From Olegusella massiliensis (GTDB taxonomy: Bacteria; Actinomycetota; Coriobacteriia; Coriobacteriales; Atopobiaceae): DNA of 64,000 nt. The stretch spans positions 1,187,404-1,251,403 of the forward strand of contig NZ_FLLS01000002.1 of assembly GCF_900078545.1 (NCBI RefSeq). Reading direction: 5' to 3'. A model generated the notes under the pieces. That model was not told the origin of the DNA. It did not search any database and saw only the letters and a program-made list of their open reading frames with translations. Numbering within the stretch: position 1 is the first letter of the stretch; each line of letters starts with the position of its first letter. Of the stretch, positions 1 to 64,000 are shown in pieces. The translations under genes were made by a program, and so were the position numbers.

Positions 1-95
1 AGAATGGTGGGATTGGTTGTTACGCCATCAATAGGAAGAATGGCATTGAGCTCCTTGATGTCTTCGATATTTGCGCTATCGATAAAAAATTCCAT
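1..95 (-). CDS. fsa: Fructose-6-phosphate aldolase/transaldolase-like protein (partial, C-terminus off the window)
   Basis: Only the first 31 codons are inside the window. The N-terminus begins MEFFIDSANIEDIKEL and continues with the DGVTTNPT signature, which is the first beta strand and TTNPT motif of the small class I aldolases (FSA/TalC, about 215-220 residues). These cleave or form fructose 6-phosphate and related 1-deoxy sugars through a Schiff base. The ATG is preceded by a good ribosome binding site (GGAGGG). The gene lies 54 bases downstream of the glycyl radical enzyme on the same strand, so the two are probably cotranscribed. The same association occurs in E. coli beside ybiW/ybiY. 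The catalytic lysine lies outside the window, so transaldolase versus FSA activity cannot be decided here. Confidence 0.8.
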   Translation of the reverse strand, partial: MEFFIDSANIEDIKELNAILPIDGVTTNPTI

Positions 96-149
96 GGGAT
101 CCCTCCGTTTTTCCTGTGTATCTACGGTACAACTCAAACCCTATCTTAC

Positions 150-2564
150 TTATATTGTCTGTTCGGTACGTCCAATAATGTCATCTTGTGTTGCTTTTGA
201 AAGGGCGTTAAAGAAGGCGCTATAGCCAGCTACACGCACAATCAAGTCCTTGTAGTTCTCGGGATGTGCTTGGGCATCAAGCAGCGTTTCGCGGGATACC
301 ACGTTGAACTGTACATGATAACCATGCAGACGGTTAAAGAAGGTACGCAGCATCATTTCGAGCTTTTGCTTGTTTTCCTCGCGAGAAAGCATCATGGGTG
401 TAACTTTTTGGTTGAGCAAAACACCACCGGTAATCTTTTCGGTAGGAAGTTTGGTGATGGATTTAAACACCGCTGTGGGTCCCTGCTTGTCACAGTTGTG
501 AGCAGGACTACAACCCTCGGCGAGAGGTGCATGCGCGTGGCGTCCGTCGGGGGTTGCCATGGTGCCCATACCCTGGCCGACATTTGCGGAAATAGAGCTT
601 GTGCCAGCATAGCGGATGCCGCCAACAGGTCCACGCATATAGCGAGTCGAAGGGTAATGCTCAATTTCTTGGATATAGGGTTCATAGGCCTCGACTGCAA
701 GCTGATCGACATAGTCGTCATCGTTGCCATACTTGGGGGCATTTTCAATGAGCAACATTTGGATGCGCTGGCCTTCTTCAGATTGGAAGTCTTCGAGGAT
801 GGCATCCCATAGTTGCTGTGTAGTGATTGTCTTCTCTTCAAAGACAAGTTTTTTAATAGCTGCAAGACTGTCTGCCATGTTGGCCAGGCCTACCTGCAAT
901 CCAGAGATAAAGTCGTAGACCGCACCGCCTTCTTTGATGGTTTTGCCGCGTGCAATACAGTCATCGGTGAGCGCCGAGCAAAGCACATCGGGAACATCAC
1001 GCTCAGAAGCTTTGTCGATAAAGTTCTCAACAATGACCGAGTAGCGAGTCATCTCGCGAATTGTGCTATCCCAAGCGGCAAAGAGCTCATCGTAGCTTTG
1101 CATAGCGGTGAAGTGGCCATAGTCTTTGGTGAAGCGTCGGCCGCTGGTGAGATCTACACCACCGTTCATTGCGCAGAGCAGCAGGCGAGGGAAGTTGAGA
1201 TAACTCATGCCCGTGCAGCGATAGCCCCACTTGCCCGGAACCGCAGTTTCAACACAGCCGATTGCAGAGTAGTTATAGGCATCTTCTTCGGCAACACCCC
1301 AGTTGATAAATGAGGGGATGATAACTTCGTCGTTGTTGAGAGCGGGCATACCAAAGCCAAGCTTCATCACTTCAACGCACTCATCGAGGAATATCTTGTC
1401 GATATTGGCGTGATAGCGCACCGTAAGATTGGGCTGGGTGAGGCGGGTTTGCGCAACCGATTGCAGCACAAGATAAGAGAGCTCATTGACTGCATCTTTG
1501 TGCTCGGTGGTTTGGCCGCCAATGGTGACGTTTTGATACATGGGACTGCCAGCTGAAGAGAGCGTATGCGACTGACTGCGGATCTTTTGGACAGTCAGAG
1601 ACTTGATCCAGAGGTTAGTAAGCAGTTCAAGCGCTTCATCGCGCGTGATAGCACTGCTCGCAAGATCTGCTTGGTAATAGGGCAGCATATACTGATCAAA
1701 ACGGCCATAGGAAAGTGAGTGACCGTTGGACTCAATCTGCAGTAAAACCTGGGAGAACCATACGGCTTGAATGGCTTCGCGGAAATTGTTTGCAGGCTCA
1801 TAGGGAACCTTGGCGCAAATCTCACTCATACGGGTAAGCTCTGCCTTACGGATGGGGTCACTCTCAGCTTGAGCAAGCTCAAACGCAAGATCAGCATAGC
1901 GCTGAGCCCAGCGATGAACGGCCTCAATCACAACGAGAACGGCACGATAAAAAGCCAGCTTATCAACAGATTCGGGGTCAGTGAGGTCGAGTGCTTCTTT
2001 AGCTGCACGCGCACGTTCCTCATAGCCGCGCAGACCTTCACGTAATAGGCGGGCATGATTGATAGCTAGGTGGGCATCGCCTGCATTGAGTTTGCCCTCC
2101 ATGCCAAAAAGGCCCGTCTCCATAAAGACCGAAACCTCGTCGGGAAGCAGAGCCATACCGCGGTCGCGCAGAGTATTGTTTTCCCAATAGGGTGCAATCT
2201 CACGAATGCGAGCTTTGTCTTCGTCGGTTACGTAGAAAACGTCACCATCACGTTTGTCAAAAAGATCCAGCTCATTTATGACAAAGCCGAGTGTGTACTC
2301 GGGAAACACCGGAGCATTGCAGTTTTTGCTTGCTTGGTTTCCTGCAAGCAGTGTTTTGTCCTCAATGTAGATGCTCATCTTGTCCAAAATATGAGCAAAA
2401 GAGAGAGCACGGCGGAGAACAGGAGGCTGGTTTGTGCTCTGTTTGTAGGACTCAGTGCAAAGAATTGCGCGCTCAGCGTCAACGAAGGGCTTTTCATCGA
2501 GCACTTCTTCACGGAATGCCTGCATGCGGGCAGTCAAAGAACCAAAGTGCTTGGAATTCTGCAT
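150..2564 (-). CDS. Glycyl radical enzyme (PflD/YbiW-like, pyruvate formate-lyase superfamily)
   Basis: About 804 residues, the usual length of the family. The catalytic cysteine sits in a GCVE motif (about residue 437). The radical glycine is in the C-terminal RVAGYSAFF motif (about residue 780). PFL proper has two adjacent cysteines; the single-Cys GCVE form is typical of glycyl radical lyases and dehydratases (glycerol dehydratase, CutC, PflD/YbiW). An upstream in-frame ATG at 2576 has no ribosome binding site, whereas GGAGAAGG lies just before the ATG at 2564, so that start is preferred. The gene has a strong promoter, an aldolase gene downstream and a divergent activase. The neighbouring FSA-like aldolase makes 1,5-anhydroglucitol-6-phosphate ring opening (as proposed for YbiW/PflD) the best guess; glycerol or another polyol is possible. 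Confidence 0.9.
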   Translation of the reverse strand: MQNSKHFGSLTARMQAFREEVLDEKPFVDAERAILCTESYKQSTNQPPVLRRALSFAHILDKMSIYIEDKTLLAGNQASKNCNAPVFPEYTLGFVINELDLFDKRDGDVFYVTDEDKARIREIAPYWENNTLRDRGMALLPDEVSVFMETGLFGMEGKLNAGDAHLAINHARLLREGLRGYEERARAAKEALDLTDPESVDKLAFYRAVLVVIEAVHRWAQRYADLAFELAQAESDPIRKAELTRMSEICAKVPYEPANNFREAIQAVWFSQVLLQIESNGHSLSYGRFDQYMLPYYQADLASSAITRDEALELLTNLWIKSLTVQKIRSQSHTLSSAGSPMYQNVTIGGQTTEHKDAVNELSYLVLQSVAQTRLTQPNLTVRYHANIDKIFLDECVEVMKLGFGMPALNNDEVIIPSFINWGVAEEDAYNYSAIGCVETAVPGKWGYRCTGMSYLNFPRLLLCAMNGGVDLTSGRRFTKDYGHFTAMQSYDELFAAWDSTIREMTRYSVIVENFIDKASERDVPDVLCSALTDDCIARGKTIKEGGAVYDFISGLQVGLANMADSLAAIKKLVFEEKTITTQQLWDAILEDFQSEEGQRIQMLLIENAPKYGNDDDYVDQLAVEAYEPYIQEIEHYPSTRYMRGPVGGIRYAGTSSISANVGQGMGTMATPDGRHAHAPLAEGCSPAHNCDKQGPTAVFKSITKLPTEKITGGVLLNQKVTPMMLSREENKQKLEMMLRTFFNRLHGYHVQFNVVSRETLLDAQAHPENYKDLIVRVAGYSAFFNALSKATQDDIIGRTEQTI

Positions 2565-2613
2565 AGCCTTCTCCATTTCATAAAAAAGCTTGAAAAGTTT
2601 CGAACGTAAGTTT

Positions 2614-2641
2614 ATGATACCAAGCGGAGAGGGAATGTCAA
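2614..2641 (-). promoter_or_regulatory. Sigma70-type promoter for the glycyl radical enzyme operon
   Basis: Read on the minus strand, a perfect TTGACA -35 is followed after 16 bases by TATCAT, with TGG directly before it, giving an extended -10. It lies about 50 bases upstream of the enzyme start in the divergent gap shared with the activase. An imperfect inverted repeat (TTGAAA...TTTCGAA) near 2590-2604 lies just downstream and could bind the nearby DeoR protein; that is speculation. Confidence 0.7.
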
Positions 2642-2671
2642 GTAAAAAGACAAATTGTGCAGAGGATATAT

Positions 2672-3580
2672 ATGCAGTCAGCCACCGTATTTAACATCCA
2701 AAAATTCAGTCTCAATGATGGTCCCGGAATCCGTACGGTGGTGTTTTTGAAAGGTTGTCCTCTGCGTTGTTTTTGGTGCTCCAACCCCGAAAGTCAAATG
2801 CGTCGTCCGCAGTTGGAGTGGAAGGCAGACGCCTGCATTGAATGTGGTGCTTGTATAGCTGCCTGCCCACAAGCGGGTGTGTCAACGACAGCAGGCAAGC
2901 GGCACGTCAATATAAACACCGTTGATGGCTCATCTGAACTTGCAAAGCAGATGGTAGATACATGTCCAGGCCGTGCGCTATCCTTGGTGGGAACGACACA
3001 GACAACAGAAGAGGTTCTCAAAGTCTGCCTGCAAGATAAGCCCTTTTATGAGGATTCGGGTGGCGGCGTTACGTTGTCTGGCGGTGAGGCCATGCTTTGG
3101 CCTGAGTTTGATATCGAGCTATTGAGTCTGCTGCATGCTGAGGGAGTGGATACCTGCATTGAGACCGAAGCTTATGTTTCAAACAAAGTCTTTGCTGCGG
3201 TGGCGGAGCATCTTGATCACCTGCTGATTGATTTTAAACATGGCGATCCACAGGCGCATAAACGCGGCACAGGCGAGACAAACGAGTTGCCTCTAGAAAA
3301 TATTCGTTGGGCACAAGAAGCGGGTAAGGATGTGCTGATACGAACGCCAGTTATTCCCCGCTTTAACGATTCGGTTGAAGATGCAAAATGCATGGCAGAA
3401 ACCCTTGCTGAGTTGGGGATAGAGCGTGTGCAGCTGTTACCTTTCCACAATTTTGGCGAAAGTAAATACGCTCTGCTTGAGCGCAACTACCAGCTCTCAG
3501 GAGAAAAAAATCTCTCGAGTGATGACTTGTGCGCCTATGCTCAAGCATATGAACGTGCAGGCATCCATGCTTTTTGCTAG
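2672..3580 (+). CDS. Glycyl radical enzyme activating enzyme (radical SAM, PflA/YbiY-like)
   Basis: A 302-residue radical SAM activase that abstracts hydrogen from the active-site glycine of its partner. The N-terminal segment carries the activase signature with the CX3CX2C cluster motif CPLRCFWC. It is followed by a ferredoxin-type insert (CIECGACIAACP) that binds an extra Fe-S cluster. The second insert cluster appears reduced to one CP motif. The GGGVTLSGGE motif characteristic of glycyl radical activases is present. An in-frame GTG exists at 2657, but AGAGGA lies 5 bases before the ATG at 2672, so that start is used. It is divergent from its presumed substrate enzyme and convergent with the DeoR gene. 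Confidence 0.9.
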   Translation: MQSATVFNIQKFSLNDGPGIRTVVFLKGCPLRCFWCSNPESQMRRPQLEWKADACIECGACIAACPQAGVSTTAGKRHVNINTVDGSSELAKQMVDTCPGRALSLVGTTQTTEEVLKVCLQDKPFYEDSGGGVTLSGGEAMLWPEFDIELLSLLHAEGVDTCIETEAYVSNKVFAAVAEHLDHLLIDFKHGDPQAHKRGTGETNELPLENIRWAQEAGKDVLIRTPVIPRFNDSVEDAKCMAETLAELGIERVQLLPFHNFGESKYALLERNYQLSGEKNLSSDDLCAYAQAYERAGIHAFC

Positions 3581-3663
3581 TTGCTCTGTTCATCTGTGAG
3601 CTCATTGCAATACTAAATATCAGCAGATGAGCAAAGATGCGGCATCTCGTGTTTGGTGAGCGC

Positions 3664-4410
3664 TTAGGCAAGCGCGATATGAATGCCGAGTTTTTTGACT
3701 TTGCGACGGTCAGCAGGACTGATGCCAGCGTCAGTAACAAGATAAAGCGGCTTGTTTTCAAAGCGCAAAGGTACGGCTTCATATTGATGGAACTTTTCGG
3801 ATTCAGTGAGCACAACTACTTGCGCCGCTGATTCTGCCATGGAAAGTACTGCTTCCGCGCGGAATTGATCTCCGTTGGTAAATCCTATGCCGTCAAGCCA
3901 CCCATCAGCTCCAATAAAAAGGCGCTCTACCGCAAAGGACTTTACGCAGCTACGCAGTAGTGGACCTACGGTGACCTGAGAATCGCCTTGGACCGTACCA
4001 CCGAGGAGCACCGTTGTGATATTGGGAGAGTCACGCACATACGTGCTGATAAAAACACTGTTGGTGATGATGGTGACGCCTTGGTGTGTATCCGCTAACT
4101 CGCGGGCAAGCAGGGCACAACAACTGCCGCTTTCAATCATGATAGTTGCACCATCGGATATCGATTCGGCTGCTCGCTTGGCGATGCGAAGTTTTTCTTC
4201 ATAGTGGTAGGCAAGACGTCCAGCTACATCATTGGGATTTGAAAGTAAAGCAAAGCCATGTTCGCGTAAAGCAAGGCCGCGTGTTTGCAGGGAGTCGAGA
4301 TCTTTGCGCATGGTGACGGTTGAAACGCCAAAATGCTCAGCGAGAGCAGAAACCTCAATTTTCTTTTCACTGGTTAGCAGTTCAAGAATCTGAGCGTCGC
4401 GTTTGGACAT
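3664..4410 (-). CDS. DeoR-family transcriptional regulator
   Basis: 248 residues. The N-terminal winged helix-turn-helix (residues about 1-57, with VSALAEHFGVSTVTMRKDL) is classic DeoR. The rest is the DeoRC sugar-phosphate sensor domain, with the ESGSCCALLARELA and GADG segments expected for the family. DeoR proteins usually repress carbohydrate genes and are released by a phosphorylated sugar intermediate. Location beside the glycyl radical enzyme, its activase and an FSA-like aldolase suggests it controls that module. The ATG is preceded by AGGAG. A perfect 12-bp palindrome lies 35 bases upstream and is a candidate autoregulatory operator. Confidence 0.88.
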   Translation of the reverse strand: MSKRDAQILELLTSEKKIEVSALAEHFGVSTVTMRKDLDSLQTRGLALREHGFALLSNPNDVAGRLAYHYEEKLRIAKRAAESISDGATIMIESGSCCALLARELADTHQGVTIITNSVFISTYVRDSPNITTVLLGGTVQGDSQVTVGPLLRSCVKSFAVERLFIGADGWLDGIGFTNGDQFRAEAVLSMAESAAQVVVLTESEKFHQYEAVPLRFENKPLYLVTDAGISPADRRKVKKLGIHIALA

Positions 4411-4444
4411 AACACTCCTATCGAAGAAAAATAAGCAAAATCAT

Positions 4445-4456
4445 TTTCATATGAAA
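4445..4456. promoter_or_regulatory. Candidate DeoR operator palindrome
   Basis: TTTCATATGAAA is a perfect 12-bp palindrome between the divergent DeoR gene and the YdjM-like gene. Its position upstream of the regulator fits autoregulation. The assignment rests on position and symmetry only. Confidence 0.35.
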
Positions 4457-4495
4457 CCATGATATATTTTTTCTAGTAAAAGGTGGTGAAAGTAG

Positions 4496-5098
4496 ATGAT
4501 GGGCAAAACCCACATAACTGTTGGTATTGCAGCGGCACTCTTTGTGTCGCAGCCAGCGAGTTCTGCTGCCTGTATGGCCGCTGTCCTTGCGGGTGCACTT
4601 GGTTCGATTACACCTGATATCGACGTGCACGCCACGAGTCACAGTCGCGATGTTTTCATTGCGCGGCTTATCGTAGCTGTGCTGGCCATAGTGAGTTTTG
4701 GTATTGACCGTGCTTTAGGGGCACAGCTCTGGGCATATATTTTGCAGATCCAGCTCAGTCAACAAGTTATAGGACTACTTGGCTTTTTTGGGCTTTGTAT
4801 TATCGGCAGGTTTACGCCGCATCGGAGTTTTACTCATTCGGTACTGGCGCTTGTACTCTTTTCTGTGACGATAGGTCTTGTGCTGCCGATGGCAATCCCT
4901 TCTTTTGCAGCTGGGTATGCCGCCCATTTGTTGCTTGATTTGCTTAATAAAATGCCGATGAATCTGCTCTTTCCTTTGGAGTCGAGCTGGTGTCTGCATT
5001 TATGTCATGCTGACGGACTTACCGACAAAGTGTTGATGCTTGCTGGTTTGGTGGGCGATATTGTTCTACTCACCCTTTGTATTGAAAAATTTATATAG
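4496..5098 (+). CDS. YdjM-family (DUF457) integral membrane protein, predicted metal-dependent hydrolase
   Basis: 200 residues with at least five hydrophobic segments. The motifs near residue 4 (KTHITVG), TPDID and HRSFTHS match the YdjM/LexA-binding inner-membrane metal-dependent hydrolase family (PF04307), where His and Asp residues are thought to bind a metal. No substrate is established for the family. The start could be either of two adjacent ATG codons (4496 or 4499), preceded by a GGTGG ribosome binding site. It is divergent from the DeoR regulator. Whether it belongs functionally to the sugar module cannot be told. Confidence 0.75.
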   Translation: MMGKTHITVGIAAALFVSQPASSAACMAAVLAGALGSITPDIDVHATSHSRDVFIARLIVAVLAIVSFGIDRALGAQLWAYILQIQLSQQVIGLLGFFGLCIIGRFTPHRSFTHSVLALVLFSVTIGLVLPMAIPSFAAGYAAHLLLDLLNKMPMNLLFPLESSWCLHLCHADGLTDKVLMLAGLVGDIVLLTLCIEKFI

Positions 5099-5586
5099 GA
5101 ATATCCTATTCATAAGAGTCTAAATCACCTTAGCTCTATCCATTATATTTAGTACTTATCCTTAAAATATGCATTATAAATTTGTTGTCATCTGTCGCAG
5201 GAGAAGCCCGGAGCATTATTTTTTCATCAGTTTTTCAGCAAAAGATTTTTAGTGCTTTTTTGCTAGCTCAAAGCCCTGTTGATTTTCAAGACAATGATGT
5301 CCTAGAGCTTTTTTCGAGTTTTTTGCAGTTTTAAGGACTTTTTTACGAGCGCAACATCTGAAGTAGGCATTAGCTTATGGGTCCACCCGTGGTAAATTCC
5401 CCAAACCAAACGTAGGCCTGATTAACCATTTTATCTGCTCATGACAGCTCACGGCAGCTATTGCCCCGCTCGCCGTATTGAGAGCGATTTATACAATATT
5501 TCAAAAATGTTTCGCTATCGTGAGCCATGGCCGTTTCGTTTTTACAGCGGAAGCAACAGGCTTCCAAGCTGAGAGGAGACTAGCAC
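5099..5586. other. Intergenic region with phased T-tracts (predicted curved DNA)
   Basis: This 488-base gap contains no convincing gene. Between 5219 and 5344 there is a series of T-runs of 4-6 bases. Those starting at 5309, 5319, 5329 and 5339 are spaced exactly 10 bases apart, and those at 5246 and 5256 are in near helical phase with them. Such phasing predicts intrinsic bending. The remainder of the gap probably holds the promoter of the dipeptidase gene, but no clear -35/-10 pair was identified. Confidence 0.55.
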
Positions 5587-7509
5587 ATGTACAAGAAGTT
5601 TAGATTCTCTAAGGCAACCCGCGCTCTCATCGTTGCTGCAACTGCAGTCGCAATTTCGGGTATTCCCCAGACTGCTCTTGCCTGCACCCAAGTTTATATA
5701 GGCTCCGAACTTACCACTACAGGTGATACTTTCTGGGGTCGCGCAGAAGATTATGCCAATCGTTACCCCAAGGCTTTTGGCGTTGCTCCTGCTACCAAAA
5801 ATGGCAAAGTCATTCAAAGTTACGAGAATGACACCGATCCCAAAGCAAGCTTCTCTTATAAAATTGATGGCCCTACGTTCCGTTATACCTATGTTCGCGA
5901 TACACCTGATAACTGGACTGAAGCTGGTGACGCGAATGCCAAGGCTTATTCCGAGGCTGGTACCAATGAGAAGGGCGTCAGTGTTTCTTCAACTCTAACC
6001 ACCAATATGAGCGATGCTATTGATAAGGTTGACCCTCGTATTGATACGGGTATTGGTGAGTACAGCATCCATGACTTTGTCCTTTCTCAGGCTTCTACCG
6101 CTCGCGAGGGCGTGGAGCTACTTGGTAAGGTTATTGATGAGCAGGGATCTCAGGACTGCAACCAGATTGTTATTGGCGATGCAAACGAGACGTGGATCTT
6201 TGCTCAGCTGTCTGGCAAGCAGTGGATTGCCGTTAAGATGGCATCCGATCAAGCTTCTTTGAATCCCAATATGGATAACCTCAAGTTTGATGTTGACCTT
6301 GAGGATAGCAAGAATTGCTTGCACTCCAAGGATCTCAAAAAGGTTGCCGAAGATGCTGGTACCTATGTTGAAAAAGATGGCAAGATGGACGTTGCCAGTT
6401 CTTATGGCAACAGCTCTGAGGATCAGGGTGTAGGTCAAAATACCCGTTATGTCCAAGGACATCTTTACTTTGGTGAGAAGCTTACTGAGGGCAGCGACTA
6501 TACCGTTGACAAAGACGGCTCCGTAGCCACCGTTGCTAACTCTACTTTCTATGTCAAGCCTGCCGAAAAGGTTGATACGTTCACGGTTTTGCGCTCCTTG
6601 GGCGCTCGTGGCGAGGGCACAGCGGTAGATGCCAACAAGAACGATAAGCTCTATGCAGTTGGTAACAATCGTAGCACCGAGAGCCATATCTTCCAGGTAC
6701 GCAAAGGCTTGGATGCCGATATTGCAACCATTCAGTGGGAGGGTTTGTCCCGCACTGAGTTCACCCTTTATATTCCTAGCTATTCTGCATTGCTGACTGA
6801 AGTTGACCAGGATATCTATCCCAACGAGGCTGCATACGATACCTCGCATGTTGGTGACATTATGGAATACAGCAAGGATAAGGATGGCAACAAGATCTAC
6901 GACGAGAAAATCACTGAGTCCAACGAGAAAATTGCTCTGAAGGATTCTGGCACGAAGTATCTCGATTACGATTTGATGGACCTTAATACTCTTGCTTACA
7001 ACCACCGCAAAGATGTTGCTGAGGGTGTTCATGCATATCTTGATGTCTTGCAAAAAGATATTATTGCTCAGCATGAAACCGTTGATGCTCAGATGAAAGA
7101 TGTCAAAGACGGCAAGGCTCGTATGGCCTTTGCAAATAAGGCTCATGATGTTGTATCCGAACAGGCACAAGCCAAGGTGCATACGCTGGTACAAGAAGTA
7201 CGCGATTATCTGAACGCTGGAGATACCTCCAAGCCTTTTGCTGCAAGTGATCTTGCTGAGGGCAAGCTTGCTACTGCTTTGACCTATGCTGACGAGCTGG
7301 CAAAATTTGATGCTGATGCCGCTGCTAAGGATGTCGTCGAGCCGGTTGAGGAGGAGAACACCAAACAGGAGGCACCTGCCGAGGGATCTGCAGACAGCAA
7401 GAAGGCTGACGAGGCACGCTCTATGCCAACTGGTGTTATCGGTGTCATCATTGCTGTTGTAGTAGCAATTGCTGGCTTTGTTGTTTACCGTGGTCGCAAT
7501 AAGGAGTAA
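5587..7509 (+). CDS. Secreted, membrane-anchored C69-family dipeptidase
   Basis: 640 residues. Residues 1-32 form a Sec signal peptide ending ALA; the next residue, Cys33, begins the CTQVYIG motif that is the N-terminal nucleophile of peptidase family C69 (PepD-like). Signal peptidase cleavage would therefore itself expose the nucleophile. Further family motifs are GDTFWGRAEDY and the GNNRSTESH segment around residue 360. After the catalytic domain come a helical region, an acidic Glu/Lys-rich stretch and one C-terminal membrane helix with a basic tail (RGRNKE). This predicts an extracellular dipeptidase tethered to the membrane. GAGGAG precedes the ATG. A long antisense open frame across it is a shadow. 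Confidence 0.9.
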   Translation: MYKKFRFSKATRALIVAATAVAISGIPQTALACTQVYIGSELTTTGDTFWGRAEDYANRYPKAFGVAPATKNGKVIQSYENDTDPKASFSYKIDGPTFRYTYVRDTPDNWTEAGDANAKAYSEAGTNEKGVSVSSTLTTNMSDAIDKVDPRIDTGIGEYSIHDFVLSQASTAREGVELLGKVIDEQGSQDCNQIVIGDANETWIFAQLSGKQWIAVKMASDQASLNPNMDNLKFDVDLEDSKNCLHSKDLKKVAEDAGTYVEKDGKMDVASSYGNSSEDQGVGQNTRYVQGHLYFGEKLTEGSDYTVDKDGSVATVANSTFYVKPAEKVDTFTVLRSLGARGEGTAVDANKNDKLYAVGNNRSTESHIFQVRKGLDADIATIQWEGLSRTEFTLYIPSYSALLTEVDQDIYPNEAAYDTSHVGDIMEYSKDKDGNKIYDEKITESNEKIALKDSGTKYLDYDLMDLNTLAYNHRKDVAEGVHAYLDVLQKDIIAQHETVDAQMKDVKDGKARMAFANKAHDVVSEQAQAKVHTLVQEVRDYLNAGDTSKPFAASDLAEGKLATALTYADELAKFDADAAAKDVVEPVEEENTKQEAPAEGSADSKKADEARSMPTGVIGVIIAVVVAIAGFVVYRGRNKE

Positions 7510-7765
7510 GTGCAATAAAGAGTAAACAGCTGCACATATAGTGAAGCTTTGTTGCTGACTATCAAACCGTCTGTCGTATGAATTGCATCAAGCGTGGATT
7601 TCAACATTGCAAACCATGTTATTAAGATGCAGCTCAAAAGGCAGGCGGTTTTTTGTAGCGGGTATGTGGTCTTAGGCGTAGATGAAAACCTCGTGATTTA
7701 CCGGGTATAAAACAATATGTTCAAGCTCAATGGCTTGGTGCCGAAATAAAGAGAGGGATAACGCA

Positions 7766-8317
7766 TTGAAGAAGACCATCCTTATGGTGCAGGGTTCCCT
7801 GCGCAAGCAGTCATTCAATCGTCAGCTCCAGGCAGCTATCATCCAAGCTTTAGGTGATGCGGTCGAGGTTAAAGAACTTGACTTTGGGGATGTGCCTTTT
7901 ATGAACCAAGATATTGAATGGCCAACCCCCGCATCTATCCAGCGCGTGCGCAACGAGTTTGCTGCCGCCGATGGTATTTGGATTGTCACCCCTCAGTACA
8001 ATGCAAGCTACCCAGCTAATATCAAGAATCTTATTGACTGGATGAGTCGTCCTTCGGCTCAGGGCTCTTCCAAAAAAGCGACCAAGGATAAGAAAGTCAC
8101 CTTCTCTGGTATTGGAGGCAGAACCGCAACGCTAGAGATGCGCACCAGACTTGGCGAGCTTCTTCCTTTTGTTGGGATGAATTCCATGGATGAGTTGGGC
8201 CAAGGCTATACGGTCAATGGTTCTGCTTGGGGGGATAATGTCGTTGTTTTCACTGATGAGCAAAAAGCGGCTATTCAGGCTCAGGCAGATGCTTTCCTCA
8301 AGTTCATTGAGGCCTAA
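7766..8317 (+). CDS. NADPH-dependent FMN reductase / flavodoxin-like fold protein
   Basis: 183 residues. The GSLRKQSFNRQL segment near the N-terminus matches the FMN phosphate-binding loop of the NADPH-dependent FMN reductase family (ChrR/YieF type). PQYNASYPANIKNLIDW matches the second flavin-contact motif. The likely role is quinone, azo or metal reduction or supply of reduced flavin. The first in-frame ATG (7730) lacks a ribosome binding site; AGAGGGA lies upstream of the TTG at 7766, which places the start directly at the conserved domain. A strong terminator follows. Confidence 0.87.
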   Translation: MKKTILMVQGSLRKQSFNRQLQAAIIQALGDAVEVKELDFGDVPFMNQDIEWPTPASIQRVRNEFAAADGIWIVTPQYNASYPANIKNLIDWMSRPSAQGSSKKATKDKKVTFSGIGGRTATLEMRTRLGELLPFVGMNSMDELGQGYTVNGSAWGDNVVVFTDEQKAAIQAQADAFLKFIEA

Positions 8318-8353
8318 GCATTAACGAACACTCATCCAGCTCCTTTCCTTTGT

Positions 8354-8387
8354 GAAAAAAACAGCATCCTATAGGATGCTGTTTTTT
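8354..8387 (+). terminator. Rho-independent terminator after the FMN reductase
   Basis: A perfect inverted repeat (11 bp per arm, ACAGCATCCTA and its complement, 8361-8382) is flanked by an A-run upstream and six T downstream, so it could work in both directions. It lies 44 bases after the stop codon. Confidence 0.9.
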
Positions 8388-8632
8388 GTAGGTCATCAAC
8401 CCAGGACCGTGCGCTCTTTGCACAGGACAAGAAAAACTATTCGCTATGCGAGAAGCATCTGCAATGTGCTGTTTATCGAAACAGTTATGCTCTGCACGTC
8501 TCTTTATAGGCAGAATCGCATATCATTTGAGATGAGAGCTTTCTCCAGACATTTCTGCTTGCAGTGCACATGCAGGGACGTGGGGAAAATTTATATGTGC
8601 TTGATAAGCGTTACTCAGCAAGGAGTGAGATT
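8388..8632. other. Intergenic leader upstream of the flavodiiron gene
   Basis: About 245 bases between the terminator and the next start (315 between the genes). No gene, tRNA or confident promoter was recognised. An open frame beginning at 8352 crosses the terminator and runs into the flavodiiron gene in another frame, and was judged spurious. Confidence 0.4.
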
Positions 8633-9829
8633 ATGCACAACGTTCGCGAGATTTGCGAAGATAGTTGGTGGTTGGGCGCATCTGATAGGCGGCTAGAGTT
8701 TTTTGAAAATACCTATCCCACACCTGCGGGCATGTCGTATGACAACTATCTTATCTTGGATGAGAAGACCTGCTTGATGGATGGCACTGATGAGGTCACC
8801 ATACTGCAGGTAATGGAAAACCTTGAGTATTTACTTGCTGGACGTACGCTTGATTATATGGTCGTAGATCATATGGAGCCCGACCATTGCCGTATGATTC
8901 CTCAGCTGGTAGAGCGCTATCCCGAGATTAAGCTTGTGGCTACGGCCAAGTCTTTTGAGTTGATGTCACAATTCTTTGATTTTGATGTTACTCCTCATGC
9001 AATTACGGTCAAGGAAAACGATACGCTTGAGCTGGGACGCCATACCCTGCAGTTCTTTTTAGCTCCCATGGTCCACTGGCCCGAGGTGATGGTTTCCTAC
9101 GATCAGCTGACAGGCGTTTTGTATTCCGCCGATGCCTTTGGTGAGTTTGGTGCGCTGGGTGGCAACATCTTTGCTGATGAGGTTGATTGGGAGCACTACT
9201 GGCTGGATGAGGCGCGTCGCTACTACGTTAATATCGTAGGTAAGTATGGTGTGCAAACCAATATGCTGCTCAAAAAACTTGCCAAGTTGGATATCCGTAT
9301 GATTTGTCCGTTGCATGGCCATATCTGGCGCAAGGACTTTAATCTCATTCTTGATAAGTATGCCAAGTGGGCAAGCTACGAACCCGAAATCGATTCTGTC
9401 GCAATCTTTTATGGCTCAGTTTATGGCGATACAGCTGTTGCGGCTGATATTCTTGCGGGCAAGCTGGCTGAGCGCGGCATGCGCAATGTACGCGTTTACG
9501 ATAGCTCCAAGACGATGACCTCTGAGCTTGTTTCTGTTGCCTTCCAATACTCCAAACTTGTCTTTGCTTGCGCCACCTATAATTTGGGCATCTTTGATAG
9601 CATGCGCACTTTGCTGGACGATATCGCAGCTCATGCCCTTAAGAATCGCGTTGTTGGTATTATGGAAAACGGCAGTTGGGCTCCTACGGCGGGCAAGCTC
9701 ATCCAAACACAAGTTGAGGCCATGCCCAATATGACTATTATCGAGCCTGTGGTGCACCTGCGTTCTAGTGTTAAGGAAGTAAATCTCGCCGAGATTGAGG
9801 CTTTGGCCGACGCCCTCGCTTCCGCCTAA
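8633..9829 (+). CDS. fprA: A-type flavoprotein (flavodiiron O2/NO reductase)
   Basis: 398 residues with an N-terminal metallo-beta-lactamase-like diiron domain and a C-terminal flavodoxin domain (from about residue 258). All iron ligands can be placed: HMEPDH (80-85), His148 in APMVHWPE, Asp167 in SADAFGEF and the His of PLHGHIW (228). Such cytosolic proteins reduce O2 to water or NO to N2O and protect anaerobes. No rubredoxin domain or adjacent rubredoxin gene is present, so the electron donor is elsewhere. Upstream ATG codons (8564, 8570) are ignored because AAGGAG precedes the ATG at 8633. A terminator closes the unit. Confidence 0.93.
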   Translation: MHNVREICEDSWWLGASDRRLEFFENTYPTPAGMSYDNYLILDEKTCLMDGTDEVTILQVMENLEYLLAGRTLDYMVVDHMEPDHCRMIPQLVERYPEIKLVATAKSFELMSQFFDFDVTPHAITVKENDTLELGRHTLQFFLAPMVHWPEVMVSYDQLTGVLYSADAFGEFGALGGNIFADEVDWEHYWLDEARRYYVNIVGKYGVQTNMLLKKLAKLDIRMICPLHGHIWRKDFNLILDKYAKWASYEPEIDSVAIFYGSVYGDTAVAADILAGKLAERGMRNVRVYDSSKTMTSELVSVAFQYSKLVFACATYNLGIFDSMRTLLDDIAAHALKNRVVGIMENGSWAPTAGKLIQTQVEAMPNMTIIEPVVHLRSSVKEVNLAEIEALADALASA

Positions 9830-9853
9830 TTCGCCTTACATTAGCTGTTATTT

Positions 9854-9885
9854 ATCCGCTTAGGGAGAGTCCTAAGCGGATTTTT
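9854..9885 (+). terminator. Rho-independent terminator after fprA
   Basis: An 11-bp perfect stem (ATCCGCTTAGG / CCTAAGCGGAT) with a 6-base loop is followed by a T-run. It ends one base before the -35 element of the next operon. Confidence 0.9.
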
Positions 9886-9886
9886 C

Positions 9887-9916
9887 TTGACATACTGTAT
9901 ATATATGATATATACA
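9887..9916 (+). promoter_or_regulatory. Promoter of the first GntR-ABC operon
   Basis: A perfect TTGACA -35 is followed by TATATA (16-base spacer) or TATACA (18-base spacer). Both -10 candidates lie inside a long palindrome, so regulator binding would block RNA polymerase. Confidence 0.7.
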
Positions 9917-9921
9917 GTATG
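9891..9921. promoter_or_regulatory. 31-bp palindromic operator (CTGTAT-N11-ATACAG)
   Basis: Two perfect 14-base arms flank a 3-base centre. The palindrome overlaps the -35/-10 region and lies 31 bases before the GntR start, as expected for an autoregulated YtrA-type repressor. The same half-sites at identical spacing recur before the second GntR gene at 47180-47202. Confidence 0.75.
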
Positions 9922-9952
9922 TACACAATGAACAGAACAAAGGGAGAGGGAA

Positions 9953-10336
9953 ATGAGCGTGGAGATTGTAATTTCCAACTCCTCGGGCAAGCCCATCTAT
10001 GAGCAGATTGCAGATCAGTTGAGAGCGGCTGTTCTTGCAGGCGATCTTTGCGCTGGTGAGCAGCTTCCATCCATCCGAAGCCTTGCAACGAGTCTGCGCA
10101 TTAGCGCCATTACCACTAAACGTGCCTATGCAGAGCTTGAAGCCCAAGGCATTTTGGAAACGGTCCCTGGTAAAGGTTGCTTTGTAGCGGGTGTCGATCC
10201 AGGACTTTTGCGAGAAGAGCAACTCAGACGGGTAGAAGCAGCGCTTGCGCAAGCGGTCACTGTGGCACGAACTGCTGCGATTGATTCTCAACAACTGCAC
10301 GAAATGCTTGACTTGATTCTTGAGGAGGAACACTGA
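9953..10336 (+). CDS. GntR-family regulator, YtrA subfamily
   Basis: 127 residues: an N-terminal winged helix (residues about 10-75, with the family hallmark KPIYEQIADQL and SIRSLATSLRIS) plus a short C-terminal dimerisation helix instead of a ligand-binding domain. This is the layout of YtrA-type regulators, which repress adjacent ABC transporter genes and usually respond to cell-envelope stress. It is first in an operon with an ABC ATPase (2 bases downstream) and a permease. The start has a strong purine-rich ribosome binding site. Confidence 0.92.
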   Translation: MSVEIVISNSSGKPIYEQIADQLRAAVLAGDLCAGEQLPSIRSLATSLRISAITTKRAYAELEAQGILETVPGKGCFVAGVDPGLLREEQLRRVEAALAQAVTVARTAAIDSQQLHEMLDLILEEEH

Positions 10337-10338
10337 GC

Positions 10339-11364
10339 ATGAAAGCATATGTGGGTACAGACGCTCAGAGTGCTGCGCATTTTGCGCGTAAGCCTTTTGA
10401 TAGGGATAACAAGCTTCCCCTTGGTAGTCTTGACTTGTCAGGGGAAATTTGCGATTTGAGATTGCGCGAGATTGACAAACGTTACGGTGACTTTGCCCTT
10501 CAATCAGCATCTCTTGATGTGCCTCGAGGGTCGATTGTAGGTTTAGTGGGCCGTAATGGCGCAGGTAAATCTACACTTATGAAAGTTGCACTCGGTTGTG
10601 TGCATGCTGATGCTGGTTCGGTCGAGCTCTTTGGCAAAACACGAGATGCTCTTTCCGGTGCGGAGCTCAACGCTCTTAAAGCACGTATAGGTTATGTGAG
10701 TTCGGTCTGTGCATATCCGTTGCGAATGAGTGTGGCGCAGGTTGCAACAATGTATAGCTTGGCATATCCAAAGCTTGACTATCCGTTGCTCCAACATCTG
10801 CTTGAGCGTATGGGCTTGCTACAAGCAAATCCAAAGCCCCATCGTTCATATGCTGCCCGCAAAAAGGTTGGAGAGCTTTCTCGCGGTATGGGTATGAAAT
10901 TACAGCTTGCTTGCGTGCTTGCCTGCGGTGCAGATTTGCTTGTAATGGACGAACCGACAGCAGGTCTTGATCCTATTGTGCGCGATGAAGTGCTCGATAT
11001 TTTACGCGAGAGCATGGAAGATGGCACGAGATCAATTCTCATTTCTAGTCATATTACCAGCGACCTTGAGCATATCGCAGACTATATTGTGATGCTTGAA
11101 GAGGGAAAAATTGCATTTGCAAGTGATTGTGGGCGCATTTATGACGAGATGGGTATCGCTCATTTGCGCGGCGAGGAACTGGAGTATCTGCTTGCAAGTG
11201 CTTATATTCCTGAAGGCCAAATCCGTATAGTAAAGCGTGACTTCTCCTGGGATGTGCTTGTTTTCAACCGTGCTCAGTTTGAGCAGCGCTTCCCAACTTT
11301 TACCATTGATAAAGCGACAATCGATGAGACGATGACCCTCGTTGCGAAGGGAGAGCTGAGATAA
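10339..11364 (+). CDS. ABC transporter ATP-binding protein
   Basis: 341 residues. Walker A is GRNGAGKST (about residue 70), the signature is LSRGMG (unusual, replacing LSGGQ) and Walker B is LLVMDEPTAGLDP. The N-terminus carries about 40 extra residues before the ATPase core, and about 80 residues follow it. This is the YtrB/CcmA-like ATPase class that pairs with ABC-2 permeases. It lies two bases after the regulator gene and abuts the permease gene with no gap, so it is clearly cotranscribed. The substrate is unknown. Confidence 0.9.
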   Translation: MKAYVGTDAQSAAHFARKPFDRDNKLPLGSLDLSGEICDLRLREIDKRYGDFALQSASLDVPRGSIVGLVGRNGAGKSTLMKVALGCVHADAGSVELFGKTRDALSGAELNALKARIGYVSSVCAYPLRMSVAQVATMYSLAYPKLDYPLLQHLLERMGLLQANPKPHRSYAARKKVGELSRGMGMKLQLACVLACGADLLVMDEPTAGLDPIVRDEVLDILRESMEDGTRSILISSHITSDLEHIADYIVMLEEGKIAFASDCGRIYDEMGIAHLRGEELEYLLASAYIPEGQIRIVKRDFSWDVLVFNRAQFEQRFPTFTIDKATIDETMTLVAKGELR

Positions 11365-12081
11365 ATGCTTGCGGTTCTTTATGCAGATTGGTGCCAGTTT
11401 TTGCGCAAATTTCCGCAGTATCTTCTGCTATTTGCGACGGTAATTATTCTCGTTGGAGCGGGCGCAGTCTTTGGAGGAGACGACATAGATATTGCTCACG
11501 TCACGATAACAAAGTTGCAGATACAGATTTCGCTCACCATTTTCTTTATGGTGATGTATATCTTGGCAGGAGGTGCTTTTTCAGATGACGAAGCAAATGG
11601 TTGGCAGCAGGCTCGTGATGCGCTTCCTCTGACGCGCGCTCAAGTGGTAACAGGACGTTATGTTTTTGTGTTTGCGGTAACTATTACGGGAGCTATCGTT
11701 TGCATACTGCTCAATGGTGTAGTGGTACTCGCAATGCAACAATTCAACAGCAATGCCTTAAGCACTATGACAGAAGTTGGCTCTGTACTTGTAGCGGCTG
11801 CCTTGATATTGCTTCTGTTACTTTCACTCCAAATGCCTGTTTTGTTTTGGTGGGGAGCTCAACGAGCTTGGCCTGTTATGTCGCTGCCTGTGATGCTTCC
11901 GTTATTGTTAACTTTCCCTGCACCAAGGCAAGGATTTTTACGAGCGACAGAAACGCTGTCAAAGCTGTATGCGCAACTAGGGATGGGATGGAGTTTAGTT
12001 GTTGCGGCTCTGCTTGTGGGTTTACTCTCCTTCGCCTCGCTCAAACTCTCGCAGAAACTTTACGCAAAGCGGGATTTGTAA
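11365..12081 (+). CDS. ABC-2-type permease
   Basis: 238 residues, with about six hydrophobic segments and no recognisable soluble domain. The ATG follows the stop codon of the ATPase immediately, giving a two-component ABC module under the upstream GntR regulator. Family resemblance is to small ABC-2 membrane proteins of GntR-ABC operons. The transported molecule cannot be read from the sequence; envelope-active peptide efflux or sensing is the usual suggestion. Confidence 0.8.
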   Translation: MLAVLYADWCQFLRKFPQYLLLFATVIILVGAGAVFGGDDIDIAHVTITKLQIQISLTIFFMVMYILAGGAFSDDEANGWQQARDALPLTRAQVVTGRYVFVFAVTITGAIVCILLNGVVVLAMQQFNSNALSTMTEVGSVLVAAALILLLLLSLQMPVLFWWGAQRAWPVMSLPVMLPLLLTFPAPRQGFLRATETLSKLYAQLGMGWSLVVAALLVGLLSFASLKLSQKLYAKRDL

Positions 12082-12082
12082 G

Positions 12083-12116
12083 AAAAAGCGCCTGGGGCCT
12101 GTGCTGTCCCAGGCGC
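12083..12116 (-). terminator. Terminator for the B3/B4 gene (minus strand)
   Basis: A 9-bp GC-rich stem (GCGCCTGGG / CCCAGGCGC, 12088-12116) has an A-run on its left, which reads as a T-run on the minus strand. No T-run follows on the plus strand, so it mainly serves the leftward gene. Confidence 0.75.
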
Positions 12117-12146
12117 GCTGTGCGTTATAGGCGGATAAGTCAGCGC

Positions 12147-12869
12147 TTAGATAAGTGGAGTCGTGCGATGATCAATCGTCAGATAATCTTTGTTGGTGGT
12201 ATGAGCACCAAGAATTTCGCTGGTAAAGACTTCTAGTTGATCGATAGCAGCATGCAGATCATTCACGCGATGAGGCTCAATACACTCCATGATAAAGGCG
12301 CAATGAGGGGTGTTGTCTGTAGCTGCGCTGCGCTGGCAGTCACGCCAGTTCCAGCAACGACAAATAGCCCCCGCATCGTCTAGGTATGCAAGCTCACCAG
12401 CGAGGGTGGGATCAGGAGTATCCTCACCAACAGCCAGATAGTCGTCTCCACCTTCGCTTAGCGCGAGACGGAAGGTGCCCACAAAAGCATCGATATTTTC
12501 TACGCCCATGGGGAAGGCATAGGTCAGAGAAACTGCATTGGACACATCAACTGCGGGGTTGATGGAGCCAACAGGATTGTCTTTAAGGACGCGCTTAAGT
12601 AGGTTTTCGATTGAGCAGCGGGCACCATGCTTGGTCTTAAATTTGCGGTATGCCTCGCGCCATACCGCAGGAACTTCGTTTTTGCTAATGGGGTTGTTGG
12701 GCACCCATTTGCGCGCAACGATATTGGCACGTTTAAGCTCCTTCTGAGCACGGGCGACCAGTTCGGGATCAATTTGGTCGGTTGGCTTGATGCCATCTAC
12801 GGTCAAAACGCCGATAGTTGCCTCAGGGAAAAGCTCCCAGAAAGACTCCTCAGTGACAAAATTAATCAT
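12147..12869 (-). CDS. B3/B4 (tRNA-editing-like) domain protein
   Basis: 240 residues. The C-terminal half contains the CRCWNWRDCQRS segment typical of free-standing B3/B4 domain proteins (PF03483), related to the editing/insert domain of the phenylalanyl-tRNA synthetase beta chain. Some relatives may deacylate mischarged tRNA, but the function of stand-alone versions is not established. The preferred start at 12869 has GGAGGG upstream; the longer frame from 12929 has no ribosome binding site. It is monocistronic, convergent with the ABC operon and divergent from pcrA. Confidence 0.8.
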   Translation of the reverse strand: MINFVTEESFWELFPEATIGVLTVDGIKPTDQIDPELVARAQKELKRANIVARKWVPNNPISKNEVPAVWREAYRKFKTKHGARCSIENLLKRVLKDNPVGSINPAVDVSNAVSLTYAFPMGVENIDAFVGTFRLALSEGGDDYLAVGEDTPDPTLAGELAYLDDAGAICRCWNWRDCQRSAATDNTPHCAFIMECIEPHRVNDLHAAIDQLEVFTSEILGAHTTNKDYLTIDHRTTPLI

Positions 12870-13062
12870 ATGACCCTCCATGTTGCTGCTCGTTGAGAGC
12901 GCGCTTGAATGACTTAAATGTTCCCACATTAGTTAAGACTTATGTTGCAGAGTTAAACAAGTCGAAAATTGATGAACAAATAAGAGACAGATGAGTAAAG
13001 CCCTTTTGAGGTCCGCTACAGGGGGTAGACTAGTAGCTCCCACATGATGAACGGAGTTTCCC

Positions 13063-15582
13063 TTGTCACTGTCTTTTGATGAGTTTATGAAGTCTCAGTC
13101 TAGCTTCTCTGAGCGACAGAGCGTAGCTGCGTCTGTTGTAAAAAAACAATCTCGAGTAGCAGTTGGTACGACTGATAAAGAGTCTTTTGCCTCTGTAGAA
13201 AGCGCTGTTGATATTGATAGTCTTAATGCTGCGCAGCGCAAAGCGGCGCTGTGTACACGTGGGCCCTTGCTGGTTTTGGCAGGCGCTGGTTCAGGCAAGA
13301 CGCGGGTGTTGACGTACCGCATTGCGCACATGATTTCTGATGAAGGAGTGCGTCCTTGGCAGGTGTTAGCAATCACCTTTACCAACAAAGCAGCAGCCGA
13401 GATGCGCGAGCGTCTGGACGCATTGCTCCCTGGGGGCACGCGTGGTATGTGGGTGTGTACCTTCCATGCAATGTGTGTGCGTATGCTGCGCGAGGATGGT
13501 GAGCTGCTGGGCTATCGTCCCAATTTTACTATCTATGATGACGATGACTCAAAGCGTCTTGTCAAGACCATCATGGATGAGTTGGATATTGACCCCAAGC
13601 AATTTCCCCTACAGGCTATTCGTTCACGTATCTCACAGGCAAAAAATGCAATGAAAACAGCTGCGGATATGGCAGATGAAGCCACAGGGGATCATAATCC
13701 GCTTAGTCTCAAAGCAGCTCGTGTATATCGAGAGCTGCAACTTCGCCTGGCACGAGCAAACGCTATGGATTTTGATGATTTGCTTATCAAGGCATATGAG
13801 CTGTTGGCAAAACATCCCGACGTATTGGACAAGTATCAGGAACGCTTCCGTCAAATTAGTGTGGATGAGTATCAGGATACCAACCATGTTCAGTATTCCA
13901 TTACCAATTTGTTGGCAGCAAAGTATCGCAATTTAATGGTGGTTGGCGATGACGACCAGTCAATTTATAGCTGGCGTGGTGCCGATATAAAAAATATTCT
14001 TGCTTTTGAGCAGGACTATCCCGATGCGCAGGTAGTCAAGCTCGAGCAGAACTATCGCTCAACCCATCATATTTTGTCTGCAGCAAATGCTGTGGTGAGT
14101 AACAATTCTCGACGCAAGGCCAAGCGTCTTTTTACCAATCGCAACGATGGCGACAAGATTTTTCTGTATCAAGCCGATGATGAACGCGATGAGGGTCGTT
14201 GGATTGGCTCGGAGATCGAAAAAAATCATGATGACGGTACCAGCTACGATGACATTGCGGTCTTTTATCGCACTAATTCTCAGTCGCGTGTACTCGAGGA
14301 TATGCTGTTGCGTGCGGGGGTGCCTTACAAAATCGTGGGCGGTACGCGATTCTTTGATCGAGCAGAGATTCGCGATGTAATGGCTTATCTCAAGCTCGTG
14401 GTCAATCCCGACGATGACATATCGGCCTTACGTGTTATCAACACGCCCCGTCGAGGTATTGGTACAACTTCCATTGGCAAAATTCGCAGCTATGCCACAG
14501 AACACGACTTGACCTTCTTTGCAGCTGCTCAAGCTTGTGTGGCAGAAACAGGTCTTTTTAGTCCTAAGGTACGTGCAGGTTTGGGTGAGTTTAGCGCAGC
14601 TATAGAAGCAGGTCGTCATCTGCAGGGTGACTTGTCAGATGTGGTTGAGACAATTGTTGACAAAACGGGTCTTATACGTGCTCTCGAGGCAGAGCATTCC
14701 GTTGAAGCCGATGGTCGCATTGATAACATTCGAGAGTTTTTTGGTGTGGCTGCCGAGTTTGATGAAACGCATGATGATGCCACAGCAACGCTTGAAAGCT
14801 TAGCCCAACTTGCTGCAGCTGTCACAGCGGATGAAGCTTCCGCAGCGCCCCGTGCAGCAGCAGAAAATGCGGCGAGCGTTGCTGCCAAAAAGCTCCCTGC
14901 TTTTATGGAGTGGCTAGCTCTGCGCTCGGATCTTGATAGTTTGGCTGGCTCCAGTAGCGCGGTAACGCTCATGACTATTCATTCTGCAAAGGGCTTGGAA
15001 TTCCCTGTTGTATTTGTTGCGGGTATGGAAGAGGGGCTTTTTCCTCATCGTGCAAAGGAAGGCGAGCCAGATTCTTTTGAGGAAGAACGCCGTCTTGCCT
15101 ATGTAGCCATTACCCGAGCAGAGCGCAGGCTCTATCTGAGTTATGCAGCAACACGTAGAATGTTTGGCTCTACCTCGGCAAATGCGCCGAGCCGCTTCTT
15201 GGCAGAAATCCCTGAAGATGATGTTCAAACCATAGGTCTTGGTTCTTCGGGATATCGTGGAGTTGGTTGGGAAAAACGTGGCGATCGGCATGGTACCTAT
15301 GGTAGTGGCCGCGGTAGCGAGGTTTACGGTGGGCAGGTCTTTGGTTCGCGTACGCGCTCAACGGGTGGTTCTCGTGAGATGGGTTCTAATGCACAGCCCA
15401 TTCGTCGCGATGTCGCAAAGGCAAATGAAAGCTTTGCGGTGGGCGATCGGGTGTCGCATAAGACTTTCAAGATGGGTACTGTGCGTGCAATAGACAAGGA
15501 CACTTTGACAGTCTATTTCGAAAGTCTTGGCACTACCAAACGCTTACTTAAGGGATTTGCGCCGATAGTCAAGATTGTTTAG
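13063..15582 (+). CDS. pcrA: ATP-dependent DNA helicase PcrA/UvrD
   Basis: 839 residues, a superfamily 1A 3'-5' DNA helicase used in nucleotide excision repair and in clearing replication conflicts. Motifs visible are the Q motif LNAAQRKAA (about 54-62), Walker A GAGSGKT (74-80), motif II DEYQDTN, DDDQSIYSWRGA (motif III) and VVFVAGMEEGLFPH plus AYVAITRAERRL near the end of the core. A C-terminal Tudor-like RNA-polymerase-binding domain (GDRVSHKTFKMGTV..., last about 45 residues) distinguishes PcrA/UvrD from Rep. The proposed start is TTG with GGAG upstream; an ATG 24 bases further in is possible. Confidence 0.93.
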   Translation: MSLSFDEFMKSQSSFSERQSVAASVVKKQSRVAVGTTDKESFASVESAVDIDSLNAAQRKAALCTRGPLLVLAGAGSGKTRVLTYRIAHMISDEGVRPWQVLAITFTNKAAAEMRERLDALLPGGTRGMWVCTFHAMCVRMLREDGELLGYRPNFTIYDDDDSKRLVKTIMDELDIDPKQFPLQAIRSRISQAKNAMKTAADMADEATGDHNPLSLKAARVYRELQLRLARANAMDFDDLLIKAYELLAKHPDVLDKYQERFRQISVDEYQDTNHVQYSITNLLAAKYRNLMVVGDDDQSIYSWRGADIKNILAFEQDYPDAQVVKLEQNYRSTHHILSAANAVVSNNSRRKAKRLFTNRNDGDKIFLYQADDERDEGRWIGSEIEKNHDDGTSYDDIAVFYRTNSQSRVLEDMLLRAGVPYKIVGGTRFFDRAEIRDVMAYLKLVVNPDDDISALRVINTPRRGIGTTSIGKIRSYATEHDLTFFAAAQACVAETGLFSPKVRAGLGEFSAAIEAGRHLQGDLSDVVETIVDKTGLIRALEAEHSVEADGRIDNIREFFGVAAEFDETHDDATATLESLAQLAAAVTADEASAAPRAAAENAASVAAKKLPAFMEWLALRSDLDSLAGSSSAVTLMTIHSAKGLEFPVVFVAGMEEGLFPHRAKEGEPDSFEEERRLAYVAITRAERRLYLSYAATRRMFGSTSANAPSRFLAEIPEDDVQTIGLGSSGYRGVGWEKRGDRHGTYGSGRGSEVYGGQVFGSRTRSTGGSREMGSNAQPIRRDVAKANESFAVGDRVSHKTFKMGTVRAIDKDTLTVYFESLGTTKRLLKGFAPIVKIV

Positions 15583-15620
15583 GAGCAAACGACTCTTTGG
15601 CTCTGCTTGCGTTACTCTTA

Positions 15621-15644
15621 CTGTATCTGTAAAGCCCTATACAG
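15621..15644 (+). promoter_or_regulatory. Inverted repeat overlapping the rmlA ribosome binding site
   Basis: CTGTAT-N12-ATACAG ends at the GGAGG ribosome binding site of rmlA. It resembles the GntR operators in this window but has a 12-base rather than 11-base spacer. It could also form a small RNA hairpin next to the ribosome binding site. Its function is unproven. Confidence 0.3.
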
Positions 15645-15654
15645 GAGGTTGTTT

Positions 15655-16557
15655 GTGAAAGGCATTATTCTTGCGGGTGGCTCGGGAACGCGCCTGTACC
15701 CCTTGACCATGGTCACGTCCAAGCAGCTTTTGCCTGTGTATGACAAGCCGATGATTTACTATCCGCTGTCTACGTTGATGCTGGCTGGCATTCGCGACAT
15801 CTTAGTGATTTCTACTCCTACAGATACCCCTCGTTTTGAGCAGTTGCTGGGTGATGGTAGTCAGTTTGGCATCTCACTGAGCTATGCTGTGCAGCCAAGT
15901 CCTGATGGTCTCGCTCAAGCTTTCATCATTGGCGAGGAATTTATTGCAGGAGATTCTTGTGCGCTCGTCTTAGGCGACAATATTTTTTATGGCAATGGTC
16001 TTTCTCGTCATTTGCGTCATGCGGTAAAGGCAGCTGAGCGTGAGGGAGGAGCGACGGTCTTTGGTTATTACGTGGATGATCCCGAGCGTTTTGGCGTGGT
16101 GGAATTTGGGGAGGATGGCAAGGCAGTTTCTATCGAAGAAAAACCCGCCAACCCCAAAAGCAATTACGCTGTAACCGGTCTGTATTTTTACGATAACCGC
16201 GTGACCGAGCTGGCTCGTCAGGTTAAGCCTTCTGCTCGTGGTGAGTTGGAGATTACGTCCCTCAATGAGATGTATTTGCAGGATGGCGCTCTTGATGTGG
16301 TAACGCTGGGTCGTGGTTATGCATGGTTAGATACAGGTACCATGGACAGCCTCTTTGATGCCTCCAACTTTGTTCGTACTATCGAAAGCTCACAGTCTAT
16401 TATGGTTTCAGTACCCGAAGATATTGCGTATCAAAATGGCTGGATTGATAAGGATGCGCTTAGGCAAGCAGCCGAGGCGTACGGTAAAAGTCCCTATGGT
16501 GAGCACCTGCGTCATTTGCTTGATGGCAAGATTCGCAAGGATAGCCGCTTTGAATAG
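15655..16557 (+). CDS. rmlA: Glucose-1-phosphate thymidylyltransferase
   Basis: 300 residues, the normal size. It makes dTDP-glucose from dTTP and glucose 1-phosphate, the first step of dTDP-L-rhamnose synthesis. The nucleotide-binding motif [11 protein letters not shown] lies at the N-terminus, followed by [17 protein letters not shown] and LGDNIFYG, all typical of RmlA. The start is GTG at 15655, directly after AGGAGG and immediately before the conserved KGIILAGG core; the open frame extends 16 codons further without support. It is followed by rmlB and an rmlCD fusion on the same strand. Confidence 0.95.
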
Positions 16558-16626
16558 GATTGGATAGCCAGTTCACGCGGGCTTTGCTTGCCTTGTATAC
16601 ATGAGAAAACAGCACCGTTTTGGTAG

Positions 16627-17664
<1,038 letters not shown>

Positions 17665-17686
17665 GTAAAAATTCGAGGGAGCTCCA

Positions 17687-19165
17687 GTGGATTTTGGAAA
17701 GCAGCTTGCGGCACACGAGACAAGCATACCAGGCGTTATTGTTTTTGATCTAACGGTGCACGGCGATAATCGCGGCTGGTTCAAGGAAAACTGGCAGCGT
17801 TCCAAGATGTTAAAACTGGGACTCCCTGACTTTGGTCCTGTTCAAAACAATATCTCTTATAACGAGTCTCGCGGTGCTACCCGTGGCATTCATGCTGAGC
17901 CTTGGGATAAATTGATTTCTATCGCGGCAGGCAAGATTTTTGGTGCTTGGGTAGATTTGCGTCCTGGCGCGAGCTATGGTCAGGTTTTTTGCTGTGAGCT
18001 CGATCCAACGCGAGCAATTTATGTGCCACGTGGCGTGGGTAATGCATACCAGGCACTTGAGGATGGCACCATCTACACCTACCTTGTTAATGCGCATTGG
18101 TCTGCCGAGCAAAAGAAAAACTATACGTTTGTAAATTTGGCTGATCCACAGCTCAATATCAGCTGGCCCATCCCTTTGGAGAAATCGATACGCTCCGAGG
18201 CAGACTTACACCATCCTTTCCTTGCAGATGCCTTGCCCATGGGTCCTCGTAAAACTTTTGTAGTGGGTAGCAACGGTCAGCTCGGGCGTGCACTCCAAGC
18301 AGAAGTCGCGCGTCGCGGGCTTGAGGGCTGGGAGTTTCACGATATCGAAAGTTTTGATATGTGCGATCCTGCAGCCTATGAACATATTGCTTGGGATACC
18401 TTTGGCACCATCATTAATGCGGCTGCTTTTACGGCGGTGGACAAGGCGGAAACCGCTGAAGGTCGTAGAGCTGCTTGGAACATTAATGTCGAGGGTGTCG
18501 CCAAACTTTGTCGTGTGGCTGCCGAACATCAGCTCACGCTTGTACACGTGAGCAGTGATTATGTTTTTGATGGTATTCAAGAAAGCCATAACGAAAGCGA
18601 GGAGTTTGCTCCCTTAGGTGTCTATGGACAAACCAAGGCCGCAGCAGATGCACTCGTCGCACAGCTCCAACGTCATTTTATTGTGCGTTCAAGTTGGGTT
18701 ATTGGTGATGGCAAAAATTTTGTTCGCACCATGATGGATCTTTCGCATCGCGTGGCAGCAGGCAAGCTTTCGCAGGTGAGTGTAGTTAACGATCAAATTG
18801 GTCGCTTGACCTTTACAAAAGATATGGCTGCAGGCATTTTGTGGCTGTTGGGATATCGTGAAGGCGATACGGCACTCGATGACCGTGCGCCACATGCTGA
18901 ATTTGGTACCTACAATCTCACGGGTAGCGGCGCGAGTGCCAGCTGGGCTGATATTGCTGCGCGCATTTTTGATTTGACTGAGGGCAATGGCGGGGCGGTC
19001 AAGCCAGTTTCTACAGCAGATTATTTTGCTGAGGCTCCAACCCCCATTTCTCCTCGTCCCCATTACAGTACTCTTGCATTGAATAAACTCTCAGCTACGG
19101 GCTTTGTTCCTGCGAATTGGGAACAATCGCTCAAAGCCTATATTGAGGCTGAGAAGGCTCATTAG
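17687..19165 (+). CDS. rmlCD: Bifunctional dTDP-4-dehydrorhamnose 3,5-epimerase / reductase (RmlC-RmlD fusion)
   Basis: 492 residues. The first about 185 residues are an RmlC cupin with the RGIHAEPWDK segment containing the catalytic histidine and the YVPRGVGNAYQ motif. From about residue 190 an RmlD reductase begins (VVGSNGQLGRAL nucleotide-binding loop, SSDYVFDG, YGQTKAAAD with the YxxxK pair). One polypeptide thus converts dTDP-4-keto-6-deoxyglucose to dTDP-L-rhamnose. Such fusions occur in several Actinomycetota, such as bifidobacteria. The start is GTG with GAGGGA upstream. Confidence 0.92.
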   Translation: MDFGKQLAAHETSIPGVIVFDLTVHGDNRGWFKENWQRSKMLKLGLPDFGPVQNNISYNESRGATRGIHAEPWDKLISIAAGKIFGAWVDLRPGASYGQVFCCELDPTRAIYVPRGVGNAYQALEDGTIYTYLVNAHWSAEQKKNYTFVNLADPQLNISWPIPLEKSIRSEADLHHPFLADALPMGPRKTFVVGSNGQLGRALQAEVARRGLEGWEFHDIESFDMCDPAAYEHIAWDTFGTIINAAAFTAVDKAETAEGRRAAWNINVEGVAKLCRVAAEHQLTLVHVSSDYVFDGIQESHNESEEFAPLGVYGQTKAAADALVAQLQRHFIVRSSWVIGDGKNFVRTMMDLSHRVAAGKLSQVSVVNDQIGRLTFTKDMAAGILWLLGYREGDTALDDRAPHAEFGTYNLTGSGASASWADIAARIFDLTEGNGGAVKPVSTADYFAEAPTPISPRPHYSTLALNKLSATGFVPANWEQSLKAYIEAEKAH

Positions 19166-19174
19166 GAGATAGTG

Positions 19175-19597
19175 GTGTTTGGACTCAAGACGGAAGCGTG
19201 CTTTGATAGCGCACATTTTTTAGCTGACTATCACGGCAAATGCGAAAATCTTCATGGTCATCGCTGGCGTGTTGTTGTGTATATCAAGCAAGACCAACTT
19301 GGCACTGAGGGAACACAGCGCGATATGGTGCTTGATTTTGGTGAGCTTAAGCGTGTCGTGCGTGAAGAGGTTGCTGCGTTTGACCATATGTTTTTGGTTG
19401 AAGAGGGTACGCTCAAGCAGGCTACTATTGACGCGTTGTGTGACGAGGGTTTTAAGCTCAAGATAGTGCCCTATAGGACAACGGCCGAAAATTTAGCCAA
19501 GAATTTTGCTGAACTTTTTTACAAACGTGGCCTGCCTATAAGTCAAGTAGACGTATATGAAACGCCTTTGAACTGTGCAAGTTATTTTGTAGATTAG
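19175..19597 (+). CDS. queD: 6-carboxy-5,6,7,8-tetrahydropterin synthase (QueD/PTPS family)
   Basis: About 140 residues. The zinc site (His14, His27 and His29 in the SAHFL and NLHGHRW motifs) and the catalytic Cys23 in GKCENLHGH are intact. FDHMFL supplies the second catalytic histidine and YETPLN the pterin-binding Glu. QueD acts in queuosine/7-deazaguanine synthesis. No queC, queE, queF or preQ1 riboswitch is visible here, so partners would be elsewhere. Two tandem GTG codons compete; the second (19175) has better spacing to AGGAG. It follows rmlCD after 9 bases and is probably cotranscribed. Confidence 0.88.
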   Translation: MFGLKTEACFDSAHFLADYHGKCENLHGHRWRVVVYIKQDQLGTEGTQRDMVLDFGELKRVVREEVAAFDHMFLVEEGTLKQATIDALCDEGFKLKIVPYRTTAENLAKNFAELFYKRGLPISQVDVYETPLNCASYFVD

Positions 19598-19744
19598 CTT
19601 TATTGCCTGCATCTGTGCATATCTAGATAAAAGCGACCAAATGTATCCTTTTTTGTGGATAAAGGATCATTATGTATCCCCTTGATGTCCACTGAGGTGG
19701 GTATACTTCAAGTGCGAGCAAAATTTTGAACAGAGGAGCAAGTA

Positions 19745-20788
19745 ATGGACAGGCGGACCCTACATGGCGTGAACCTTACTGGTTGGCTCACACTTGAGTC
19801 ATGGGTTACCCCTGGTCTTTTTGCGGATTCTGGTGCCCTCGACGAGCCTTCACTGATTCGTGCGGTGGGTATAAAGCGCTATCAGGAGATAGTGCACCAT
19901 CATCGTGCGACCTTTATCTCCCAGGCAGATTTTGTACAGATTGCAGGTCGCGGGTTTAATGCCGTGCGGCTGACCGTGCCTTGGTATGTGTTAGGTGATG
20001 ATGGTCCCGAAACTGGTCCTTATGTGGGATGTATACAGCAGGTCGATACTGCGCTTGAGTGGGCAGAAGATGTTGGGCTCAAATTGCTGCTTGTGTTGGG
20101 TGTCAATCCTGGTCGCGAGGCAGATGATGGTGGCCTTGTACATGGTCGGGCGCGTTTTGTTGACTATCGCCAAAGTGCTTTGCAAGTCATTGCTACGCTG
20201 GCTCGCCGCTATGCATTACGCGATGGTTTTGTTGGTATTGAAGTAGCAGATGAGCCCCTCGCTCAAGTACGTCATGGCTTGGTCTTAAGCGATGGTGTGC
20301 CTATGCACATCTTGCGTACCTATTATCGTGATGCATACGAGATTATTCGTAAAGAGGCGGGCGAGGATGCCGTTGTAGTTTTGCCCGATGCAGATCTACA
20401 TCACTCGTGGCGTTCGTTTATGGGACAGCGTCAATACAAAAATGTTTGGCTTGATGCTCATCTTTACCATTACGAGGATAAGGTGGATGCTACAGGTCCT
20501 GTGGGCGTGCGCAAACTTGTGGCAAGCTCTCGCGCAGCGCTTAAAGCTATAGGACGTGGCCGTCTGCCCGTGATGGTAGGTAAATGGTCTGGTTCTTTAC
20601 CTTTCCCCGATTCTCTGATGACACCTGAAGGTCGCATTGCGCTTGAGCGTGTTTTTATTGCCGAACAAATTAATGCTTTTCGCGACTGTCCTGCGTGGTT
20701 CTTCCAGACTTGGAAGACGACAGGCAGGCTGATAGGCTGGGATGCTCGTGTAGCTTTGGCGACTTTTGAGAGGCGGATGCTCGACTAA
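19745..20788 (+). CDS. GH5-like (exo-beta-1,3-glucanase type) protein with degenerate active site
   Basis: 347 residues. HGVNLTGWLTLESWVTPGLF at the N-terminus is clearly the GH5 subfamily 9 (Exg-like) opening motif, and the LDAHLYHYED and WFFQTWKTT segments also fit. The usual NEP with the acid/base Glu is DEP here (Asp169-Glu170). The expected nucleophile in VGEWS is lysine (VGKWS, Lys280, codon AAA at 20582). Without the nucleophile Glu, normal retaining hydrolysis is not expected, so this may be a carbohydrate-binding pseudoenzyme. There is no signal peptide, so it is cytosolic. The reading frame is otherwise intact. Its stop codon overlaps the rsmI start (TAATG). Confidence 0.75.
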   Translation: MDRRTLHGVNLTGWLTLESWVTPGLFADSGALDEPSLIRAVGIKRYQEIVHHHRATFISQADFVQIAGRGFNAVRLTVPWYVLGDDGPETGPYVGCIQQVDTALEWAEDVGLKLLLVLGVNPGREADDGGLVHGRARFVDYRQSALQVIATLARRYALRDGFVGIEVADEPLAQVRHGLVLSDGVPMHILRTYYRDAYEIIRKEAGEDAVVVLPDADLHHSWRSFMGQRQYKNVWLDAHLYHYEDKVDATGPVGVRKLVASSRAALKAIGRGRLPVMVGKWSGSLPFPDSLMTPEGRIALERVFIAEQINAFRDCPAWFFQTWKTTGRLIGWDARVALATFERRMLD

Positions 20789-21702
20789 TGGCTATTGCAC
20801 ATTCTCATGCAGCCGCAGCACAAGGAGAGGGTGTTCTTTCTTTAGTTGGCACACCTATTGGTAACCTTGGAGATATTTCACCACGCGTAAAGAAGACTTT
20901 GAGTTCTGCTGATGTGGTGCTTTGTGAAGACACCCGAGTTACCGGCAAATTGATGTCATATTTAGGTCTGCATGTACCTCTTGAGCGTGCCGATGACAAT
21001 GTGCTCGCGAGTCGTATTGAGCCTACGCTTGCCCGTATCGCTGCGGGTCAACGCGTTGCTTTTGTATCGGATGCAGGTATGCCTGGAGTATCCGATCCTG
21101 GTGTTCGTTTGGTAGATGCAGCGCTTGAGCAAAGTCTTTGCGTGGAAGTTATTCCTGGACCCTCAGCGCTTACATGCGCTTTGGTGGCATCGGGTCTTCC
21201 CATGGAGCACTTCTTCTTTGAAGGCTTTTTGCCGCGGAAAGCAAAGGCCCAGCAAGAGCGTTTGGCCGAACTTTCGGTAGTACCAGGGGCATTGGTGCTC
21301 TATGAGTCTCCACGTCGTGTGGTAGATACCTTGACAGTAATTGCTCAGGCTTTTCCTCAACGTTTGGTAGCTTTGGTGCGCGAGTTGACTAAGTTGCATG
21401 AAGAAGTTTTGCGTGGGCTAGCACGTGAGTTGATAAATGAACTTGTCCAGCGACAAGCTGCAGGTAATGTGCTTAAAGGTGAGTGTGTCATTGTGATTGC
21501 ACCGCCTTCCGCAGACGAATTGCGCCAGATTGCTCTGCGTCTTTCACAAACTGCTGAACAACCGGTCAGTTTTGAGGAAGCGGTACAAGCAGGACTCGCC
21601 GTAGGAGAAGCAAAAACGGTCCTTGCTAAGCGTCTTGCCAAGCGATATGGTCTCCCAAAATCCGATGCCTATGCTCGCATTTTGGAGCTCTCTGACAACT
21701 AA
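20788..21702 (+). CDS. rsmI: 16S rRNA (cytidine-1402-2'-O)-methyltransferase
   Basis: 304 residues. LVGTPIGNLGDISPR and CEDTRVTGKL near the N-terminus, SDAGMPGVSDPG and VIPGPSALTCALVASGLP are the standard RsmI motifs of the tetrapyrrole-methylase-like SAM fold. The enzyme methylates the ribose of C1402 in the ribosomal P site. The start overlaps the stop of the upstream GH5-like gene, so the two are translationally coupled. Confidence 0.95.
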   Translation: MAIAHSHAAAAQGEGVLSLVGTPIGNLGDISPRVKKTLSSADVVLCEDTRVTGKLMSYLGLHVPLERADDNVLASRIEPTLARIAAGQRVAFVSDAGMPGVSDPGVRLVDAALEQSLCVEVIPGPSALTCALVASGLPMEHFFFEGFLPRKAKAQQERLAELSVVPGALVLYESPRRVVDTLTVIAQAFPQRLVALVRELTKLHEEVLRGLARELINELVQRQAAGNVLKGECVIVIAPPSADELRQIALRLSQTAEQPVSFEEAVQAGLAVGEAKTVLAKRLAKRYGLPKSDAYARILELSDN

Positions 21703-21808
21703 ACTGCCTAGGGTCTGTTTGTACGCATTTCTCTGAGGAGCACAAAGGAGGCTTGCGTTAGAATAGTAAGTTGCATCATTCGCAGACTTTTAGCAGGAGA
21801 TATTTTTC

Positions 21809-23434
21809 ATGGCAGACAATCTAAACAAGCCGTCTTTTTATATCACCACCCCTATCTATTATGTCAACGCCGCCCCGCACCTCGGTACCGCATACTGCAC
21901 TATCTTGAGTGATGTGCAGGCCCGTTATCGCCGCGCTGCTGGCTATGATGTCAAGTTCCTCACGGGCCTTGATGAACATGGTGAGAAAGTTGAGACTACG
22001 GCCGCTGAACACAAAATGACTCCTCAGGAGTGGTGTGATTCGCTGGCTCCTGCTTTTACAGATATTTGGAAGACCCTTGAGATCTCCAATGATGACTTTA
22101 TTCGTACTACCGAGCCCCGTCAGGAGCGTGCGGTGCAGTATCTCTGGGAGCGCATGAGGGAGTCAGGCTACATCTATAAGGGCAGTTATGATGGCTGGTA
22201 TTGCGTTCCTGAGGAGACGTACTTTACCGAGACTCAAGTACGCCACTCCGACGAGGAAAACCACACCGAAGGTCAGCATCTTTGCCCCGACTGCGGACGT
22301 ATGTTGCAGCGTGTGCAAGAGGAGAGCTGGTTCTTTAAACTCTCTGCTTTCCAGGATCGTCTGCTTGCTTTTTATGATGAGCATCCTGACTTTGTGATGC
22401 CCTCCTTCCGCATGAAGGAAGTTCGCACCTTTGTTGAGGGTGGCCTGCAAGATCTTTCCGTCAGTCGCACGAGTTTTGACTGGGGTATCAAACTTCCCTT
22501 TGATGAGAAGCATGTGACGTACGTCTGGTTTGATGCGTTACTTAACTACATGACGGCAGTGGGTTATGGTCAGCCAGGTGAAGATGCCGCTGTAAATCTT
22601 GCACGCCGTTGGCCTGCTCAGTATCACGTGGTTGGTAAGGATATCATCCGTTTCCACTGTGTTATTTGGCCTGCCATGCTGATGGCTATCGGTGAAGCCC
22701 TGCCCGAACACGTCTTTGCTCATGGCTTTTTGATGGTCCGCAATGAAGAAACCGGCCAGGGCGAGAAGATGAGTAAATCTCGCGGCAATGCTATTGCGCC
22801 TCAGGAGGTTATCGACTTACTGGGCATTGAGGGCTACCGCTATTACTTTATGCGTGATTGCAAGCCTGGTGAGGACGGCGCTATCTCTTTTGCTCGTATG
22901 GAGCAGGTTTATAATGCCGACTTGGCTAATAGCTGGGGCAATCTTGTGTCTCGTGCACTTAATATGTCCGTCAAATATTTTGATGGAAAAACTCCTGCGC
23001 TTCCTGCGGATTGGGCGCAGCGTGAAAGTCCTTTGACACAGGTAGCTGCAGGTATCTATCAGCGCTATGCCGCAAAGATGGATGTCATGGCATATCCTGA
23101 GGCAATTGATGAGGTCATGGCCCTCGTGGGGGCTGCAAATCACTACATTGAGGATTCCAAGCCCTGGGCTTTGGCAAAGCCAGATGAGAATGGTGTAGCC
23201 CAGTTAGATGAGCTGTCCTTTGTCATTGGCGGCCTGCTTGAGGCGATCCGCATTTCTGCTCATCTGCTCGCACCCTTTATGCCCAAGACATCCTCTGAAG
23301 TTTTGCGTCGCCTTTCCTTAGGAGATGAGGCCGAGTCTGACGATTTGGCTGCTGTATGCGCCTGGGGTCAGCTGCCTTCTGGCATTGCGGTGGAGAAGGG
23401 CGAAGCGCTCTTCCCACGTTTGGCATCTAAATAA
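21809..23434 (+). CDS. metG: Methionyl-tRNA synthetase
   Basis: 541 residues, a class I synthetase that charges tRNA(Met). The HIGH-type motif is PHLGTAYC and the KMSKS loop is KMSKSRGN. A CPDCG knuckle in the inserted domain suggests zinc binding. The length ends after the anticodon-binding domain, so the optional C-terminal EMAP-like tRNA-binding dimer domain is absent. AGGAGA precedes the ATG. No T-box leader was recognised upstream. It is followed by rsmA and tatD, a common actinobacterial and firmicute order. Confidence 0.95.
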   Translation: MADNLNKPSFYITTPIYYVNAAPHLGTAYCTILSDVQARYRRAAGYDVKFLTGLDEHGEKVETTAAEHKMTPQEWCDSLAPAFTDIWKTLEISNDDFIRTTEPRQERAVQYLWERMRESGYIYKGSYDGWYCVPEETYFTETQVRHSDEENHTEGQHLCPDCGRMLQRVQEESWFFKLSAFQDRLLAFYDEHPDFVMPSFRMKEVRTFVEGGLQDLSVSRTSFDWGIKLPFDEKHVTYVWFDALLNYMTAVGYGQPGEDAAVNLARRWPAQYHVVGKDIIRFHCVIWPAMLMAIGEALPEHVFAHGFLMVRNEETGQGEKMSKSRGNAIAPQEVIDLLGIEGYRYYFMRDCKPGEDGAISFARMEQVYNADLANSWGNLVSRALNMSVKYFDGKTPALPADWAQRESPLTQVAAGIYQRYAAKMDVMAYPEAIDEVMALVGAANHYIEDSKPWALAKPDENGVAQLDELSFVIGGLLEAIRISAHLLAPFMPKTSSEVLRRLSLGDEAESDDLAAVCAWGQLPSGIAVEKGEALFPRLASK

Positions 23435-23514
23435 GCAGAGCCATGTAGAGATAGGTGTCTATACGTAGCACCACATATCAATTTGTTCAGCCGCAAGAGG
23501 GGAGAGCAGACGTG

Positions 23515-24396
23515 ATGACTGAGACCAAGCAAGCGCCATTTTCGTCTGTCGTGTGCTCGCCTCTTGCCAATCCTCGTGCTACCCGTGCTGCTCTGGAGCG
23601 TCACGGTCTTGTTGCAAAGCATCGCTTGGGACAGAACTTCTTAGTTGATGATTCTGTTGTGTGTCGTATTTTGCAGTTAGCCGAGCTCAGTAAAGCAGAT
23701 ACGGTACTCGAGGTGGGTCCTGGCATGGGTACGCTTACCTGTGCACTTTTGCCTCGAGTAGAAAAAGTCATTGCCGTTGAAGCCGATCACACACTAGAAG
23801 CGGTACTTGCTGAGACATGTGCCCAAAACTCTGATTGCCTAGAGATTCTTTGGGGCGATGCGCTCAAAGTGTTGCCTTCTAGCCTGGGTAAGGCGCAGCC
23901 GACTCAGTTGGTTTCCAATTTGCCATATCAAGTAGCGGCAACTTTGATACTTCGTGTGTTGAGTGAACTTCCTTCTATCAAACGGGTGGTCGTAATGGTA
24001 CAGGCGGAGGTAGCAGACCGTATTGCAGCTGTACCTGGCAACAAAACCTATGGTGCATATACCGCAAAGCTTGGACTTTATGCTCAGGTAACTGGACGTT
24101 TTGAAGTAAGTCACACCTGCTTTATGCCAGCGCCACATGTTGAGTCAGCGGTTGTGCGTATTGATAGGCGACCGCTCACGCCTGATGTTGGCTTCGCCTT
24201 TGTGTCTCAGGTTATTGATGCTGCCTTTGCGCAGCGACGCAAAACTATTCGAAATTCCATGGCCGCAAGCGGCTTTGACAAAACAGCTCTTGATACTGCG
24301 TTTAAGCAGACACACATTCAGCCCACGTGTCGTGCAGAAATGCTTGCTGTTGAGGACTTCATACAGCTTGCTCGAGCCTTGGAGTTAAAGCGATGA
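23515..24396 (+). CDS. rsmA: 16S rRNA dimethyladenosine transferase (KsgA)
   Basis: 294 residues. HRLGQNFLVDD, the SAM-binding VLEVGPGMGTLT and the catalytic NLPYQVA motif identify the enzyme that dimethylates A1518 and A1519 of 16S rRNA late in small-subunit assembly. The C-terminal region has the expected AQRRKTIRNS segment. The open frame reaches upstream to 23455, but GGGGAGA lies before the ATG at 23515. The stop codon overlaps the tatD start (ATGA). Confidence 0.94.
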   Translation: MTETKQAPFSSVVCSPLANPRATRAALERHGLVAKHRLGQNFLVDDSVVCRILQLAELSKADTVLEVGPGMGTLTCALLPRVEKVIAVEADHTLEAVLAETCAQNSDCLEILWGDALKVLPSSLGKAQPTQLVSNLPYQVAATLILRVLSELPSIKRVVVMVQAEVADRIAAVPGNKTYGAYTAKLGLYAQVTGRFEVSHTCFMPAPHVESAVVRIDRRPLTPDVGFAFVSQVIDAAFAQRRKTIRNSMAASGFDKTALDTAFKQTHIQPTCRAEMLAVEDFIQLARALELKR

Positions 24397-25379
24397 ATAT
24401 AGAGCTGAGTCAAGAACAGCTTAGTGCTGAGTATTGGTATCTACGTGACAAAAAGAAACGCGTAATAGATTTTCCTCAGCCTTTGGTGGCGTTGGCAGAT
24501 ACTCACGCTCACCTTACCGTCTTTCAAAAAACAGATCCTGTAGAGGCTTTGGTGCGAGCAGCTCTTGCAGGACTGAGGTTTTTGGTGGTGCCACTTGATC
24601 CCACAGAGGATGTAAAAGATGTTCCTGCTTTTCTTACTTGGTGGGATGAAATCAAAGAGCAGGCTCGTGCAATGCTGGAGCAGCTGGAAGAGATAGGTAT
24701 TGCGGCAAGCAGTGCTAAAAATTTGTTTGATGAACTTTATTTCATTGCAGGCATTCACCCCTACGGTGCTCAGATTTGGCTTGATGACGCATCAGCTCAT
24801 GAGCGTTTGGATATGCTGCTTGCTCATCCCTACTGTCTTGGTATGGGCGAAATTGGCCTTGATTTTGGCCCGTATAATGAGTTGCCTCAAGAGGTACAAC
24901 TTGAGACCTTTCATCAGCAACTACGCATGGCGCATGAGTATAACCTTCCTGTTGAGCTGCACCTGCGTGATGGAGAAAACGATAGTTTGGGTCATGACCT
25001 CGCACTTCAACTGCTTCGCAAAGAGGGTGTGCCGCAGGCAGGATGTGATCTGCATTGCTTTACGAGCGGTCCTGAAGTTATGAAGCCTTTTGTTGAATTA
25101 GGCTGTCATATTGCCTTTGGTGGTGCTGCCACTTTTAAGCGTTCCGATGATATTCGTGCGGCATTTCTTGCCTGTCCAGATGAGCTCATACTGTCTGAGA
25201 CTGATTGTCCTTATATGGCACCAACTCCTTTGCGCGGTATGGAGTGTGAGCCTGCAATGGTAGCTTTGACTATCGATTTTTTGGCTGAACAGCGTGAGCT
25301 CGCGGGTGTTTCTTCTCGCGCAGAAACGTATCGCAACTTTTGGTGTAACGCTCACAAGTTCTTTGGACTTACGTTTTAA
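24393..25379 (+). CDS. tatD: TatD-family metal-dependent deoxyribonuclease/hydrolase
   Basis: 328 residues, longer than the usual about 260 because of a 35-residue N-terminal extension and an insert around residues 70-110. Metal-ligand motifs of the TIM-barrel hydrolase are present: THAHL, GMGEIGLDF, ELHLRD, CDLHCFTSG and ETDCPYMAP. Members act as 3'-5' DNases or D-amino-acyl-tRNA-related hydrolases. It overlaps rsmA by four bases. Confidence 0.88.
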   Translation: MNIELSQEQLSAEYWYLRDKKKRVIDFPQPLVALADTHAHLTVFQKTDPVEALVRAALAGLRFLVVPLDPTEDVKDVPAFLTWWDEIKEQARAMLEQLEEIGIAASSAKNLFDELYFIAGIHPYGAQIWLDDASAHERLDMLLAHPYCLGMGEIGLDFGPYNELPQEVQLETFHQQLRMAHEYNLPVELHLRDGENDSLGHDLALQLLRKEGVPQAGCDLHCFTSGPEVMKPFVELGCHIAFGGAATFKRSDDIRAAFLACPDELILSETDCPYMAPTPLRGMECEPAMVALTIDFLAEQRELAGVSSRAETYRNFWCNAHKFFGLTF

Positions 25380-25469
25380 CTAGTAGGTATTGATACGCTA
25401 GGGATTGGGTATATCCCAAGCACTGGTCTTCCTCGTGTACTGTTTGTGCGCGAGGGGAGTTGCCCTGTC

Positions 25470-26285
25470 TTGAGTTCATATCAAGAAAATCAGTCGTACA
25501 ATCTAGAACTTCATTTTTTACTTGACCATCTCATTGAGTTAGTGTGGCCTACTCGCTGTATCGTCTGTGATACGTCAGGCAAGTTGCTGTGTGACAATTG
25601 TCGCCAGAAGCTTAAGTGGATACAACAACGCTATGCCTGTCCTATCTGTGGTACTCCACATGGCTGGCTCACCTGTACAAACTGCGGAGCAGAAGCCCTA
25701 CGTGAAAGACGTGTGCAAAAAAATTCTGAAACTAATGGAGAGCTTGCGCCCTATCACTGGGAAGCTCGTACGACTATCTCGGCATTGGAGTTTTCAGGTA
25801 GCGGTGCGTTGCTGGTAACCACACTTAAAGATTCTCATGAATTGCGCTTGGCTCCCATTATCGCAGCTGTGATTGCTACAGCTCTTGATGAAGCGGCAAG
25901 CTGGACGGCAGCAGATGGTTGTGCACGTTATGACTTTCAGAAGCTAGATGGAATTTGTTTTGTACCTGCCTCGCCTTCAGCTTTTTTGCGCCGTGGTTTT
26001 GACCACATGGAACTTATTTCGCAGGCGCTTGCAGCTTTGTTGGGCCTGCCTGTGTGTGACGTATTGCTGCGCCATGAAAGTCGCGATCAGCGCGAACTGG
26101 ATAGGCAGAGTCGTTTGCGCAACTTAGAAGGTTCGGTGGAGGTGATAGATGATGTAGCTGGTGCTCGTCTGTTGTTGGTAGATGATGTTATTACAACAGG
26201 TGCTACCCTGCGTGAAAGTACGCGTGTCCTGCTTGAGCGCGGCGCTGAATCGGTAACCGCGTGTTCTCTTGCGCGTGCATGGTAG
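25470..26285 (+). CDS. comF: ComF-like phosphoribosyltransferase-fold protein
   Basis: About 271 residues. The N-terminal part has paired cysteine knuckles (CIVC...CDNC and CPIC...CTNC) typical of the ComF zinc-binding domain. The C-terminal half is a type I phosphoribosyltransferase fold with the PRPP-loop LLLVDDVITTGATL. ComFC is needed for DNA uptake in competent bacteria, but many non-competent species keep it. The start is uncertain: GAGGGGAG favours TTG at 25470, while the frame opens at GTG 25446. It is directly followed by a structured ncRNA candidate. Confidence 0.85.
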   Translation: MSSYQENQSYNLELHFLLDHLIELVWPTRCIVCDTSGKLLCDNCRQKLKWIQQRYACPICGTPHGWLTCTNCGAEALRERRVQKNSETNGELAPYHWEARTTISALEFSGSGALLVTTLKDSHELRLAPIIAAVIATALDEAASWTAADGCARYDFQKLDGICFVPASPSAFLRRGFDHMELISQALAALLGLPVCDVLLRHESRDQRELDRQSRLRNLEGSVEVIDDVAGARLLLVDDVITTGATLRESTRVLLERGAESVTACSLARAW

Positions 26286-26300
26286 GTAAGGGTAAGTAGC

Positions 26301-26309
26301 TGGTATAAT
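26301..26309 (+). promoter_or_regulatory. Extended -10 promoter for the ncRNA
   Basis: TGGTATAAT: a perfect TATAAT with the TG extension lies just after the comF stop codon, 7 bases before the 5' arm of the predicted RNA closing stem. No convincing -35 is seen. Confidence 0.6.
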
Positions 26310-26315
26310 ATGTAT

Positions 26316-26591
26316 CGTCTTTCCAGGTCTGTGGTTGCGGACGCAAATGGCTATGGTCTGTGCGTCTTAGTCCATGGCAGACGAGGCCAAAAGGATCCAC
26401 GTAAGTTCGGATCGCGATTCGAGCGAGCATGGCTCGTCCTAGAGGTAAGCCGCACCGCCCGTCCTACTAGAGATATTCCGTCTCGCGGGCGAGAGAGTTT
26501 GTAGTGGGGGCATCGCGTAGCCCGAAGCGAAGACTCCTGTGCGCGAGTGTGGGGTCAAATACCAGGTCAGCTGGGAAGACGGTGTGTTTTT
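26316..26591 (+). ncRNA. Structured noncoding RNA between comF and the lipoprotein gene (raiA-motif candidate)
   Basis: The 340-base gap after comF has no plausible coding frame. It has an extended -10 promoter at its start. Its ends pair: CGTCTTTCCAG (26316-26326) is complementary to CTGGGAAGACG (26571-26581) with one G-U pair, giving an 11-bp closing stem that can be extended by wobble pairs. A five-T run follows (26587-26591). The interior is GC-rich with several local inverted repeats. From memory, the raiA-motif RNA of Firmicutes and Actinobacteria occurs next to comFC and the hpf/raiA gene, and hpf lies 1.3 kb downstream here. The family name is inferred from context, not alignment. Confidence 0.65.
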
Positions 26592-26625
26592 GAGTAAGCT
26601 CATAGTGGCTTTGAGAGGATAGTGT

Positions 26626-27792
26626 ATGGGGCGAAGTACAAAAAAGAAGCTCATTGGCCTTGTTTGTACCGTACTTATTTCGGGTTGTTTGATAGGCTGC
26701 AAAGCTCAACTTCCTTTTAAGCTTCCCTTTGAGCTACCAGACTTGTCTCACATTATTTCTCCAACCACAAAGCAGGGAAGTATTGCTGATGGCCTTGCTT
26801 CTCTCAAACGCAGTGGTTCTGATTTGGCAGAACCTACTCTTCGTCAGACTGGTGTGCTCACCGTCGGTATCAACACCAATATCACGTCAGCGCCTTTTGT
26901 GCTTTCAACGCTGGGTGACGATACGGTTAAGGGCTACGGCATCGAGTTGGGCGAGGCGCTGGCCGATGAGTTGGGCTTAGACGTGCGCTTTGTGAACGTG
27001 AGTGATATTGATTCTGCTTGTGCCAATACCGTTGATATTGTGCTGGGCGTTTCAAAAGATGATGTCAAGAAATGCAGTATTGTTGGCCAGACCAATGAAG
27101 CAGCGCCCTCTTTCTTTTATCGCGGTGATGAGCGTGTGCTCGCAAAAAAAGAGCTGATGGGTAAGAGTTGTGGTTTGGTGGCAGGCAAATCTTCTGAGGT
27201 AACTCTTAGTCGTACCGATCTCAAGATGAATAAAAAAACTTTTGGTAATCTCAACGAAGCGTTCGATGCTCTTGATGCTGGTGAAGTGGAATATGTACTT
27301 TGTGATGCCTACGCTGGTGCTTTTCTTGCCAATCAGTACAAAGATATTCACTTTGCTGGGAGTCTGATAGCTCCCGTAAATCGTGGTATTGCTGTACTTT
27401 CTTCTAACAAGAGCCTCATTACTGAAATAGGACGTGCTCTTGAGACCCTTCAATCCAATGGTGTTGATACTATCTTGCGTACGAGGTGGTTGGGTAAATT
27501 TTCAGGTCTTAGTGCTAAGACGCAGATAGAGGGCATCAAAATTACCGAGAAGAAAGAAGATGCCCCTGAGGTTGCCACCAATGCAGGTAGCGCAACAGCA
27601 CCTAAAAATACCAGTGATTCTGGCGACTCTCTTGATTACAGCGACTACAGCAATTACAACACGTATAACAACTATAACGCAGGTGGAAATGCTGATGCTG
27701 GTGGTAATGCTGAAGTCACAGGCGGTGAGGAGGCCAGCTATAGCACAAATGGCGGTGAAAGTGGCGAAGAAACAGTCACGCCCCAAGAGTAG
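26626..27792 (+). CDS. Solute-binding lipoprotein (amino-acid ABC transporter family 3 type)
   Basis: 388 residues. An N-terminal signal peptide ends in a lipobox (ISGC or LIGC; Cys21 or Cys25). Residues about 75-290 resemble a family 3 solute-binding domain (TLRQTGVLTVGIN opening, GYGIELGEALADELGL). The last about 60 residues are low-complexity Asp/Tyr/Asn/Gly repeats. No ABC permease or ATPase gene is adjacent, so this is an orphan; it may use a transporter elsewhere or act as a sensor. The ATG has GAGAGGA upstream and lies 35 bases after the ncRNA T-run. Confidence 0.82.
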   Translation: MGRSTKKKLIGLVCTVLISGCLIGCKAQLPFKLPFELPDLSHIISPTTKQGSIADGLASLKRSGSDLAEPTLRQTGVLTVGINTNITSAPFVLSTLGDDTVKGYGIELGEALADELGLDVRFVNVSDIDSACANTVDIVLGVSKDDVKKCSIVGQTNEAAPSFFYRGDERVLAKKELMGKSCGLVAGKSSEVTLSRTDLKMNKKTFGNLNEAFDALDAGEVEYVLCDAYAGAFLANQYKDIHFAGSLIAPVNRGIAVLSSNKSLITEIGRALETLQSNGVDTILRTRWLGKFSGLSAKTQIEGIKITEKKEDAPEVATNAGSATAPKNTSDSGDSLDYSDYSNYNTYNNYNAGGNADAGGNAEVTGGEEASYSTNGGESGEETVTPQE

Positions 27793-27845
27793 CCGCTGGG
27801 CGGATTGTTGGTGATGCTTTGGGTAAGAGAGGGTATCAAAGCAAT

Positions 27846-27872
27846 AGGGCAGAGCTTTTGAGCCCTCGTTTT
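27846..27872 (+). terminator. Weak hairpin between the lipoprotein and hpf genes
   Basis: AGGGC and GCCCT arms with an 11-base loop are followed by CGTTTT. The stem is short, so it is at most a weak terminator or attenuator before hpf. Confidence 0.3.
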
Positions 27873-27897
27873 ATAGGACTACAACAAGGAGGCGCCA

Positions 27898-28491
27898 ATG
27901 GTGGATATTAAGATTTCGGGACGCAAGGTTAGCGTCACGGACGCCATGCGCGATGCCGTTGAGGAAAAAATTGGTAGCGCCCTCAAGGTGTTTGATATTC
28001 AGCCTATGACCTGCGAAGTTGTGCTGCGCGTAGACAAAAATCGCTCTAACCCTGAGCGTCGTGCCTGTGAGGTTACGGTTTTTGTTCGTGATACTGTCGT
28101 ACGTGTTGTTGCTGAGGCCCAGGATATGTATGCGGCAATTGATGAAGCTGCTGACAAGGTAGCTCGTCAGCTGCGTCGCTATAAGACCCGTGTGGTTGAT
28201 CGCCGTCAGCATGCAGGTCATGCTATGCCTCGTCCTCTGCCCACTTCTGTAGAGGACTTGGCAGATTTGATTGAGCCAAGTGAGGATGATGATCAGCTGG
28301 TACGTGAGAAGTACGTTGATCTCAAGCCTATGACCGAAGAACAGGCATTGGTACAGACCGATTTGCTCGGCCACGATTTCTTTGTTTTTGAAAACGCAAC
28401 AACAGGGCTTATAAATGTCATTTACCACCGCAACAATGGTGGTTATGGCATTATCAAGCCAAAGATCGAGGAGTACGATGAGCGAGCCTAG
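27898..28491 (+). CDS. hpf: Ribosome hibernation promoting factor, long form
   Basis: 197 residues: an N-terminal S30AE/YfiA domain (about 1-100, MVDIKISGRKVSVTDAMRD opening) and a C-terminal dimerisation domain (about 130-190) with the conserved LGHDFFVFENATTG segment. Long HPF joins two 70S ribosomes into inactive 100S dimers in stationary phase. AAGGAGG precedes the ATG. The 3' end overlaps the degV start by 14 bases. Confidence 0.95.
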   Translation: MVDIKISGRKVSVTDAMRDAVEEKIGSALKVFDIQPMTCEVVLRVDKNRSNPERRACEVTVFVRDTVVRVVAEAQDMYAAIDEAADKVARQLRRYKTRVVDRRQHAGHAMPRPLPTSVEDLADLIEPSEDDDQLVREKYVDLKPMTEEQALVQTDLLGHDFFVFENATTGLINVIYHRNNGGYGIIKPKIEEYDERA

Positions 28492-29569
28492 TTGCGAGAA
28501 CGAACAGCCCATTGATATTCAGGAGGGCTCTGCTGCGAGCAGCGGGGCCCTTCCCCCACAACATGAGGGCAGTAGGCCTGCCGCGGCTCCTCATGAACTA
28601 AGGCGTATTGGCAGCGCATATCACAAAAAGCGTACTACGCGCATCATGGTAGATACCACCTCTGACTATAACGCTGAAGTTTTAAAACAGCTTGGCATTG
28701 AGGTGATTCACTTTCGCTATGTGGGTCCTGATGGTGAGCGTGAAGACGATTTGTGGACCTCGCAGACGCCACATGAGTTCTATGAGTGCATGCGCAAAAA
28801 CCCTGACGCACGTTTTACCACTGAGGCAGTCACGCCAGGTACTTACCTTGAGGCTTTTGAAAACGCCGCCAAGGAAGGCACGCCTACGCTCTACCTGTGC
28901 TTGTCTGAAGGTCTTTCCTCAGCTATTAACTCTGCTCGGCAGGCTGCAGAAATGATTGCCGAAAAATATCCAGATTTTGAGCTCTATGTGCTGGATAACT
29001 GCTGTGATTCTGCTGCAGCAGAGCTTTTGGCTATTGAAGTTGTACGTCAAGCTTCTTTGGGGCTTACTGCTGAGGAGCTTTATGCATGGGCACAGGATGC
29101 ACGCTATTTTGTGCACGGTTATTTTACGTTAGATAGTTTGCATTGGCTGGGTTTGGGCGGGCGCATTCCGCCTGCAGCAGCTCAGTTGGGCGGAAAGTTA
29201 GATATGAAGCCCGTCCTTTCTTATGATATCAATGGCTCTCTCACATTGCGCGGTGTGTGCCGTGGTCGTAAAAAAGCTCTGCGCGCCATTCTGCAAGACT
29301 TTCGTGACAATTACGCCCATGATTCTTCATTACCGCTCGGTATTGTCTCAGCTGATGCAGAAAAAGATGCGGACTGGCTTGAAGCTCAAGTTCGTAAAGA
29401 AAAGGGCTGCGAAGATATCGCAGTTATTCGTAGCTCGGTTTCTCCCGTGTTAGGTTCTCATGTGGGTCCTGGTATGGTGGCACTTTGTTTTTGGGGTATT
29501 GACCGTAGAGAGAAATTATCTCTGACTGACCGTATCGCACGTCGCGTGCGTAAGCGGGGAGATCGATAA
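28478..29569 (+). CDS. DegV-family fatty-acid-binding protein
   Basis: 363 residues. The core starts around residue 55 with RIMVDTTSDY and contains SEGLSSAINSARQAAE, a DegV hallmark for the fatty-acid head-group pocket, and the GGRIPPAAAQLGGKLDMKPVL segment. Family members (FakB) present fatty acids to FakA kinase for phospholipid synthesis. No fakA lies nearby. A 50-residue low-complexity N-terminal extension is unusual for the about 280-residue family. The ATG at 28478 has GAGGAG upstream inside hpf. Confidence 0.87.
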   Translation: MSEPSCENEQPIDIQEGSAASSGALPPQHEGSRPAAAPHELRRIGSAYHKKRTTRIMVDTTSDYNAEVLKQLGIEVIHFRYVGPDGEREDDLWTSQTPHEFYECMRKNPDARFTTEAVTPGTYLEAFENAAKEGTPTLYLCLSEGLSSAINSARQAAEMIAEKYPDFELYVLDNCCDSAAAELLAIEVVRQASLGLTAEELYAWAQDARYFVHGYFTLDSLHWLGLGGRIPPAAAQLGGKLDMKPVLSYDINGSLTLRGVCRGRKKALRAILQDFRDNYAHDSSLPLGIVSADAEKDADWLEAQVRKEKGCEDIAVIRSSVSPVLGSHVGPGMVALCFWGIDRREKLSLTDRIARRVRKRGDR

Positions 29570-29709
29570 AAAGTAGAACAGCTTGTATGCCAAGCGTTTT
29601 ATATGAAGAAGAATAGAAACTGCGCAAAAGGGGAATCGTAACAGGGACTTATGTCTTGTGGACAGAAATTTTTTTTGTTCATACAGCGCAGTATTCAATG
29701 GAGGAATAG

Positions 29710-30735
29710 ATGCACGATCAGCATGCTCAAATAAACGCTCAATCTCAGGTTGCCTTTATTGGTACGGGCATCATGGGTGCGCCCATTGCAAAACACATTC
29801 TCGATGCGGGCTATGACCTTACCGTCTTTAATCGCAGTAAGGACAAGATGGCAACTTTGGTAGATGCGGGTGCTCATGAGGCAAACTCCATTGCCAGCGC
29901 TGTTGAGAATGCTGACGTAGTCATTACTATGTTGGGCTATCCCACCGATGTTGAGGATGCGTATCTGGCAACGGCAGGTATTCTTGCAAGTTCCAAGAAA
30001 GGTGCCTATCTTATCGACCTGACAACCAGCTCACCCGAGCTTGCGCGCGATATTCATGATGCTGCTGAAGTTTCGGGTAAGCATGCCTTTGATTGTCCCG
30101 TAACGGGTGGACAAGAAGGTGCTGAGGCGGGTACGTTAACACTTATTATCGGTGCTGATGAGCCTACGGTAGCTCCGGTACTTCCTCTTCTTCAGACTTT
30201 TTCTGCCAAGCAGTACTACTTTGATGCTGCAGGTAAGGGCCAACTGGCAAAACTTACCAATCAAGTATCGCTTGCTTCTTGCATGATGGGTTATGCCGAC
30301 GCTATGGCTTTGGCAGAACAGGCAGATCTTGATGTTCAGCAGACCCTACAGATGATTTGCGATGGCATGGGTGGATCAGTTGCGATGACTCGTCTGGCTC
30401 CCAAGTCACTTGCGGGCAACTACAAGCCGGGCTTTTTGGCAGAGCATCTCCACAAAGACTTGAACCTGGCTTTGGCATCTGCGCAGGATTTGGGTATCAC
30501 GCTTCCTGGTGCGGAGACGGCATTTACGCTCTATGACCTACTTTGTCAGGTGGGTGGCTCTCGCATGGGGACCCAAGCTTTGACTCTGCTGTATGCTGAC
30601 CAAGAAACTGGTGAAGCAGCTGGTCTTGACTGGTCTATTTTGGAAGCAGAGCAGGATGAAGATGAGGGCTGTGATTGTGGCCATAGCCATGGTCATGATC
30701 ACGATTGCGGCTGTGATCATCACCACAAGGACTAA
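29710..30735 (+). CDS. Beta-hydroxyacid dehydrogenase (GarR/HIBADH family) with a His/Cys-rich tail
   Basis: 341 residues. The NAD(P)-binding GTGIMGAPIAKHIL motif is at residues about 17-30, the substrate-binding DCPVTGGQEGAEAG follows, and the catalytic lysine is in KGQLAKLTNQ. These identify the 3-hydroxyisobutyrate/tartronate-semialdehyde reductase family. After the normal end (about residue 315) a tail of about 25 residues is dense in His, Cys and Asp, with CGHSHGHDHDCGC. This looks metal-binding and is not part of the family. The physiological substrate cannot be told. Confidence 0.87.
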   Translation: MHDQHAQINAQSQVAFIGTGIMGAPIAKHILDAGYDLTVFNRSKDKMATLVDAGAHEANSIASAVENADVVITMLGYPTDVEDAYLATAGILASSKKGAYLIDLTTSSPELARDIHDAAEVSGKHAFDCPVTGGQEGAEAGTLTLIIGADEPTVAPVLPLLQTFSAKQYYFDAAGKGQLAKLTNQVSLASCMMGYADAMALAEQADLDVQQTLQMICDGMGGSVAMTRLAPKSLAGNYKPGFLAEHLHKDLNLALASAQDLGITLPGAETAFTLYDLLCQVGGSRMGTQALTLLYADQETGEAAGLDWSILEAEQDEDEGCDCGHSHGHDHDCGCDHHHKD

Positions 30736-30773
30736 GACTGCTGCAAACATGTAGCACATAGAATGGATTGTGT

Positions 30774-31553
30774 ATGAGTGAGAATGAAGCACAACGCTCC
30801 ATGGCGGTGCTCATTGACTATGAAAATTTGGCATTAGGCACAGGTAAACGCAAGCGTAATGGCCACCAAGAACCGGGACCTCGTCCCGATGTTAAAAAAA
30901 TTCTCGAGCGTTTGGTTGAGAAGGGCCGCATTGTTTCTAAGCGCGCCTACTGTGATTGGCAGCGCTTTGGTGATGCAATTACACCCCTGCATGAGCTGGG
31001 CATCGAGCTCATTGAAATTCCTGACCGTGCTTATACGGGTAAAAATTCGGCAGATATTCGCTTGTCTGTTGATGCGGTAGAGATGTGCTTTACCAAAGAT
31101 CACATCGATACTTTTGCCATTTTATCGGGCGACTCTGACTTCTCTCCGCTGGTAGCTAAGCTCAAGGAATTTGGCAAAACAGTTGTTGCGGTGGGTATGA
31201 AGGAATCTACGAGTCCACTTCTTTCCGAAAACTGCGATGAATTTATCTTTTACGAAGACATTGTCAGTGATACGGGCATCCCTGATTTTCGTAGCAAGGT
31301 TTCCAAGGACAAACACGAGTGTTATCAACTGCTTTTTGAGACTATTGATGCGCTTCAGCGTGAGAATGATAGCCCTGCTCTCGCCAGTCTTATCAAGCAA
31401 ACGATGCGCCGTAAGCGCCCCCAGTTTTCGGAGCGTACCTACGGTTATCATTCCTTTACCAATCTTTTGCGCGAGGCATCTAAGCTTGGCTTTCTTGAGA
31501 CACATCAGGATGAAAAGAGCGGCACTGTTGTCGTAGATGGATTCAAAGAGTAA
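30774..31553 (+). CDS. NYN-domain (LabA/DUF88) protein with C-terminal OST-HTH/LOTUS domain
   Basis: 259 residues. The N-terminal half is a PIN-like NYN domain: AVLIDYENLA opening Asp, the SADIRLSVDAVE segment and ILSGDSDFSPLVAKL carry the acidic metal-binding residues. These proteins are predicted or proven single-stranded RNA nucleases. The C-terminal about 75 residues resemble an OST-HTH/LOTUS domain, an RNA-binding module often paired with NYN. The ATG at 30774 is preferred to the upstream TTG. It is followed by the HEAT-like gene. Confidence 0.87.
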   Translation: MSENEAQRSMAVLIDYENLALGTGKRKRNGHQEPGPRPDVKKILERLVEKGRIVSKRAYCDWQRFGDAITPLHELGIELIEIPDRAYTGKNSADIRLSVDAVEMCFTKDHIDTFAILSGDSDFSPLVAKLKEFGKTVVAVGMKESTSPLLSENCDEFIFYEDIVSDTGIPDFRSKVSKDKHECYQLLFETIDALQRENDSPALASLIKQTMRRKRPQFSERTYGYHSFTNLLREASKLGFLETHQDEKSGTVVVDGFKE

Positions 31554-31588
31554 TGACTGCCATAAAGGCATATGAGAGGAAGCGAACT

Positions 31589-32188
31589 ATGACCGAGCAA
31601 CAAACAACTCTGAGCGATGAAATGCTTGCCTCGTGTGTGGAAGAGCTGGGAGGCGTTCGTCGTAGGGCACGCCAAGAAGCAGCCCATGCGCTCGCCGCCG
31701 TTGCACATGATACGCCAGAGCGCATTCATGACTTCGTACCTCAGCTGGTGGAGGCTCTCTACCGTCCTGAAGCTCAGACACGCTGGGAGGTACTCGATGC
31801 GCTTTCCTGTATTGCTTCCGAGCGTGCTGACTTGGTAGCAGATGGTTGTGATGGTGCTGAGGCAGCTCTTTTTGATGAGAGTTCTTCTTCGGTGCGTGAG
31901 TCTGCGTTTAGATTCCTTTCATGTTTTGGTGCAACAACCCCTGAGAGGTCCAATGCAGTCTGGCGTCTGTTGGATGAAGCTGTGCAATGCTATCACGGCG
32001 ACCCCGAATATCGCGACATGTTGGCAAGCTTGCTGCTCTTTGCACAAGGCTCTCTTTCTGATGAGACTCGTGCTGCGTTGATTGAGCGTGTGAGTTTTGA
32101 TGCTGAACATGGACATGGCTATATCAAGGCTTTTTCGGGAGATATCCTTAAAGCTTTGTCTGATGCAGCAGATTCCAATGCTGAGTAG
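31589..32188 (+). CDS. HEAT-repeat-like protein
   Basis: 199 residues, almost entirely helical with paired amphipathic helices such as RRRARQEAAHALAAVA and TRWEVLDALSCIA that look like HEAT or Armadillo-type repeats. No catalytic motif, signal peptide or membrane segment is seen. AGAGGAAG before the ATG at 31589 supports this start over the frame start at 31553, which would overlap the upstream stop. It lies 35 bases after the NYN/LOTUS gene and is probably cotranscribed. Function unknown; protein-protein interaction is likely. Confidence 0.7.
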   Translation: MTEQQTTLSDEMLASCVEELGGVRRRARQEAAHALAAVAHDTPERIHDFVPQLVEALYRPEAQTRWEVLDALSCIASERADLVADGCDGAEAALFDESSSSVRESAFRFLSCFGATTPERSNAVWRLLDEAVQCYHGDPEYRDMLASLLLFAQGSLSDETRAALIERVSFDAEHGHGYIKAFSGDILKALSDAADSNAE

Positions 32189-32321
32189 TATCATTTTTTT
32201 CGTTTTGCAGACTGTCGATATGAGATGCAATGCTGCTTATTAGCGCAAAGATGAAATTGCAGACCTTGTCGGTCAGCGCGAAATTTGCACTATGACAGCA
32301 TTGGTTTTGCAGGAGGTTTAG

Positions 32322-33191
32322 ATGGCAGGAAATTCACACACGCTCTCTGGTTTTAAGCGCATTATGTGGCCACTTATCGCTGTAGTGTGCCTTGTTGCGG
32401 GTTTATTGATTGGTAAGTTTGTGCTTACCAGCAGCACAAGCGCCGCATCAATTAAAAACCTTGGTGACAAGGACACAATTGCTGCTGACAAGCTTGATAC
32501 CGTAATAGCAACGTATACCTACGCTGGAAAGACCTCCAACATTACTGTTAAAGATGTATTGGAGCTTTCAGGCAACATTGATAGTGCAAAACAAAAAGAT
32601 GGTAGCTACCTCGTACCCGCTGCTGATGGAGTACTTGCTGCTGTACGCACTCAGATTGTGTTGCAAGAGGCAGAAAATCAAGGAATCAAGATTTCTGACA
32701 AAGAACTTGATGAATACACCACTCAGCAATTAGGTAGTGCCGACTACGAGACGCTTGCCAAAAATTACAAGGTTGATGTTGATGTCCTCAAGAAGCTGAT
32801 TCGTGAGCAGGCTATGACTACCAAGCTGCGCGAAAAAGCAACAGGTTTGACTGCTCCTACGGCACCTAGCGCTCCTACTAAGCCTTCTGATGACAACAAG
32901 GACAAGGCTACCGAAGATTATGCCAAGTACATCATTAAGCTTGCGGGTGATCAGTGGGATGCCAAGAAGAATAGCTGGAAGGATGAGGCGGGTAGTTATG
33001 CCGCAGCTCTTGCCAACTATAATTTTGATGGCAAGACTGCTACCTATGAGGTTGCAACTATTGCCTACAAGACTGCAATGACTGAGTATTCAGCCAAGAG
33101 CCAAGAGATTACCCAGACGTATCAGAAGTACTTCAATAGTCTTTTTGCTAAAGCAACGCTTTCTTTGAGTACGCTTGTCATAAGGAATTAA
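32322..33191 (+). CDS. Membrane-anchored SurA-N-like protein
   Basis: 289 residues. One N-terminal transmembrane helix (about 15-37) is followed by an extracytoplasmic region. Residues about 60-170 resemble the SurA N-terminal chaperone helix bundle (AAVRTQIVLQEAENQGIKISDKELDEY). A Thr/Pro-rich linker (TAPTAPSAPTKP) and a Lys/Ala/Tyr-rich helical C-terminal part follow. No parvulin isomerase domain is present. It is plausibly an envelope foldase-like chaperone. A good AGGAGG precedes the ATG. Confidence 0.65.
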   Translation: MAGNSHTLSGFKRIMWPLIAVVCLVAGLLIGKFVLTSSTSAASIKNLGDKDTIAADKLDTVIATYTYAGKTSNITVKDVLELSGNIDSAKQKDGSYLVPAADGVLAAVRTQIVLQEAENQGIKISDKELDEYTTQQLGSADYETLAKNYKVDVDVLKKLIREQAMTTKLREKATGLTAPTAPSAPTKPSDDNKDKATEDYAKYIIKLAGDQWDAKKNSWKDEAGSYAAALANYNFDGKTATYEVATIAYKTAMTEYSAKSQEITQTYQKYFNSLFAKATLSLSTLVIRN

Positions 33192-33196
33192 ACACT

Positions 33197-34387
33197 GTGC
33201 GTGTCATAGTGAGCAAATGTTTGCAGGGTTTTGCTTGCCGTTATGACGGTGGAGCAAAACCCTGTTTTGCTGTCTCAAGACTATGTGAAAAAGCCGAAGT
33301 AAGAGGGGTTTGCCCCGAATGTGAGGCAGGTCTTCCCGTACCCCGCCCACCCGCAGAGCTTCAAGATGGTAGGGTATTTTTTAAAGACGGGCGCGAGGTG
33401 ACCGAGGCTTTTTACCGTGGTGCTCATCTCTGTTTAGAGCAAGCACGGCGCTTTGGAGCATCGCTCGCGGTTCTTAAAGAGAAGAGTCCCACCTGTGGTG
33501 TCTCGTACGTTTATGATGGTACATTTTCAGGAGTATTACAGAAGGATGCGGGTATCTATACTCGACTGCTGCTGGAGGAGGGGATGTGTGTGGTAAGCGA
33601 AGAGGTTGTTGAGAGTTGCAAACCGTCTGTTGAGCACCCCGTAGCTATCATTTTGGGAACTGGCTTGGGTCATATTGCGCAGCTCGTTAAGCCTGTACGT
33701 CGCATTGATTATCACGATATTGAAGGTTTCCCTGTGGATGCGCGACCTATTGAAGGCCATAGCTTCGAAGCAACCATTGGCACCATTGATGGAGTGCCAG
33801 TCATTGTATATCCCGGTCGTATCCATCTGTATCAGGGCTATTCTGCCGCTGAGGTTACCTCATTGGTGCGTCATGCTCATCATTTGGGCGCACGAGATAT
33901 TATTTTTGCTTGCGCGACTGGTGCCGTTGAAGGCAAAGACCATGTGGGCCTGGGTATCCTGTCCGATCAGATTAACCTTACGGCACGGAGTCCTTTGGCT
34001 GAGTGGGATGAGATTCGTAATATCGATACGCCTTTTGTAGATATGACTGATGCGTATAGTCCTTATCTGCGCACGCTTGCTCGTGGTGTCGCCGATGATG
34101 CGGGCATCGCCGTAGAGGAAGGTGTTTTTGCGGGCGTGCTTGGTCCCTGTTTTGAGACCAAAGCCGAGGTGGCTGCTCTGCGCACGTTAGGCGTGTCATA
34201 TGTAGGCATGTCAACAGCCTGTGAGGTTATTATGGCACGCGCTCTCGAGATGAATGTTTTGGGCCTTACCTTGGCGGCAAACGCTGCAGGAGATGGCACA
34301 TCAACACATGAAAGCGTGCTTTTGCAGGCGGGTAAATATGCAACTCAGTTTGAGCGTCTTGTACGCGGTGTTTTAAGAATGCTCTAA
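33197..34387 (+). CDS. Fusion of DUF523 (TudS-like) and purine nucleoside phosphorylase
   Basis: 396 residues in two domains. Residues 1-145 are DUF523, the family of the [4Fe-4S] thiouracil desulfidase TudS. The three cluster cysteines are conserved in SKCLQG (Cys8), VCPEC (Cys39) and KSPTCG (Cys100). Residues about 148-396 are a trimeric-type purine nucleoside phosphorylase: ILGTGLGHIA, GRIHLYQGYS, GMSTACEVIMA, AANAAG and THESVL. This domain splits inosine or guanosine with phosphate. The combination suggests desulfuration plus phosphorolysis of a thiolated nucleoside. The start is GTG, 5 bases after the previous stop. Confidence 0.88.
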   Translation: MRVIVSKCLQGFACRYDGGAKPCFAVSRLCEKAEVRGVCPECEAGLPVPRPPAELQDGRVFFKDGREVTEAFYRGAHLCLEQARRFGASLAVLKEKSPTCGVSYVYDGTFSGVLQKDAGIYTRLLLEEGMCVVSEEVVESCKPSVEHPVAIILGTGLGHIAQLVKPVRRIDYHDIEGFPVDARPIEGHSFEATIGTIDGVPVIVYPGRIHLYQGYSAAEVTSLVRHAHHLGARDIIFACATGAVEGKDHVGLGILSDQINLTARSPLAEWDEIRNIDTPFVDMTDAYSPYLRTLARGVADDAGIAVEEGVFAGVLGPCFETKAEVAALRTLGVSYVGMSTACEVIMARALEMNVLGLTLAANAAGDGTSTHESVLLQAGKYATQFERLVRGVLRML

Positions 34388-34401
34388 ATCAAAGTAGTCC
34401 C

Positions 34402-37041
34402 TCAATCAAGATCTTCATAGAATCCGGCGCGGTAGTTGTCAAAGACTACTTCGCCGTTTTCTTGTGTCTCATCAAGCAAAACATCGGCTTTGATTTGGAA
34501 ATCACGCTCATCGTCCGAGTCGCTAATGATTTGAGTAAGCTGCCAGCGATGTTCGCTCTTCTCGTTTTGTTCGTCGATAAAGAAGAATTGTGTGGAACGT
34601 GCATCAGCGTCTAGTTTGATAGAGCCATGCTGCTCAAAGAAGGCATCAGAGCATTCACGCCAACGACGTTGCCCCCAGCCCCAATCGATATCGATGGTGC
34701 CTAAGGTTTGAATATCGCGTGCGGCGAGTAGGCGTACGCGCTTCCAGAGTGCGTTGCGGACGAGTAGCGTGACCGCGCGACGGTCACGAACAACAACGTC
34801 TTTTGCCATAGGCGGACACTGCTCTTCGCTGTTTGTGCCAGATGATTCCCACTCGTCAATAAGGCTAGAGTCTATGGTGCGCACGGTAAAGCCCAGCCAG
34901 TCGATGATTTCTTTCAGTTGGTCGTTGAGCTTATCGGGAGGTACCGTGCGTGAAAGCGCACGATATGCTTCGGAGAGATAACGCAACAGGGTACCTTCAG
35001 CTCTGCTCATGCCAAAGCCTGAGACATAGCTTCTAAAGTCGTTCGCTGTTTCGAGCATATCGCGGAGTACGGACTTAGGATGCAATTCGTAATCACGAGC
35101 CCAAGGGACTTCTTTGCAGTAGCTATCAAAAGCACGGTAAAGCAGATCAGCGAGGGGCCTAGGATAGCTCACCTCAGCTATGCGCTCGATGCGTTCGTCA
35201 TATTCAATACCTTCAGCACGCATAGCTGCCATTGCCGTGTCACGGGCACGTCGTTCCTGTACACGCAGAATCTGCCAAGGATTTTCGAGAGTAGATTCAA
35301 CCATGGAAATGAGGTCATAGCTATAACTCTCGCTTTCTGGGTCAAGCAGCTCAAGTGCTGCAAGCAAAAAAGGCGAGAGTGGCTGGTCAAGAGCAAAATC
35401 GTCAGGAAGTTCCACCATCGTGGAATAGTTGGTACTGCCATCAGCTTGCTTGGTGCACAATACCACCTCAGCATCAATGAGCGTTGCCATAACCTCATCA
35501 ACACGATTATTAAGACGTTGTTTTTGCTCGTCTGTCTGAGCGGAATTGGCTATGAGCTTGCGCATGCGTGCCATGGCATCTCCACCTTGCATAACTTCGG
35601 CAAGCACCATGGAGTGTGTGACGCGTAGGCGCGGTGTAAGCGTTTCGGGGATAGACTCTATCAGCTGCGTAAGGGTTTGCTCGTTCCAGCTTACAAAACC
35701 CTCAGGTGGGTGCTTCTTTTTGACGCGACGACGCGCTTTGGGATCGTCACCTGCTTTTGCAAGCGCTTTGGCGTTTTCGATTTCGTGCTCGGGTGCAAGC
35801 GCAATGACGAGGCCCTCGGTATCAAAACCCGACCTGCCTGCACGACCAGCAATTTGATGAAACTCGCGGCTTTTGAGGCGGCGCATACGATTGCCATCAA
35901 ACTTGGTAAGCGAAGTCATTACAACCGTATGAATGGGCACATTGATTCCTACACCGAGCGTATCCGTACCGCAGATGACCGGCAAAAGACCCCTTTGAGC
36001 AAGCTTTTCTACGAGCAAGCGATATCGTGGGAGCATTCCTGCATGATGTACGCCAACTCCTGATGAGAGTAGACGCTTGAGTGTTTTGCCAAATGCCGTG
36101 GTAAAGCGGGTATCTTTGGAAGCCTGCTTGACAGCCTCACGCTGAGCTTTGTCCGAAACACCAAAGCTTGAGAGTGCTTGTGCTGTTTTGAGAGCTGCAT
36201 CTTGGGAGCTATGGACAATATAGAGCGGTGTTTCGTTGTTTTTGATAGCGAGCTCGACAGTTGCTTCTAGAGGCGTGAGGGCATAGCGATAGTGCAAAGG
36301 AACAGGACGCTGTGCATCAAGTACCAAGTCAACACTTCTCTTTGTATGCTCTTTCAGCGAGGAGGCAATCTGGCTGACGTCAACCAAGGTGGCACTCATA
36401 AGCAAAAACTGAGTGTGAGTGAGCGTGAGAAGAGGTACCTGCCATGCCCAACCTCGGTCAGGGTCAGCATAGTAGTGGAACTCATCCATTGCTACAGCCG
36501 CAACATCGCTCTGCTCACCCTCGCGGAGGGCCAGATTGGCAACAATTTCTTGGGTACAACAAATAACTGGCGCATCAGAATTGATATGAGTGTCACCTGT
36601 TATCATGCCGACATTGTCGCGGCCAAGCAGGTCAACGAGGCCAAAAAACTTCTCGTTGACGAGCGCCTTTATAGGGGCGGTGTAATAGGCCACCTTGCCA
36701 GCGCAGAGTGCAAGATAAAGCATGCCAAGGGCCACTAAGGATTTCCCTGAACCTGTAGGGGTGCCCAAAATAACATGATTACCTGCAGCAAGCCCAAGCA
36801 GAGCTTCTTCTTGATGGGGCCAAAGCTCGATATCTCGTGACTCTACCCACTTTAAAAACTCGTCAAGAGCATCTTCGGGTTCCATATCCTCGTCGTAGAG
36901 GGGGAGCTGCCCCGAAGCTGGTAAGCGACTCTCACCATCATTTGTCCATGTATGTGAGGTTTCAGAGAAAGTATCCATTGCATAAGAATTTGTGTTGTCT
37001 TCCGAATCGTTCTGAGAAAAATGCTCTGCCGCAATGACCAC
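34402..37041 (-). CDS. Ski2-like superfamily 2 RNA helicase (DUF3516 C-terminal domain)
   Basis: 879 residues. Walker A is GTPTGSGKS (about residue 95). The DExH box appears as DEFH in AVAMDEFHYY, followed by the SAT motif and QIAGRAGRSGFDTEG (motif VI). The about 350 C-terminal residues correspond to the DUF3516 region of actinobacterial Mtr4/Ski2-like helicases. The probable role is RNA unwinding in turnover or ribosome maturation. The start is GTG with AGGGAG upstream. It converges on the DUF523-PNP gene and is divergent from the next one. Confidence 0.87.
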   Translation of the reverse strand: MVIAAEHFSQNDSEDNTNSYAMDTFSETSHTWTNDGESRLPASGQLPLYDEDMEPEDALDEFLKWVESRDIELWPHQEEALLGLAAGNHVILGTPTGSGKSLVALGMLYLALCAGKVAYYTAPIKALVNEKFFGLVDLLGRDNVGMITGDTHINSDAPVICCTQEIVANLALREGEQSDVAAVAMDEFHYYADPDRGWAWQVPLLTLTHTQFLLMSATLVDVSQIASSLKEHTKRSVDLVLDAQRPVPLHYRYALTPLEATVELAIKNNETPLYIVHSSQDAALKTAQALSSFGVSDKAQREAVKQASKDTRFTTAFGKTLKRLLSSGVGVHHAGMLPRYRLLVEKLAQRGLLPVICGTDTLGVGINVPIHTVVMTSLTKFDGNRMRRLKSREFHQIAGRAGRSGFDTEGLVIALAPEHEIENAKALAKAGDDPKARRRVKKKHPPEGFVSWNEQTLTQLIESIPETLTPRLRVTHSMVLAEVMQGGDAMARMRKLIANSAQTDEQKQRLNNRVDEVMATLIDAEVVLCTKQADGSTNYSTMVELPDDFALDQPLSPFLLAALELLDPESESYSYDLISMVESTLENPWQILRVQERRARDTAMAAMRAEGIEYDERIERIAEVSYPRPLADLLYRAFDSYCKEVPWARDYELHPKSVLRDMLETANDFRSYVSGFGMSRAEGTLLRYLSEAYRALSRTVPPDKLNDQLKEIIDWLGFTVRTIDSSLIDEWESSGTNSEEQCPPMAKDVVVRDRRAVTLLVRNALWKRVRLLAARDIQTLGTIDIDWGWGQRRWRECSDAFFEQHGSIKLDADARSTQFFFIDEQNEKSEHRWQLTQIISDSDDERDFQIKADVLLDETQENGEVVFDNYRAGFYEDLD

Positions 37042-37354
37042 TATAAAACTCCCTGTAAGCGCATATATAAATAAAAGCGCTTCTTGGCGATAGCACTATT
37101 TGTACCCTTTCTATCCTAGCTTAGCGATGGCGCGACATATGCAAGTTATAAAGGAAAGCTTGGATAAAACTTGGCATCTCTTGCTGAGCGTACAGTCTTT
37201 TTGAAAGAGTAACAAAGAAAACTGCTGGTCAATCCCCTGTAGTTTGAGGCCAGCTGGCCGCCAGTTTAAGACAAGGCTAATTCAAATTTTGAGCTCAGAT
37301 TTGTTCAGATGCCTCTAGGCTTGCTTGCATAGTTGGTACGTGTGAGGAGAGAAA
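37042..37354. other. Divergent intergenic region
   Basis: This 313-base gap lies between two divergent genes and must hold both promoters, but neither could be assigned with confidence. It contains a perfect 12-bp palindrome, GGCCAGCTGGCC (37248-37259), inside a larger imperfect inverted repeat (about 37220-37269). No gene or RNA was recognised. Confidence 0.35.
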
Positions 37355-38080
37355 ATGCTTGCAACAGATGAGGGATATGTCTTTGACGATGCCTACGATA
37401 TAGCTGAAGTGGGATATTTTTGGGAGCGCTGTCATCCCGAGAGTTTTCATGAGGCGCAGGAGCGTTTTGTACAAGAGGTTGATCCTTATGCCATGCATGT
37501 GATGATGCCTTGTGAGAGTGATATCCAGCTTGTACAGATGATGTTTACCGAATGGCTCGTCTTTGACTATGTAGCGCCTGATGGACACAATCCGCTTTAT
37601 CACTACATGGATGCCTGCAACGGGGCTGGACGCTGTCTGACAGCTGATCAACTTAAGCAAGTAGAACACTCACAGTTTTTCTCCCAGTTTTGGGTAATTG
37701 CGCAGGATGAGGAGCATGAGACTGCCTTGCTTGCAGATAGCAAAAGCAAACAGCTTTTTCATCTGCACAATGGATTGGTAGCATGTAATGAAAACTGGGA
37801 AGATGGACTCCTAGGTCTAAGGATTGCGCATATTGATGGTGAGTGGCACATGGTGGGCGGTATTCCTCTTCATGATCGAGGTCTATGCAAAGATGAACAT
37901 GTTTGCGCAGCTGAGATGAGCCAATATCACTTTGAAGGTCCTACTGCAAAGAATAACTGTGCGCAGAGCTATCTGTCATGTGCACGAGATTTGATTGGCG
38001 CGCGGGGCCGTTATCGGGGGACGGTAGAGGTGGTGGCCTATCCTGAGTCCGAATCTGCTTGTTCAACTGGTTTGCTATAG
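37355..38080 (+). CDS. Hypothetical protein, family not recognised
   Basis: 241 residues with a good GAGGAG ribosome binding site. There is no signal peptide, membrane helix or coiled coil. The protein is acidic and rich in aromatic residues, His and Cys. The middle part contains an IDGEWHMVGG segment. No catalytic motif is recognised. It is preceded by a 313-base divergent region and followed after 84 bases by folP. The frame is clean and codon use matches its neighbours, so it is a real gene. Confidence 0.7.
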   Translation: MLATDEGYVFDDAYDIAEVGYFWERCHPESFHEAQERFVQEVDPYAMHVMMPCESDIQLVQMMFTEWLVFDYVAPDGHNPLYHYMDACNGAGRCLTADQLKQVEHSQFFSQFWVIAQDEEHETALLADSKSKQLFHLHNGLVACNENWEDGLLGLRIAHIDGEWHMVGGIPLHDRGLCKDEHVCAAEMSQYHFEGPTAKNNCAQSYLSCARDLIGARGRYRGTVEVVAYPESESACSTGLL

Positions 38081-38164
38081 GCAGCTGAGTTGAGACGTGG
38101 TGTTATAGCTTGCAAGCGAGTATCCTCATAGTGCAATATGACTAGGACAGCAGGGGAGCAGCTC

Positions 38165-39028
38165 ATGACTATAGAAGAATCGCAGCCAAAAAAACCTACA
38201 TACTGGCTGTGCGGGAAATATCAACTTGAGCTCTCACATCCTTTGATTATGGGCATTCTCAACGTCACTCCTGACTCTTTTTCCGATGGCGGGCGCTTTA
38301 CCTCAGCAACACAGGCAATCGAAGCAGCACAGCTCATGATTGAGCAGGGTGCAGATATTATTGATGTCGGTGGAGAGTCAACGCGCCCCGGATCGGATGA
38401 GGTGGCACCCTCAGAGGAGCTTTCACGCGTGCTGCCTGTGGTAGAAGAACTTGCACTACGAAATATCGTGGTATCGGTTGATACTCGTCACGCCGAAGTT
38501 GCGCGTGCCTGTGTGGAAGCTGGGGCTTCCATAATCAATGATGTATCAGGTTTTCGCGATCCCGCTATGGTAGAGGTTGCAAAGGGCTCGGATGCAGGTC
38601 TTGTAGTGATGCATATGTTGGGTGAGCCAAAAGGTATGCAGGTGGCTCCCCAATACAAAGATGTTGTAAGGGATATTTCATGGTATCTCTGTGGTCAAGC
38701 CCAGATGCTTGAAGAGGCAGGTATTGCTCATGAGCGTATTTGTATTGATCCCGGACCCGGCTTTGGCAAGACAACAGACCATAATCTATCCTTGCTCCGT
38801 GCAACTCATCGGCTCTCAGCATTGGGCTGGCCTTTGATGGTGGCAATCTCGCGCAAGCGTTTTGTAGGTGAGATTACCGGTGTCTCTCAGGCGCGGGAGC
38901 GAATCTTTGGGTCAGTTACTGGCGCTTGTTATGCGGTGGCACAGGGAGCAGCAATAGCGCGTGTACATGACGTGGCAGCTACGGTGCAGGCATTTCGGAT
39001 GCTTCGTGCAATACAAGAGGCTTCCTAA
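38165..39028 (+). CDS. folP: Dihydropteroate synthase
   Basis: 287 residues. GILNVTPDSFSDGG, DVGGESTRPG, the INDVSGF strand and ISRKRFVGEITG are the canonical pterin and sulfa-binding motifs. The enzyme condenses p-aminobenzoate with 6-hydroxymethyl-7,8-dihydropterin diphosphate in folate synthesis. No other folate gene is adjacent. GGGGAG lies before the ATG at 38165; the frame opens nine codons earlier without support. It converges on trmB, 14 bases apart. Confidence 0.94.
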   Translation: MTIEESQPKKPTYWLCGKYQLELSHPLIMGILNVTPDSFSDGGRFTSATQAIEAAQLMIEQGADIIDVGGESTRPGSDEVAPSEELSRVLPVVEELALRNIVVSVDTRHAEVARACVEAGASIINDVSGFRDPAMVEVAKGSDAGLVVMHMLGEPKGMQVAPQYKDVVRDISWYLCGQAQMLEEAGIAHERICIDPGPGFGKTTDHNLSLLRATHRLSALGWPLMVAISRKRFVGEITGVSQARERIFGSVTGACYAVAQGAAIARVHDVAATVQAFRMLRAIQEAS

Positions 39029-39042
39029 AAGCAAAGCGTGTT

Positions 39043-39882
39043 TTAGCGTTGTTGTTTGGCTTTGAGATTGCGTAGATTGATAACGGTGGCCTCCATACCG
39101 TGAGGTACGTAGTTCATGGTACTGAGGTCATCGGGAAGATAATCAACCAAGCTTTGCGAGACAGCTTTTTCGGCCAGCGCTAGTTCATCGGTATGAGGCA
39201 TAGGTTTGTGACTGGATACAGCGCAAATCCCATGAACCTGAGCCCCTTGAGCCGTGAGTCTTTGTTCATATCCAGTTTCGGGATCTCCGGGATGGTCTCG
39301 GCGCACATCATCGCTCATCCAGCAAATGTCATAGCCAGCCATTTCAAACTGCGGACGAGAGTACAGCCACAGTGGCGTGCTATCTGTCTTAAAGATTATT
39401 TTTGCTTCTGGCGCAAGAAAGCGCCTCAATGTGGCGAGTTGAGCTACATGTGTGAGGCGTAGTTTGGCATGACGTCGTTTGGGGTGGGGGGTCGGAAAGT
39501 TGATGTAGATACGGCTCAGTTCAGCTGGGGCGAAAAAAACTTCTAGACGCTCAGCAGTGCCAGGGATAAGCACGGCGTTTTTAAGCCCTGCTTCACAAAC
39601 TGCCTGAGCAGCATAGGCGATACATACAGGCTCGTTGTCGATACCGAGAAAGAGTACATCAGGGTTGCGGCGCGCAGCTTCGACAAGAAAAGTTCCTTTG
39701 CCACAACCCAAATCGAGATGTACTTCACGAAAAGCAGAATTTGCACTCCCATCAAGAGGCTTGCAGGCTGTTGCCCACAGGCCCGCAAACTGGGAAGGAG
39801 AAGTTTCAATTGCGTCCGCATAGCGGGCAAGCCGTTCCTCAAGGACAAAACCCTTGGGGAGGCGTAGGTGAAGCGCATGCAT
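39043..39882 (-). CDS. trmB: tRNA (guanine-N7-)-methyltransferase
   Basis: 279 residues. The SAM-binding HLDLGCGKGTFLVEAA motif and the IDNEP segment fit TrmB, which makes m7G46 in tRNA. The canonical catalytic loop FPDPWPKKRH reads FPTPHPKRRH here, changing the Asp and Trp, and about 60 extra C-terminal residues follow the usual end. Function is likely but altered activity cannot be excluded. AAGGATG precedes the ATG. It lies downstream of the pyrophosphatase gene with a 14-base gap, probably one operon. Confidence 0.85.
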   Translation of the reverse strand: MHALHLRLPKGFVLEERLARYADAIETSPSQFAGLWATACKPLDGSANSAFREVHLDLGCGKGTFLVEAARRNPDVLFLGIDNEPVCIAYAAQAVCEAGLKNAVLIPGTAERLEVFFAPAELSRIYINFPTPHPKRRHAKLRLTHVAQLATLRRFLAPEAKIIFKTDSTPLWLYSRPQFEMAGYDICWMSDDVRRDHPGDPETGYEQRLTAQGAQVHGICAVSSHKPMPHTDELALAEKAVSQSLVDYLPDDLSTMNYVPHGMEATVINLRNLKAKQQR

Positions 39883-39896
39883 GCTTACATCCTTGT

Positions 39897-41558
39897 TCAG
39901 TCAGCTTCCTCAAGATTCTGGAAAGCTGCCATGATAGGCGGAATCATCTGTTTTTTGCGGCTCACTATGCCAGGTAGAGTAAAGATTCCATCAACGGGCT
40001 CGACACCAAAGGCGCGACGAGCAATACCTTCGGCGCCAACGCCGTAGTACAGCAACTCAGTGGTTTGGCTTTTTACATCGGTGAACATATAGAAGATTAT
40101 GGGGATGTCATTAGCAACAGCGGCTTCTTTAAGGTAAGGACCCACAAGAGCCTCAGCGGCCTTGCGACTATTGGTAGTCATGTATGAGCCCTGACCCACG
40201 CCAAACTTTGCTTGACCACGGCTAAAGATCTTGAAGTCTGAGTTAAAGACCTCTTCGGCAGTACGACCGCTGACATCAGCGCCTGCATCAAACATAGCAT
40301 CTGCATAAGGCTCTATATCTTCACCACAGATAGCAGCTAACGCCTCGCCCGCAATACGGTCACGCTGAGTGCAAGTGGGGGAGCGGAACATTAAGGTGTC
40401 AGAGAGAATAGCCGACATCATCAATCCAGCGATATTCTTGGGAATCTCGACACCTAGTTCTTGGTAGATGCCATAGAGAATAGTGCAGGTGCAGCCCACG
40501 GGTTCATTGCGGAAGTAGGCAGGTTGGGAGGTCTCAATAGTGCCAATGCGGTGATGGTCGATGATTTCCATGATGATGGCTTCTTCAAGGCCATCGACAG
40601 CCTGAGCGCGCTCGTTGTGATCGACCAAAATGACATGCTTGCGGTTGACTGACAGTAGATTGGGTACCGAGACAACACCAGCATAGTGGCCATTTTCATC
40701 CAATACAGGGAAGAAACGGTGGCGAGATTGGGCGATAACCTTGCGCGCTTCATCTACTGAGGTATCTACTGAAAAACGAAGGATACCGTCGGTGAGCATA
40801 CGATCACGTACTGGCAGCGACATCGTGATAAGACGAGAAGCGGCAAAGGTGTCATAAGGTGTGGTAATGACAGCGATACCTTTTTCCTCTGCAGATTTTT
40901 TTACCACGTTAGAAATACGTGCACCAGCGCAAACTACCATGCAGCTGACGTTGGATTCAACAGCAAATAGCTGAGTTTCAAAGCGGTTGGTGACCAAAAC
41001 AATATCGCCCTTGTGGATGGAGTTTTCCATCAACTCGGGAGTGGTGCCTACCGTGACTGCACCGCGCTCAATACGAGCTTCGGGGTCCCCCAGCACCATC
41101 TCACCTTTGAGGGTTTCAACGACATTGCGATACTTGGTATGTGCGGCGGAAAGAACGCTGTTATCAAAGATATCCATATTGGCATTAGCAATATCTTTAA
41201 TCGCAATGATGCCTTGTAGGTCGTTGTTTTCGTCGGTAATGCAGAGCGTATCAACTTTGGTATCGCGCATCCTGTTCCAGGCGCTAAACAAACTCATATC
41301 CGCATCGATGCCTTCAGATTTTTGAACCTGAACATCTTTAATCTGGGGAGTAACTGTGGTAATGAGTTCAGGTTCCTTGAAGCCAAAATGATTGAGGACA
41401 AAAGCAGTCTCACGGTTGATGGTGCCTGCTCGACGAGGCTCATAGATGTGATCGCCCGTGTGGTTTTTGAGATAAGCGTAAGAAATGGCAGCGCAGATGC
41501 TATCCGTATCTGGGTGAAGGTGGCCGATTACGTTGACCTTGCGAATGTTGTTGGGCAT
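39897..41558 (-). CDS. ppaC: Manganese-dependent inorganic pyrophosphatase with CBS/DRTGG insert
   Basis: 553 residues, a family II (DHH) pyrophosphatase. The N-terminal metal site is GHLHPDTDS. Between it and the remaining DHH motifs (VDHNERAQA, IDHHRIG) lies about 250 residues of CBS-domain pair plus DRTGG domain (from about residue 70), the adenine-nucleotide-regulated version found in Clostridia and Coriobacteriia. The DHHA2 domain with the SRKKQ motif is at the C-terminus. It hydrolyses pyrophosphate in the cytosol and is probably inhibited by AMP/ADP and activated by ATP. AGGAGG precedes the ATG. Confidence 0.93.
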   Translation of the reverse strand: MPNNIRKVNVIGHLHPDTDSICAAISYAYLKNHTGDHIYEPRRAGTINRETAFVLNHFGFKEPELITTVTPQIKDVQVQKSEGIDADMSLFSAWNRMRDTKVDTLCITDENNDLQGIIAIKDIANANMDIFDNSVLSAAHTKYRNVVETLKGEMVLGDPEARIERGAVTVGTTPELMENSIHKGDIVLVTNRFETQLFAVESNVSCMVVCAGARISNVVKKSAEEKGIAVITTPYDTFAASRLITMSLPVRDRMLTDGILRFSVDTSVDEARKVIAQSRHRFFPVLDENGHYAGVVSVPNLLSVNRKHVILVDHNERAQAVDGLEEAIIMEIIDHHRIGTIETSQPAYFRNEPVGCTCTILYGIYQELGVEIPKNIAGLMMSAILSDTLMFRSPTCTQRDRIAGEALAAICGEDIEPYADAMFDAGADVSGRTAEEVFNSDFKIFSRGQAKFGVGQGSYMTTNSRKAAEALVGPYLKEAAVANDIPIIFYMFTDVKSQTTELLYYGVGAEGIARRAFGVEPVDGIFTLPGIVSRKKQMIPPIMAAFQNLEEAD

Positions 41559-41708
41559 ATAGGCCTCCTGCGAAGTTGACGCGCAAAGTTATGCACGTAC
41601 TTTGTCTTGTTATGCAGGAATGGTACAGCGTTTCATAGTCATTCCTACCCTCAGATAGGACTTACGGTGGGAATCCATAGGTATGTGACGAGCAACAAAC
41701 AAAAAGTC

Positions 41709-43283
41709 CTAAAAAACAATAGGAGTAATGTCAAATTCTTCACGGCGTAGGGTGAGCGTATGAGCTTGAGCACATGCAGAATTTGCCGTGGGAAAGTCAT
41801 GTCGGAAATGCGACCCGCGGCTTTCAGGACGAGCAAGCATTGCGGCAACAAGAGCCCGTGCGCTGAGACAGGCGTAGCTAACGCGTGCCGTAAGAGCGAT
41901 GCTTTGAGGATCTGAGCTTGGCGTAAAACGCTGAGAAAGCTGAGCCTGGATATGAGATAGCTGCTGTTGAGCCTGGGTAAGTGTCCTACTCTCTCGTCCT
42001 AGCAAACAGTTTGTATCCATGATGTGGCGAATGTGTTTGAGTGCGTATTGGCAGTCGGTAATGCTGGCAGCCTTTGTGGGCAAAACGATGCTGTGCATTT
42101 TTGTCGTGTGACTTTGCGCATATGCTGCTGCGGCCTGACCCGCAATTTCGCCAAAGACGAGGCAGTTAGCGCTGGAAAGACCTCCTATTCGGTCTGCTCC
42201 ATGCATGCCGCCGGTGGCTTCTCCGCAGGCAAAAAGTCCAGGTATGCCACAGGAGGCTGAGCTGTCAATATAAATGCCACCGTTTGCGGCATGAGCATAA
42301 GGAGCAATGCGTACGTTTTTAAAGGGGCTGCAGTGAAAGCTATGGTAAAACCAGTCGGCATAGGTCTGCATAAATTCGGGCAGCACGTCAGGTAAGCTAT
42401 AGCTTAGTTTTGCTCCACCGGACTTGCGAGCGATAGCAAGATCTACAAGATGGTCAGGTAGGCTTGCCGAGAAGGGCCCATGGCCTGCACGAGCTGTCAT
42501 AAGATGAGAGAAGTTTTGCTCCTCAAATCCCTCGAGACGAGCAAAACGGAAGCTTTTCTCATTAAAAACAATTCCCTTTTTTGGGCTCAAAAGCCCTGGC
42601 ATTATCTGGATGAATTCAGCGTTGATAAGTGCAGCTCCATGTTTGAGAGCAATTGCCTGAGCAGTGCCCAGTACATCGGGCATAGTTAAAGTGTGCTCAA
42701 ACAGTCCGCCAAAACCACCTGTGGCAAGTACGACTGCGCCTGCTTTGATTTGTCTCAATTCGCTGTGAGTTGAGTCATAAAGCAGAGCTCCACATATGCC
42801 ACAATCGTCTTCCACTAGGTCGATGAGCTCATGGTAGGGAAGCATCATGAGCTGTTGAATTTCAAGGGCATCTGCAATCGCTTTTCGATAGGCGCTACGA
42901 CCAAGACCCTGCCAACTGCGTTGCTTGTGATCAAAACAGGGAATGAATTCTTGTTGCTCGGCAGCTTGAGCATGTCGCAGATGAACACCGCGTGATTCAA
43001 GTTGTCGGACTGCGGGCTCGATACCTTTGACGAGCTGTGTAACTAGGGTGGGTACTGCCATTCCGCGTCCAACAGAAAGTATTGTCTGCGTAAGTTCTGC
43101 TTCATCGGAGATGTCTTGGGGGCCGATGAGTCCCAGACCCCACGTGCCACCAAAAAAGCTTGAGCCAGAAAAGATGTGAGCGGTGCTTGCGAGTATGATA
43201 CGTGCACCAGTATTGGCGGCAGCAAGAGCAGCGGTCGTGCCTGCAATACCTGCGCCTATGACCAAGACATCACAATCACGCAT
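41709..43283 (-). CDS. FAD-dependent oxidoreductase of the FrdA/NadB superfamily
   Basis: 524 residues. The dinucleotide motif VLVIGAGIAGTTAALAAA starts at residue 6, and the GLFACGEATGGMHGADRIGG FAD motif lies in the second half. Overall layout, including a C-terminal helical domain, resembles L-aspartate oxidase. The active-site segment normally reading EFxQFHPT is EFIQIMPG, and the RDxxxRAI arginine motif is missing, so L-aspartate oxidase activity is doubtful. No nadA or nadC is adjacent. The ATG follows the engB stop codon by two bases, so translation is coupled. Confidence 0.75.
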   Translation of the reverse strand: MRDCDVLVIGAGIAGTTAALAAANTGARIILASTAHIFSGSSFFGGTWGLGLIGPQDISDEAELTQTILSVGRGMAVPTLVTQLVKGIEPAVRQLESRGVHLRHAQAAEQQEFIPCFDHKQRSWQGLGRSAYRKAIADALEIQQLMMLPYHELIDLVEDDCGICGALLYDSTHSELRQIKAGAVVLATGGFGGLFEHTLTMPDVLGTAQAIALKHGAALINAEFIQIMPGLLSPKKGIVFNEKSFRFARLEGFEEQNFSHLMTARAGHGPFSASLPDHLVDLAIARKSGGAKLSYSLPDVLPEFMQTYADWFYHSFHCSPFKNVRIAPYAHAANGGIYIDSSASCGIPGLFACGEATGGMHGADRIGGLSSANCLVFGEIAGQAAAAYAQSHTTKMHSIVLPTKAASITDCQYALKHIRHIMDTNCLLGRESRTLTQAQQQLSHIQAQLSQRFTPSSDPQSIALTARVSYACLSARALVAAMLARPESRGSHFRHDFPTANSACAQAHTLTLRREEFDITPIVF

Positions 43284-43285
43284 GG

Positions 43286-43882
43286 CTATGCCCAAGGAGA
43301 TACAAACTCGCCAATAAGCATACGCAAATCTTCAATGCCCTGTCCAGTCTCTGACGAGCAAATCAATACAGGTGTATCTCCAGGAGCTTTGAGCTGGGCG
43401 CAAAGTGTGCGTGTTTGTTTGACTTGTTTTTGTTTGCTCAGCTTGTCTGCTTTGGTCAAGACAATTGCCATGGGAAGCTGATGGTCGGCAAGGTAGTTAA
43501 CCATTTGAGTGTCAAGAGGACTTGCATCATGACGGATATCGATAAGACATACTACCAAAGCATGTTGGCGAGGCTGTTCAAAATACCCATTCATCAGGTC
43601 GCTCCAGCGCGCTCGCTCGCTTGCACTGACTTTTGCAAAGCCATAACCAGGCAAATCGACAAAATCGACCATATCGGTGGGAAAGAAGTTGATAGTGCTT
43701 GTCTTTCCTGGTTTGGATGAAACTTTGACCAAACCACGACGATTAAACAGTCTATTCATGAGCGATGACTTGCCCACGTTGGAGCGTCCCGCAAAAGAGA
43801 CTTCGGGGCGCGTAGATTCGGGTAGTTGCGCAGCAGTGCCATAGGCAGCCGCAAAGTGAACCTGTTGATAATTAATAGACAT
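43286..43882 (-). CDS. engB: Ribosome biogenesis GTPase YsxC/EngB
   Basis: 198 residues. G1 GRSNVGKSSL, G3 DLPGYGFAKV, G4 TKADKLS and the G5 CSSETGQG are all visible. The GTPase assists 50S subunit assembly. GGAGGAG precedes the ATG at 43882; a GTG six bases earlier is less well placed. It is the first gene of a short operon with the FrdA/NadB-like flavoprotein. Confidence 0.94.
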   Translation of the reverse strand: MSINYQQVHFAAAYGTAAQLPESTRPEVSFAGRSNVGKSSLMNRLFNRRGLVKVSSKPGKTSTINFFPTDMVDFVDLPGYGFAKVSASERARWSDLMNGYFEQPRQHALVVCLIDIRHDASPLDTQMVNYLADHQLPMAIVLTKADKLSKQKQVKQTRTLCAQLKAPGDTPVLICSSETGQGIEDLRMLIGEFVSPWA

Positions 43883-44200
43883 ACACACTCCTCCAACTGA
43901 GTGTTTTTATTGTGCCAAAATCTGTCACTCTCTGCTGTACGGTAAAAAGTGTCTGTTGAATAGGCGATTGCTCAATCTATTCCAGCAACCTGTAGTACGT
44001 CTTTTCTTCCAACTCCCAAAGAGTTCTGCCTGGCTGCCAACCTAGACACAAAAGGCCTGATAAATGGCCTAAGCTATTTGATGGTATGGAGTGTTGACTG
44101 ATCTTAGTAAGAACGTATATACCATAACAGATATACTACTTTTGTATCTGTGCGACACTGGATGTTGGACTCAACAATATCGTAAGAACGGTGCTGGAGG
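43883..44200. other. Divergent intergenic region before the TerB-type gene
   Basis: This 318-base gap holds a candidate promoter at 44094-44121, an inverted repeat CAGATA...TATCTG (44128-44150) just downstream of it, and a repeated GTAAGAACG (about 44107 and 44182). These could be regulatory. No gene or RNA was recognised. Confidence 0.4.
44094..44121 (+). promoter_or_regulatory. Candidate promoter of the TerB-BrxD-like operon
   Basis: TTGACT followed by TATATA at a 16-base spacing (or TATACC at 18), about 80 bases upstream of the first gene. A CAGATA/TATCTG inverted repeat overlaps the predicted start of transcription. Confidence 0.5.
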
Positions 44201-45775
44201 ATGATGGCGGGCGCCAAGCATTCAGCTCATACACATGGACGTCCGGATGTGGCTGCGCTGCGTGAAGCGATTGACGCGCGGCTTCGTGGTCGTGCTGCCT
44301 TCAGCGATACAAATTACAGCGATGAACCTATTATTTTTTCAGGCAAAAAACTTAAGAGTTACGTACCTGAACAGCTCGCTCAAGCGAGGGCATTGGCGCA
44401 TAGCCCTGCAATGTTGCATCACAGTGAGGCATATATTTTTTGGCGCCAGGCAAGGTTTTTGGCTGACTACGAAGATGATTTTGAGTACCACGGACATTTC
44501 TCTCGTTATTTCCCTACTTATCAGTTGATGAACAATGAGCAGCTGAGGGGTTATTTTTCTTGGCGTACCCAGTGGCGTCACGGTAAGGTTCAGGCTACGG
44601 AGACCTCCTTTGTATATCTTTGTGCTTATGAGTTGTTGCATTGTGTTGGTGTAGATGATGCGCTGCAAGCTCACAGTCAGATCGCCAAGCTGCGCAAAAA
44701 CTATGGCAAAGATCTCGCAGATTATCGTCTGTTCAAAAACTTGACTGAATGGATGGATGAGTTTGTCATCTATTGGGATTTGCCTCAGGAGCTACTGGAA
44801 GAGATGCCCTATCGCGAGGAAGATAGGGCTTTGCTGGCTTTATCTACAGTTGCAGATATCACCGATGAGCAGCTTTTTTCTGCTTTAACAGGACTTTCTT
44901 CGTATCGCATTGAAAGCTCTGCTTTGTATAAAGTACGGCCAGCAACAGTTCAGCGTGTTGTGTGTGAGGTTGTACGTAAAGTGAGCGCCCATCATGATCG
45001 CTCACTCAAGCGCAGTATGCTCGAGAGTTACTGTGGCGCATGTACGGAGCGAGATTTTCCCCTGCTTCGCAATGCAGTTTTTGCTGATCCAAGAGCGGGC
45101 GCAAATCGCAGTTATGAACTGAGCCTCTTTGATCAACTCTATTGCCGAGGTGGTTTTTGGTCACGCAAACGTTATTGGGGCATGACAAAGTCTCGCAAAA
45201 AATTTGGTGATTTACTTAAAACTATTGATGCTGCGATGCGGGAGCAGCTCAATTTTGAACCTTCCATTGAAAGTCCTCTTAAAACTCGCTACATCGTCCA
45301 AGTAGCTTGCGAGCTAACTCAGCGCTGTGTAGATGAGCAAAAAGCAGCAGAACGTCGAGCCGTGCATATTGATTTTTCCAAACTGGGAAGCATTCGCAGC
45401 GCTGCTGATACCACGCGAGATCGTTTGATTGTGGAAGAAGAACCTGAATTTGTTTTAGATGTTGCGGCAGTTACAACGGAAGTGTCCGAGCCAGATTTAA
45501 CAGAAGCGCATGAGCTAGATACCTTGGACGAGCCTGAGCCAGATACCACGGTTACGTTCAGTGACGAAGAGCGAGCACTGCTTAGTTGTCTGCTCGAGCA
45601 GAACTCTGTGGTTGCTTTTGAGCGCGAACATCAGCTGATGGTATCGCTGCTTATCGAGTCCATTAATGACAAGCTGATGGATGTCATTGATGATGTGGTC
45701 ATTGATGCGAGTTCTGTTGAACCTCAAATATATGAGGACTATCTTGACGATATAAGGGAGTTGCTCCATGCCTAA
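44201..45775 (+). CDS. TerB_N/TerB_C domain protein
   Basis: 524 residues. Residues about 75-230 match the TerB_N pattern (PTYQLMNNEQLRGYFSWRT, then a FVYLCAYELLH helix). The last about 75 residues (from FSDEERALLSCLL to the end) match TerB_C. A charged acidic linker separates the two. Such proteins lack the calcium-binding TerB core and are encoded next to an ATPase and a superfamily 2 helicase in predicted nucleic-acid-processing or defence loci. The gene overlaps the BrxD-like ATPase gene by eight bases, so the two are coupled. The ATG has GGAGG upstream. The biochemical function is unknown. Confidence 0.78.
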   Translation: MMAGAKHSAHTHGRPDVAALREAIDARLRGRAAFSDTNYSDEPIIFSGKKLKSYVPEQLAQARALAHSPAMLHHSEAYIFWRQARFLADYEDDFEYHGHFSRYFPTYQLMNNEQLRGYFSWRTQWRHGKVQATETSFVYLCAYELLHCVGVDDALQAHSQIAKLRKNYGKDLADYRLFKNLTEWMDEFVIYWDLPQELLEEMPYREEDRALLALSTVADITDEQLFSALTGLSSYRIESSALYKVRPATVQRVVCEVVRKVSAHHDRSLKRSMLESYCGACTERDFPLLRNAVFADPRAGANRSYELSLFDQLYCRGGFWSRKRYWGMTKSRKKFGDLLKTIDAAMREQLNFEPSIESPLKTRYIVQVACELTQRCVDEQKAAERRAVHIDFSKLGSIRSAADTTRDRLIVEEEPEFVLDVAAVTTEVSEPDLTEAHELDTLDEPEPDTTVTFSDEERALLSCLLEQNSVVAFEREHQLMVSLLIESINDKLMDVIDDVVIDASSVEPQIYEDYLDDIRELLHA

Positions 45776-47138
45776 GGTACCCAAGCGCATAGCAAATACG
45801 GTAATCAACTCGCTTAAGGGTGGCGTTGTACCACGCGTGGGCTTGCCTTATATCACCGTAGGGCGCACACACGAGATTGAAGCGCTGCTCCATGATGTGG
45901 AGGTTATCCGTGAAGGAGGAGCATCATTTCGTTTTGTAGTGGGTAAGTATGGTTCGGGCAAGTCATTTTTGCTGCAGACCATTCGAAATTATGCAATGGA
46001 TTTAGGCTTTGTCGTTATGGATGCCGATTTATCTCCTGAGCGTCGTTTGCAGGGTAGCCATGGGCAGGGACTTGCTACCTATAAGGAGCTTGTGCGCAAT
46101 ATGGCCACCAAGACTCGTCCTGAAGGTGGCGCGTTGACACTCATTCTTGACCGTTGGATTTCTGGTGTGCAAAGTACGGTAGTTGCCGAAGGTCTATCAG
46201 CGGATGATCCTCATTTTGCTGCTACCGTTGAGCAGCGTATTAGCGATGTCATAACACAGATGGGCGAAATGGTTCATGGTTTTGATTTTGCTCACCTGCT
46301 ACAGCTGTATTTTCGTTCGTACCTAGAGGGTAACGATGAGATAAAAGGCAAGGTTATTAAGTGGTTTCGCGGGGAATATGCCAACAAGACTGAAGCTCGT
46401 CGGGAGTTGGGCGTAGGCATAGTTGTGGGCGATGATGATTGGTATGAATACGTCAAGCTCTTTGCGTTTTTTCTCAAACAGGCGGGCTATGCAGGCTTAT
46501 TGATGCTGGTAGATGAGCTCGTCAATATTTATAAGGTGCCAAACTCGATTACCCGTCAGTATAACTACGAAAAAATTCTAACGATGTACAACGACACGTT
46601 GCAAGGCAAAGCACGCTACCTAGGCATCATTATGTGTGGTACACCCCAAGCTATTGAAGATCGTCGTCGGGGTGTGTATTCCTATGAGGCTTTACGTTCT
46701 CGTCTCTCTGAAGGTCGTTATGCTGCGGGTGTCTATAAGGATTTAATGGCGCCCGTCATCCAGTTACAGCCACTCACTCATGAAGAAATGCTGGTACTCA
46801 TAGAAAAGCTTCAAGATATCCATGCGCAACTCTATGCGTATGAGCCTCGTCTGACCGAGATGGATTTGGTGAGTTTTATCAAACAAGAATACGAGCGTGT
46901 AGGTGCAGATACGCATATCACGCCGCGCGAGGTAATTCGCGACTTCATTGAGCTGCTAGATATTTTGTATCAACATCCTGAGGCTCAAGTAGTCGAGGTG
47001 ATGGGGCAAACAATAGGGGGCGCAAGTGAAAGTGATGCTGAGGCTTTCACACAGACCGCAGGCATTGCTTTGCCCCGTAGTGGAGCTCCTGCCAGCTCTG
47101 GTAGATCGCAGCAAGATTTTTTTGAGTTCAAACTCTAA
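45768..47138 (+). CDS. BrxD-like (DUF2791) P-loop ATPase
   Basis: 456 residues. Walker A is VGKYGSGKSF (59-67) and Walker B is LLMLVDELVNIY (245-255). DRWISG, SITRQYNYEKI and the arginine-containing FEAL-type segment SYEALRSRLSE are in the order seen in the DUF2791/BrxD family of type 2 BREX systems. The short C-terminal tail after about residue 415 is Ser/Gly-rich. It overlaps the TerB-type gene by eight bases. Its usual partner helicase lies 3.5 kb downstream, separated by an ABC operon. PglX, PglY, PglZ and PglW are absent from the window. Confidence 0.8.
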   Translation: MPKVPKRIANTVINSLKGGVVPRVGLPYITVGRTHEIEALLHDVEVIREGGASFRFVVGKYGSGKSFLLQTIRNYAMDLGFVVMDADLSPERRLQGSHGQGLATYKELVRNMATKTRPEGGALTLILDRWISGVQSTVVAEGLSADDPHFAATVEQRISDVITQMGEMVHGFDFAHLLQLYFRSYLEGNDEIKGKVIKWFRGEYANKTEARRELGVGIVVGDDDWYEYVKLFAFFLKQAGYAGLLMLVDELVNIYKVPNSITRQYNYEKILTMYNDTLQGKARYLGIIMCGTPQAIEDRRRGVYSYEALRSRLSEGRYAAGVYKDLMAPVIQLQPLTHEEMLVLIEKLQDIHAQLYAYEPRLTEMDLVSFIKQEYERVGADTHITPREVIRDFIELLDILYQHPEAQVVEVMGQTIGGASESDAEAFTQTAGIALPRSGAPASSGRSQQDFFEFKL

Positions 47139-47151
47139 AAGGAATTGTGTA

Positions 47152-47179
47152 TTGACTTTAGAGAACCCAGCTGTATTAT
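47152..47179 (+). promoter_or_regulatory. Promoter of the second GntR-ABC operon
   Basis: TTGACT and TATTAT separated by 16 bases, starting only 13 bases after the BrxD-like stop codon. The operator begins immediately after the -10. Confidence 0.7.
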
Positions 47180-47202
47180 CTGTATTAAATGAACTAATAC
47201 AG
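47180..47202. promoter_or_regulatory. Palindromic GntR operator (CTGTAT-N11-ATACAG)
   Basis: Perfect 8-base arms CTGTATTA and TAATACAG are separated by 7 bases at the predicted transcription start. The core half-sites and 11-base spacing are the same as in the palindrome at 9891-9921. An extra CTGTATTA half-site lies directly upstream at 47171-47178. Confidence 0.75.
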
Positions 47203-47222
47203 TTATAGCTGAGGGGGTGCAA

Positions 47223-47609
47223 GTGATTCAAATTAGCTATAAAGACTCTCGGCCCATTCACGAACAAGTAGAAGATGGCATACGGCGTCTTGTTGTATCG
47301 GGGGCACTGGTGCCAGGTGAGCAGTTGCCCTCTGTGCGTGAGCTCGCATCTACTCTCGCTATCAATCCCAACACTATAGCTCGTGCGTATCGTGAGCTTG
47401 AAATGCAGGGTTATGTATGCAAGGTAGCAGGTAAGGGCTCGTTTGTAAGTGAAGGGGTGCCTGATGATCATCAGCGCATTACAGATTTACGTTCTGCTTT
47501 TGACGAAATTGCAACTGAGCTTCTGTATTTGGGCATTGATTTGGCCGCATTAAAAAAACAACTTGATAAGCTTGCTTGTGCTATGGGAGGGGAGGGACAA
47601 AATGACTAA
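47223..47609 (+). CDS. GntR-family regulator, YtrA subfamily (second copy)
   Basis: About 128 residues, with the winged helix (RPIHEQVEDGIRRL, SVRELASTLAINPNTIARAY) and a short C-terminal helix only. It resembles the regulator at 9953 in layout. The start is GTG with GAGGGG upstream. It leads an ABC operon and has its own promoter and operator. The last eight bases overlap the ATPase start. Confidence 0.92.
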   Translation: MIQISYKDSRPIHEQVEDGIRRLVVSGALVPGEQLPSVRELASTLAINPNTIARAYRELEMQGYVCKVAGKGSFVSEGVPDDHQRITDLRSAFDEIATELLYLGIDLAALKKQLDKLACAMGGEGQND

Positions 47610-48513
47610 TGAAATGCTCATTACCAAAGATGTTGTAAAGAATTTTGGCAATTTTCGTGCGCTTGACGGCGCTTCGATACGTGTGCCAAAGGGTAGTGTG
47701 TATGGCTTGGTAGGGCCTAATGGTGCGGGTAAATCCACCTTGCTCCGTCATGTCATGGGAATACTTCGTCCTGATGAAGGTGAAGTCTATATCGATGGCG
47801 AGCCCGTGTGGGAAAACGACGTGCTTATGCAGCGTGTTGCCTTTATTCCCGATGAGCTCTTTTACTTTCCCAATGCAACAATTCAGGATATGAGGCAGTA
47901 TTATCGCGGACTCTATCCCCGTTTTGATGATAAGCGCTTTGAGACTTTGCATGAGGTATTTAGCACGATTGATAACAAACGCCCTGTGCGTCGTTTGTCC
48001 AAAGGCATGCAAAAACAGTCGATTTTTTGGTTGTCTTTATGCTGCCATCCAGACTTTTTGGTACTCGATGAGCCCGTGGATGGCTTGGATCCTGTGATGC
48101 GTCATCAAATCTGGAGTCTGCTCATGAATGATGTGGTTGAGCAGAACACGACGATTTTGGTTTCCTCTCACAACTTGCGTGAACTCGAAGATGTGTGTGA
48201 TCACGTGGGCATTATGCACAAGGGCAAGATTTTGTTGCAGCGATCGCTTGAAGAGTTGGAGGGCAGTGTCTCCAAGGTACAAGTTGCCTTTGCAAATCAG
48301 CCGCCAGCATTTCCTGAAGATATCAAAATCATGCATCACGAAAAGCAGGGCCATGTCCACACCCTCATCGTGCGGGGCAAGCGTGAACAGCTTGTCGCAC
48401 ACTTAACGGCACTACATCCGCTTTTTTTGGATGTGTTACCGCTCACGCTAGAGGAGATATTTATTTATGAGATGGGAGGCGTGGACTATGGCATCAAAGA
48501 CATCCTTGCTTAG
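47602..48513 (+). CDS. ABC transporter ATP-binding protein (YtrB-like)
   Basis: 303 residues. Walker A is GPNGAGKST, the signature is LSKGMQ (replacing LSGGQ) and Walker B is FLVLDEPVDGLDP, followed by the SSHNLRELE switch region. The LSKGM type of signature is common in GntR-linked ABC exporters. The ATG overlaps the regulator stop, and the 3' end overlaps the permease start by 26 bases, so the three genes are tightly coupled. Confidence 0.92.
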   Translation: MTNEMLITKDVVKNFGNFRALDGASIRVPKGSVYGLVGPNGAGKSTLLRHVMGILRPDEGEVYIDGEPVWENDVLMQRVAFIPDELFYFPNATIQDMRQYYRGLYPRFDDKRFETLHEVFSTIDNKRPVRRLSKGMQKQSIFWLSLCCHPDFLVLDEPVDGLDPVMRHQIWSLLMNDVVEQNTTILVSSHNLRELEDVCDHVGIMHKGKILLQRSLEELEGSVSKVQVAFANQPPAFPEDIKIMHHEKQGHVHTLIVRGKREQLVAHLTALHPLFLDVLPLTLEEIFIYEMGGVDYGIKDILA

Positions 48514-50491
48514 CCGCACAGTTTTCCTAGGACATATCAAGCGCTTTGTTCCTTTGTGGGTACTCTATACCGCAGTACTCACCATTTGGTTGCCCATAGG
48601 CCTGTCCCTGCGTTTTCAGAGCATGGAACGCCCAACTGCCCAAGATTTGTATACAGTGGTTTACATGCACGTAAGCCTTAAATCATTTATTTTTGTGACG
48701 GCGGTCTTTGCAATTATCTGTGCCGTTTGCCTTTTTTCATATCTATACAAGAGTTCCTCGGCAAATATGATGCATGCCTTTCCACTCAGGCGTTCAACTC
48801 TTTTTGTATCAAGCTATCTTGCCGGTTTGTTTATGATGCTGGTGCCTACGGCTGTAGCGCTTTTACTCATGTTTTTGGTATGTGCTTCTCACCAGGTCAT
48901 TTGGGTAAGCCTGATGTCACAGCTGGCGATAGGTGTACTTTTTAGCTCTCTCTTTTTCTTCTCGTTGGCATCGCTGTGCTGTATGATTTCGGGCACTATA
49001 TTTGCAGCTGTTGCGTTTTATGGCATCTGCCAGCTCGCCTGGAGCGCAGTGTACACTCTGGTGATGATTTTTGTTGTCAACTTTACCTATGGTATGGAGC
49101 AGCTGTCCACGCCTGTATTGATGTTAGGTGGCAACGTAGGGTTTTTGTCTCCCTTGCCGTATTTATTAGGTCATGTCGGACTATTTGCTCAGAATATTGA
49201 CCTTGCAGGTGGCTTTAATCCCGCAACCATTGATGCCAGAACACATATCGAAGGTTTTCAGTGTCTCACGGCGTTTTTTATCGCAGGATTTGTTGTGACG
49301 GCACTTGCTTGGTGGATTTATAGCAAAAGGCGTATTGAAAGTGCGGGCGATATGGTTGCTTTTCCCGTGCTCAAATTGCCTGTACGCTGGTTAGCTGCCT
49401 TTATTGGCGGTATGGGAAGCACCTTTGTGATGGCTGCCCTAAGAGGTGTTGCGGGAAGCCGGCAGGATCTCGCCGTATTTGTTGGGTATTATGCACTTTT
49501 TGCCCTGATATGCTTCTTTGTGACGGAGATGATTCTCAATAAAACGGTGCGTATCTTTACTCGCAGTCGTGCAGTTGAAGCACTCGCAATGTGTGCTTTA
49601 AGTTCGGTTCTACTTGTGGGGCTTGGCTTGGACCTAGCTGGTTTTTCGACCACAATTCCGCAGACTAAAGATGTTTCAACCTTGAATCTTCAAGTTTGTG
49701 ACACCGATTATGCTGCTCAGGCAGGACTTGGCAAAGATTCCGATCGCCTGATGCAACAAACGATTGATTTACATCAAACTATTGTGGAAAATCGTGATGA
49801 GCTCAAAGCTGAGGTAGAGCGTATCAGTAGTTCTTCTGACGCTACTACGGTCTATGTACGCTTTGCGTATCAGCTCAAAGATGGTCGCAGCTTGACCCGA
49901 TCTTATGTCATTCCTGTCTCTGAGCAAACGGTCAGAGATCCCCATAGCGCTGCGTCAAAGTTGCTCAATATCTACAGCGATTCTGATTTCTTCCTTAATG
50001 CTTTGCTTGGATACGATCACGCTGATTTCGAGTGGGTTGGCGCAGTGTTTGCGCCGAGCTACAAAGGTGGGGACTCTGGTGAAAGTATCAGCATTGATAA
50101 AAATAAGGCAAAAGCTATGGGAGAAAAGCTCATATCTTATATTCAGAGTAAATCTTGGAAGGAATCTGCGCTGAGTCGTATAGGACTAACTGCGAGCAAT
50201 GCAAGCAACGAGTATCAATACTTCGGGTCGTTGGTAATGAATGGTCGCTATGAGGGAACCGGCAATACGACTCAACGTATCTTAGCTGATACCGGTCTTT
50301 TGAATTACACTGAGAACAGTCATGGTGCATGGGGCTATTCAGAAAATACCAAAACCAATGACGATGGCAGTTTCACCACTAACATCAGTCTCTCCCTAGA
50401 TGTTGATAACGATCTTATGGCAACGGATTTTGCCGAGGTGATAAAGGCCTCCGGCATCAAATTGGACGCTAACGATGCAGCTGCAAACTAA
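48488..50491 (+). CDS. ABC permease with large C-terminal extracytoplasmic domain
   Basis: 667 residues. The first about 385 residues contain roughly eight hydrophobic segments of an ABC-2-like permease. The last about 280 residues are hydrophilic (from DTDYAAQAGLGKDS) and resemble the DUF6449-type C-terminal domain of Firmicute permeases in GntR operons. The ATG at 48488 has GGGAGG upstream; the frame opens seven codons earlier. A strong terminator follows. The substrate is unknown; relatives are linked to cell-envelope antibiotic response. Confidence 0.82.
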   Translation: MASKTSLLSRTVFLGHIKRFVPLWVLYTAVLTIWLPIGLSLRFQSMERPTAQDLYTVVYMHVSLKSFIFVTAVFAIICAVCLFSYLYKSSSANMMHAFPLRRSTLFVSSYLAGLFMMLVPTAVALLLMFLVCASHQVIWVSLMSQLAIGVLFSSLFFFSLASLCCMISGTIFAAVAFYGICQLAWSAVYTLVMIFVVNFTYGMEQLSTPVLMLGGNVGFLSPLPYLLGHVGLFAQNIDLAGGFNPATIDARTHIEGFQCLTAFFIAGFVVTALAWWIYSKRRIESAGDMVAFPVLKLPVRWLAAFIGGMGSTFVMAALRGVAGSRQDLAVFVGYYALFALICFFVTEMILNKTVRIFTRSRAVEALAMCALSSVLLVGLGLDLAGFSTTIPQTKDVSTLNLQVCDTDYAAQAGLGKDSDRLMQQTIDLHQTIVENRDELKAEVERISSSSDATTVYVRFAYQLKDGRSLTRSYVIPVSEQTVRDPHSAASKLLNIYSDSDFFLNALLGYDHADFEWVGAVFAPSYKGGDSGESISIDKNKAKAMGEKLISYIQSKSWKESALSRIGLTASNASNEYQYFGSLVMNGRYEGTGNTTQRILADTGLLNYTENSHGAWGYSENTKTNDDGSFTTNISLSLDVDNDLMATDFAEVIKASGIKLDANDAAAN

Positions 50492-50513
50492 TACCAGTTT
50501 GCCCTCCTTTCTC

Positions 50514-50549
50514 AAGCGTCTTCCTTCTTCGAGGGAAGACGCTTTTTTT
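50514..50549 (+). terminator. Rho-independent terminator of the second ABC operon
   Basis: An 11-bp perfect stem (AAGCGTCTTCC / GGAAGACGCTT) with a 9-base loop and a T-run. It lies before the helicase gene, so the helicase needs its own promoter or readthrough. Confidence 0.93.
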
Positions 50550-50606
50550 GGCTGTGAAAAGTACATAAGCGAATATCTGTGCTAGCGTGAAGTGTTGGGA
50601 GGGAAT

Positions 50607-52964
50607 ATGGAAGCATTTGAGCGTTATGCGCCGTTTATTCAGGATTTTATTTACCGCAATGGGTGGCAATCGCTGCGTGGTGTGCAGGTGGCAGCCGCTC
50701 ATGCGATTTTTGATACAGACGATAATGTGTTGCTCTGTGCATCCACAGCTTCTGGAAAAACTGAGGCAGCATTTTTCCCCATACTGTCAGTTTTGGAGGA
50801 AGAACCCTCAAGTTCTGTTGGGGCGCTCTATGTGGGCCCACTCAAAGCACTGATAAATGATCAGTTTGGACGCTTAGAAGAGCTTTGTGAAGAAGAGGAG
50901 ATTCCTGTCTGGCGTTGGCATGGAGACGTTGCTGCTTCGCGCAAGGCAAAATTGATAAAGCATCCTTCAGGAATATTGCAAATTACGCCAGAATCCCTTG
51001 AGGCACTGTTGCTACATCGCCATTCAGCAATCCCCAAGCTCTTTGGTGATTTGCGTTTTATTGTGATTGATGAGGTACATTCTCTCATGCGGGGCGATCG
51101 AGGCGCTCAGACCCTTTGTGTGATTGAACGCTTGTCTCGTCTAGCAGGAGTGAGGCCACGTCGTATTGGACTGTCTGCGACAGTGGGCGATCCCGAGCGT
51201 ACGGGCGAATATCTTTCTGCGGGTACAGGGCACAAAACGCTCATTTTGCGCATTGATGATGCGTCTCAACGTTGGCGCTTGTCAATGGAACATTTTTATA
51301 TCAGTGATTATCAAGCTGTTGATGATGAGTTGGGGCGCGGACCTTATGCCCATCGGCATGAGGCAGAGGAAGCAGCTGTATTGACCGATATCGAGGTGGA
51401 TGGGGGCATGCCGGGCAAAGAAGGACTTGCTTGCATGCCTCAGCGCAGCTATGAGAGCAAAACCGATACTGCACCCCAGCTAGCAGATCCAGGCCTCGGA
51501 TATATTTTTGAACATAGTCGGGGTAAAAAGTGCTTGGTTTTTTCCAATTCGCGCGAGGACGCTGAGGCGGTGACTACGACGCTTCGCTCATATTGTGAGG
51601 CAAATGGTGAGCCAGATCGCTTTTTAATCCATCATGGCAATCTTTCTGCTCCCTTGCGAGAATCTGCCGAAGACGCAATGAAGGATGAAGAAACAGCCCT
51701 CACTACAATTACAACCTCAACTCTTGAGCTTGGTATTGATATTGGAAGACTTGAGCGCGCCTTTCAAATTGATGCACCTTTTACGGTATCAAGTTTTTTG
51801 CAGCGCATGGGGCGCACTGGTCGTCGTGGTACGCCGTCCGAGATGTGGTTTGTCATGCGAGAAGAACGACCTGAGCCTCGCTCCACCTTGGGTGAAACTA
51901 TTCCTTGGAAACTTTTGCAAGGCATTGCTTTGGTGCAGCTCTACCTTGAAGAGCGCTGGGTTGAGCCTCCCCGCCTGGATCGCCTACCCTTTAGCCTGCT
52001 TTATCATCAGACAATGGCAACACTGGCATCACAAGGTGAAATGAGTCCCGCAGAACTTGCAGTGCGCGTGTTGACTCTCACGCCATTCCAACGGGTTACA
52101 ACAGATGACTATCGAGTACTGCTTCACCATTTAATTGCGAGCGAACAAATTCAACAGACTGATGAAGGCGGCCTTATTGTGGGCTTAGCGGGGGAGCGTG
52201 TGGTTAACAATTTCCGCTTCTACGGAGTCTTTGTTGAGAGTGAGGAGTACACCGTTCGTAGTGAAAGCCAAGAGCTTGGTACTACGGTGATGCCGCCACC
52301 TGTAGGTGACAAAATTGCTATTGCGGGTGCCACGTGGCTGGTAGAAGAAGTGGACCATAAACGGCATATGGTTTACTGCACCCAGGTAAAAGGTCAGGTG
52401 CCTGCCTATTTTGGCGAGTGCCCCGGTGACATTCATACCCATGTACTCGAGCGCATGGCACACATTCTCGCAGAAGATGTGATATATCCCTATCTCATGG
52501 ATAATGCCCGTGCTCGTCTTGCTCAGGCGCGTCGTACGGCAGGCGCTTCAGGCATGCTTAACGCGCCGCTTATCAATATTGGTGGAGATAGTTGGGCGCT
52601 GTTTCCTTGGCTGGGCAGTTATGCTTTTTTGGCTCTAGAGCGTTTCCTTAAGCTGCGCTGTTCAGAGGAGTTAGGACTTAAGGGCCTGGACTCAAGTCGT
52701 CCATACTTTTTGCAATTCCGTATGAAAGCAGATGCGCAAACCTTTGTTGATGTGCTTGCCAAGCAAGCCCTGCGTCCGCTTGATCCCCTTGAGTTGCTCT
52801 ATCCTAAAGAAGTGCCTGTTTTTGAAAAGTATGATGCCTATGTGCCAGTTGAGCTGGTGCGCAAAGGTTTTGCCTATGGGATTTTAGATACAGAGGGCAT
52901 GTTGCATCGTGTGCGTCAATGGTGTGGCTTGCCTGAGTTGCCTGAGTTAGGAGGTCAAGCGTAA
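50607..52964 (+). CDS. Lhr/BrxHI-like superfamily 2 DEAD/DEAH helicase
   Basis: 785 residues. Motif I is STASGKTEA (47-55), motif II is DEVH in IVIDEVHSLMRG, followed by GLSATVGDP (III), TSTLELGIDIG (V) and QRMGRTGRRG (VI). The about 350-residue region after the helicase core matches the Lhr-type C-terminal domains of BrxHI, the helicase that accompanies BrxD in type 2 BREX. GGGAGGG supports the ATG at 50607; the frame opens at 50592. It is on the same strand as the TerB and BrxD-like genes but separated from them by the ABC operon. Confidence 0.87.
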   Translation: MEAFERYAPFIQDFIYRNGWQSLRGVQVAAAHAIFDTDDNVLLCASTASGKTEAAFFPILSVLEEEPSSSVGALYVGPLKALINDQFGRLEELCEEEEIPVWRWHGDVAASRKAKLIKHPSGILQITPESLEALLLHRHSAIPKLFGDLRFIVIDEVHSLMRGDRGAQTLCVIERLSRLAGVRPRRIGLSATVGDPERTGEYLSAGTGHKTLILRIDDASQRWRLSMEHFYISDYQAVDDELGRGPYAHRHEAEEAAVLTDIEVDGGMPGKEGLACMPQRSYESKTDTAPQLADPGLGYIFEHSRGKKCLVFSNSREDAEAVTTTLRSYCEANGEPDRFLIHHGNLSAPLRESAEDAMKDEETALTTITTSTLELGIDIGRLERAFQIDAPFTVSSFLQRMGRTGRRGTPSEMWFVMREERPEPRSTLGETIPWKLLQGIALVQLYLEERWVEPPRLDRLPFSLLYHQTMATLASQGEMSPAELAVRVLTLTPFQRVTTDDYRVLLHHLIASEQIQQTDEGGLIVGLAGERVVNNFRFYGVFVESEEYTVRSESQELGTTVMPPPVGDKIAIAGATWLVEEVDHKRHMVYCTQVKGQVPAYFGECPGDIHTHVLERMAHILAEDVIYPYLMDNARARLAQARRTAGASGMLNAPLINIGGDSWALFPWLGSYAFLALERFLKLRCSEELGLKGLDSSRPYFLQFRMKADAQTFVDVLAKQALRPLDPLELLYPKEVPVFEKYDAYVPVELVRKGFAYGILDTEGMLHRVRQWCGLPELPELGGQA

Positions 52965-53032
52965 GGGTTTTAGTGGGGTGTTTGGGCGTAGGATAGCTGG
53001 GGAGAGAAAAACAATATGGAGCAGGAGAACTC

Positions 53033-53410
53033 ATGAAACCAATGCTTTTGGCTGCAATCATTGCAATTACACTCGCACTTATTTTGTATACCATTGGCGT
53101 CTTTTCCGAACGTCACGCAAAAGTACTTAAGCCAATGCATCTTACACTGTTTTGGTTGGGATTGATTTGTGATAGTACAGGTACAGCCTTGATGAGCAAG
53201 ATTGCCCAAGCAGGTGCTACAGGAATTGGATTACATGCAGTTACCGGTGCTCTAGCGATTGTTCTTATGGCATTTCATGCAATTTGGGCAACGGTGACGC
53301 TTGTGAGTCACAATGAAAAACGTGCTCGTACCTTCCATCGCCTCAGTCTTTTTGTCTGGTTGGTATGGCTTGTGCCTTATGTTATAGGTGTGTATATGGG
53401 TATGCATTAG
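53033..53410 (+). CDS. HsmA-like (TIGR03987) small membrane protein
   Basis: 125 residues with four hydrophobic segments. The GLICDSTGTALM and GLHAVTGALAIVLMAFHAIWA segments fit the TIGR03987/HsmA family of unknown function; conserved histidines within the membrane could bind heme or metal. GCAGGAG precedes the ATG. It follows the helicase after 68 bases; no functional link is evident. Confidence 0.75.
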   Translation: MKPMLLAAIIAITLALILYTIGVFSERHAKVLKPMHLTLFWLGLICDSTGTALMSKIAQAGATGIGLHAVTGALAIVLMAFHAIWATVTLVSHNEKRARTFHRLSLFVWLVWLVPYVIGVYMGMH

Positions 53411-53518
53411 ACAGTTTTGTAGGAACTTTTGGTTTTAGAGTTTTGTTGGTAAGGGCGTTGCAGTGCGTAAAGGGCAGCAGTATTGCCGCCTCAGGCGAAC
53501 ACAAGTAGGGGATGCGCT

Positions 53519-53698
53519 ATGGCTATTAGTTACGTAGATTCCAGCGAGCTCGATGAGTATCTGATGATGCCTGATTGCCCTGAATGTGGTAGTGAGGACG
53601 TAGTCTGTACGGAGACCTACCAAGATGGTGAGTGGACCATCAAGCAGTATTTCTGCAACAAATGTGGACATGTTTGGGTTGAGCGAAGCAAGGCATAA
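53519..53698 (+). CDS. Small zinc-ribbon protein
   Basis: 59 residues. CPECG and CNKCG separated by about 22 residues form a rubredoxin-like zinc ribbon knuckle. There are no other domains. The ATG at 53519 is preferred to the upstream frame start because it follows a purine-rich site (AGGGG). Such proteins may bind nucleic acid or act as small metal-binding factors. Function unknown. Confidence 0.7.
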   Translation: MAISYVDSSELDEYLMMPDCPECGSEDVVCTETYQDGEWTIKQYFCNKCGHVWVERSKA

Positions 53699-53730
53699 GA
53701 TTGCGAGCCAAGATATAAGACAATCGCTGC

Positions 53731-55101
53731 TTATATCAATTGAAACGCGGCTTCGGCAATGAGCTCGCTTACGGTGGGATGCGGGTGGATTGTTGCAGCA
53801 AGCTGGGCTGCTGTCATGTTTTGTGCGATGGCTACAGCGATCTCTCCGATGAGGTCGGTGGCACGCGGACACACAAGCTGTGCCCCTAAAATTTGTCCGT
53901 CATCTTTTGCGGCAATAAGCTTGAGATAGCCTGAGTCGCCACCTTCTATCAGACATTTTGCATTGGACCCACTTACGACTTTTGCCACACGGATTGAGAG
54001 TTTGCGCTCTTTTGCCTCGGTTTCGGTCATGCCGATGGATGCTACTTCAGGTGAGGTATAGACACAGCTAGGAATGAGCTGCTCATTTATGAGCTGCTCC
54101 TCATGACAGATGGCCCGTATCACATTGCGTGCCTGAGCCATTGCAACGTGTGCGAGTTGAGCTGTACCTGCACGGACATCGCCGATTGCCCACACATGAG
54201 GTAGGCTACTGCGTCCGTCATTATCGCAAATGAGAGCACCGCGTTCTAACTTTGCGCAGATAGTATCTGCAAATAAGCCCGTTGTTTCGGCAGCGCGTCC
54301 CGTAGCAATAAGTACGCCATGAGCACACAGCTGTTGTTCGTTACCCTTTTTGTCGCAATATCTGACGCATAGGGTATCGTTTTGCTGCGTAATTTCAGCA
54401 ACACGAGCAGACGTTTCAATCTTGACCTTTGATTTTTTGAGATGCATGTTTACCCGCTGGGCGATTTCCTTGTCAAAGGGTGGCAGTATGCGCTCCATTG
54501 CCTCAAGAATGCTCACTTGTCGACTTAATGCAGCATATAGTTCTGCACATTCGACTCCGATAACGCCACCGCCAATAATTATCAAGGAGGAAAGATCTGC
54601 ACCTTCACCCTCAAGGATATCATCGCTGGTAAGTACCCCAGGAAGATCGATGCCAGGAATAGGAATGCGTTTGGGCACCGAGCCTGTGGCGATGATAAGC
54701 TCATGTGCTTCGTATTCCATTCCGCCGCAAACAATGATGCACGATGCATCATTTGCAGAAGTGAGCTGCGCCTCTCCTTCTATTAACGTAACTTTGTCGT
54801 TTTTCATAAGTTTGGCGAGACCATCACGAAGACCGGTCACGATTTTTGTCTTGTGCGCATGCATGGCAGAAAAGTCCAACACTACGCCCGAGCAGCTGAT
54901 GCCATATTCACTTCCGCTGCTTGCCTCAACGAAAGCTTTAGATGAGTGAAGTAGAGCTTTTGTAGGTATGCAACCGCGGTTAAGGCAGGTACCACCAAGG
55001 AGATTGCGCTCAAATAAAACGACCGATTTGCCTCGACGAGCAGCCTCGTGGGCTGCGGTATAGCCGCCAGGACCTGCACCGATAATGGCAATATCAAACA
55101 T
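53731..55101 (-). CDS. lpdA: Dihydrolipoyl dehydrogenase (glycine cleavage L protein)
   Basis: 456 residues. The FAD motif IIGAGPGGYTAAHEA starts at residue 6, the redox disulfide is GGTCLNRGCIPTK (Cys39/Cys44), the NAD motif is IIIGGGVIGVECAELY and the C-terminal catalytic HPHPTVSE is intact. It reoxidises the lipoyl arm of GcvH. It is the last gene of the minus-strand gcv operon, 8 bases after lplA. No 2-oxoacid dehydrogenase genes are nearby, so the glycine cleavage role is the natural one. Confidence 0.95.
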   Translation of the reverse strand: MFDIAIIGAGPGGYTAAHEAARRGKSVVLFERNLLGGTCLNRGCIPTKALLHSSKAFVEASSGSEYGISCSGVVLDFSAMHAHKTKIVTGLRDGLAKLMKNDKVTLIEGEAQLTSANDASCIIVCGGMEYEAHELIIATGSVPKRIPIPGIDLPGVLTSDDILEGEGADLSSLIIIGGGVIGVECAELYAALSRQVSILEAMERILPPFDKEIAQRVNMHLKKSKVKIETSARVAEITQQNDTLCVRYCDKKGNEQQLCAHGVLIATGRAAETTGLFADTICAKLERGALICDNDGRSSLPHVWAIGDVRAGTAQLAHVAMAQARNVIRAICHEEQLINEQLIPSCVYTSPEVASIGMTETEAKERKLSIRVAKVVSGSNAKCLIEGGDSGYLKLIAAKDDGQILGAQLVCPRATDLIGEIAVAIAQNMTAAQLAATIHPHPTVSELIAEAAFQLI

Positions 55102-55109
55102 GTTTTCTC

Positions 55110-56099
55110 CTAGCGGGCAGCAATTGATAGGACTAATTGTGCAAGGTCAAAGGCGACCTGCTTATCTATTTTTTCGCCCTCAAGGCGGGATCGCAATTCG
55201 GACGCATCAAGTGCGCAACCCGAAAGGGCGCGTTCTACAAGGATGGGTAAACCTTCGGCAAGAGCGTCTGTCCAGAGATAGGCTTGCTGTATGAGTCCCT
55301 CTGCAATCTCAAGGTCAAGACGGACGGTGCCCCAAGAAAATCGAGCTTCAGCTCCTTGGGACAGATGGCGTTTTTTCCCAAGATTCCATGCTGGCGAAGC
55401 AAAATGCGTGCGGAGCTGCTCAAGATACTCCTCATCAAGTTGAGTAGAATCTATGCGCTCTACCTGAGAGTTGAAGACCTTTCCAAATGACTGGCCAAGC
55501 GCAGACTTGAGCTGCTGTATGGTGAGCGAGGGCGAAAGTTCGGATAGGTTGACAACACGTGAGCGTATCGATTTGACGCCGCGTGCTTGTAATTTGAGTG
55601 GTGAAGGTTGCAAGTAGCGGCTCAGTGCGCCGAAATCTGCTGCAACAAGAAGTGTTCCATGGTGGTAGCTATGCTCACCTTCGTGCAAATACGCACAACC
55701 CGAAAACTTTCTTCCATCTACGGTGAGGTCATTGCGACCTGTAGCCTGCGCATTGATACCAAGTGACTGTAACGCGTTAAGTATTACCGCATTTTGCTTT
55801 GCAATATCAAAGTCTTTTGTTGGTATAAGGAAGGTAAAGTTCAAATTGCCAAGATCGTGATATACTGCACCGCCTCCAGAAAGTCGCCGCACAAGGTGCC
55901 CACCCTCAGCTTCGAGAGCACATACATCACATTCATCCAAAGCATTTTGATTGCGCCCAATTACCACGGTGTGGGCATTTTGCCAGAGATAAAGTACGCA
56001 GCAATTGGGGCCCGTCTGCTCAAATAAGAGTCTCTCAAGAGCAAGATTGGCATAGGGGTCATAGCCTTTTGCCTCTATGAGTCCCAAGTTCTTTATCAC
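55110..56099 (-). CDS. lplA: Lipoate-protein ligase A
   Basis: 329 residues. The lipoate-binding RRLSGGGAVYHDLGNLNFTF motif, VIGRNQNALDE and DLTVDGRKFSGCA (catalytic Lys) are all present, and a C-terminal accessory domain follows. It attaches lipoate, probably scavenged, to GcvH. The start is GTG at 56099 after GAGGAAATCACC; the frame opens seven codons earlier at TTG. It sits between gcvPB and lpdA in the riboswitch-controlled operon. Confidence 0.93.
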   Translation of the reverse strand: MIKNLGLIEAKGYDPYANLALERLLFEQTGPNCCVLYLWQNAHTVVIGRNQNALDECDVCALEAEGGHLVRRLSGGGAVYHDLGNLNFTFLIPTKDFDIAKQNAVILNALQSLGINAQATGRNDLTVDGRKFSGCAYLHEGEHSYHHGTLLVAADFGALSRYLQPSPLKLQARGVKSIRSRVVNLSELSPSLTIQQLKSALGQSFGKVFNSQVERIDSTQLDEEYLEQLRTHFASPAWNLGKKRHLSQGAEARFSWGTVRLDLEIAEGLIQQAYLWTDALAEGLPILVERALSGCALDASELRSRLEGEKIDKQVAFDLAQLVLSIAAR

Positions 56100-56135
56100 G
56101 GTGATTTCCTCTCGTGGCAATTGGGCGTTTCTTAG

Positions 56136-57575
56136 TTACTCAACATCAAAGTCATAGCGTAGGTGTGGTTTACGTGCAGCACCCACCTCATCCGGTCGTC
56201 CTATAGGACAGCTAAAGGGCGCATCGTGCAGACGTGTCCCATCGTGGCGCGCCTCGGTCAAAATAGTCTTGAGGATGCCGATAAACTCATCAAGAGTTTC
56301 TTTGCCCTCAGTTTCGGTAGGCTCTACCATGAGTGACTCGTGCACGATAAGCGGGAAATACATAGTGGGTGGATGAATACCAAAATCAAGCATACGCTTG
56401 GCAACATCCATTGCAGACACGCCGCATTCATCCTTGAGAGGCCCTATATCCATCACAAATTCGTGCATACAAGAATCAGGGAAGGGGATAGTAAAATCCT
56501 TACGTAGCGCTGCAAGTAGATAGTTTGCATTCAAAACTGCATTGGCGGAGCTCTGTCTCATGCCGTCTGCGCCAAGTGACAAGATGTAGGCATATGCACG
56601 CAGAACTACAAGGAAATTCCCATAGAAGCTACGTACCCTCCCAACACTTTTTGAGGGCGTCTCAAAGCTAAAGCCAGCATCAGTTTTGGTGATAAGAGGT
56701 CCTGGCAAATAAGGTGCAAGTTCTGCTTTGCAAAGTACAGGACCCGCACCTGGGCCACCTCCGCCATGAGGTGTCGAGAAGGTCTTGTGCAGGTTGAGAT
56801 GGGTGCAATCAAACCCCATATCGCCTGGGCGGACGCGTCCCATAATTGCGTTGAGATTTGCACCGTCGTAATAGCAAAGGCCTCCCGCTTCGTGGATGAT
56901 GCGGGTAATCTCAAGAATATTGCGATCAAAAAGCCCGAGGGTATTGGGATTGGTGAGCATCAGCCCCGCGGTGTGGGGACCTACGGCTGCCTTGAGTGCA
57001 TCGAGGTCGACTCCGCCTTCATCGTTAGAAGCTACCGAAATTACCTGAAAACCAGCCATACTTGCCGAGGCGGGATTGGTGCCATGCGCAGTATCAGGAA
57101 CGATAATTTCATCACGTTCGGCTTTACCATGATCAAGGAGCCAAGCACGGATGAGCAGCAGTCCCGTAAGCTCGCCATGGGCACCTGCTGCCGGCTGTAA
57201 GGTGGTCGCATCCATGCCACACACTTCGCGAAGGGTGTGATCGATGTTATAAAGCAGCTCAAGGCAGCCCTGCACCGTTGACAGAGGCTGCAAAGGATGG
57301 ATGTCAGCAAAATTTGGCATGCTGGCAAGGACTTCATTGACGCTGGGATTGTATTTCATGGTGCAAGATCCCAGGGGATAAAAACCATCATTGACACCAT
57401 GGGTCTGCTTCATAAGCTCGGTGTAATGGCGAGCTATATCGACTTCGGAGAGCTCGGGAAGCCTTGGTGCCTGTGTGCGTAACTGTGCGGCATCAAAGTG
57501 AACCTCAGCTACGTCTAGTGCGGGTAGAAGCTCGCAATGACGCCCCGAAACACTACGCTCAAAGAGGAGTTTCAT
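56136..57575 (-). CDS. gcvPB: Glycine dehydrogenase (decarboxylating) subunit 2
   Basis: 479 residues, the C-terminal half of P protein. The PLP lysine is in HLNLHKTFSTPHGGGGPG (Lys264), with DTAHGTNPASA and YPLGSCTMKYNP upstream. With GcvPA it decarboxylates glycine and passes the aminomethyl group to GcvH. Its ATG overlaps the gcvPA stop by four bases, a sign of equimolar expression. Confidence 0.96.
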   Translation of the reverse strand: MKLLFERSVSGRHCELLPALDVAEVHFDAAQLRTQAPRLPELSEVDIARHYTELMKQTHGVNDGFYPLGSCTMKYNPSVNEVLASMPNFADIHPLQPLSTVQGCLELLYNIDHTLREVCGMDATTLQPAAGAHGELTGLLLIRAWLLDHGKAERDEIIVPDTAHGTNPASASMAGFQVISVASNDEGGVDLDALKAAVGPHTAGLMLTNPNTLGLFDRNILEITRIIHEAGGLCYYDGANLNAIMGRVRPGDMGFDCTHLNLHKTFSTPHGGGGPGAGPVLCKAELAPYLPGPLITKTDAGFSFETPSKSVGRVRSFYGNFLVVLRAYAYILSLGADGMRQSSANAVLNANYLLAALRKDFTIPFPDSCMHEFVMDIGPLKDECGVSAMDVAKRMLDFGIHPPTMYFPLIVHESLMVEPTETEGKETLDEFIGILKTILTEARHDGTRLHDAPFSCPIGRPDEVGAARKPHLRYDFDVE

Positions 57576-58888
57576 ACACCGCTCACCTCCTTAAGAGCAG
57601 CAATGAGTAGGTCGATTTGCTCGCGGTTGTTGAGTTCGGTACAGCACCAGAGCAAACCCCCGGCAACAGGAAGACCGGCAAGGATTCCCCTCTCGCTCAG
57701 CTTGGCTACAATTTGTTCTGCATCGAAGGGACAGTTGGTAAGGAACTCATGGAAGAAAGGACGCGTGTCACGTAAGCTAAACCCAGGGATTTCTTCAAGG
57801 CACCTTTGCAGGTAATGTGCATGAGCAGTACAGCTTTGTGCGACTTGATAGATGCCTTTGGGGCCCATCGCTGCGAGATAAACCGAAGCTGTCATAGCGC
57901 ACAGTGCTTCATTAGAGCAAACATTAGACGAGGCTTTTTCACGGCGAATATGCTGCTCGCGTGCTTGGAGCGTCAATACAAAAGCGCGACGTCCCTTCGC
58001 ATCAGAGGTCTCGCCTACAATGCGGCCAGGCATCTTGCGCATGAGCTTTTTTGTGCATGTCATCAAACCCAGATAAGGACCGCCAAAGCTTAGCGGCATA
58101 CCAAGAGCTTGCCCTTCGCCTACGGCTATATCAACTCCATACTCACCAGGAGTTTTGAGTAAGCCCAAGGAAATAGGATTAAAGCTCATAACAAGCTTGG
58201 CGCCATTGCTGTGTGTTGCGGCAACAATTGCATCAATATCTTCAATCACACCATAGTAGTTAGGACTTTGTACCAGCACAGCGGCTGTGCCAGCATTCAT
58301 AGTGCTTTCAAGTGCAGCGATGTCAGTTGCACACTTATCTGCAGCTACCACGTGTACGGGAACTTTGCGGCTTGCACAATACGTCTTGACGACAGCGATG
58401 GTTTGCGGGTCGACCGTAGCAGAAATAATAACGTCTTGGCGTTTGCGCTCTTGGCACATCAACACTGCTTCTGCAGCAGCGCTTGCCCCGTCATACATAG
58501 ATGCGTTGGAAACCTCCATGCCTGTGAGTTCGCAAATCTGTGTCTGGTACTCAAAGATTGACTGGAGCACACCTTGACTTATTTCTGCTTGATAAGGCGT
58601 GTAAGCCGTGCGGAATTCCTCCTTGCTCGTAACGCTCTGCACGATTGCAGGGATGTAGTGGCGGTAGGCGCCAGCGCCGCGAAAGATGCTCTGAAAACGC
58701 TGATTTTTATTGGCAAGCTTGCTGAGAGTATCAACAACTTCTAATTCGCTTTTCCCTACAGGGAGCTCGAGTTTGGATACCAGCGCTTCTTTGGGGACTA
58801 CTTGATAGAGTTCATCTAAGGAGTTGAGGCCTACGGTTGAGAGCAGCTCTTTTTGCTCTGCTGCAGTTGATGGGACGTAGACTCCCAT
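57572..58888 (-). CDS. gcvPA: Glycine dehydrogenase (decarboxylating) subunit 1
   Basis: 438 residues, the N-terminal half of P protein. FRGAGAYRHYIPAIVQ, FRTAYTPYQAEISQG and FEYQTQICELTGMEVSNASMYDG are strongly conserved in GcvPA. The split P protein is typical of Firmicutes and some Actinobacteria. GAGGAGG lies in the end of gcvH, and the two genes are 3 bases apart. Confidence 0.96.
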   Translation of the reverse strand: MGVYVPSTAAEQKELLSTVGLNSLDELYQVVPKEALVSKLELPVGKSELEVVDTLSKLANKNQRFQSIFRGAGAYRHYIPAIVQSVTSKEEFRTAYTPYQAEISQGVLQSIFEYQTQICELTGMEVSNASMYDGASAAAEAVLMCQERKRQDVIISATVDPQTIAVVKTYCASRKVPVHVVAADKCATDIAALESTMNAGTAAVLVQSPNYYGVIEDIDAIVAATHSNGAKLVMSFNPISLGLLKTPGEYGVDIAVGEGQALGMPLSFGGPYLGLMTCTKKLMRKMPGRIVGETSDAKGRRAFVLTLQAREQHIRREKASSNVCSNEALCAMTASVYLAAMGPKGIYQVAQSCTAHAHYLQRCLEEIPGFSLRDTRPFFHEFLTNCPFDAEQIVAKLSERGILAGLPVAGGLLWCCTELNNREQIDLLIAALKEVSGV

Positions 58889-58891
58889 GGT

Positions 58892-59278
58892 TTATGCCTC
58901 CTCGTTGGCGCAATGTTTCATGTAAGCTTTGGCATCAAGCAGCTCTTCTATATCACTGACATCTTCAACTTTGATGAGCCAACTGCCATAAGGATCCTCA
59001 TTTACCAGCTCAGGAGCATCAGCAAGTTCCTCGTTGACTGCAGCAACGGTGCCTGTGAGCGGGCTAAATACATCGGATACTGCTTTGACAGACTCGATAT
59101 CAGCAAAAGGTTCGCCAGCAGTGATGGTATCGCCTTCTTCGGGAAGGTTGACAAATACGATGTCGCCAAGGGAATCTTGCGCAAAGTCAGTCAGACCTAT
59201 TGCATAGATATCGCCATTTTTCTCGACCCACTCATGGGAGGTGGTGTACTCAAGTTCTTCTTTGACCTCTGCCATCAT
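58892..59278 (-). CDS. gcvH: Glycine cleavage system H protein
   Basis: 128 residues. The lipoyl-lysine motif ESVKAVSD (Lys65) and the YTTSHEWV and [19 protein letters not shown] segments are canonical. It shuttles the aminomethyl group between P, T and L proteins. Two tandem ATGs are possible; AAAGGA precedes the first. It lies 67 bases after gcvT. Confidence 0.96.
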
Positions 59279-59345
59279 GCAATCCTTTCTTACTGCTTTT
59301 AGTTATTCGGACTTTTTAAGTCCGCTTAGTGCTAAGAAGTGCAAA

Positions 59346-60428
59346 TTAGTCGCGCTTGTAAAAAGGAAGTTCTACGATACGCACAGCTAAGCGCCTGCCA
59401 CGGACATCGGCTTCTGCCTGAGTGCCCACTGCGGCATGAGCAACATCGACCTTTGCCATAGCAATTGACTGCTTAAGATGAGGTGCAAACGTGCCAGAAG
59501 TTGTGTGGCCAATAAGTTCATCGCCAATGTAGAGGTTTTGATGTTCGCGTAGAATGCCACGTTCTGTTGCAATAAGACCCACGCGAATGACCTGAGGATC
59601 GCCTTTGGAAAGCAAAGCATCGCGTCCGATGAAGTCGTCTTTGTTGAGTTTGACGCCAAAGTTCAGACCTGCTTCTAGCGGTGTGGTTTGCTCATCCATT
59701 TCATGCCCATAAAGTGGCATCGCTGCTTCAAGGCGCAGAGTATCTCGAGCACCCAAACCACAGGGAATAAGCCCTTCGTCTTTGCCTGCTTCGCGGAAGA
59801 GCTGCCAGAGTTTTGTGACCTGATCGTTTGCACAGTACAGCTCAAAACCCTTTTCACCGGTATAGCCTGTGCTTGACACCAGGCAGTCAATGTCACCCAC
59901 GAGAACATGAGGACAAAAACTGTAATAGCCTTGGGGTAGCGTTTGGGGATCAGTTAGTTTTTCGATAATGGTTTGCGCCAAAGGTCCCTGTAGTGCAAGT
60001 TGGGCAGTACTGCTTGATAGGTCTTCAAATTGCGTATCAGGCAGTAAGTTTGCCTGCATGTGAGCAATATCTTTGTCATGATTATCGGCGTTGATAACAA
60101 CAAAATAGTCATCGTCGGCAAACTTATAGACGATAAGGTCATCGATGCAACCGCCCTGCTCATTACACATAATGCCGTAACGACATTTGCCTATCTTCAT
60201 TTTGCTGTAGTCGTTGGTAAGTAAATGATTGATGGTAGCAAGAGCACCAGGACCTGAAAAACGTACTTCGCCCATATGAGATACATCAAAAAGACCGCAA
60301 TGTGTACGTACGGCTTCATGCTCTGTGCGAATGCCGGTGGGGTACTGTACTGGCAGCAGGTAGCCAGCAAAGGGGACGATTTTTCCACCTTCTTTTACAT
60401 GGATGTCGTACAGGGGTGTTTTTTTCAT
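59346..60428 (-). CDS. gcvT: Aminomethyltransferase (glycine cleavage T protein)
   Basis: 360 residues. GLFDVSHMGEVRFSGPGA, the GYTGEKGFELY segment and the GLGARDTLRLEAAMPLYG motif identify GcvT, which transfers a methylene group to tetrahydrofolate and releases ammonia. GAGGGAG precedes the ATG. It is the first gene of the gcvT-gcvH-gcvPA-gcvPB-lplA-lpdA operon and lies directly downstream of a tandem glycine riboswitch. Confidence 0.96.
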   Translation of the reverse strand: MKKTPLYDIHVKEGGKIVPFAGYLLPVQYPTGIRTEHEAVRTHCGLFDVSHMGEVRFSGPGALATINHLLTNDYSKMKIGKCRYGIMCNEQGGCIDDLIVYKFADDDYFVVINADNHDKDIAHMQANLLPDTQFEDLSSSTAQLALQGPLAQTIIEKLTDPQTLPQGYYSFCPHVLVGDIDCLVSSTGYTGEKGFELYCANDQVTKLWQLFREAGKDEGLIPCGLGARDTLRLEAAMPLYGHEMDEQTTPLEAGLNFGVKLNKDDFIGRDALLSKGDPQVIRVGLIATERGILREHQNLYIGDELIGHTTSGTFAPHLKQSIAMAKVDVAHAAVGTQAEADVRGRRLAVRIVELPFYKRD

Positions 60429-60486
60429 AGCTACTCCCTCGAGACTTTGTGGCTTCCAGCGCGAAACGGTAGAGTCATGTTTTACG

Positions 60487-60511
60487 AACAGAGCAAAACT
60501 TCAGCTCTGTG
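60487..60511 (-). promoter_or_regulatory. Hairpin after the second glycine aptamer (expression platform candidate)
   Basis: ACAGAGC and GCTCTGT arms with a short loop lie immediately downstream of aptamer 2 on the minus strand. No clear T-run follows, so control may act on translation or by alternative pairing rather than simple termination. Confidence 0.4.
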
Positions 60512-60512
60512 C

Positions 60513-60690
60513 CCTTGTCTTTGACCTGAAAGATTCTCCAAATAAATGGATTGCTTCTTCGGTGGTCAGATGACCTTTCCAAGGTTTCGTCGGCGAACGG
60601 TCCTTTTGCCTGAGAGTTATTGCCGCCCCTTCGGCTCCGTGTGAGTCACGGTCTCTTCCGTTCGTGTCTTCCGAGAGTATTCATTTGTCG
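60513..60690 (-). ncRNA. Tandem glycine riboswitch
   Basis: Read on the minus strand there are two consecutive glycine aptamers. The first (about 60594-60664) is closed by CGAACGG/CCGTTCG and has the conserved CTCTCAGGCAAAAGGACCG 3' core. The second (about 60513-60584) is closed by CCTTG/CAAGG and has the core CTTTCAGGTCAAAGACAAGG. The two are joined by a 9-base linker. Glycine binding would switch on the gcv operon that begins 85 bases downstream. The 455-base region upstream of gcvT has no other recognised element. Confidence 0.93.
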
Positions 60691-60883
60691 TACCTGTAGG
60701 TACTTGTCGCCATACTAACAAGTGATTTCGTGTTTTATCACTAGCAATCGCTTTGGGGTGGCGGAGACACGGTGAACGGAGTAGTGAGGATGAAAGTAAG
60801 CTGTTTTGCCTGTTATTATCGATTAAGAAGTAAAGCAACGTGAGACTGTCTTGTAGTATGCAAAGCAGGATATGAGGAGAGAT

Positions 60884-62563
60884 ATGGCAGAGTTTGTCTA
60901 CCAGATGTACAAGGTTCGCAAAGCTTTTGAGGGCAAAGTCATTCTTGATGATGTGACGATGGGCTTTTTCCCTGGCGCCAAGATTGGCGTTGTCGGTCCT
61001 AATGGTATGGGTAAGTCGACCCTGCTCAAAATCATGGCAGGCATGGAAGATATTTCCGCAGGTGAAGCAAGAATGGCACCAGGCTATAGCGTAGGTATGC
61101 TACAGCAGGAACCACCTTTGGATGATTCCAAAACGGTTAAAGAAAACATCGAGATGGCTTTTGGCGATTTGCTTGCCAAGATTGAGCGCTTCAACAAAAT
61201 CGGTGAGGAAATGGGCGAGCCTGATGCTGATTTTGATGCTCTGATGAGCGAGATGGGTGAGCTACAAACTGAGATTGATGCGGCAAATGGCTGGGATCTG
61301 GATAGCCAGCTGACGCAGGCGATGGATGCTCTGCAGTGTCCTGATCCAGATGAGCAGGTTGACCACCTGTCGGGTGGCGAGCGTCGTCGTGTGGCGTTAT
61401 GCAAGCTCTTGCTGGAGGCGCCTGATTTGCTGCTGCTAGACGAGCCAACCAACCATCTGGATGCTGAGTCGGTACTTTGGCTTGAGCAGTTCCTCAAGAA
61501 TTACCCTGGTGCAGTGCTGGCAGTTACACATGACCGCTATTTCTTGGATAACGTTGCCGAATGGATTTGCGAGGTTGACCGCGGAACGTTGTATCCCTAT
61601 AAGGGTAATTACTCCACCTATTTAGAGACCAAAGCAGCCCGCCTTGAGATGGAGTCCAAGCAAAATGCTCGTCGCGCCAAAAAGATGAAGTCTGAGTTGG
61701 AGTGGGTGCGCAGCTCTCAGAAAGCACGCCAAGCAAAAAGCCGTGCTCGTCTTGCCGCGTATGAGCAAATGGAGGCGGAGGCACGCCAGACCAAAAAGAC
61801 TGACTTTACAGATATCCAGATTCCCGTGGGTCCTCGTTTGGGTAACAAGGTGCTTGAGGTTGAGCATCTGCATAAGGCCTTTGGTGAGCGCGTGCTCATT
61901 GATGAGTTGAGCTTTACGTTGCCACGCAATGGTATTGTTGGTGTGATTGGCCCCAACGGTGTAGGTAAGTCGACACTCTTCAAAATGATAGTGGGCCAGG
62001 AGCAGCCAACGTCTGGCTTGTTGGAGTTGGGGGAGACGGTAAAGCTTTCCTATGTCGATCAGGGACGCGCTGGCCTTGATGCCGAAAAAACTGTTTGGGA
62101 AGTTGTATCGGATGGTAATGATTATATAGTTGTCGGCGATCAGGAAATTCCCAGCCGTGCCTATGTTTCTGCTTTTGGTTTTAAGGGCACCGACCAGCAA
62201 AAACGTGCAGGTGTTTTGTCTGGGGGCGAGCGAAATAGGCTCAATCTTGCTTTGACCTTACGACAGGGTGGCAACCTGCTGTTACTCGATGAGCCTACTA
62301 ACGACTTAGATACTGAGACGCTTGAGAGCTTGGAAGAAGCTTTGCTTGCCTTCCCTGGCTGTGCTGTGATTACTAGCCATGACCGTTGGTTTATGGACCG
62401 TGTTGCCACGCATATTTTGGCATGGGAAGGTACTGACGAAAATCCTGGTGCCTGGCATTGGTTCGAAGGCAACTTCGAAGACTATCAAGCAGATCGCATA
62501 CGCCGTCTAGGCCCGGATGCTGCGCGACCTCATCGCCTGCATCGCAAGCTTACAAGGGACTAG
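60884..62563 (+). CDS. ettA: Energy-dependent translational throttle protein EttA (ABC-F)
   Basis: 559 residues, close to E. coli EttA (555). It has two ATPase domains: Walker A GPNGMGKST and GPNGVGKST, signatures LSGGERRRV and LSGGERNRL, Walker B LLLLDEPTNHLD and LLLLDEPTNDLD. The linker (P-site tRNA interaction motif) of charged helices lies at about 245-310. No membrane segment is present. ABC-F proteins bind the ribosomal E site and gate the first steps of elongation. GAGGAG supports the ATG at 60884 over 60872. Confidence 0.94.
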   Translation: MAEFVYQMYKVRKAFEGKVILDDVTMGFFPGAKIGVVGPNGMGKSTLLKIMAGMEDISAGEARMAPGYSVGMLQQEPPLDDSKTVKENIEMAFGDLLAKIERFNKIGEEMGEPDADFDALMSEMGELQTEIDAANGWDLDSQLTQAMDALQCPDPDEQVDHLSGGERRRVALCKLLLEAPDLLLLDEPTNHLDAESVLWLEQFLKNYPGAVLAVTHDRYFLDNVAEWICEVDRGTLYPYKGNYSTYLETKAARLEMESKQNARRAKKMKSELEWVRSSQKARQAKSRARLAAYEQMEAEARQTKKTDFTDIQIPVGPRLGNKVLEVEHLHKAFGERVLIDELSFTLPRNGIVGVIGPNGVGKSTLFKMIVGQEQPTSGLLELGETVKLSYVDQGRAGLDAEKTVWEVVSDGNDYIVVGDQEIPSRAYVSAFGFKGTDQQKRAGVLSGGERNRLNLALTLRQGGNLLLLDEPTNDLDTETLESLEEALLAFPGCAVITSHDRWFMDRVATHILAWEGTDENPGAWHWFEGNFEDYQADRIRRLGPDAARPHRLHRKLTRD

Positions 62564-62591
62564 ACTCTGCTTTTCTGCTAAGTGATTTTGG

Positions 62592-62620
62592 TGCCGCTCC
62601 ATTGCTGGGGCGGCATTTTT
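62592..62620 (+). terminator. Rho-independent terminator after ettA
   Basis: TGCCGCTCCA and TGGGGCGGCA form a 10-bp stem with one G-T wobble and a 4-base loop, followed by TTTTT. Confidence 0.9.
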
Positions 62621-62770
62621 GTACGGGTCATCAACCCTGTTGCACGCGTTTTTATGCGCGAGACAAGAAGTAGGTCAGCATCAAAAGCCACTCTATGATT
62701 TGTGACTTGGTGGAGGACGAAAAGGGGACGAGTTTTGGCAAGCAGAGCTGACCTGCTAGGTGAGGGAAAA

Positions 62771-62827
62771 AACACTGTATTGTGACCGGAAATCGCAGCT
62801 CCAGCATGCAAAACACCGTTTTGTGAC
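62771..62827. repeat. Pair of 16-base direct repeats with internal symmetry
   Basis: AACACTGTATTGTGAC (62771-62786) and AACACCGTTTTGTGAC (62812-62827) match at 14 of 16 positions and start 41 bases apart, about four helical turns. Each contains an inverted CAC...GTG. This looks like a cooperative regulator site, but no promoter is adjacent. Confidence 0.45.
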
Positions 62828-63089
62828 AAATTAATTGTTTGATAAAGCATCCAGCAGCTGTTTTGTAAAAGACAAATTCATGTTTTGATGTTTTTACAAT
62901 TTTAGAGGTTGCGAAAGAGTTTCTTTGCGGTGGTAGTGACGTATGAAATGATGCTTCCTGGGTAGCAGATAGTTAATACACAAGTCTCATGCGCGTGGAT
63001 AAATATGGGGTTCTACCTATGCTCGCACGTTAGAACCAATCACAGTTTATCGTGTCAATACTGAAGTCGAAGATTTAAGTTAGCTAAGG

Positions 63090-63117
63090 TTGACAAATGT
63101 AAAATAAGAAATACCCT
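63090..63117 (+). promoter_or_regulatory. Candidate promoter of the ZinT-type lipoprotein gene
   Basis: Perfect TTGACA followed after 16 bases by TACCCT, about 55 bases upstream of the ATG. The -10 is weak, which could mean activator dependence. Confidence 0.45.
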
Positions 63118-63126
63118 AGTAAAAGT

Positions 63127-63138
63127 TAACCATGGTTA
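63127..63138. promoter_or_regulatory. Palindrome at the predicted transcription start of the lipoprotein gene
   Basis: TAACCATGGTTA is a perfect 12-bp palindrome 9 bases after the candidate -10, a normal operator position. A metal-responsive repressor is plausible given the ZinT domain, but the sequence does not match a Zur consensus known to me. Confidence 0.4.
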
Positions 63139-63172
63139 TCTTTAGGATAAGGATAGAAAGTGGAGATAGATA

Positions 63173-63826
63173 ATGAATAGGATGACAACTCTTGCAGCTT
63201 CGGGCATTTCTTTTGCTCTAGCAGCAACTCTTGTACTAACCGGTTGTGCTGACAACAATACTCCAACGCCTGCTGGATCTGCTGGTTCCTCCGCTGGCAG
63301 TGCAAGTAGCTCGCAGAGTGCTACCCAGACCGTTAGTCTTTCTGATTGGGCAGGCAGTTGGAATGGTTTTTCTGCTTACCTAAGCAATCCCGAGCTCGAT
63401 AGCACCTTTAAGGAAGTGGGTGAGCGCGATAAGAAGTCTGCCGATGAGGTAAAGAAGGACTTCTCTGCCAAGGTAAAGGCTGACTTTGATGGTCTTAAGA
63501 TCGAAGGCGATACCGTTACATTCCTTGATGGCTTTGAGGATAAGGGTGGTAAGGAACTTACCCATGCTGAATATCACTTTAAGGAAGCTCGCAAAGTTGA
63601 GCATGGTGGGCACCAGTTAGAGTGGGATATTTTTGAGGCAAGCGATCCTCAGGCAGAATATCCCGTACTACTGATGATGCCCGTGCATGGTGAAGAAGAA
63701 ATGGTTCACTTCCATATGCGCTATGGCAAGAATGCCGATGAGTTGATGGCTGCTGGCGATTGGTATCCCACCTTTGTTAAGCCCAATACCACACTTGAGC
63801 AGGTTAAGGGCGAAATCAAGGAGTAA
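63173..63826 (+). CDS. ZinT-domain (YodA) metal-binding lipoprotein
   Basis: 217 residues. A signal peptide ends at the lipobox LTGC (Cys25), followed by a Ser/Gly/Ala-rich tether (about 26-55). The rest is a ZinT/YodA domain: LSDWAGSWNGF opening, HQLEWDIFEA and VHFHMRYGKNADELM with the zinc-binding histidines, then WYPTFV. ZinT proteins bind zinc outside the membrane and pass it to a ZnuABC-type importer. Here it is a stand-alone surface lipoprotein. AGTGGAG lies upstream of the ATG. A terminator follows. Confidence 0.9.
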   Translation: MNRMTTLAASGISFALAATLVLTGCADNNTPTPAGSAGSSAGSASSSQSATQTVSLSDWAGSWNGFSAYLSNPELDSTFKEVGERDKKSADEVKKDFSAKVKADFDGLKIEGDTVTFLDGFEDKGGKELTHAEYHFKEARKVEHGGHQLEWDIFEASDPQAEYPVLLMMPVHGEEEMVHFHMRYGKNADELMAAGDWYPTFVKPNTTLEQVKGEIKE

Positions 63827-63847
63827 CGCGCATACAGAGCCTGCGTT

Positions 63848-63882
63848 GGCTGCCGAAACCCCCAGCTTTTGGCAGCCTCTTT
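63848..63882 (+). terminator. Rho-independent terminator after the ZinT-type gene
   Basis: An 11-bp stem (GGCTGCCGAAA / TTTTGGCAGCC, one G-T pair) with an 8-base loop is followed by TCTTT. Confidence 0.8.
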
Positions 63883-63932
63883 GCTCTCTTTGGCTGCATT
63901 TTGCGTGAGAAAAGATTTTGCAAGGAGTTTTT

Positions 63933-64000
63933 ATGCACTACACAAGAAGAGACTTTCTGAATATGTGTACCAGGGCGTGTTTGTTACCTCTTATGGGGGC
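63933..64000 (+). CDS. Start of a Tat-exported protein (partial, cut by the right edge)
   Basis: The ATG follows AAGGAG at good spacing. The first 22 codons encode a twin-arginine-type signal: TRRDFL near the N-terminus followed by a mildly hydrophobic stretch. This predicts export of a folded, probably cofactor-containing protein through the Tat pathway. The mature part is outside the window, so the product cannot be named. Confidence 0.6.
   Translation, partial: MHYTRRDFLNMCTRACLLPLMG

Follow-up and report, generated by a model that had tools for sequence, protein, structure and literature searches.

Shango is a three-gene system that combines a TerB protein, an ATPase and a helicase, according to the available text of PMC10250203, which reports that its protection on plates is modest (10- to 100-fold) and extends to many, not all, of the phages tested. 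The same text cites an earlier report of Shango from E. coli, dating from 2022, and Shango is listed with a TerB domain in the accessible part of PMC10952713. Its mechanism is filed under 'Unknown' in the part of a 2026 review at hand (PMC12926258), no title among the matches listed in a literature search on Shango names the system or its mechanism, and Shango goes unmentioned in the available portions of PMC12458937 and PMC12839542. As for related proteins, SngC is placed in one clade with BrxHI, DruE and DpdJ in the available text of PMC12278908, and that of PMC12839542 presents BrxD as an AAA+ ATPase of the ORC/Cdc6 type with a possible role in loading BrxHI.

In this study, it is concluded to be very likely that positions 44201-47138 and 50607-52964 of a 64-kb window (the whole stretch of DNA that was analysed) hold an apparently intact Shango system (sngA, sngB and sngC), and that the GntR-ABC-permease unit of about 3.5 kb lying within it is a self-contained passenger.

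Gene content and sites of the locus

All genes of the locus lie on the forward strand. The first two, sngA (44201-45775), encoding a TerB_N/TerB_C protein of 524 aa (Pfam TerB_N, 7.7e-24; TerB_C, 5.4e-19), and sngB (45768-47138), encoding a 456-aa AAA+ ATPase assigned to the Pfam family BrxC_BrxD (6.6e-168), overlap by 8 bp. About 3.5 kb 3' of sngB follows sngC (50607-52964), which encodes an Lhr/BrxHI-like DEAD/DEAH helicase (Pfam DEAD, 4.9e-27; Helicase_C, 1.6e-16) of 785 aa from its ATG, or of 790 aa from an alternative in-frame GTG at 50592. Three transporter-unit genes and a terminator-like hairpin separate sngB from sngC. The genes encode a GntR-family regulator of 130 aa (47217-47609; Pfam GntR, 2.3e-15), an ABC ATPase (47602-48513, analysed from 47602 within an open frame of 47563-48513; Pfam ABC_tran, 3.7e-25) and a probable ABC permease of 674 aa (48467-50491), an open frame that fits none of the families in Pfam, NCBIfam or PADLOC and has homologues at the same position of the unit in other genomes (24-36% identity outside genome G001). 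The gene positions, the 8-base overlap, the helicase start and the domain calls of an earlier note on this DNA agree with the open reading frames and Pfam matches.

That note had also credited the unit with a promoter, an operator and a terminator of its own. A promoter-like site, TTGACT-16-TATTAT (47152-47179; sequence scan), and the palindrome GTATTA-N7-TAATAC (47182-47200; motif search), the probable GntR operator, are indeed present 5' of gntR, and the terminator-like hairpin (50514-50544, forward strand; 14 pairs followed by a T run) lies 3' of the unit and 5' of sngC; the region overall shows no surplus over shuffled sequences of promoter-like (9 vs 13.5 expected) or terminator-like sites (8 vs 9.6 expected). 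With up to one mismatch allowed, the palindrome has a single match in the window (0.07 expected); a pattern with a spacer of 8 gave four weak matches (1.33 expected) and was rejected in favour of a spacer of 7. Since the hairpin stands upstream of sngC and the interval between the two shows no promoter-like site in the scan, expression of sngC at this locus is only predicted. Insertion of the unit by a transposon was considered and rejected: the direct repeats in 47100-50700 are two-copy repeats of 14-19 nt, none of which flanks the unit as a target duplication.

Identity of the three outer genes

The three outer proteins match the PADLOC models of Shango over nearly their full length, SngA over profile positions 53-527 of 528 (1.6e-70), SngB over 5-419 of 439 (1.4e-184, 612 bits) and SngC over 4-715 of 720 (2.4e-274, 911 bits), and all three Shango models outscore every BREX model. 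Judged by these homologies, the three outer genes are Shango, a named anti-phage system. Their grouping into one predicted anti-phage system in the earlier note is thereby borne out; the suggestion that this system has no known name is not, as PADLOC names all three components and the composition is that given in the available text of PMC10250203. What was formerly an unnamed system now carries a name.

The locus might instead be a reduced type 2 BREX, with BrxD and BrxHI remaining after loss of PglW/X/Z and a TerB protein recruited to them. The Pfam BrxC_BrxD match fits such an origin, as do PADLOC matches of the ATPase to BrxD (1.4e-51) and of the helicase to BrxHI (2.4e-123), but these score only 174 and 411 bits, hundreds of bits behind the Shango models, and the ATPase stays below the NCBIfam cut-off for BrxD (172.7 vs 350 bits). 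By homology the ATPase is a relative of BrxD, and the description of the two proteins as BrxD/BrxHI-like holds in the sense of a homologous, related pair. Neither PglZ (PF08665) nor type 2 PglX (NF033451) was matched at E up to 0.001 in the genome (98.7% complete), in agreement with the missing PglX/PglZ already reported. On the PADLOC scores, the missed cut-off and the lack of PglZ and type 2 PglX matches, a BREX remnant was rejected as exceedingly improbable.

Spacing of sngB and sngC across the order

Contiguity of the three Shango genes in other genomes, chosen beforehand as the test of their grouping, was surveyed across the order; the set comprised 395 genomes, and match positions are listed for 149 of them per gene. 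Both SngB and SngC were listed for 114 genomes, on one contig in 97 and on different contigs in 17. Measured between profile-match ends, and so including about 100 bp of sngB, the gap between sngB and sngC in the 97 one-contig genomes is at most 400 bp in 56, 400-1000 bp in 12 and more than 1 kb in 28, the last from nine genera; in the remaining genome the genes lie on opposite strands. Among the best 80 named SngC loci, SngB was seen at 65 (at most 400 bp away in 50, 400-1000 bp in 10, more than 1 kb in 3 and otherwise arranged in 2). SngA was seen at 57 of these 65, the other 8 having less than 2 kb of sequence on the SngA side. The three Shango genes therefore usually adjoin one another. 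The recurrence of the TerB-ATPase-helicase set, at 57 of the 65 named loci that could be assessed, in Coriobacteriales and other phyla alike, also speaks against the reduced BREX and for a system in its own right. As for the 15 SngC loci without SngB, 12 have less than 3 kb upstream, and three (L147, L154 and L166) have 10 kb upstream and yet no SngB, so SngC is able to stand alone.

The genes that occupy the gap in other genera are varied. ORF prediction by a simple codon score, which missed a 420-aa gene found in two members of the genus (see below), gave 99 ORFs in 32 of 33 gaps, and 21 gap proteins were scanned, 20 in Pfam and 10 in PADLOC. In Pfam, seven fell into families of metabolism or transport (pyruvate formate-lyase, FtsX exporters, GCS2, iron hydrogenase, ABC transporter and amino-acid permease), six into other families, including LytTR, RpiR-type HTH, PIN domain and AAA_14/DUF4143, and seven into none at E up to 1e-5; in PADLOC, one of the ten matched a candidate defence family. 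These tallies hold for the scanned proteins only and do not establish that the gap cargo is mostly non-defence. The split between sngB and sngC is real and looks derived, and the frequency with which sngC is parted from sngAB in this order is mildly new. The helicase gene tolerates separation, so split copies could escape defence-finding tools that demand close spacing.

The split within the genus

Five members of the genus were compared, namely the window genome and genomes G001 to G004. In G003, sngB and sngC are 82 bp apart with no insert. In G004 they are separated by a gene of 420 aa, and in G002 by a relative of that gene together with the GntR-ABC-permease unit and further sequence. G001 is Atopobium sp. 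oral taxon 810 F0209, as its contig is identical to NZ_KE952945.1 over the first 8,000 bases. It shares the unit of the window up to the terminator, in which the contig ends; its sngC opens a separate contig, on which HsmA, Lpd and LplA come next, just as they do in the window. The unit is therefore found in three of the five members (the window genome, G001 and G002), and the ABC gene was not found at E up to 1e-60 in G003 or G004, assemblies that are 82% and 88% complete. With start codons chosen by a script, sngA and sngB overlap by 4 bp in G003 and by 8 bp in the other four members. Upstream of the locus, PpaC is present in G002, G003 and G004, and EngB in G002 and G004 but not in G003.

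Sequence identity groups the window with G001, and G002 with G004; the permeases of the window and G002 are only 33% identical. Given this pairing, either a single gain of the unit was followed by its loss in G004, or there were two gains. For the window compared with G001, dN/dS values are 0.16 for SngA, 0.08 for SngB, 0.08 for SngC, 0.16 for GntR, 0.04 for the ABC ATPase and 0.18 for the permease; all six genes are maintained.

The GntR-ABC-permease unit as passenger or partner

In a survey of 60 genomes, the window's own included, in most of which the 39 best ABC candidates were scored, a homologue of the ABC ATPase at E up to 1e-70 was found in at least nine, three from this genus and six from others. 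SngB is absent from three of these six (G039, G055 and G017), lies on another contig in two (G012 and G032) and is about 400 kb from the ABC unit in one (G024). At these six loci the GntR gene is present in five and the permease in five, the missing ones falling at truncated loci. The operator of the window recurs in the same form at the loci of G001 and G002 and at that of the Shango-less G039. Because it occurs unlinked to Shango in six genomes, as far as their contigs show, the unit is an operon of its own, and because, in addition, other genes fill the same gap elsewhere, it is most likely a passenger in this Shango. Of the two alternatives left in the earlier note, an inserted ABC operon is thus favoured, and an operon that has joined the system finds no support.

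The unit could also be read as a working fourth module of Shango, in which envelope stress or a phage-triggered signal would relieve GntR and thereby tune both the unit and read-through into sngC, in concert with defence. Its identical position in the window, G001 and G002, the single orientation of all genes and the lack of a terminator-like site between sngB and gntR in the sequence scan would suit such a module, and so would the purifying selection on the unit genes (dN/dS 0.04-0.18). This selection and the presence of the unit in three of five genus members would also suit a useful partner. However, the unit is missing from the contiguous locus of G003 and from G004, six other genomes carry it apart from Shango, three of them without SngB, its operator form recurs in a genome without Shango, the hairpin closes it before sngC, and unrelated genes take its place in other genera. 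A fourth module is accordingly quite improbable, and the unit is better regarded as a passenger.

A broader reading, to which we give a small but somewhat larger chance, is that the Shango helicase of Coriobacteriales has repeatedly been made a separately controlled unit. The sngB-sngC junction would then be a recurrent landing site that sets helicase supply apart from the sensor and ATPase, tied in this genus to an envelope-stress-responsive, GntR-controlled ABC exporter. If the separation has such a regulatory meaning, it would bear on the working of Shango, whose mechanism is among those filed as 'Unknown' in the available part of PMC12926258.

Distribution and history of Shango in the order

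Shango is common in this order, with an SngB match in 190 of the 395 genomes and an SngC match in 191. That roughly one genome in two carries it, as do most of the listed members in some genera, would be compatible with a housekeeping module for nucleic-acid maintenance rather than defence. Against this, SngB is missing from 205 of the 395 genomes, the distribution is patchy within genera and families, and published tests show that Shango copies protect against phages (available text of PMC10250203). A tree was moreover built from 78 SngC proteins, those of the window and of 77 of the 80 named loci, with labels assigned by hand from titles. The 30 labelled as Coriobacteriales are split between two places in it, with seven Collinsella loci standing apart from the remaining ones (two changes by Fitch count), which fits horizontal movement. 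A housekeeping role is therefore very improbable, and Shango is preferably taken as a defence system. No record joining Shango with Coriobacteriales names was among the literature matches listed, which does not prove absence. Homology, gene order, conserved motifs, purifying selection and the separability of sngC were observed in this analysis, anti-phage activity has been shown for other Shango copies (PMC10250203, available text), and the Shango of the window is probably functional.

Protein conservation and a proposed mechanism

The TerB component varies far more than the ATPase and the helicase, with a mean column identity of 32% for SngA (24 sequences), 62% for SngB (26 sequences) and 68% for SngC (23 sequences). 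In the same alignments, the Walker residues of SngB (G59, G64, K65, S66, D249 and E250) and the helicase residues of SngC (G50-K51-T52, D155-E156, H158, S190-A191-T192 and Q399-R400...R406) are invariant. The best sequence matches of SngC among solved structures are YprA and two proteins recorded as ATP-dependent DNA helicases (5v9x and 7lhl), which we take to be Lhr.

SngB has no sequence match in the PDB at E up to 0.1. Its predicted model is of middling confidence (pLDDT 73.2), and its seven Foldseek matches at E up to 0.001 are weak (TM by query 0.22-0.39). BrxC and RdrA head these matches, but ClpC and a mitochondrial ribosomal protein also occur among them, so that they would indicate no more than a P-loop/AAA+ fold. 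SngA, whose model has a pLDDT of 82.7, has no PDB match by sequence, nor by Foldseek at E up to 0.001; with VIA-align, its C-terminus gave a winged-helix match (5yi0_A; Z 6.8, rmsd 4.1, 72 aligned) that is under the trust level of the tool. None of the three proteins contains a recognised nuclease domain or another domain for killing.

We infer a loader-helicase model, the role of SngA and activity of the system in this organism, the loader-helicase idea being drawn from the BrxD-BrxHI dyad of type 2 BREX (PMC12839542, available text). SngB, an AAA+ ATPase of the BrxD family and of the ORC/Cdc6 kind, would assemble on SngC, an SF2 helicase resembling Lhr and BrxHI, and would load or activate it on nucleic acid that is foreign or abnormal. 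SngA, a fast-evolving TerB_N/TerB_C protein with a winged-helix-like end, may serve as sensor, adaptor or effector.

Comparison with known systems

The insert resembles GntR-ABC export operons of the PmtR/PmtA type in that a small regulator of the GntR family precedes the ABC ATPase and in that these proteins partially match PmtR and PmtA, but the scores of 63.4 and 137.5 bits are below the respective cut-offs of 200 and 350 bits. With the BrxD-BrxHI dyad of type 2 BREX, the locus shares a homologous ATPase and helicase, and it differs in its TerB protein, in an ATPase that misses the BrxD cut-off and in a genome without PglZ or type 2 PglX. From other Shango loci, in which adjacency is commoner (at most 400 bp in 56 of 97), it differs in that three transporter genes part sngB from sngC. 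It agrees with Shango in its three components and their A-B-C order, all three PADLOC models being matched over almost their entire length, and in combining a TerB-like protein, an ATPase and a DEAD/DEAH helicase, as described in the available text of PMC10250203.

Arrangement of Shango loci and cargo of the sngB-sngC gap

Some of the best 80 named SngC loci are rearranged. In L100, about 6.4 kb separates sngC from sngB and sngA, which are both encoded on the other strand. The sngA gene is inverted and located downstream of sngC in loci L107 and L122, and the gene order is A-C-B in L121. Three further loci of this set (L147, L154 and L166) carry SngC homologues that are 70% identical, and SngB was not found in them, each being represented with 10 kb of upstream sequence. 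A gene encoding an HsmA-family protein (53033-53410 in the window; TIGR03987, 3.7e-51) is located immediately 3' of sngC, and occupies the same place in Atopobium sp. oral taxon 810 F0209.

In two genomes of the genus, G002 and G004, the sngB-sngC gap contains an imperfectly palindromic MITE-like element of about 230 bp with arms of 35-36 bp (L032 8402-8641 and L033 8264-8543, respectively). A diverged second copy is present in G004 about 5 kb downstream of sngC (L033, about 405-634), and a search of the window gave no match to the element. The MITE-like element may partly explain the gene turnover at the sngB-sngC junction. Both gaps also carry, after sngB, a minus-strand gene encoding a 420-aa protein (L032 8652-9914; L033 8556-9818). 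Scanning the G002 copy against Pfam and PADLOC (E up to 1e-5) returned no match; the protein may be of the AbiEi type, with one end resembling a nuclease. In genome G183, an AAA_14/DUF4143 ATPase gene lies between sngB and sngC (L073 2476-3684, minus strand), and its product matches the PADLOC candidate PDC-S01 (7.5e-147).
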